23,361 nt of DNA, from positions 24,735 through 48,095 of the IMG/VR virus record IMGVR_UViG_3300029319_000094; one strand, written 5' to 3'. Below the pieces are notes generated by a model that had not been told where the DNA came from, searched no databases, and saw only the letters and a program-made list of their open reading frames with translations. Both the position numbers and the translations under genes were made by a program. Shown here piece by piece: positions 1-23,361 of this stretch. Each line of letters opens with the position of its first letter. Position 1 is the stretch's first letter. Source of the DNA: a virus.

Positions 1-96
1 TTCCAATCTGTCTATAGGCTCTCCTGTTTTTTGTGGAGAGTTTCCAAATGTTGCTGCTGTACTATTTGATACTATACTTGGTCCATCTTTTGGCAT
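1..96 (-). CDS. Partial CDS, N-terminal 32 residues of an unrecognised late gene
   Basis: The start codon is ATG at 96-94 on the minus strand, preceded by an AGAGGA ribosome binding site about eight bases upstream. The frame stays open to the window edge (32 codons) and begins MPKDGPSIVSNSTAATF. It lies 18 bases after the stop of the LamG gene in the same direction, so it continues the virion operon. It is rich in Ser, Thr, Asn and Pro, as are many short tail or neck proteins. No family is recognisable from this fragment. Confidence 0.6.
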   Translation of the reverse strand, partial: MPKDGPSIVSNSTAATFGNSPQKTGEPIDRLE

Positions 97-114
97 TATA
101 TAATCCTCTTATAA

Positions 115-2136
115 TTAAGCATCTGTTAGAACTCCATAATTCCCTGATACTATTTTATAAAGTTTAAAAGACTTTATTATTGCAGTTTTTGTGTCATCTA
201 TATTTCCTATTTCAACATACAAACCTGTATTAGTTGAGCTTGATTTAAATCTATATGATAAACACTCAGGAGTTGTATTTGATGCATCTGTATTTGGAGT
301 TAGATATCCATTTCCATATTTAACATCTCCAAAGGCTTCATCATCTAATCTAAAATAAATAGAAGTATCATTTCCACCTGCAACAGCAAGTTCTGTTAAA
401 TACATTGTATCTGTTTCTAGTGTTGTAAAGCTAGACTTTAATCTTGCTTTTGCACTACCACCACTAGCTGTAATTACTAAATTACCATCTGCATTTCTAC
501 TTAAAGAACTATTAGCATTTCCTGCTTCCCAATTATCTAAAGTGTCATAGTTATCTACTAAGATTGTTGATAATGTACCTGCTTTATCTTCTACTATTTG
601 TCCTGAATCAAAAAAAGTAGCTGATGTAGAATTAGTACTTGTATTTGAACCTAAAAATATTTCATCTAATGCCCACCAAGATACAAGGTTAGTTTTTTCT
701 GATGTTGTTAATTCTGAATATTGTTTTTGACCTACTTCTTGTATTTCTTCTTGCGACAAAGACCTATTCCATAAACCTACTTGTGCTATATTACCATTAA
801 AAAATTGTTCAGTACCAACTCCCTCATGACCTATAAAAGCAGTTTTTAGTGCTAGTATATTATCAGTTTCTGTAGGTGCTGTTCCTGAATATGTTAATGA
901 CTCCTCTACTCCATCTCTATATATTTTTAATTTACCTGCATCACCAGAGCCACTACCATCAAATACCATTGCAACATGTGACCAACCAATTCCTGTTCCT
1001 GTAGAATAGCTATATGTATTAGTACCTGCTGTACCTACAAAATCTGCACCATTTTCTACTATAGCTCTAAGTCTATTTCCATTTAATCCAAATTCTAGTC
1101 CTTCATTATCATCTTTTATACAAGAAAATATTGGTTCAGTGCCACCTGTATTTGTAGCTTTTATCCATGCTGTTATTGTAAGATTTGATTGTGATTGTAA
1201 TTCAGGGATTAAACCACAATCTATTTTATCATCTGTACCATCAAACAAAGCACTACCACTACCTATAGAATCTGCTAATGCTGATGATGAATTATCTGCC
1301 CCTCTTGGTTTGGTAGGGCATCCATTGCCATATATAGTTTTTACAGTAGGAGTAGATGATGTTCCTTGTAATGTACCATCATTACTACCATGACTATCAG
1401 GTGCTGTAGTGCCACTAATATCATCTAAATCCCACCAATTTCTTAAATGTGTTTTTTCACTACCTTGCAAGTCTGAATAAGATTTAAACATTATATTTAA
1501 CACTTCTTCTTGTGTTAATGCTCTTGTCCAAAATCCAACTTTAGCTATTTTTCCATTCCAAGCATTTCCTGTAGTCTGAGTATCAGTATATGATTGCATG
1601 CCTATAGTAGCTTCTTTAATACATTGTATATCACCTGTAGATTGAGTATGAGTTGTGCCTTGGTCTACTCCATTTGCATAACATCTAACATTTCTTGTAG
1701 CTCCTATGTTTTGGTCTATTACAACAGCTACATGAACCCATTTATCTACTGCATCAGTTATATCGTTAAATTGAGCTACAGTTCCACTTTTTGTTGTTAT
1801 GGATATATTAAAATCTTGACCACTATGTTGATGAATGCTAAATTCATTATTTTCATAATAATGAGACCCAAATAATCCTTTTCTATTGCCATCTACATCA
1901 TTAAATGTAACCCAAGCAGTTAAAGTAATAGCTTTGCCAAAATTAGTATTAGTTATACCTGTTCTTATAACTTGTTCATCATCATCATCAAAATCAAGAC
2001 TTCCTGTACCTATATGCTCAAGGTCTGTATTTTTAAAGTCAAAGAATATTTTAAGATTATCTTTTAAAAATCCAATAGTAAAAGTTCTTATATTGGTTGC
2101 TACTCTAGATAATGTTGCAGATAGTCCAAATCTCAT
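115..2136 (-). CDS. Large virion protein with two LamG (concanavalin A-like) domains; probable tail fibre or receptor-binding protein
   Basis: 673 residues, ATG start with AGGA seven bases upstream. Two LamG-type jelly-roll domains are visible, at about residues 45-235 and 294-490. Each carries the hallmarks of the fold: a 'TLTAWV' or 'TITAWI' strand, a 'W.HVA.V.D' strand, a 'YANGV' or 'YRDGV' turn, and a closing 'G.IA.VG.W.R.L.QEE' segment. Both domains end in a matching tail (Y-S-x-L ... S-E-K-T-x-L ... W-W-x-L-D), so one probably arose by duplication of the other. Residues from about 540 form another beta-rich module ending in an IKSFKLYK-like strand, resembling carbohydrate-binding jelly rolls. 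Such proteins in phages usually bind sugars on the host surface or decorate the tail. It sits at the downstream end of the head/connector genes, as expected for a tail protein. The sugar-binding role is inferred from fold and position only. Confidence 0.75.
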   Translation of the reverse strand: MRFGLSATLSRVATNIRTFTIGFLKDNLKIFFDFKNTDLEHIGTGSLDFDDDDEQVIRTGITNTNFGKAITLTAWVTFNDVDGNRKGLFGSHYYENNEFSIHQHSGQDFNISITTKSGTVAQFNDITDAVDKWVHVAVVIDQNIGATRNVRCYANGVDQGTTHTQSTGDIQCIKEATIGMQSYTDTQTTGNAWNGKIAKVGFWTRALTQEEVLNIMFKSYSDLQGSEKTHLRNWWDLDDISGTTAPDSHGSNDGTLQGTSSTPTVKTIYGNGCPTKPRGADNSSSALADSIGSGSALFDGTDDKIDCGLIPELQSQSNLTITAWIKATNTGGTEPIFSCIKDDNEGLEFGLNGNRLRAIVENGADFVGTAGTNTYSYSTGTGIGWSHVAMVFDGSGSGDAGKLKIYRDGVEESLTYSGTAPTETDNILALKTAFIGHEGVGTEQFFNGNIAQVGLWNRSLSQEEIQEVGQKQYSELTTSEKTNLVSWWALDEIFLGSNTSTNSTSATFFDSGQIVEDKAGTLSTILVDNYDTLDNWEAGNANSSLSRNADGNLVITASGGSAKARLKSSFTTLETDTMYLTELAVAGGNDTSIYFRLDDEAFGDVKYGNGYLTPNTDASNTTPECLSYRFKSSSTNTGLYVEIGNIDDTKTAIIKSFKLYKIVSGNYGVLTDA

Positions 2137-2140
2137 TATA

Positions 2141-2473
2141 TTATCCTATATAGCAAATAACTGAACCAGTATTTATATCTACAGTGCTCCATCTGCCAAA
2201 TATAGTTAATCCTTGTGGAAATTCATCTCCACCTGAACCAACAGCTATAGCATCTCCACCGCCTTCATAACCTACTGCAGAGCTAGCATATTTATTTGGC
2301 TCAGCTGCAGTTAATGTTTCAAATATTGTACTATCTGTTACAACAGTGATTGCAACAATTACACCTTTAGAAGGTGTAAAAGATGTGCCATCTATAAATA
2401 CAGAACCACCTTGACCTAGTCCTGCATTTTGAGATTCTTGTACTGAATATGTATATATTCCTTTCCCTGCCAT
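2141..2473 (-). CDS. Small virion-associated protein, unknown function
   Basis: 110 residues, ATG start, placed 4 bases before the LamG gene and 8 bases after the 355-residue gene, so it is translated in the same run. The C-terminal part (about residues 85-110, FPQGLTIFGRWSTVDINTG followed by VICYIG) has the pattern often seen in short phage structural proteins that end with a 'GRW ... G.VI.Y.G' strand pair. The rest is Gly/Ala/Thr-rich with alternating hydrophobic residues, suggesting a beta-sandwich. I know of no enzymatic role. A minor head, neck or tail decoration protein is the most likely job, inferred from composition and location. Confidence 0.65.
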   Translation of the reverse strand: MAGKGIYTYSVQESQNAGLGQGGSVFIDGTSFTPSKGVIVAITVVTDSTIFETLTAAEPNKYASSAVGYEGGGDAIAVGSGGDEFPQGLTIFGRWSTVDINTGSVICYIG

Positions 2474-2481
2474 GTTTACTC

Positions 2482-3549
2482 CTATCTTATAGCATTAGGA
2501 CCAGAAACAATAAATCTTGGTCCTGATACTTTTGCTGATTGTTTTTTTTCTAACATTTTTTTAAATTCTCTCATAAAATATTCTTTAAGCTTAAAATCTC
2601 CTGCATCTTCAGCCATCTTAGCTTTAACATATGCTACAACTGCTTTACCCATATAAGGTGATATATCTATATCAAAAGATTCATCTTGCATTACATTTGC
2701 ATCACTAATTAAATAGCAATGATCTCTATATGCTTTAGCTATAAATACACTAGAATTATCATGAGCATTTGTATCTGGGGTAGTATCTTCTACCTCAACT
2801 TCAACTGATGTTATTCCATTAGCTACATCTATATCTAAAGGAACATAATATTTATTTTTTATATAAATATAAGAATCTGATTCTGCAGTACCATTATTTT
2901 CTACTACTGAACTATGAACTTCCCATAATCCAACATTTTTTGCATCTCCATTATCTATAACTATATAATCTCCTGCTGAAAAAATGTTACCTAAAAATAT
3001 ATTTGAATTATCATTAGATACAATTTTAGATAAAGTAGCTCCGCTTGTATGCAATGCTTCAGCAGAAAAATCAATATTGTTGCTACCAGTAACTCCTATT
3101 TCAGCTTCATGAACTCTAGTGTGTGTTTGTAAAAGTCCTTGAGTTCCTGCTTCTTTTATTTTGTGTATACCATTCCATTTAGTACTTTCTTTTATAAGTA
3201 TATATTCATCTGCTCCTACTGCATTGTAAGGAGAAGATGTCCAATTAGCAACAGTAGAACCTATGTGACTTCTAATAAAAGTTAAATAACCATCTTTTAC
3301 TGTCCATCCACTAATATAAAATTTATTTTGCATGTTTTTTAATTCATCACTTATCCAGTATGTAGGACTATAGGTATACTCTATTTGCAACCCATTTGAT
3401 ATATTTTCTATTGGACTTACATATCTTGACAATCTAGTATCTGGACCATAATCTTTACTGCTAGGATCATTGTCAGGTGTAGCATCATTTTCTACAATGG
3501 CTATTTTATTCCCTTTTATATAATATGCATATTGTCTAAGATTAGCCAT
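2482..3549 (-). CDS. Probable neck or tail structural protein, unknown family
   Basis: 355 residues, ATG start with GGAG about ten bases upstream, one base after the stop of the 95-residue gene. It opens MANLRQYAYYIKGNKIAIVE, a short-stranded N-terminus. The body has many Asp/Asn/Gly turns and beta-strand patterns, and residues 295-345 form a charged helical region (MGKAVVAYVKAKMAEDAG, then KLKEYFMREFKKMLEKKQ) before a short extended tail. There is no signal peptide, membrane segment or recognisable catalytic motif. Its position between connector-type genes and the LamG protein argues for a neck or tail component. The helix near the C-terminus could be an assembly contact, but this is inference. 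Confidence 0.65.
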   Translation of the reverse strand: MANLRQYAYYIKGNKIAIVENDATPDNDPSSKDYGPDTRLSRYVSPIENISNGLQIEYTYSPTYWISDELKNMQNKFYISGWTVKDGYLTFIRSHIGSTVANWTSSPYNAVGADEYILIKESTKWNGIHKIKEAGTQGLLQTHTRVHEAEIGVTGSNNIDFSAEALHTSGATLSKIVSNDNSNIFLGNIFSAGDYIVIDNGDAKNVGLWEVHSSVVENNGTAESDSYIYIKNKYYVPLDIDVANGITSVEVEVEDTTPDTNAHDNSSVFIAKAYRDHCYLISDANVMQDESFDIDISPYMGKAVVAYVKAKMAEDAGDFKLKEYFMREFKKMLEKKQSAKVSGPRFIVSGPNAIR

Positions 3550-3837
3550 TTATATCAACTCCTGATCTGCATCTAAAGTATAAGGCTCACCAATCATTCT
3601 AGGTATTTTTCTATATTCTTCTTTAGTATTTAAATGAGACTTGCAACTTATTTTTAATATTTTTATAGCATCTGAAGGTATATCATAAAATCTTTGATCT
3701 TTAGTTATATCTCTTCTTAATGTTTTTATATGAGTCTCAGATAATAAATTAATCTCTTCTAAAGCATCTTTAATATATGCTACTGCTCTACCAGTAGATT
3801 TAATTCCTGCTCTTTCCATTATTTCACTTACTTTCAT
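3550..3837 (-). CDS. Small helical connector-type protein
   Basis: 95 residues. The ATG overlaps the TAA of the upstream gene by one base (TAATG), so the two are probably translationally coupled. The N-terminal half is helical (MKVSEIMERAGIKSTG, then VAYIKDALEEINLLSE), followed by 'DQRFYDIPSDAIKILKISCK', a strand pattern ending in a short C-terminal segment. A helical N-terminus followed by an 'FYDIP..A..I..I' strand recalls phage head-tail adaptor proteins, which sit under the portal ring. The assignment is by pattern and position, since it follows the 232-residue adaptor candidate; no family is named with confidence. Confidence 0.6.
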   Translation of the reverse strand: MKVSEIMERAGIKSTGRAVAYIKDALEEINLLSETHIKTLRRDITKDQRFYDIPSDAIKILKISCKSHLNTKEEYRKIPRMIGEPYTLDADQELI

Positions 3838-4535
3838 TATTCTTGCCTTTGCTGTGGTCTCATTTGTACAAATGCAGACTCATATTGATTTCTTAAAATT
3901 GTTAAATTATTTGTTAAAGATTGAGATAACTCTATATCTTCATCTGTTAGAGTTAACTCTGATAGTTTGCTTTCTAATGATTTAATAGCTGCATATAAAA
4001 CAACTAAATATACTTTATCATTAGGGAAATATTTTATATCATTATGTGTGTGTGCTAAAGCTACTCCATTTGTTTGGTCTAATGGAACATTGTTTACATA
4101 AAATACTTTGATACCATTATTTGAAGAGGGAACAGGAAACACATAGATAGCTTTATTTTCATCTATTGTATATACAGGATTATAAATTGATGCATAATAA
4201 AGACTATCACTATCAACTACTCTTGATTGTAAAGTTGGATCTATTTGATTGCAAGCTCTCCAAGCTGTAGTACCATAAGATGATCCATCTGTAGAAGCTT
4301 CTCTCATAACTCCTATAATTGTAGCACCTTGGACATCAACTCCATTAGAATCAGATGTTACAGTTCTTTGAAATTTAAATGCTTCATTGGGTCTAGCTTC
4401 AATGCATCTACGAGTAACATCTAATACTCCATCTTTTAAAAACTGATCTAATTCTGTATCTTTAGGAACTGTAGAACTACTTAATGTAGCTCCTACTCCT
4501 GTTAATGCATCTACTTGTGCTTCAAATGTTGCCAA
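3837..4535 (-). CDS. Probable head-tail adaptor / neck protein (TTG start)
   Basis: 232 residues. No ATG lies near the 5' end of the frame, but a strong GAGGAGG lies four bases before a TTG at 4535-4533, so TTG is the chosen start. The protein begins MATFEAQVDALTGVGATLSS and has helices rich in Asp/Leu (QFLKDGVLDVTRRCIEA), a central beta region with an 'IYVFPVP' strand, and a C-terminal pair of helices (residues 170-225) ending in a Gln/Arg tail. This arrangement (helical ends, beta middle, Y-L-V-V-L-Y-A-A-I-K-S-L near the C-terminus) is like podovirus-type tail tubular or adaptor proteins. It is the first gene after the intercistronic hairpin at 4583-4611. Confidence 0.6.
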   Translation of the reverse strand: MATFEAQVDALTGVGATLSSSTVPKDTELDQFLKDGVLDVTRRCIEARPNEAFKFQRTVTSDSNGVDVQGATIIGVMREASTDGSSYGTTAWRACNQIDPTLQSRVVDSDSLYYASIYNPVYTIDENKAIYVFPVPSSNNGIKVFYVNNVPLDQTNGVALAHTHNDIKYFPNDKVYLVVLYAAIKSLESKLSELTLTDEDIELSQSLTNNLTILRNQYESAFVQMRPQQRQE

Positions 4536-4582
4536 ATTTCCTCCTCTCTAAGCCTTGACTAAGCATGAATGAGATTGTTGTA

Positions 4583-4611
4583 AGATAGGGAGGGTTGCCC
4601 CTCCCATATCT
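4583..4611 (+). terminator. G+C-rich intercistronic hairpin; terminator-like in plus orientation, attenuator or processing site in the minus-strand operon
   Basis: GGGAGGG at 4588-4594 and CCCTCCC at 4599-4605 pair perfectly around a TTGC loop. The stem extends with AGATA (4583-4587) and TATCT (4607-4611), with one bulged A. On the plus strand it is followed by a run of six T (4615-4620), the classic intrinsic-terminator layout, although the flanking genes are on the minus strand. On the minus strand no T run follows. It separates the abundant capsid and decoration genes from the connector genes, so partial termination or mRNA protection is plausible. Confidence 0.6.
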
Positions 4612-4618
4612 AGGTTTT

Positions 4619-5059
4619 TTAAGTTGCAGTTATTCCACCATCGGCATTTGTTTGACCGCTAGCATAATAATTAGTGCCATCACAAAAAATATACACCCAG
4701 TCTCCTTGGACAGCTACACCATCCTTAAAGCTTATAAATGTACAACCAGCACTATAAACACCATCTTCAGTATCATCAACTTCTAATTCATTAATACCAT
4801 TGACAACAATTTTATCAGTGTCAGCTGATGCTTTTTCTGTAATAACATAATCAGCAGCAGAAGGTGCAGCTTTAACTACAAACTTACAGTTCCATCCTGC
4901 CCCAGCATCTGCTATAGCAGGTAAAGTTACTGTAAACTCTGTAGCAGAATTTAACATAAATATCTTACCACTATCAGCTTTTACTAAGCTTGTAGCCGCA
5001 GTAAGATCTTGAACATATGTTCCATTCCAACTAGGTACTGTTGTTCCTAATTTAGCCAT
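4619..5059 (-). CDS. Small beta-rich virion protein, possible capsid decoration protein
   Basis: 146 residues, ATG start with a strong AGAGGGGG site. It begins MAKLGTTVPSWNGTY and contains short beta strands: 'IFMLNSATEFTVTLP', 'WNCKFVVKAA', 'DWVYIFCDGTNYYASG'. The region from about residue 30 to the end resembles the 'G..f.ls..tdftVtLP....G..fkF.v........vv' pattern common in small phage head proteins. It is the third in a run of major capsid protein, 154-residue protein and this gene, and the last before the hairpin at 4583-4611. A decoration or head-fibre role fits the neighbourhood and the likely high expression, but the family name is not certain. Confidence 0.6.
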   Translation of the reverse strand: MAKLGTTVPSWNGTYVQDLTAATSLVKADSGKIFMLNSATEFTVTLPAIADAGAGWNCKFVVKAAPSAADYVITEKASADTDKIVVNGINELEVDDTEDGVYSAGCTFISFKDGVAVQGDWVYIFCDGTNYYASGQTNADGGITAT

Positions 5060-5072
5060 AGTTCACCCCCTC

Positions 5073-5537
5073 TTATGCTAATCTGATTAAGCTAACAGCT
5101 TCAGAACTTGATTTTACATTTGTTACATGAATAGCAAATAAACCTGAGCCTGAACTAAATGCATCATGAGTATTGGCAGGATTTTCAATTTCAGGAGCAC
5201 CTACAATAGTTACCCCTGATCCTGCTACCATAGTGCAAGTTTCATCATCTCCTGCTGTTCCAGCATTGATAAATGTAAAATTAAAAGTGTCTCCAACTTT
5301 GCAAGCTCCGCCACTTTTTTTCTCTGTTATAGCTGCAATTAATTGAGCTGCTGTAGGTGTGGTTATATTTCTTGCTGCAGCTGGATCACAACTGTGAGCA
5401 AAAGAATTTACCATATCTGTAGCATCTAACAAAAGATTGTCTCCTAATGTTCCATGATCTTTTATTCCAACTGGATAATTTTTACACCATCCAAGTTTTC
5501 CATCAGCTATATTTTGTCCATATAAAGGATTAGACAT
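5073..5537 (-). CDS. Small beta-rich virion protein, possible capsid decoration or head-fibre protein
   Basis: 154 residues, ATG start with GGAGAG upstream, 18 bases after the capsid gene. The central part (residues 60-154) reads as a compact beta sandwich: 'AAQLIAAITEKKSGGACKVG', 'FNFTFINAGTAGDDETCTMV', 'GSGVTIVG', 'SGLFAIHVTNVKSSSEAVSL'. This pattern (Gln-Leu-Ile-Ala-Ala, T-F-N-F-T, G-S-G-V-T-I-V-G, S-S-S-E-A-V-S-L) is one I associate with small proteins next to major capsid genes in many environmental phages. Its position directly after the capsid gene supports a head decoration role. It contains four cysteines, which is unusual among the neighbours. Confidence 0.6.
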   Translation of the reverse strand: MSNPLYGQNIADGKLGWCKNYPVGIKDHGTLGDNLLLDATDMVNSFAHSCDPAAARNITTPTAAQLIAAITEKKSGGACKVGDTFNFTFINAGTAGDDETCTMVAGSGVTIVGAPEIENPANTHDAFSSGSGLFAIHVTNVKSSSEAVSLIRLA

Positions 5538-5555
5538 ACTTACTCTCCTTCCTTA

Positions 5556-7130
5556 TTATATTGTCCAGACAGCATGAGCTTCAGGCATTGACCATTCCAT
5601 TCCTGCTTCTGTTAAGATTAAGTCAACTCTTCTATCAACACCAGAGTTTTCAAGTGTTTGGACTCCAACATATACTGATGTGTCCCTATTAACTCCATTA
5701 CCTACTAATGGTCTGTACTTACAATGTTTCATATTAATTCCTAATATTTGAACATTAGTACCATCTAAGTGAATATTTCTTACAACATTCATATCACCAT
5801 ATACTGTAGATATTGTAGTAGTATCTAATCCTAAGACTTTCTTTCTACCTGTTACAGCTAAATCAGCTTTAAAGTTAGAGTTAATATTCAAGTTATTACT
5901 AAAATATCCACCTAATTTATGTAGCCAGTTATAGATAGCTGTATTACAGAAAAATACTGTTGCATTAGCATTATTGTATCTAGGATCTAAGTAATTAGAC
6001 ATATCACCTAAGAAATCATCAGCTGTTTTAGTATTTGGATCTAAGCTAAATGTATTTCCATATTGTGTAATAAAGTCTAAAGCACCTTGTGTATACTGAA
6101 CATTATCTACATTTGATTGATGACCAAATAATAATGTTTGCTCAATATCATATTTATGTTCAATTAGTTTTTCTTTCCAAGTTCTAGCCCATTCATTTGG
6201 CTCATATTTAAGAACAGTTGCTCTTGCAGTATTTGTCATAGCACAAGATGTTTTAAATATTTGAGTTAAACCAAACCCTGTTGAGTATGGTTGATCAAAC
6301 CAAGTTTCAGGATATCCAGATCCTTCAGCATGTGCAGTACCTACAACATAAGTTCTAATTTTTTCTAATGTTTCTATAGGTACATCATGAACTTCATTTG
6401 AACCACCTGCACCACCTGCTTGAAATCCATTATCAGCTGATGCTGCACCATATGCAAAAGATGCAAGTTCATTTCCACTTGAATCAAACTTAACTATTGT
6501 TCCTGTTACTTTTACAGCTTCCATATTATCATTATCAACACCTGCATTACCTGTTAAATCAGAGGTAACTGCATTTGTAACTTTAACAATATGATAGCCT
6601 GTTACTGTAGTACCTGTTGTAGAGTTCATTACTGGAACTTTAATTAATTGACCTGGAAAAAAGAATGTAGGTCTTGTTCCTGTTCCACCAACATCTTTTT
6701 TATTTGTGCTTTGACCAAAAACATTTTGTATGTTACCAGCTGATTCATAATCAGTTGCCATATACAATTCTACAGTTTGACCTGTTGCTGAAACTGCTCC
6801 AGATGCATTTGATTGATCAAGCTCTGAATCATGAACCTCTATTGTACCATTAGATGTAAATGCTACAACATATGCATATCTTTTATGCCATGATCCTCTT
6901 TTTTCTGTAAACTTAAAAGCTGGATCATCTGTTGGTGTTTTTGCAACTTGTGATACAAATCTAAAAAATGGGTCTTGTGCTATTGCCAACTCACTAACTT
7001 TGTCACCAAAATTAAACTTTCGTCTTAGATCACCAGTATCTTTGCTTGGACCATCAGACCAAGTTCCAGTATCAGCAACATCTAAGTTAGCATTAGGGTT
7101 TATAGCACTTATATAATCTACTTTTGCCAT
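5556..7130 (-). CDS. Major capsid protein (probable)
   Basis: 524 residues, ATG start with AGGAGA six bases upstream. It is identified by context and composition: it follows the scaffold gene, which follows the portal gene, and has the size and even residue distribution of a coat protein. Visible features are a helix-rich middle (residues 310-345, 'TVLKYEPNEWARTWKEKLIE' then 'KYDIEQTLLFGH') typical of the spine helix region, a long N-terminal part with Gly/Thr/Ser turns (residues 100-260, possibly an inserted domain), and a C-terminal part with 'VVRNIHLDGTNVQILGINMK' and 'YVGVQTLENSG' ending in 'AGMEWSMPEAHAVWTI'. This is longer than HK97 or P22 coat proteins, which fits an insertion. I cannot assign a named coat-protein family. 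Confidence 0.8.
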   Translation of the reverse strand: MAKVDYISAINPNANLDVADTGTWSDGPSKDTGDLRRKFNFGDKVSELAIAQDPFFRFVSQVAKTPTDDPAFKFTEKRGSWHKRYAYVVAFTSNGTIEVHDSELDQSNASGAVSATGQTVELYMATDYESAGNIQNVFGQSTNKKDVGGTGTRPTFFFPGQLIKVPVMNSTTGTTVTGYHIVKVTNAVTSDLTGNAGVDNDNMEAVKVTGTIVKFDSSGNELASFAYGAASADNGFQAGGAGGSNEVHDVPIETLEKIRTYVVGTAHAEGSGYPETWFDQPYSTGFGLTQIFKTSCAMTNTARATVLKYEPNEWARTWKEKLIEHKYDIEQTLLFGHQSNVDNVQYTQGALDFITQYGNTFSLDPNTKTADDFLGDMSNYLDPRYNNANATVFFCNTAIYNWLHKLGGYFSNNLNINSNFKADLAVTGRKKVLGLDTTTISTVYGDMNVVRNIHLDGTNVQILGINMKHCKYRPLVGNGVNRDTSVYVGVQTLENSGVDRRVDLILTEAGMEWSMPEAHAVWTI

Positions 7131-7183
7131 AACTTCTCCTGTTATTTATTTGTTAAAGTTCAGTTAAGGCTAATTTTTTACCA

Positions 7184-8071
7184 TTAACCGAACAAGTTAT
7201 CAGTATCGCCATCAAGTCCTTTTAAAATGTCAAACATTTTATCATCTGGACTTTGGACTTCTCTTCCTGGACTATTAGCATTACTAGCACTTTGAGGTAT
7301 ATCTCTAACTTGCTTCATTTGATTTAACATATCAGCCTTAGTATTATCTGCAACATTTTTTGATACTTCTTCTCTATTTAATAGATAATAAACATCATCT
7401 AATGTTAAAACATGCTGATTTGCTCTTTCTTGCAAATCTTCAAATTCAGCATCAGACATTCCAGTTCTTCTTTTAAAATCTTCAGCTTCAGAAATTAAAT
7501 TAGCTTGTTGCTCCTCTTCAGCAAACTGTTGTTTTTCTCTGCTAATAATAGCAGCTGCTTGCTGTTGAGCAGTTTGAGCAATATGTTCATTCATTACTTG
7601 AGCTGATTTAGAATTTGGATCTGTCATAGCTTCATGTGCATCAAATACAAAATCTTCACCAAATCTTTCTGTTAAAGATTGAGGCTTATTGCCATTTAAT
7701 GTTCCTCTTAGTGCCTGAACTGCATCAGGACTATTTTTCAGATGCTCTATCAAGGGTTTGAATTTAGACAACTCTGCCAAGTCATCATTTTCAGCCTTTA
7801 GTCTTTGAGCTTCTCTGGTTGAATCGCTATACCTTTTTTCAAATGTTTCAGCTTTAGCTTTCCAATCCGTTTGCACCTCATTGCCAGTGTCTCCAGGGTC
7901 AGTTTCCTGAGTTACCTGTTCTGTTTCTGGTTGTGGCATATCATCACTTATTGCACCATTAACTTGTGCTTCTAAGTTGTCAAAAAAATCGCTAGAGCTA
8001 TCAGATTGATTCTGATCATCACCTTGAAGAGCTTCTTCAACTGATAGGTTACTATTGTTATTTTTAGACAT
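7184..8071 (-). CDS. Scaffolding protein (probable)
   Basis: 295 residues, ATG start with AAGGAGA upstream. It is acidic and Gln/Asn/Ser-rich, with no hydrophobic core signature. Residues 1-70 are low-complexity and acidic. Residues 70-215 are strongly helical and coiled-coil-like ('AKAETFEKRYSDSTREAQRL', 'AAAIISREKQQFAEEEQQAN'). The C-terminus 'KMFDILKGLDGDTDNLFG' is a short amphipathic element, the kind that contacts coat subunits in phage scaffolds. It lies exactly between portal and major capsid genes, the usual place for a scaffold. The role is to guide procapsid assembly and then leave. Assignment rests on position, charge and helicity. Confidence 0.75.
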   Translation of the reverse strand: MSKNNNSNLSVEEALQGDDQNQSDSSSDFFDNLEAQVNGAISDDMPQPETEQVTQETDPGDTGNEVQTDWKAKAETFEKRYSDSTREAQRLKAENDDLAELSKFKPLIEHLKNSPDAVQALRGTLNGNKPQSLTERFGEDFVFDAHEAMTDPNSKSAQVMNEHIAQTAQQQAAAIISREKQQFAEEEQQANLISEAEDFKRRTGMSDAEFEDLQERANQHVLTLDDVYYLLNREEVSKNVADNTKADMLNQMKQVRDIPQSASNANSPGREVQSPDDKMFDILKGLDGDTDNLFG

Positions 8072-8088
8072 ATTTTCTCCTTATGTTA

Positions 8089-10383
8089 CTATGTGTTGTC
8101 TTTTGTTTCCAAATCATTTTGAAAACTTTTAAGTAATTCTTGTATTTCTTTTCTTTTATGATAAGCATCATTAGAGAGATTATTTCTTAATAACTTTTGT
8201 TGTGCTTGTGTTTCAAAAAACTCTTTTTGAGCTTTAGACTTAAAATTAGTCTTTTGTGCATTGATATCCATTTCAGCTTGTCTTACTTTATCTCTTATAC
8301 CAGATTGTACTACTTGTCTTTCTAATGTTTCTATAGTTCCTTCTTTATCTTTTATAGTATCTTGCAATTGTTGTATTTGAGATTGTAGTTGTTGAACTTC
8401 TCCTATTCTTTCTTGTATGCTTTCTTTATTTCTAATATCAGTCTCGGCAAGCACAGCCTGTCTATCTATAACACCAGCTCCTAATAATTGTTTTAACTCT
8501 TCTAAATAAGCCCATCTATTTATAGGCATAGTAGATCCAGCTACAATTCTTATATCAAATTTAGCTGCACTATAATCATGAAACTTTCCTATAGCTTCTC
8601 CAAGATCATTGTATATAGGTCTATTAATTTCAACTTGTTTTTCTTCTTGCAATGAAGAAGGTTGTATAATTCTAAATACTTTATGAGCTGTATATACAGA
8701 TTGTGAAAACTGCTTAACAACATGGCCCATATGTTTAAGTGATGGTTCTATAGAATGTTTTAACCAATACTTAACTCTTCTAGTACCATATTCATCCATA
8801 GCTAACATACCTCTGTAAGGCATATCTTTAGTTGCGCCTGCATCTCCTTGCATAGAGGAATAGATACCTGCCAGATATTCCATATCACTTTTACCACTAT
8901 TAACTATTCCAAAAAATGCATTTGATAATTGAGCTGGCTGTATTGGCTTAGGAGGTTCATAGCCATGATTAACAGGTAGCAATGCACCTGGGCTAGATGA
9001 ATATTGTTCCCATATATCAGCATCAATACTACCTTCATAATACATATATCTTAGTGATGAACCAAGACTTGCATTGTGTACCATTAATTGATGTGACTTA
9101 TTTAATTCTTGTTGTTTACCTACAAGTGGAGATACAGCTGATATAGGATAAGGTGTACCTATCCATTTGTAATGTATTGGTATTATTGGATAATCTTTTA
9201 TTCTTTCAGGTAATATTTTTTCATATAAAAATTGATCTCCAGCAATACCTGTAAGTTTAATTCTATTGTCATAAAATTCTACTGCATCTATTATATTTTT
9301 AGAAAATAATTCATCTTTAGATAAAATAGCATATTCCTTTTTACTAACTACTTTATTTTCAACTTTAGACATTTTTTCTTGTATTTTAGATGTAAACTCT
9401 ACAGCTGCAGATTGTAATTGATTTTGCATCATTGTTTGAGCTTTTTCTGTTTCAAGCTTATATCTTTCTTCCATCATTTGACCAGACTGAACTGCTGCTT
9501 GCATTTGTTTTTGTTGTTCTGCAAATTCTACTTGCATTTGTTTTTGCATTTCAGCAAGTTGAATTTCTACTCTTTTGCTTGCTTCTTTTAATTGCTCTTC
9601 TGTTAAAGGTGATCTATAAAATACATTTACATAAGGTATTTTTACTTTTTCATAAGTTTCAATATAATCTATAAGAGGATCATCTTTACCTTCATTATCT
9701 ATAGAATAATCTATATCAGATTGCAAAATATCTTTTTGATCTCTATCTGTAGCTTTAGCTGTAAGTGATCTTTCACTTTGATATTGAGTAGATATTTTAT
9801 TTATTTTTCTTGCTAAATCAGGGAAAAGTTGTTTTAAATGAGTCTTAGGTAGCATCTTTCTTATCATAATATAAGCTGCATCTTTAAACAACATATCTCT
9901 TGATTTAGGATCTATGTAAACATCAAAAGGATCAGGGTTGTGAAGCACTACCTCACCCATTCCCTGATCCATATTCTGATCTACTGTTACTAATATATAA
10001 CCTATAGATTTTGTAATAGCATCATTAACAGCATTGGAAAATAATGTCTGACCATTTGATGTATACCAAATATAATCAGCTATATCAGAAAATACTGTGG
10101 CTACATTAGAATCACTACCATCTACACCAATAGCTTGCCATCTAGGTTGATTTGCTGTGGCATAATAGTTTAACATTTCAACAACAGGAGTTATCCTATT
10201 TATTGTAAATGTAGGCATACCTGACTCTTCTAGCATTTGCTTTTCATTATCAGACAATTGATTATCATTAGAAAAATCATATCCTTTTTGATTTATAGAA
10301 AGCCATTGATCTCTATGTTCAGTATTTAATTTATTATATAGATTTCTAATTCTATCAACTTTTTTATTTTTGTAAGTTGCCAT
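8089..10383 (-). CDS. Portal protein
   Basis: 764 residues, ATG start behind an AAGGGAAA sequence. The N-terminal half has the pattern of large podovirus-type (P22-like) portals: 'DQWLSINQKGYDF' near residue 26, then 'GMPTFTINRITPVVEMLNYY' (55-74), 'ATANQPRW' and 'DPFDVYIDP' near 151-159. Two coiled-coil regions stand out: one at about 262-350, Gln/Met/Glu-rich, splitting the core, and one at about 650-700 in the C-terminal barrel region. The portal is the dodecameric ring at the capsid vertex through which the terminase pumps DNA. Genes for basic proteins lie upstream and scaffold follows, a normal order. The inserted coiled coil is longer than I expect for P22-type portals and may be a special internal or clip domain. 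Confidence 0.85.
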   Translation of the reverse strand: MATYKNKKVDRIRNLYNKLNTEHRDQWLSINQKGYDFSNDNQLSDNEKQMLEESGMPTFTINRITPVVEMLNYYATANQPRWQAIGVDGSDSNVATVFSDIADYIWYTSNGQTLFSNAVNDAITKSIGYILVTVDQNMDQGMGEVVLHNPDPFDVYIDPKSRDMLFKDAAYIMIRKMLPKTHLKQLFPDLARKINKISTQYQSERSLTAKATDRDQKDILQSDIDYSIDNEGKDDPLIDYIETYEKVKIPYVNVFYRSPLTEEQLKEASKRVEIQLAEMQKQMQVEFAEQQKQMQAAVQSGQMMEERYKLETEKAQTMMQNQLQSAAVEFTSKIQEKMSKVENKVVSKKEYAILSKDELFSKNIIDAVEFYDNRIKLTGIAGDQFLYEKILPERIKDYPIIPIHYKWIGTPYPISAVSPLVGKQQELNKSHQLMVHNASLGSSLRYMYYEGSIDADIWEQYSSSPGALLPVNHGYEPPKPIQPAQLSNAFFGIVNSGKSDMEYLAGIYSSMQGDAGATKDMPYRGMLAMDEYGTRRVKYWLKHSIEPSLKHMGHVVKQFSQSVYTAHKVFRIIQPSSLQEEKQVEINRPIYNDLGEAIGKFHDYSAAKFDIRIVAGSTMPINRWAYLEELKQLLGAGVIDRQAVLAETDIRNKESIQERIGEVQQLQSQIQQLQDTIKDKEGTIETLERQVVQSGIRDKVRQAEMDINAQKTNFKSKAQKEFFETQAQQKLLRNNLSNDAYHKRKEIQELLKSFQNDLETKDNT

Positions 10384-10497
10384 TATTTTCCCTTATTAAT
10401 GTATTAATATTGTCATAAGCCATAGGTTGTTTTTTATGAGTCTTTCCAACTGGATGTGGTTTAGAATCATATGGTCATATATGATAACCTTTTTTCA
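10384..10497 (-). other. Short gap between basic-protein gene and portal gene, no convincing CDS
   Basis: 114 bases. On the minus strand a short frame (ATG GCT TAT GAC ...) overlaps the portal start and encodes about 19 residues (MAYDNINTLIRENNGN and on). It has no clear ribosome binding site. An A+T-rich dyad ATCATAT/ATATGAT (near 10468-10486) is present. Nothing here is well enough supported to call a gene. Confidence 0.4.
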
Positions 10498-11619
10498 CTA
10501 CTGTCCTACTTTGTAATTACCTGAGCCAGAGTAAACTTGGACTACATCTCCTGCAGCTTTACCACCACCAGAATGACCTACATCACCACCATACATCATT
10601 TTTTTGGTTTTACCACCATCTTTCATATAACCCATTTTATTTCTAACTTTTTTAGGTAATTTAGATAGGCCTGGATTTTTAGCGGCATCTACTTTCATCA
10701 TTCCACCTTTTTTCATTTTCTTTTTCATTGAACCACCATACATCATCATCATCTTATCCATCATACCATCCATTTTTTTCTTCATGTTAGGACCTCCATG
10801 TCCCATCATTTTTTTCTTTTTACTATGCATCATAGCTGAACTCCTTTGTTTTTTTGTTTCTAAGTAACCACCATCTTCACAATTCCATTTGCGAAGTGAT
10901 TTATTAATTCTGCTATTTGGATCATTAGCTGTTTTAGCAGAAGTTAATTTTTTCTTCATACCAGACATTCTAGCACAAAAAGACTTTCTTCTATTTGCTG
11001 ATTTGCTGCCTGGTTTTAATTTGCTTGGTTTTGTTGTTACAGCTGTTTTTAATTTAGATCCAGGGTTAGCTGCTCTATAAGATGCTACTCCTTTTCTATT
11101 CAAACCACCTGAAGGATTTTTGCCTTCTTTCCTTTGCCATGCAGGTGTTTTGCCACCTCTGCTAAACTTACTAGCTGCTGTAACTTTTTTAGCAACATCT
11201 TTAGAATACTTAGCCTTTACTTTGCCTTTAGATGATGCTGCTCTCTTTTTTTTATTTTCACTAGCCTTTTGTGCTGGTGTTAAAGATTGTCTTACAGACT
11301 TAGGAAGATATCTGCCTCTTTGAGATTTAGGTTTTTTTCTATCACCTTTAGATATATAACCCCAATCTGCATCAGTCCAAGTCTTTAATGACTTTTGTGA
11401 TGGTGCCATTCCACCATTAGCCATCATTTCTATTAGACCACCTAATTCTTTATAACCACCACCTTTAGATTTATAAGACTTAGCTAACATTTGTGCTTTT
11501 CTTGCTGACCAAACACCAGGAGGTCCTCCTTTTCCTCCTGCTTTAATCCTATTAAATAAGTTTTTTCTCATTGTAGGCTTAGTGTAATTACCAGCTTTAT
11601 TTACTGTGCTTTTTGCCAT
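10498..11619 (-). CDS. Very basic Lys/Met/Gly-rich virion-associated protein
   Basis: 373 residues, ATG start with AAGGAGA upstream. Three segments are seen. Residues 1-60 ('LFNRIKAGGKGGPPGVWSAR', then 'KAQMLAKSYKSKGGGYKE'). Residues 78-130 ('KTWTDADWGYISKGD', then 'RGRYLPKSVRQSLTP'). Residues 170-246, with 'GGLNRKGVASYRAANPG', 'RRKSFCARMSGMK' and 'DPNSRINKSLRKWNC'. The last matches a motif set I recall from many marine phage genomes (DUF6321-like; DUF number from memory). Residues 262-345 are a low-complexity Lys/Met/Gly tail with repeated 'MMYGG'. The protein is extremely cationic, so binding to DNA or packaging within the head is a reasonable guess. It lies between terminase and portal genes. 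Function unknown. Confidence 0.7.
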   Translation of the reverse strand: MAKSTVNKAGNYTKPTMRKNLFNRIKAGGKGGPPGVWSARKAQMLAKSYKSKGGGYKELGGLIEMMANGGMAPSQKSLKTWTDADWGYISKGDRKKPKSQRGRYLPKSVRQSLTPAQKASENKKKRAASSKGKVKAKYSKDVAKKVTAASKFSRGGKTPAWQRKEGKNPSGGLNRKGVASYRAANPGSKLKTAVTTKPSKLKPGSKSANRRKSFCARMSGMKKKLTSAKTANDPNSRINKSLRKWNCEDGGYLETKKQRSSAMMHSKKKKMMGHGGPNMKKKMDGMMDKMMMMYGGSMKKKMKKGGMMKVDAAKNPGLSKLPKKVRNKMGYMKDGGKTKKMMYGGDVGHSGGGKAAGDVVQVYSGSGNYKVGQ

Positions 11620-11887
11620 ACATTCTCCTTATTGAGTTTTTAGCAGATTTAAAATAATTAGATATTTTATTTTTACCCATTACTTTAGCTCTTTGTTCTG
11701 CTACTGTTAAAATCTGTATTTTTCTTGCAAAAGACTTTTTTATATTCTTTACTCTTTTAGCAGTTTCAATTGCATCTTGCATAGTTGCAAATTTAATTGG
11801 TACTGTATCTTTAGGATTTTCATCTGTATATAGTCTTCTGCCACTACCTTTAGGCTTTTTTCCTGTTCCAACTTTAGGATCAGCCAT
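11597..11887 (-). CDS. Small basic protein of a common phage family, unknown function
   Basis: 96 residues from the ATG at 11887, which overlaps the terminase stop by one base (TAATG); an upstream in-frame ATG at 11902 would add five residues but has no better ribosome site. The sequence begins MADPKVGTGKKPKGSGRRLY and continues 'TDENPKDTVPIKFAT', 'ARKIQILTVAEQRAKVMG', then a basic tail. This 'VGTGKKPKGSGRRLYTDENP' block is very well preserved in small proteins placed between terminase and portal genes in marine phages, so the family is real though uncharacterised. High Lys/Arg content suggests nucleic-acid contact. It overlaps the start of the next gene by 23 bases, another sign of coupled translation. 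Confidence 0.7.
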   Translation of the reverse strand: MADPKVGTGKKPKGSGRRLYTDENPKDTVPIKFATMQDAIETAKRVKNIKKSFARKIQILTVAEQRAKVMGKNKISNYFKSAKNSIRRMYGKKHSK

Positions 11888-13476
11888 TATGCTACTACCC
11901 ATGATTTAGCTCTAGATTTCTTTTTCTTATATGTACCTTTGGTTTCTGTTATACCTTTTAATGGATATGAATATTTACAAGCATATGCTAATGCATCTAT
12001 AGTATCATCATGTGCCATTCTAGGACCAAAAGTAATAATCTCTTGATGTAGATCTATATGCTCAGGCTTAATATGTATTTGTCCTACACTAAATCTAGCT
12101 GCTAATACCTCTTGTATTCTATCTCTTTTAGACATTCTAGTTCCAGGTTTCTCTGCTTTATATTTTAATGAAAAATCATTTCTTCTTTTCATTTCAGATA
12201 CTACAGATTGTATCACAGGCTTTGACATAGATGTATCTTCTATTACTATTAAATTAGAATGATATATATGTTGCATATCAAACATATAATCTACTATACC
12301 TTTCTTATCTTCACCAGGTATTCCTAAAACTGCAAGTGATCTTTTTCTAATATAGTCTAATACATAAATATTATTATGTTCATCTACTCCAACATATATT
12401 ATAACAGAAAAGTCTGCATCCCTTCTTGTAGAATCAGTAGCAGGATCAACCCCTGCAAATACATTAACTGGCCTAACATCTCCATTTTCAAATTTAATAA
12501 AACCTATACCAGCTTCTTTTTCATACATATAAGTTCCATTATACTCTTTAATATGGTTTCTGTTCCATATAGAATCTTCTTCTGACTGCACTTGCATCAT
12601 ATATTCTTGATAGTATTTATGTGGTTGCCCTGAATCAAGATAGAATTTCTTTTTTCTTTCTAACTCTTTTTTAGGGAACCAACTCTGCCATAAAGTAGTA
12701 CCATCAGATTGCTCTGCCTTAAATAATTTTACATCCCAAGAAAAACTTTTATTTTGTTTAGTAGCCTTTTCATAATTAATAAGAAGATTATTAATAAAGC
12801 TATCAAAGTGTACAGGAGTACCATTAATCCTAAGACGACCAGTATGGGGCTCAAGAGCAGGGAATACCACAGCAGTAATAAGGTTGGAATTTTTGTTTCT
12901 AGCTTCTGGAGTAATAGTGTTATTTTCATCTTCAAAGTCATCCAATACAATGAGATCATATCTTTTATGTAGCTTTGCCCCTCCTCTTATACCTGATATA
13001 TTAGATTTAGATATTAGTTTACAACCATTAGACATCTCAATATCTACCTCAGTCCATTTCTTTCCTTTAAGATCACCAAAGTAATAATTAATCTTATCAT
13101 TCATTTCTATATGAGATTTAATATAATCCATATTACCAGTAGCAAGTTTAGCTGTAGCTGATACCCAACCATAAAATAATGGATCTGGTTTCTTATCTAC
13201 AAAACCCCATTCAAAATCTTTCTGATTAAAACAAAAAGACCTCATAAGGTCTGCTTTGGTTAATACTGTTTTACCATGTCCTCTAGGCATTATAATAGCT
13301 AACTGCTTTTTACTTTCATCATTAATACAATCAGCTATCTCATAATGAAACCAAGGTGTTTCTGATCTTAAAAAGTCATCAGGTAGAAATAATTTACCAA
13401 AAGCAATAAGGTCTTTGTATGCCATATGCAAAGCTTCTTCTTCTTTTGATACATTATGAAGATTTATATTAGCCAA
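11887..13476 (-). CDS. terL: Terminase large subunit (packaging ATPase/nuclease)
   Basis: 529 residues. The ATPase domain has a Walker A variant PRGHGKT (residues 64-70), Walker B LIVLDD (175-180) with the catalytic acidic residue just after (FEDE), and a motif III-like 'INGTP' (217-221). The RNase H-fold nuclease domain has 'GVDPA' (Asp344), 'VIED' (Glu413) and 'AHDDTIDALAYACKYSYP' (Asp490/491, Asp494). This is the full set expected of a working terminase motor. It cuts concatemers and pumps DNA through the portal. The frame's first start is TTG at 13476, overlapping the preceding gene by eight bases and lying ten bases after an AGGA. ATG at residue 18 (MAYKDLIAFGK) is an alternative start with an A/G-rich upstream sequence. 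Motifs are unaffected by the choice. Confidence 0.95.
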   Translation of the reverse strand: MANINLHNVSKEEEALHMAYKDLIAFGKLFLPDDFLRSETPWFHYEIADCINDESKKQLAIIMPRGHGKTVLTKADLMRSFCFNQKDFEWGFVDKKPDPLFYGWVSATAKLATGNMDYIKSHIEMNDKINYYFGDLKGKKWTEVDIEMSNGCKLISKSNISGIRGGAKLHKRYDLIVLDDFEDENNTITPEARNKNSNLITAVVFPALEPHTGRLRINGTPVHFDSFINNLLINYEKATKQNKSFSWDVKLFKAEQSDGTTLWQSWFPKKELERKKKFYLDSGQPHKYYQEYMMQVQSEEDSIWNRNHIKEYNGTYMYEKEAGIGFIKFENGDVRPVNVFAGVDPATDSTRRDADFSVIIYVGVDEHNNIYVLDYIRKRSLAVLGIPGEDKKGIVDYMFDMQHIYHSNLIVIEDTSMSKPVIQSVVSEMKRRNDFSLKYKAEKPGTRMSKRDRIQEVLAARFSVGQIHIKPEHIDLHQEIITFGPRMAHDDTIDALAYACKYSYPLKGITETKGTYKKKKSRAKSWVVA

Positions 13477-13672
13477 CTAAACCAATCCTAGCTTTAGCTA
13501 TCTCAAGTTGAGACTCTAGTGACTCTTGATATGATTTTAATTTTCTTAATTCTAATTCAATACTTTCAGTTCTATCAAGCAATGTATCCATGCTAGCTAG
13601 TAATTGATCTAAGTAAGATTCTATATCTTTTACTCTAGAATCTATTGTAGGTTTTTTCTTTTTATCAGTCAT
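13469..13672 (-). CDS. Small coiled-coil protein
   Basis: 67 residues, ATG start with AAGGA upstream. After a charged N-terminus (MTDKKKKPTIDS) nearly the whole protein is one heptad-patterned helix, about residues 14-62, with Leu/Ile at regular spacing ('VKDIESYLDQLLASMDTLLD', then 'ESIELELRKLKSYQESLESQ'). It lies between the basic repeat protein and the large terminase, overlapping the latter's start by eight bases. Oligomerising coiled coils next to terminase genes can be packaging accessory proteins, but no such role can be shown from sequence. Confidence 0.6.
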   Translation of the reverse strand: MTDKKKKPTIDSRVKDIESYLDQLLASMDTLLDRTESIELELRKLKSYQESLESQLEIAKARIGLVG

Positions 13673-13683
13673 TTTATCCTTTT

Positions 13684-14775
13684 TTATATATTAAATTGAA
13701 GAAATTTAGATTTTTTACCAGTTTTAGCTTTTTTTCTTGCTTTTTTAATATCAGACATTGCTTTAATTCTTCCAAACATTGATAAGTTTCCAGTCCCTAT
13801 TCCTGCTTTATTTAAGCTATCTTCTGCAAAATCTAAATAACCATGTTGACCTAATATAGATCTTTTCATTTCAGATGTAAATGGATTAGTTCTGCCCCCC
13901 TCTTCCATCTTTTTTTTCTTATCTTTATTTTTTTTATCAAATACAGCTTTTGCATATATACCCCAGTCAATTGGATTTTTAATATTTTTAGGATCTAATA
14001 TTGCTTTATTAATATCAGCTAATGCTCTAAGCCTACCAAACATTGACAATGGACTAGTTCCTAATTGTTTTTCTAATAATTTAATTTCTTCAGATTTTAA
14101 TTTACTTTGTCTTTTACCTGAATAAGGGTTAGTTCTACCACCTTCTTCCATTTTGCTTTTATAATTATTATAAATGTTTTGAACCTTTTTAGATTGGCCT
14201 GCATGCATTTTGGATGCTTTTTTAAGCTGAGCTGCTATCTTTTTTAATGATTGGATAGAACCACCTTTAGCCATTTTTTTAGCTATTAAAAAGAAATCAT
14301 GTCCTTTAGTCCCACCTTTTATTTTAGGATTATGAACTGCTCCTTCCATAGGACCTTTCTTTGGATGCATATGATATTTGGTACCAGCAGGCACAGGCTT
14401 TTTAGTTCTTTTATTAATAAACTTTCCTTTTTTAGCAGATAGATTAGTAGTTCTACCTCCATCTTTTAACTTACCTGTTTTGTTTAATTTATCTAATAAT
14501 CCAGGATTAGTTTTATCTAATTTATCTACTGATGATTTTTTTATAACATATTCTCCACCTTCCATCTCAATGGGTTGGTCACCTACTTGTGTAAGTATAC
14601 CACCTTCTTTATGGCTAGGACCTTTTAACTTTCCACCCTTCATATACTTTTTAATCATCCCACCAATACCTTTTTTATCTATCTTAACTTTTTTCTTTGT
14701 TTTCATAGCATAATCCAAAGCATCTTTCATGCCTTCTTTGGTATATGGAAAATGTTTATTACCTACTATTGGCAT
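13684..14775 (-). CDS. Basic Gly/Lys-rich protein with internal duplication and a 'GPSH..GGI..GGEYVI' motif
   Basis: 363 residues, ATG start directly after the stop of the small terminase gene, with AAGGAGA upstream. Residues 52-85 contain 'GPSHKEGGI' followed by 'EMEGGEYVIKKSS', a motif common in phage proteins of unknown role, often near packaging or tail genes. The C-terminal third is an imperfect tandem duplication: residues 209-258 and 290-346 both begin 'KMEEGGRTNP' and end 'LSMFGR' plus a matching helix ('LRALADINKA' against 'IKAMSDIKKA'). The whole protein is Lys-rich with Gly-Gly spacers. It probably binds nucleic acid or is an internal virion component; this is inference from charge and location. 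No enzyme motif is seen. Confidence 0.7.
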   Translation of the reverse strand: MPIVGNKHFPYTKEGMKDALDYAMKTKKKVKIDKKGIGGMIKKYMKGGKLKGPSHKEGGILTQVGDQPIEMEGGEYVIKKSSVDKLDKTNPGLLDKLNKTGKLKDGGRTTNLSAKKGKFINKRTKKPVPAGTKYHMHPKKGPMEGAVHNPKIKGGTKGHDFFLIAKKMAKGGSIQSLKKIAAQLKKASKMHAGQSKKVQNIYNNYKSKMEEGGRTNPYSGKRQSKLKSEEIKLLEKQLGTSPLSMFGRLRALADINKAILDPKNIKNPIDWGIYAKAVFDKKNKDKKKKMEEGGRTNPFTSEMKRSILGQHGYLDFAEDSLNKAGIGTGNLSMFGRIKAMSDIKKARKKAKTGKKSKFLQFNI

Positions 14776-15504
14776 TTATTTCTCCTTTAATTCTTTTGGT
14801 TTAACTGCAGCTTCTAGTTGTGCAGGTTGAAATCCTTGAAACAATGCACCAGTAACCTCTTGTACTTTAGTTGTTTCTTTTATTTCTAAAATCTCTTCTA
14901 ACTCTATTAAAGCTTTTAACCTATCAGAGTCTTTTTCAGCAGTAGTAGCTATATCTCTAATACCTGATAGTACTAGTTCCATATCTATGCCTAAAGCTTT
15001 TAATACTGGTTTTAAATCTTCTCTCATTAGTTTTTTAATCCTATCTGTTTTTACTAATATACCAGCTGATATATAAGCATGTTTTCTATTTTTAGTCTTA
15101 TATACTTTTAAATATGCATCTTCAGGACTTAACCCTTTTGATACATACTGAGCAAATAGAACCTCATTAGTAGTAGGTTCAGTTCTATCTTTCAAGGAAC
15201 CTTGCTGATACTTTTTACCAGAAAATGAATAAATATTATCAAAAGGATTTGTATGAAATTTAGTTGATTTTGCAGTAGAGAAAGTACCAGTACAGGTTCC
15301 TAAGTATCTAACCTCTTTAACCTTGCCTCTTCTCTTTCTCATTATTCCAGATCTAATAATCTGTATAATAGAGTCATCATCTGCCTTAACCCAATCTCCA
15401 ACTTTAGCATCTCTCCAGTTCTGCAGATAGTTAAAACCTTGAGGTAACTCTGTTACATCATCATATACAATATGTTTAATTTTAGCTACAGTATATTCTC
15501 TCAT
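14776..15504 (-). CDS. terS: Terminase small subunit-like DNA-recognition protein (probable)
   Basis: 242 residues from ATG at 15504. The frame also allows a TTG at 15522, but that codon lies inside a stem-loop (15512-15528), so ATG is preferred even though its ribosome site is weak. Residues around 105-165 ('NEVLFAQYVSKGLSPEDAYL', then 'ISAGILVKTDRIKKLMRED') match the usual small-terminase helix-turn-helix layout, in which a 'F...Y' helix is followed by 'A...A' helices and 'L....i...l'. They are followed by 'IRDIATTAEKDSDRLKALIE', a helical oligomerisation region. The N-terminal 100 residues, with a 'KVGDWVKADDDSIIQI' strand segment, look like an added beta domain. It is the first gene of the virion operon, with the large subunit three genes downstream, which supports the call. 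Confidence 0.65.
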   Translation of the reverse strand: MREYTVAKIKHIVYDDVTELPQGFNYLQNWRDAKVGDWVKADDDSIIQIIRSGIMRKRRGKVKEVRYLGTCTGTFSTAKSTKFHTNPFDNIYSFSGKKYQQGSLKDRTEPTTNEVLFAQYVSKGLSPEDAYLKVYKTKNRKHAYISAGILVKTDRIKKLMREDLKPVLKALGIDMELVLSGIRDIATTAEKDSDRLKALIELEEILEIKETTKVQEVTGALFQGFQPAQLEAAVKPKELKEK

Positions 15505-15511
15505 AAGTACT

Positions 15512-15528
15512 GGCACCCTCAAGGTGCC
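15512..15528 (-). promoter_or_regulatory. Stem-loop immediately upstream of the small terminase start
   Basis: GGCACC and GGTGCC (15512-15517 and 15523-15528) form a perfect six-base-pair stem with a five-base loop, ending seven bases before the ATG at 15504. It would be in the 5' leader of the virion transcript and may influence ribosome access or protect the mRNA end. Confidence 0.45.
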
Positions 15529-15540
15529 TATGTTTTAATT

Positions 15541-15553
15541 AGTTGTAACAACT
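15541..15553. promoter_or_regulatory. Operator-like dyad AGTTGT-A-ACAACT
   Basis: Six-base perfect inverted repeat around a single base, 37 bases upstream of the ATG of the virion operon. Short symmetric dyads at this distance are typical binding sites for dimeric repressors or activators. No candidate regulator is identified in the window. Confidence 0.35.
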
Positions 15554-15822
15554 GATGTAACAAAGTAATTTTTTCAAATTAGTTTAATCACACACAATAT
15601 TACATAGTGTTATGCATATAAATCAAGGCTTATGTTTCTATCAGAAAATAGCTTTTAGTTACAATCCAAAACAGTTTGGGAGGCTAATCCTAAAAATTGG
15701 GGCATTTTAGTGCTTGCCTTATTTACTGTACCGCACCCCTAACATTGCATTTTCCATTTCTGCTTTTTAGTTACAATTGGTTTTTGTGTTAAGTTTTATT
15801 TTATAGTTGGTGTTGCTACATC

Positions 15823-15837
15823 CTTTGTGTATTGGGT
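15823..15837 (+). promoter_or_regulatory. Promoter-like element, copy 1 (CTTTGTGTATTGGGT)
   Basis: First of four plus-strand copies of a conserved element ending in GGG. This copy is one T shorter than the others. It precedes the first plus-strand gene and is followed by TGGTT-AAC-AACCA (a small hairpin) and CCCAGCT-CA-AGCTGGG (15888-15903). A long reading frame opens at a TTG inside this element, which is why a later start is preferred for the gene. Confidence 0.55.
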
Positions 15838-15887
15838 CTGTGGTTAACAACCATCGCTACAGATTCCTATGCTCTAGATGGTTTTAT

Positions 15888-15903
15888 CCCAGCTCAAGCT
15901 GGG
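15888..15903 (+). promoter_or_regulatory. Stem-loop at the ribosome binding site of the first early gene
   Basis: CCCAGCT-CA-AGCTGGG is a perfect seven-base inverted repeat whose right arm runs into GGGGGAAAGG, the probable ribosome site of ATG 15913. Folding would partly hide that site, so it may limit translation. If translation starts further upstream, the repeat would be within coding sequence. Confidence 0.4.
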
Positions 15904-15912
15904 GGAAAGGAT

Positions 15913-16230
15913 ATGATTTCAATGGAAGATTATATCAAAGTATTTAAGAAACATTCTGACAAAGCTGGTTACTATTACACTAACATTGTCAGAACTAATG
16001 TAACTGTATTTGGGCAACCTGCTACTTACCAAGCTGGTAACAGCAATGGACAGAAAGTCCATTACTGGTTTGTCAATGCTGATGTGCCAAGTGCAAGCTT
16101 GCCTGATGTAGCTATGGCTCAAATTGATGGAGATGTAATCTCTGTAGAAGATTACAATCTACTAACAAGTGAGCAAGGTCTTGATGTTTCCTCTGATTCT
16201 ACTACAGAGCAACAGCCTGCTTCCTTCTAA
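15913..16230 (+). CDS. First early-arm protein, unknown function
   Basis: 105 residues from ATG 15913, with GGAAAGG about three bases upstream. The frame is open further 5' (to about 15793), but upstream starts are only TTG or GTG inside the promoter-like element, without ribosome sites. The protein begins MISMEDYIKVFKKHSDKAGY, has strands 'YYYTNIVRTNVTVFG' and 'QKVHYWFVNADVPSASLP', and ends in an acidic Ser/Thr/Gln tail. This suggests a small alpha/beta domain followed by a disordered tail. No family recognised. Codon use is a little less A+T-rich than its neighbours. Two hairpins follow it, so it may be transcribed alone. Confidence 0.6.
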   Translation: MISMEDYIKVFKKHSDKAGYYYTNIVRTNVTVFGQPATYQAGNSNGQKVHYWFVNADVPSASLPDVAMAQIDGDVISVEDYNLLTSEQGLDVSSDSTTEQQPASF

Positions 16231-16243
16231 CATCTTTCCTCTT

Positions 16244-16275
16244 TGCAGGGTAGTAACATCCAATGCTACCCTGCA
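16244..16275 (+). terminator. Strong hairpin after the first early gene; probable transcript end or processing site
   Basis: TGCAGGGTAG (16244-16253) and CTACCCTGCA (16266-16275) pair perfectly over ten bases with a 12-base loop, starting 13 bases after the stop codon. There is no following T run, so factor-independent termination is doubtful. A 3' end-stabilising hairpin is equally possible. Confidence 0.55.
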
Positions 16276-16450
16276 TCCTCAAAAGCTCGGTGTCAGCAAA
16301 GCTGACCAATACTGTAGTTGTCTTCATAGCTGTCATTTAACAACAAACAACCTAATAACAACTCTGTTATTGCCTGTGCTGGTATAAATTTGTTTAATAA
16401 ATGGCCAGTATAAATCAGTTTTGTTTGCAAGCCTGTAATAAATCTGTAAG

Positions 16451-16462
16451 TTTAGTTGCAAT
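16451..16462 (+). repeat. Third copy of TTTAGTTRCAAT element
   Basis: TTTAGTTGCAAT matches the copies at 15654-15665 and 15766-15777 (which have A in place of G). Here, as at 15766, TTTGTGT begins exactly five bases after it. The shared spacing suggests a two-part promoter or activator site. Confidence 0.45.
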
Positions 16463-16466
16463 AAGT

Positions 16467-16482
16467 CTTTGTGTATTTGGGT
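16467..16482 (+). promoter_or_regulatory. Promoter-like element, copy 2 (CTTTGTGTATTTGGGT)
   Basis: Sixteen-base element upstream of the cluster of small genes beginning at 16550. A TATAAT lies 14 bases after it (16497-16502), so a host sigma factor promoter here cannot be excluded, though no -35 hexamer is correctly spaced. Confidence 0.55.
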
Positions 16483-16549
16483 ATTGTAATTAATACTATA
16501 ATATAATAACACTTATACATTAACTTATACTAAAGAAAGAGAGAGTCAA

Positions 16550-16816
16550 ATGGATCAAATAGAACAATATATTAACAAGAGATATGTCAAATACATGAGA
16601 TTAGTTGAAAGCTTAATCAAAGCTAAACAACCTCCAACAAAAGCATTTGACAATCTTACATTAGATGAACAAGCTATTATCAGTTTGTACAACTCAAGAT
16701 CAGAAAGATTTAATCAGTTGCTTCAAGTTCAGAAATCATTAAAGATAGCTAAGAAGTATGATGTAAGGTCTATGTCTATTATGCAAATCATTAAGGCTAA
16801 GCTAGGCTATGTATAA
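16550..16816 (+). CDS. Small helical protein, unknown function
   Basis: 88 residues, ATG start with an A/G-rich (AAGAGAGAG) upstream. It is mainly helical and basic: 'IEQYINKRYVKYMRLVESLI', then 'LTLDEQAIISLYNSRSERFN' and 'LLQVQKSLKIAKKYDV'. No domain is recognised. It is the first gene of a run of eight short, mostly overlapping genes downstream of promoter-like element 2, a typical phage early cluster. It overlaps the next gene by eight bases. Confidence 0.6.
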   Translation: MDQIEQYINKRYVKYMRLVESLIKAKQPPTKAFDNLTLDEQAIISLYNSRSERFNQLLQVQKSLKIAKKYDVRSMSIMQIIKAKLGYV

Positions 16817-16961
16817 TGATAAACAACCTTATATGCAGAAGTGGCAGCTCGTTGACTGGGCTGCTACTTATTTCAAAGAACCTAGACATAAGTTTAACAG
16901 ATGGTCTAAATCTAGACTATTTGCTGTAAGAATGTCTGTAATAAAGAAACAGGAGAAATAA
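16809..16961 (+). CDS. 50-residue basic protein
   Basis: ATG at 16809 overlaps the previous stop by eight bases. It encodes MYNDKQPYMQKWQLVDWAA and on to a Lys/Arg-rich end (RHKFNRWSKSRLF ... SVIKKQEK). Three Trp residues in 50 are notable. The frame sits tightly between neighbours with overlaps at both ends, which supports it. Function unknown. Confidence 0.55.
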   Translation: MYNDKQPYMQKWQLVDWAATYFKEPRHKFNRWSKSRLFAVRMSVIKKQEK

Positions 16962-17093
16962 GTGAATGAGATAGAAAGAGATAGAGTTAATAGAAAGCTT
17001 GATACTGATGAGAAGATAGTAATAAAAGCTTTAACTGAAAAAATTTCATCTTTAAAGTTTGAAATTAAAAGATTAAAGAAAGAGAGGTCATAA
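16962..17093 (+). CDS. 43-residue coiled-coil protein with GTG start
   Basis: GTG at 16962 follows the preceding stop directly and has AGGAG seven bases upstream; no ATG is available in frame. The product is a charged helix with heptad-like Leu/Ile spacing ('LTEKISSLKFEIKRLKKERS'). Its stop overlaps the next ATG (TAATG). Unknown function. Confidence 0.5.
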   Translation: MNEIERDRVNRKLDTDEKIVIKALTEKISSLKFEIKRLKKERS

Positions 17094-17185
17094 TGCTTGA
17101 ATACATTATAATAATAGTAATATCATTATCAGTTGGAGGTGCTTTGTCAGTCTTGCCTTTAGATAAGAAGGTAGACAATGACTAA
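17093..17185 (+). CDS. 30-residue single-membrane-segment peptide
   Basis: ATG overlaps the preceding TAA by one base, with AGAGG upstream. Residues 4-22 (YIIIIVISLSVGGALSVLP) form one hydrophobic membrane helix, followed by a short charged tail. The next gene overlaps it by eight bases. Phage peptides of this kind can act on host membrane proteins or help lysis, but nothing here proves either. Confidence 0.5.
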   Translation: MLEYIIIIVISLSVGGALSVLPLDKKVDND

Positions 17186-17363
17186 GAAAGAAATGATAGA
17201 TAATATGCAGTATCTTGGAGACAGGGTACTGCATGGAGAGATACTTTTAATGAAATGGATGTCATTAATAGATGAACCATTGGAAGGTATGCCTACAGAT
17301 AAATTAAAACTAATGGAAGAAACACATCTTTTTATAACAAAACAAAGAGGTAATGATGATTAA
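17178..17363 (+). CDS. 61-residue helical protein, unknown function
   Basis: ATG with AGAAGG upstream. It is Met-rich (eight Met) and helical, beginning MTKKEMIDNMQYLGDRVLHG, then 'ILLMKWMSLIDEPLEGMP' and 'LMEETHLFI'. It overlaps both neighbours, consistent with coupled translation. The 'W.SLIDEPLEG.P.DKL' segment has no family that I recognise. Confidence 0.55.
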   Translation: MTKKEMIDNMQYLGDRVLHGEILLMKWMSLIDEPLEGMPTDKLKLMEETHLFITKQRGNDD

Positions 17364-17646
17364 AGTAAATAAGAAAACTAAAGTAACTAAAAAAGCTAAA
17401 TCAAAAGCTAAACCTAAAGTTAAAAAGAAACCACCTTTAATTAAATCAATAAAAGAAAGTCCAGAGATAAAGCCTGCTACTGCTGTAGATATAATGCTAG
17501 CTAGCTTTGCTACTATACTGTCTACTATTTATACAACATATGCTTATGTAAATAATATGATATACAAGCCTTTCTTTATAGTGCTAGCTATATCTTTCTT
17601 ACTTGTAGTGTTTAGCTGGAAGGAGTACTATGAAAACAACAACTAA
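17353..17646 (+). CDS. Small membrane protein with two helices and a Lys-rich N-terminus
   Basis: 97 residues. Residues 5-35 carry a dense Lys stretch; residues about 45-67 (VDIMLASFATILSTIYTTYA) and 71-89 (KPFFIVLAISFLLVVFSW) are two membrane helices joined by a short loop. By the positive-inside rule the N-terminus should be cytoplasmic. Size and two helices would fit a class II holin-like pore, but holins normally carry the Lys cluster at the C-terminus and sit near an endolysin, which is absent here. Another role, such as membrane attachment of phage replication, is equally open. It has two adjacent ATG codons (17353 and 17356). Confidence 0.6.
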   Translation: MMIKVNKKTKVTKKAKSKAKPKVKKKPPLIKSIKESPEIKPATAVDIMLASFATILSTIYTTYAYVNNMIYKPFFIVLAISFLLVVFSWKEYYENNN

Positions 17647-17902
17647 CTCACAACAAACTAACCCAATAACCCTTGAACAAACAGTACAAAAAGTCAAAGA
17701 ACACAACAAAGAAATAAAACAAATAAAAGAAATGCTAGGAGATATTCTTACACATATATCTCATACTTATGGAAACATAAACAGCATAGCTAATGTCCTT
17801 AATGCTGCAGAAAAAGAATGGATACCAGAAGATAAAGAGGGACAGATTAATCATTATAAAAATAAAATTAAAGAGGTAACAAATGAAGACATACCAGCTT
17901 AA
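17630..17902 (+). CDS. 90-residue helical protein, unknown function
   Basis: ATG at 17630 with GGAAGGAG upstream, overlapping the end of the membrane-protein gene. A long helix (about residues 15-60, 'ITLEQTVQKVKEHNKEIKQI', 'KEMLGDILTHIS') is followed by an acidic C-terminal part. Its 3' end overlaps the start of the next gene by 20 bases. Could be a partner of the neighbouring membrane protein; not recognised. Confidence 0.55.
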   Translation: MKTTTNSQQTNPITLEQTVQKVKEHNKEIKQIKEMLGDILTHISHTYGNINSIANVLNAAEKEWIPEDKEGQINHYKNKIKEVTNEDIPA

Positions 17903-18152
17903 ACAAACTAGCTTGAAGCCTGATAAATATGGCAACAACATCATTGTAAAAATGGTAACAGAATACAAAGATGGTAAATTTGTTAAACATATAAAACTAG
18001 ATGATAGAGCTTTAGCCATATTAGAAAGTGGTCAACTCTGTCATCCTCAACAACTAGAAGATGCTGAAGCTATACTAGACAGCATAACTAAAGACAGTAA
18101 CCCAGACTATATATATAATAAAGTAGAAGAATATAGAGTCAAATACAAATAA
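17883..18152 (+). CDS. 89-residue protein, unknown function
   Basis: ATG with AGAGG seven bases upstream. It starts with extended segments (MKTYQLKQTSLKPDKYGNNI, then 'VKMVTEYKDGKFVKHIKLDD') and ends with a helical part ('LEDAEAILDSITKDSNPDYI'). It is the last gene before a 94-base gap and promoter-like element 3. No known family. Confidence 0.55.
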   Translation: MKTYQLKQTSLKPDKYGNNIIVKMVTEYKDGKFVKHIKLDDRALAILESGQLCHPQQLEDAEAILDSITKDSNPDYIYNKVEEYRVKYK

Positions 18153-18177
18153 ACTTAACTTATTGGTGTAAAGTATG

Positions 18178-18238
18178 TTTCCTTATTTCCCTTTATTTCC
18201 TTAATACTACTTTAGGAAGTTAAGGAACCTGTGTTTCC
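18178..18238 (+). repeat. TTTCC short repeats with a dyad upstream of promoter-like element 3
   Basis: TTTCC occurs at 18178, 18186, 18196 and 18234, the first three spaced by eight and ten bases. Within it TTCCTTAA (18197-18204) and TTAAGGAA (18220-18227) form an eight-base inverted repeat with a 15-base loop. It could be an operator or a weak transcript end for the preceding operon. Confidence 0.4.
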
Positions 18239-18246
18239 ACTAATAA

Positions 18247-18262
18247 CTTTGTGTTTTTGGGT
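18247..18262 (+). promoter_or_regulatory. Promoter-like element, copy 3 (CTTTGTGTTTTTGGGT)
   Basis: Same 16-base element, here only 21 bases before the ATG at 18284, leaving room only for a ribosome site (GAAGGAG). If the transcript began far downstream there would be no leader, so transcription starting at the GGG is the simplest reading. Confidence 0.55.
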
Positions 18263-18283
18263 TTAAACAAAGAAGGAGATAAG

Positions 18284-18550
18284 ATGTCAAAGATATATGA
18301 ACATCATAAAGATAAAGAAGATATATTTGATGCAATGCCTACAATGAATGATGTAGAACAAGAGTTGTATCTAATAGAAACAGTAAGAGTAATGAAAGAA
18401 GCACAAGCCTTGCTTGGCATTAAAGCTAATCCAAAAGCTATACAGCAATGCTTAACAAAACTACAAGAACAAATCAATACAGCTGAAGAAACTATATTGC
18501 AGTTTGAAATAGACATGGAAGAAATGGCTAAGCATTATGGAAAGAGGTAG
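18284..18550 (+). CDS. 88-residue helical acidic protein, unknown function
   Basis: ATG at 18284 with GAAGGAG seven bases upstream. The frame continues 5' to a GTG, but that lies inside the promoter-like element, so ATG is the start. After MSKIYEHHKDKEDIFDAMPT the protein is helical ('ELYLIETVRVMKEAQALLGI', 'CLTKLQEQINTAEETIL') and acidic overall. It heads a group of four short genes. No family recognised. Confidence 0.6.
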   Translation: MSKIYEHHKDKEDIFDAMPTMNDVEQELYLIETVRVMKEAQALLGIKANPKAIQQCLTKLQEQINTAEETILQFEIDMEEMAKHYGKR

Positions 18551-18671
18551 CTGTGAAAGATGTGAAGAGCAAGATGCAGTGTTAAGAGACCCTCATGGAG
18601 ATGAGGTCTGTGTTACTTGCTATAACATAAGTGTAGGTGCAATAAAGAAAGAAGAGGAAGAATATGAGTAA
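18537..18671 (+). CDS. 44-residue zinc-ribbon-type microprotein
   Basis: ATG at 18537 overlaps the previous gene by 14 bases. Cys6-x2-Cys9 (SCERC) and Cys25-x2-Cys28 (VCVTC) form two knuckles as in a minimal zinc ribbon, with a short Asp/Gly turn between ('RDPHGDEV'), then a Glu-rich end. Such small ribbons bind nucleic acid or proteins such as RNA polymerase. The ribosome site is weak, so it may depend on coupling to the upstream gene. The four-Cys pattern within a short open frame is the main support. Confidence 0.55.
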   Translation: MERGSCERCEEQDAVLRDPHGDEVCVTCYNISVGAIKKEEEEYE

Positions 18672-18828
18672 AGAAAAAGAATCAATATTTTCAAAAATAA
18701 TCTGTGCATTTCTAACAAGCTGTAGTAAATTAGGCTTTATTACTAAAATAAAGACAACTAAATATCACACTACAGCATACATGCCTGGAGGTATTACTTT
18801 CAGGCAGTATCATCCTAGAGAGATCTGA
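18664..18828 (+). CDS. 54-residue protein, unknown function
   Basis: ATG overlaps the previous stop region by eight bases and has AGAGGAAG upstream. Contains 'IFSKIICAFLTSCSK', a short amphipathic stretch, then 'TAYMPGGITFRQYHPREI'. Its TGA overlaps the next ATG. No family known. Confidence 0.5.
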   Translation: MSKEKESIFSKIICAFLTSCSKLGFITKIKTTKYHTTAYMPGGITFRQYHPREI

Positions 18829-18968
18829 TGCAACAAAAAGAAAGAGATATATTAATAGAGTTTATAAAAGCTCATCTAGAACTATTTACACAAGATGAGC
18901 TTGACTACTTTGTAGACTATATTGTAACAAAAAATATAGACTTTAGAAAAAAGACTGAAATAAATTAA
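18828..18968 (+). CDS. 46-residue helical protein, unknown function
   Basis: ATG at 18828 overlaps the previous TGA by one base. The short product begins MQQKERDILIEFIKAHLELF and continues with 'TQDELDYFVDYIVTKNIDF', two helices. It is strongly A+T-rich, in contrast to the gene-free region that follows directly. Unknown function. Confidence 0.5.
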   Translation: MQQKERDILIEFIKAHLELFTQDELDYFVDYIVTKNIDFRKKTEIN

Positions 18969-19400
18969 ATAGCTAACATATGTGTGTGGAAGCTATTAGG
19001 GACATAGGTACCTCTCTTTCTACCTGTGTCCCTTTCATTAATTAGTAACCAACAGGCTGAGTGGGAAGGAGAGGTAGCTCCTCTTACATAGCATGCATGA
19101 ACATCCCAGCATGCCCAGCCTATAAAATTCCCTGTCATAGTAGATAGAATCACAATAGTTTTTTGGATAAACCTGTAAGTCCTGCATCACCCCTGTGCTC
19201 TGTAGGCAAAGGAAAAGGATTATTGTAGCTCTAGATATTATCTTTCTGACACAAAGACTATGGCAGGGATAAACTTGAGAGAGGATAACAATATATGTGT
19301 GAGATGAACAAGGTTTGCAGAAGAGAGTAATTTATCTAGACATCCTTGATTCCAGTCAATACCTCATGTGACACCTCTCTCAAAAACTTTAAGGAGATAA
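18969..19400 (+). ncRNA. Candidate structured noncoding RNA region
   Basis: 432 bases without a convincing gene on either strand. Several paired elements follow in order: AATAGCT/AGCTATT (18968-18974 with 18991-18997); a 13-base-pair hairpin at 18998-19010 with 19021-19033 containing one G-U pair; and an apparent three-way junction closed by AGGCTG/CAGCCT (19054-19059 with 19116-19121) enclosing AGAGG/CCTCT (19070-19074 with 19080-19084) and GCATGC/GCATGC (19091-19096 with 19109-19114). The part 18998-19121 is about 48% G+C by hand count, far above the flanking genes. T6 at 19159-19164 could end a transcript. No tRNA, tmRNA or group I intron signature holds up. Strand is assumed from neighbours. 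An origin or regulatory region is the alternative. Confidence 0.45.
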
Positions 19401-19544
19401 ATGGAAGAAGAGTTTGATAACTGGGAAGAAGTTCCTGATGAAGACTTGTTTCAAGATGGAGAACTAACCAATGAACAAGCAATGATAAAAGCTTGGGACA
19501 ATGTCTATTATGGAAAATATAAATTAATAAGAAGGAGAACATAA
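19401..19544 (+). CDS. 47-residue acidic protein, unknown function
   Basis: ATG with AAGGAGATAA directly upstream, a strong ribosome site. It begins MEEEFDNWEEVPDEDLFQDG and turns basic at the end (KYKLIRRRT). Its TAA overlaps the ATG of the next gene. The first half is strongly acidic. Not recognised. Confidence 0.6.
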   Translation: MEEEFDNWEEVPDEDLFQDGELTNEQAMIKAWDNVYYGKYKLIRRRT

Positions 19545-19828
19545 TGCTAGAAGCAGATATAATAAGAAAGTGGACTAAAGTAGCTTCAGATATATTAGTA
19601 GGCAGAACAATAACAGAAGTAGCCTACTTAACAAAGACAGAAGCAGAAGAAGACTTTGGTTGGCATAAAAGGCCTATAACTTTTACTCTTGATAATGGAA
19701 CAATAATAATAGCACAAATGGATGATGAAGGTAACGATGGTGGTGTGCTTAAAGCAGAGTTTCCAGGACAAACAGTAGAAATACAAGGACAGAAGTATTT
19801 AAAAACAGAAATAATGCCAGTACTATAA
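19544..19828 (+). CDS. 94-residue protein of a phage/plasmid family, unknown function
   Basis: ATG overlaps the preceding stop, with AAGGAGA upstream. The pattern 'ILVGRTITEVAYLTKTEAEE' then 'GWHKRPITFTLDNGTII' and 'DDEGNDGG' recalls small mobile-element proteins with 'LvGr.I..v.ymt..Ea...gW..rp....L.dG......DDEGN.gG'. These are small beta-rich folds of no known function. Predicted alpha helix at the start, beta strands after. Confidence in the gene is good; none in a function. Confidence 0.65.
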   Translation: MLEADIIRKWTKVASDILVGRTITEVAYLTKTEAEEDFGWHKRPITFTLDNGTIIIAQMDDEGNDGGVLKAEFPGQTVEIQGQKYLKTEIMPVL

Positions 19829-19850
19829 ACAATAAAAGAAGGAGACAAAC

Positions 19851-20369
19851 ATGTCAAATAAAATAAGTGTTCAACAAAGAAAGTATTTTACTCAAAGAAT
19901 AGAAGAAGCTATAGATGCTAAGATATCAGTTCTTAAACATAAAAATGCTGCTAAAGTAACTGATTTAGGTAATAAACAATATGAAAACTATCTCAAAGAA
20001 ATAGATGTATTTGATAAATTAATGAGATTTAATGTAATAAAAGATGAAGCTGATAAACTTTGCAGTACCTTAAAACAGATCTATGAAAATATTAAACAGG
20101 CTTTAGATGTAAAAGGTTACAATCATGACTGGCCTACTATATACAATGGATCAAGTTATGAAACTATAAATTCAGCATTTAGAAAAGCTTGTGAAGAAGT
20201 TGCATTGCAAAATAGCAAAGGTAATGATCTAGGAAAAGAGATAGAAGAACTAGAAAGACAGAAAAGAGCAGCAACAGATCTTCTTCATGGCATTAATGAG
20301 CTTGATGGACTAACAGCTGAAGTCAATAAAATATTAACTGGTGCAGGTGTACCACAACTAGGAGCTTAA
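19851..20369 (+). CDS. 172-residue helical protein, unknown function
   Basis: ATG with AAGGAG eight bases upstream. Almost all helical: 'YFTQRIEEAIDAKISVLKHK', a middle part with a 'GYNHDWPTIYNG' turn, and a second coiled-coil region ('LGKEIEELERQKRAATDLLH'). It ends in a Gly/Pro-rich tail (LTGAGVPQLGA). It is followed one base later by another coiled-coil gene, so the two may form a complex. No enzymatic motif seen. Confidence 0.6.
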   Translation: MSNKISVQQRKYFTQRIEEAIDAKISVLKHKNAAKVTDLGNKQYENYLKEIDVFDKLMRFNVIKDEADKLCSTLKQIYENIKQALDVKGYNHDWPTIYNGSSYETINSAFRKACEEVALQNSKGNDLGKEIEELERQKRAATDLLHGINELDGLTAEVNKILTGAGVPQLGA

Positions 20370-20370
20370 T

Positions 20371-20595
20371 ATGTCTTACAATAGTGATATAGATAAATTA
20401 AACAGAACAACTGAAACACTTTCATCTGTAATAAGAAATCTTAAAAAATATCAACAGCCAAGTATACATCTATACCCAAATGTTAGCTCAGAAATATCAA
20501 CATGTAGAAATGCATTAGATTCTGCTGACTCAGCATTGCATGACCTTGAATTTGCAATAGATGAACTAGAAAAGAAACTAAAAGGAGAAGACTAA
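20371..20595 (+). CDS. 74-residue coiled-coil protein
   Basis: ATG with AGGAG six bases upstream. Heptad-patterned helices at both ends ('IDKLNRTTETLSSVIRNLKK' and 'LHDLEFAIDELEKKLKGED') with a short 'PSIHLYPNV' linker suggest a helical hairpin. The TAA overlaps the next ATG by one base. Unknown function. Confidence 0.6.
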   Translation: MSYNSDIDKLNRTTETLSSVIRNLKKYQQPSIHLYPNVSSEISTCRNALDSADSALHDLEFAIDELEKKLKGED

Positions 20596-20945
20596 TGGGT
20601 TTTGACATATATGGATTAGATCCACAAACAGAAAAAGGTCATTATTTTAGAAACAATGTATGGTATTGGAGGCCTTTGTGGTCTCTAATATGTCATCATT
20701 GTGAAGACATATTAACTAAAGAAGAGATGGAATATGGAAACTGGAATGATGGTAAAGCTATACAAGCTAAGACAGCTATTAAAATATATAAAAGACTAAT
20801 AAATAAAATAGACACTATTAAAGATGAAATTAATGAATATGAAAAAGAAAGAAAAAAAGATAATGGTAGTCATCCTGCTAGTCTTGATAATGTTTTAGAG
20901 TTTATAGACTTTTGTAAAAACTCTGGGGGCTTTGCTATACATTAA
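20595..20945 (+). CDS. 116-residue protein of a recurrent 'GFDIYG ... YFRNNVWYWRPLW' family
   Basis: ATG with AAGGAGA upstream. It begins MGFDIYGLDPQTEKGHYFRN and contains 'NNVWYWRPLWSLICHHC', later 'EMEYGNWNDGKAIQAKTA', and ends 'VLEFIDFCKNSGGFAI'. I recall proteins with the same start (GxDxYGxxP), aromatic block, N-(D/G)-G and 'F..F...SGGF.I' end from many phages and plasmids, always without known function. Two Cys in 'CHHC' plus His could bind a metal but are not in a clear zinc-finger arrangement. It closes the operon before promoter-like element 4. Confidence 0.65.
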   Translation: MGFDIYGLDPQTEKGHYFRNNVWYWRPLWSLICHHCEDILTKEEMEYGNWNDGKAIQAKTAIKIYKRLINKIDTIKDEINEYEKERKKDNGSHPASLDNVLEFIDFCKNSGGFAIH

Positions 20946-20947
20946 AA

Positions 20948-20963
20948 CCTTGTGTTTTTGGGT
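20948..20963 (+). promoter_or_regulatory. Promoter-like element, copy 4 (CCTTGTGTTTTTGGGT)
   Basis: Fourth copy, with one difference at position 2, between the unknown operon and the recombination/replication genes. About 75 bases separate it from ATG 21039; a stem-loop at 20987-21016 lies in that leader. Confidence 0.55.
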
Positions 20964-20986
20964 AATTTTATACTAAATTATCAGGC

Positions 20987-21016
20987 AGAAAAGGGCTGCA
21001 TATTGCAGTCCTTTCT
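20987..21016 (+). promoter_or_regulatory. Leader stem-loop before the recombination/replication genes
   Basis: GGGCTGCA (20993-21000) pairs with TGCAGTCC (21004-21011) using one G-U pair and a three-base loop; pairing continues outward (A-rich arm with TTTCT) with a single bulge. It lies between promoter-like element 4 and the AAAGGAG site of the next gene, so it would be a 5' leader structure, possibly for mRNA stability or RNase processing. Confidence 0.5.
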
Positions 21017-21038
21017 CGTCTTATCAAAAGGAGAATAA

Positions 21039-21782
21039 ATGAAGTTACTATACTTTGACCTAGAGCATGGGTCTAAAACACTTGGTGGCCCCAAAGATGT
21101 ACAGAAATTATTTGGCTACCCTATGCTAGAATCAAGTAGTTGGAAAGAGTTTGCTACAACTATAAAACAATTGTATAAACCATTCAAAGTAGTAGAAGAG
21201 GTAAAGATTGGCAATACAGTTGTTAAACAAGAAAAGACAGAAATTAAACCTGCTAATAACACAGAAATATCAGGGATAATAGTAGATACAGTTTCTGAAT
21301 TATCTAAAAAGTACCAAAGGTCTCTTACTCTTGAAGATGGTACAATGAAACTAAAAGAGTGGGGCAAACTAAAGAATAATCTAGATAAAATGCTTGACAT
21401 GCTAACAAAGATACCAGGCATTGTGATTATGAATTGTCATAGTAAAACACAACATATGGATGATGGTACTACTAAACTCATACCATATATAGATGGATCA
21501 AGCAAAGAAGACATATCTAAATGGTTTGACTTTGTATTCTATACTAAATCTGTTACAGACTTAAAAGGTAACAGTACATTTATGTGGAGAACACAAAGAA
21601 CAGAAAGATATGACAATGCTAAAGATAGAACTCAATTACTAGATGCAGAAATACCACAGGATTATAGATTAGTAATTGATGCAGTCAAGAAGAAAGGCTG
21701 GAATGGTGCAAAGATATTAATCATTGGTGCACCAGGTTCAGGTAAAACATATAGTCTTAAAACAATAAGGAAGGGATCTTAA
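21039..21782 (+). CDS. Sak4-like RecA-fold ATPase, apparently circularly permuted (P-loop at the C-terminus)
   Basis: 247 residues, ATG with AAAGGAG upstream. It starts MKLLYFDLEHGSKTL, which in Sak4/AAA_24-type phage ATPases comes directly after the P-loop region. Walker B follows as 'ISGIIVDTVSEL' (about 78-89, Asp83), then a strand with 'GIVIMNCHSK' (127-136, sensor-like), and 'RTERYDNAKDRTQLLDA' (187-203), normally close to the end of the protein. But it goes on with 'AKILIIGAPGSGKT' (224-237), a perfect Walker A, plus ten residues to the stop. All parts are present but in the order B-to-end, then A. Sak4-type proteins pair complementary strands in phage recombination, working with an SSB, which is indeed the next gene, overlapping by one base. 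Fold and order are seen; activity is inferred. Confidence 0.8.
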   Translation: MKLLYFDLEHGSKTLGGPKDVQKLFGYPMLESSSWKEFATTIKQLYKPFKVVEEVKIGNTVVKQEKTEIKPANNTEISGIIVDTVSELSKKYQRSLTLEDGTMKLKEWGKLKNNLDKMLDMLTKIPGIVIMNCHSKTQHMDDGTTKLIPYIDGSSKEDISKWFDFVFYTKSVTDLKGNSTFMWRTQRTERYDNAKDRTQLLDAEIPQDYRLVIDAVKKKGWNGAKILIIGAPGSGKTYSLKTIRKGS

Positions 21783-22297
21783 TGAAAACATTAACTATAA
21801 AGAAGACTACAGGAGTATCATTTGGAGAAGGTTGGCATGAAGTAACTATGTCTAAAGCTATTCCTGGCAAGTACAATACAGGAGAAGGCACTAAATATTT
21901 AGATATATTCTTTGATGGTTATCCTGAAACTTTAAAGCTTAGAATACATGAGAAGTTCAACAAAGAAACTAAAGAAGAGTTTGCAGTATTAAACTTATTT
22001 AGATTCTCTAACTCTGGCATCAAAGAAGTCTTAGAAGGTAGTGATGGCAGTACTACTATAGGCATTGATGATCAACCAGAAAATCTAATTGGCAATAAGA
22101 TAAATGTATTCTTTTACAAGAATGATCAAGGCTACACTAATGTATCAGAAATAATTGCTCCATCTGTATTTAAGAATGACTTGGAGGAGTTTGATCAAGC
22201 AGGTGTAGATAGAATGAAACAATCTTGTGAAGATAGAATAAAGAAATATCTTAACAATTCACCTTCCTCAAATAGCAACCCAGATCCTTGGGACTAA
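21782..22297 (+). CDS. ssb: Single-stranded-DNA-binding-like protein with acidic tail
   Basis: 171 residues; the ATG overlaps the ATPase stop by one base (TAATG). Residues 1-125 are beta-rich ('GEGWHEVTMSKAIPGKYN', 'KYLDIFFDGYPETLKLRI', 'NKINVFFYKNDQGYTNVSEI'), fitting an OB fold like those of phage DUF669-type or SSB proteins. Residues 128-160 are helical and charged, and the last 15 residues are Ser/Asn/Pro-rich, ending DPWD. An acidic tail ending in an aromatic residue near the tip is the known protein-docking end of SSBs. Together with the preceding Sak4-like ATPase and the following primase it makes a recombination/replication set. The gene symbol is functional shorthand; the exact family is not certain. 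Confidence 0.7.
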   Translation: MKTLTIKKTTGVSFGEGWHEVTMSKAIPGKYNTGEGTKYLDIFFDGYPETLKLRIHEKFNKETKEEFAVLNLFRFSNSGIKEVLEGSDGSTTIGIDDQPENLIGNKINVFFYKNDQGYTNVSEIIAPSVFKNDLEEFDQAGVDRMKQSCEDRIKKYLNNSPSSNSNPDPWD

Positions 22298-22314
22298 GAT
22301 AAGATGAACGAAAA

Positions 22315-22340
22315 GAGAGGGGAGATTTATCTCCTCTCTC
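22315..22340 (+). terminator. Eleven-base-pair hairpin between ssb-like and primase genes
   Basis: GAGAGGGGAGA (22315-22325) pairs with TCTCCTCTCTC (22330-22340) around a TTTA loop, with one G-U pair. It starts 18 bases after the stop codon. No T run follows, so it may be a weak attenuator or an mRNA-end/processing structure rather than a full terminator; the primase ribosome site (AAGGAGA) lies directly after it. Confidence 0.6.
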
Positions 22341-22358
22341 ACCTACTAAGGAGACATA

Positions 22359-23361
22359 ATGATAAAAGAAGTTGCATTTGGTATTGCAAACAGGCATCAC
22401 TTTATGCCTGAAGATGAAATAGATAAATGGAAAGGTACTAAAGATACCTATACTAGTCTATACAGTTATGATGATTATGTTAAAGAATACTACAAAAAGA
22501 AATATACACTTGCAGGTTTTGATGGTAAGGTCTATATGCCAAAAGAGTTTTACTTTGATGTAGATGGAGATAGTTCTGAAAGAGCAAGACAACTAACAAT
22601 AGGTTTATGTGAATATCTAAAAGAATTAGATGTATCATATAAACTTTACTTTTCAGGTACTGGATTTCATGTAGGTGTATCACAAGGAATATTTAAATGG
22701 GAACCTTCAAAAGATCTTCATCTTAGAGTTAAAGATTGTCTTACATCTAATGGTATATTTGATTATGCTGATAGTTCAGTAGTAGATAAAACAAGAATAA
22801 TTAGGTTAACAAATACAAGAAATAGTAAATCTAATTTATTTAAAGTTCCAATATCTGAATCTGAATTACATACTGATATAGAAAGTATAAAGAAACTAGC
22901 TACACATATTAGAATACCTGACTGGTACTTAATAGAAACAGAAGAAGAAACACCAGTCTTTGATGTTATGAAAAGAGTTAAAGTAGCACACACAGCACCT
23001 ATTGTAACATCAAGCAGAACAGGAGATTCATTCTATTATCCTTGTATACAGAAAATGTTAGAGGGTATATCCTTTGGATCAAGACATAATGTATCATTAA
23101 GACTTGCAGCATGGCTAAAAGATAGATATCCAGAACATGTAGTCAGAGTTATTATGGAAGACTTTAGACAAAGAGTTGATATAAAAGATAAACCATTTCC
23201 TAAAAAGGAAATGGATACTATTGTAGAAAACTGCTATACAGGTCATAATGGTAAAGGCTACAGATATGGATGTGGTGATTCAGTAATGGATCATTTCTGT
23301 AATTCTAGTTGCACACTATACAGTTCAAAGAAAAGTCAAAAAGCAATAACAGCAGAAAATA
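22359..23361 (+). CDS. Archaeo-eukaryotic-type (AEP) replicative primase, partial at the window edge
   Basis: 334 codons are visible from ATG 22359 (AAGGAGA seven bases upstream); the stop is beyond the window. AEP catalytic motifs are in order: 'FYFDVDGD' with Asp67 and Asp69 (metal-binding DxD), 'YFSGTGFHVGV' with Ser99 and His104 (nucleotide-binding sxH motif), and 'TRIIRLTNTRN' with Arg149 (the basic/acidic third motif region). A helical region at 235-290 ('GSRHNVSLRLAAWLKD') is like the PriCT-type domain that follows many phage AEPs. Then Cys292, Cys305, Cys314 and Cys318 suggest a zinc or iron-sulphur site. It probably makes primers for phage DNA replication; a helicase domain may follow outside the window, as in phage primase-helicases. 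Confidence 0.8.
   Translation, partial: MIKEVAFGIANRHHFMPEDEIDKWKGTKDTYTSLYSYDDYVKEYYKKKYTLAGFDGKVYMPKEFYFDVDGDSSERARQLTIGLCEYLKELDVSYKLYFSGTGFHVGVSQGIFKWEPSKDLHLRVKDCLTSNGIFDYADSSVVDKTRIIRLTNTRNSKSNLFKVPISESELHTDIESIKKLATHIRIPDWYLIETEEETPVFDVMKRVKVAHTAPIVTSSRTGDSFYYPCIQKMLEGISFGSRHNVSLRLAAWLKDRYPEHVVRVIMEDFRQRVDIKDKPFPKKEMDTIVENCYTGHNGKGYRYGCGDSVMDHFCNSSCTLYSSKKSQKAITAEN

Follow-up and report, generated by a model that had tools for sequence, protein, structure and literature searches.

Positions 18969-19400 of the window, by which we mean the whole 23,361-nucleotide stretch of phage DNA that was analysed, are not one noncoding RNA but a mosaic of independent modules. Even where the flanking genes of two phages are more than 93% identical, the modules have been gained or lost, placed in another order or nested in one another. 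We read them as cis-acting elements between the cistrons of a polycistronic phage mRNA, with a benefit in mRNA stability or processing, and give this reading as a whole about an even chance. An earlier sequence-only reading had proposed a structured noncoding RNA. The structured RNA stood up (covariation, strand asymmetry, conservation) but the single noncoding RNA gene did not, the modules being rearranged independently. As the modules are independent and intercistronic and lie just 5′ of ribosome binding sites, cis-acting mRNA elements are at least as likely as a free noncoding RNA.

The window forms the right part of a virus record of 48,095 bases, which carries terminase, portal, head, Sak4-like and primase genes. 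Its terminase reaches at most 26% identity among the best hits to isolates and, to judge from the relatives, the source, an uncultured phage, is probably marine. The 432 bases of the region are free of sense-strand genes, as had been read from the letters: the upstream ORF ends at 18968 and the next one starts at 19401. Antisense ORFs that overlap the region are short (at most 68 aa) and broken by indels among the relatives. A small + strand ORF inside the region was rejected because a 2-base insertion in one relative (L018) shifts its frame. The core at 18998-19121, singled out beforehand for its high G+C content, has 48.4% G+C, compared with 24.1% in the preceding gene and 32.2% in the window, and none of 2324 stretches of 124 nt sampled from the window reached this value. 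The features are as follows, the ORFs and the Shine-Dalgarno motif being read directly from the sequence.

18245-18262, + strand: promoter-like direct repeat AACTTTGTGTTTTTGGGT, putative in function, with copies at 16465 and 20946
18828-18968, + strand: upstream 46-aa ORF, no Pfam match, family not known
18969-18996, + strand: predicted small hairpin ATAGCT..AGCTAT, present in the MFE and centroid folds, arms kept in L101
18998-19033, + strand: module A, a 13-bp hairpin with a 10-nt pyrimidine-rich loop, 8 loci including the window
19054-19121, + strand: module C, a pseudoknotted three-way junction with covariation, 12 loci
19054-19059/19116-19121, + strand: P1 of C
19062-19066/19104-19108, + strand: pseudoknot of C, its second arm being the P3 loop
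19070-19074/19080-19084, + strand: P2 of C, loop UAGCU
19091-19096/19109-19114, + strand: P3 of C
19130-19268, + strand: module D, a long three-way junction with covariation, 16 loci by the D model
19130-19140/19258-19268, + strand: P1 of D, 11 bp
19241-19245/19253-19257, + strand: P3 of D, 5 bp
19172-19212, + strand: cassette in the D loop, the inner half of motif M2, CCUGUAAGUCCU..AGGCAAAGG, from blastn, alignment and the M2 model
19275-19383, + strand: module F, a hairpin (UUGAGAGAGG..CCUCUCUCAA) that separates D from the ribosome binding site as an insertion, z -2.52
19391-19396, + strand: Shine-Dalgarno AAGGAG of the downstream ORF
19401-19544, + strand: downstream 47-aa ORF, no Pfam match

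On the + strand, the region folds better than its shuffles (z -3.65, with none of 100 shuffles as good), which agrees with what had been expected of it, compared with z -0.91 on the - strand. Folding beyond chance is thus confined to the + strand, and any structure must reside in RNA read from that strand. The structured part extends past the core to 19268, the end of D, and probably on to 19383, the end of F. Other structured sites occur in the window on the same strand. Strong structure (z -5.5) that includes a 12-bp hairpin, GCAGGGTAGTAAC..GCTACCCTGC, is found at 16226-16375, just 3′ of the gene at 15832-16230. Very strong folding at 17126-17350 (z -7.5 at 17201-17350) includes a 14-bp hairpin inside a putative ORF (17178-17363), and structure with z about -4 at 18701-18925 lies within small ORFs just 5′ of the region.

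The 13-bp hairpin that had been drawn on paper corresponds to module A, where z is -6.07 and none of 200 shuffles equals the fold. The three-way junction with AGGCTG/CAGCCT and GCATGC/GCATGC stems was likewise recovered as module C, together with a pseudoknot that had been overlooked. Relatives from IMG/VR prove the structure of C, pseudoknot included. In the six distinct homologs counted, which come from few lineages, P1, P2, P3 and the pseudoknot are paired in 98.5% of cells. Both partners have changed in nine pairs, of which P1 and P2 have three each, P3 two and the pseudoknot one, compared with 0-2 when partners are slid, and loop nucleotides are invariant. A covariance model of C finds its 12 loci and nothing else in 954 kb. 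Two candidate carriers, L113 and L114, were dropped; they were not recovered by a tighter pattern, and L113 reads as coding DNA devoid of the C structure.

Covarying pairs, sought in relatives as a check on the earlier proposal, are found in D as well, and support its structure with two pairs only. Among 14 distinct homologs, P1 and P3 are paired in 100% of cells, and two P1 pairs have changed on both sides (6 cells) compared with none when slid. Hardly any variation is seen in the loop bases GAAUCA and UAGAU or in the CUGAC loop of P3. In 12 of the 14 sequences P1 retains a U-G wobble, which would be an A-C mismatch on the opposite strand. The inner arm is variable: it is short in L107 and L096, and three different inserts occupy it elsewhere, the first in L098, the second in L099 and L101 and the third in L109. 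D serves as a scaffold and has an exchangeable cassette in its terminal loop. In the window this cassette is the inner half of M2 (83.7% identity over 43 nt to the M2 element of L083, blastn E 5e-6; model positions 23-64 at 19.2 bits, E 0.07), and this type is absent from D of L096, L107 and L106.

A Shine-Dalgarno sequence and start codon follow D after 18-26 nt in 11 of 15 loci and after 99-132 nt in the other four, three of which (the window, L106, L110) have an intervening module. The linker AAACTTTAAGGAG is kept 3′ of D in relatives. The genes 3′ of D differ in most phages, with different downstream starts, and the role of D is therefore generic rather than tied to one gene. On the - strand of L106, the gene after D and a hairpin module (M8) starts with MLIYKITNKINGKIY, which recalls GIY-YIG endonucleases, with no Pfam match. 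Module F has no relative in a gapped pattern search and is missing from all relatives seen, so that its structure rests on one sequence.

About 96 IMG/VR loci were gathered through neighbouring proteins, and the region itself was found in about a dozen contigs (blastn, nhmmer). The matches split into separate blocks, where A, C and D occur with or without others between them; D precedes C in L031, L032 and L043, with a small gene between the two. The closest relatives (L096, L001, L018, L107, L004) are 94-98% identical over 18250-18968, but almost all of them have different blocks in the A-C interval, within D and 3′ of D.

No match to the window was obtained from 4227 Rfam 15 families (tRNA, riboswitches, ribozymes, GOLLD, ROOL and others) at the curated cut-off, and nothing useful for the region at E up to 10. 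ARAGORN found no tRNA or tmRNA gene in the window, in line with what had been said of the region. Rfam returned only two tRNAs from 28 related loci, and weak hits only for canonical M2 at E up to 10. Searching the whole region and M2 against isolated phages (INPHARED, blastn) gave chance matches only. No second copy of the modules was found in the 48-kb record, so that there is one set per genome here.

M2 was searched with a 17-base pattern over IMG/VR. At least 120 stretches matched, from which 90 full elements were extracted; the distribution, being pattern-based and drawn from the matches listed, is a lower bound. The motif occurs in about 90 marine phage loci and in two bacterial genome contigs, one from a Flavobacteriales MAG and one of 46 kb from a Prochlorococcus single cell. 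Its core, CAAYAACUGGUCCURUAAGUCC .. GGCAAAGGAAUAUGUGA, is nearly invariant. The closing stem P1 is variable in sequence yet paired in 716 of 720 cells, compared with at most 593 in 500 shuffles. Across 50 aligned elements, 94 cells show double-sided changes, compared with 26 when shuffled and at most 33 when slid. In its architecture M2 looks like a conserved aptamer with covarying helices: the internal loops are invariant, the closing stem covaries and the peripheral hairpin varies. A Shine-Dalgarno sequence and start codon lie downstream of 66 of the 90 elements in sense orientation, compared with 5 of the 90 in antisense orientation. Like D, M2 is on the coding strand and the start codon usually follows some 20 nt further on. 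The distance to the upstream ORF was uninformative as a test of intercistronic position, the antisense control being nearly as high.

Some M2 sites have peculiarities of their own. In L026, L147, L153, L193, L197, L200 and L221 the element either immediately precedes a small CxxC (zinc-finger-like) gene or overlaps its first codons. At these sites the frame of an upstream ATG would run into the gene if M2 were removed, and intron-like or bypass behaviour is possible. In L063, L025, L048, L058, L047 and L081 a T-run stands directly after M2, where P1 could be an intrinsic terminator.

The P3 loop of M2 carries inserts of 4 to 134 bases and of many kinds. In L197 and L200 the flanks are 99% (upstream) and 96% (downstream) identical, but the cassettes are unrelated. 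Conversely, one and the same insert is found in M2 elements without any similarity across the 400 bases to each side, and P1 then often differs (L188/L197, L004/L172, L063/L176, L081/L221). From these two patterns it follows that inserts move independently of their flanks; recombination within the stems is our guess at how. Distinct M2 inserts are barely more folded than their shuffles (mean z -0.52). One cassette, GCCUC-hairpin-GGGCAAGUCCC.UGGACGAAC, recurs in L038 (1441-1600), L084, L141, L043 and L109; besides M2 and D, a third scaffold (GAGACTACC..GTAGTCTC) houses it.

A tentative and fairly improbable extension is that phages share a pool of structured RNA cassettes exchanged among conserved scaffolds (M2, D and others). 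This would be an RNA counterpart of a hypervariable locus, its turnover driven by diversifying selection, for instance to escape host defences or to exclude competing phages, while the flanks stay nearly identical. That such scaffolds display cassettes under diversifying selection as trans-acting or decoy RNAs, or as immunity determinants, we consider unlikely. The unrelated cassettes between the near-identical flanks of L197 and L200, the same cassettes within unrelated flanks and the similar variation of the D loop all fit this idea. However, complementarity of the cassettes to their own contig is not above that to other contigs, which also disposed of them as antisense guides, and an own promoter and freedom from tight spacing to start codons are both lacking.

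The promoter-like repeat AACYTTGTGTTTTTGGGT occurs at 18245 and 20946, with a weaker copy at 16465, and the 18245 element is kept at the matching place in L096, L001, L018 and L107. It lies about 700 nt upstream of the region. No phage-type promoter was found directly in front of the region, where the sequence-only reading had also seen no copy of the repeat, and no U-rich terminator 3′ of A, C, D or F. As no copy directly precedes it, the region is probably inside a transcript, co-transcribed with the surrounding genes; judged by its sequence, the 18245 element probably starts the operon that contains it. Repeats of the form AAC(T/C)TTGTGTTTTTGGGT (the one at 16465 being weaker) precede + strand gene groups, and relatives have matching copies.

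In the cis-acting reading, 18969-19400 would be an intercistronic stretch of a polycistronic phage mRNA with at least four separately folding modules (A, C, D and F). They would act in cis as stable folded blocks just 5′ of the ribosome footprint on the next gene. The blocks end just outside this footprint, and hence their probable task would be to define mRNA ends or shield them from RNases, and to leave the Shine-Dalgarno region unpaired. The place of an intercistronic processing or stability element, on the sense strand, between cistrons and near the next ribosome binding site, is occupied by 11 of 15 copies of D and 66 of 90 copies of M2. Further points in favour are the covariation in C, D and M2, the folding beyond chance on the + strand alone, the U-G wobble in D, the variety of genes 3′ of D, and the lack of a phage-type promoter directly in front and of U-rich terminators. 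What the sequences show is structure, strand, position, modularity and the exchange of cassettes; transcription, action in cis and the benefit are inferred. Three points argue against mere mRNA stabilisers. The invariant internal loops of M2 and the pseudoknot of C exceed the needs of a stabilising hairpin, a U-run stands right after P1 in 7 of 87 M2 elements, and cassette exchange brings no obvious benefit. The U-run suggests termination or attenuation in some M2 copies. The loops and the pseudoknot hint that a protein, a ligand or the RNAs themselves recognise these elements specifically, which is why sensor, ribozyme and trans-acting readings are kept in consideration.

Cis-regulatory sensors would switch the gene downstream, as riboswitch-like, attenuator-like or protein-binding leaders; they would account for the aptamer-like build of M2, the U-runs and the location just upstream of start codons. 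We nevertheless judge them improbable: the downstream genes vary widely instead of being functionally related, P1 does not sequester the Shine-Dalgarno sequence, the nesting of module in module is at odds with one sensor per gene, and no Rfam riboswitch matches.

Selfish mobile hairpins of a REPIN- or MITE-like kind, inserting into intergenic DNA and into the loops of earlier hairpins, would explain gain, loss and nesting between near-identical phages, and F is flanked by partial AAACTT repeats that resemble a target-site duplication. This is decidedly unlikely, as the closing stem of M2 covaries freely and keeps no terminal repeat, the sense-strand bias is strong, the 48-kb record holds one set instead of many copies, and the copy nested in the window is the inner half and not the whole element. 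Very doubtful are novel self-cleaving ribozymes, predicted to cut the polycistronic transcript 5′ of each ribosome binding site; compact size, the pseudoknot of C, the invariant loop nucleotides in M2, D and C and the intercistronic position speak for them, the lack of a match to any Rfam ribozyme family against them. Inverted repeats in a gene-free region might also point to a role of the DNA itself, for instance as a replication origin or packaging site; this is largely refuted by strand-specific folding, wobble pairs, the sense-strand bias and reuse before many different genes.

At least three structured RNA motifs (C, D and M2) thus have comparative support and are found in neither Rfam 15 nor the INPHARED isolates. 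They display RNA domain shuffling: a given cassette turns up in unrelated surroundings and in unrelated scaffolds, and near-identical phages carry different cassettes within one scaffold. If the cassettes are functional, their turnover marks a pressure on phage RNA, for which we found no earlier test; if they have no function, the scaffolds amount to natural frames for RNA display, tolerant of almost any insert.

Among known systems, the RNase III sites of T7 and the CUUCGG hairpins of T4 are intercistronic hairpins that process or stabilise phage mRNA. Like these, the modules lie on the sense strand between phage genes, near the next ribosome binding site; the T7 and T4 hairpins are simple, whereas the modules add pseudoknots, conserved internal loops, nesting and exchangeable cassettes, and their RNase role is putative. 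The C4 antisense RNA of P1 and P7 is likewise a structured RNA of a phage operon, with specificity in variable loops, but the cassettes described here have no complementarity to their own contig and no Rfam match. ROOL and GOLLD are large ornate RNAs of phages and prophages, their function not known (PMC12286853). They too are phage-encoded, multi-stemmed and without an assigned function, and ROOL is also pseudoknotted, but they are single large RNAs, often near tRNA genes, unlike short independent intercistronic modules that match no Rfam family (PMC12286853). Riboswitch-type leaders found by DIMPL follow the same logic of a G+C-rich gap in an A+T-rich genome and likewise have conserved loops and covarying stems upstream of genes; our modules differ in having no common downstream function or ligand and in loops that are replaced wholesale (PMC8723152). 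REPINs and other RAYT-mobilised hairpins are also palindromic intergenic units that vary in presence and absence, whereas the modules are unrepeated within the genome, strand-biased and closed by a stem that covaries (PMC3116915).
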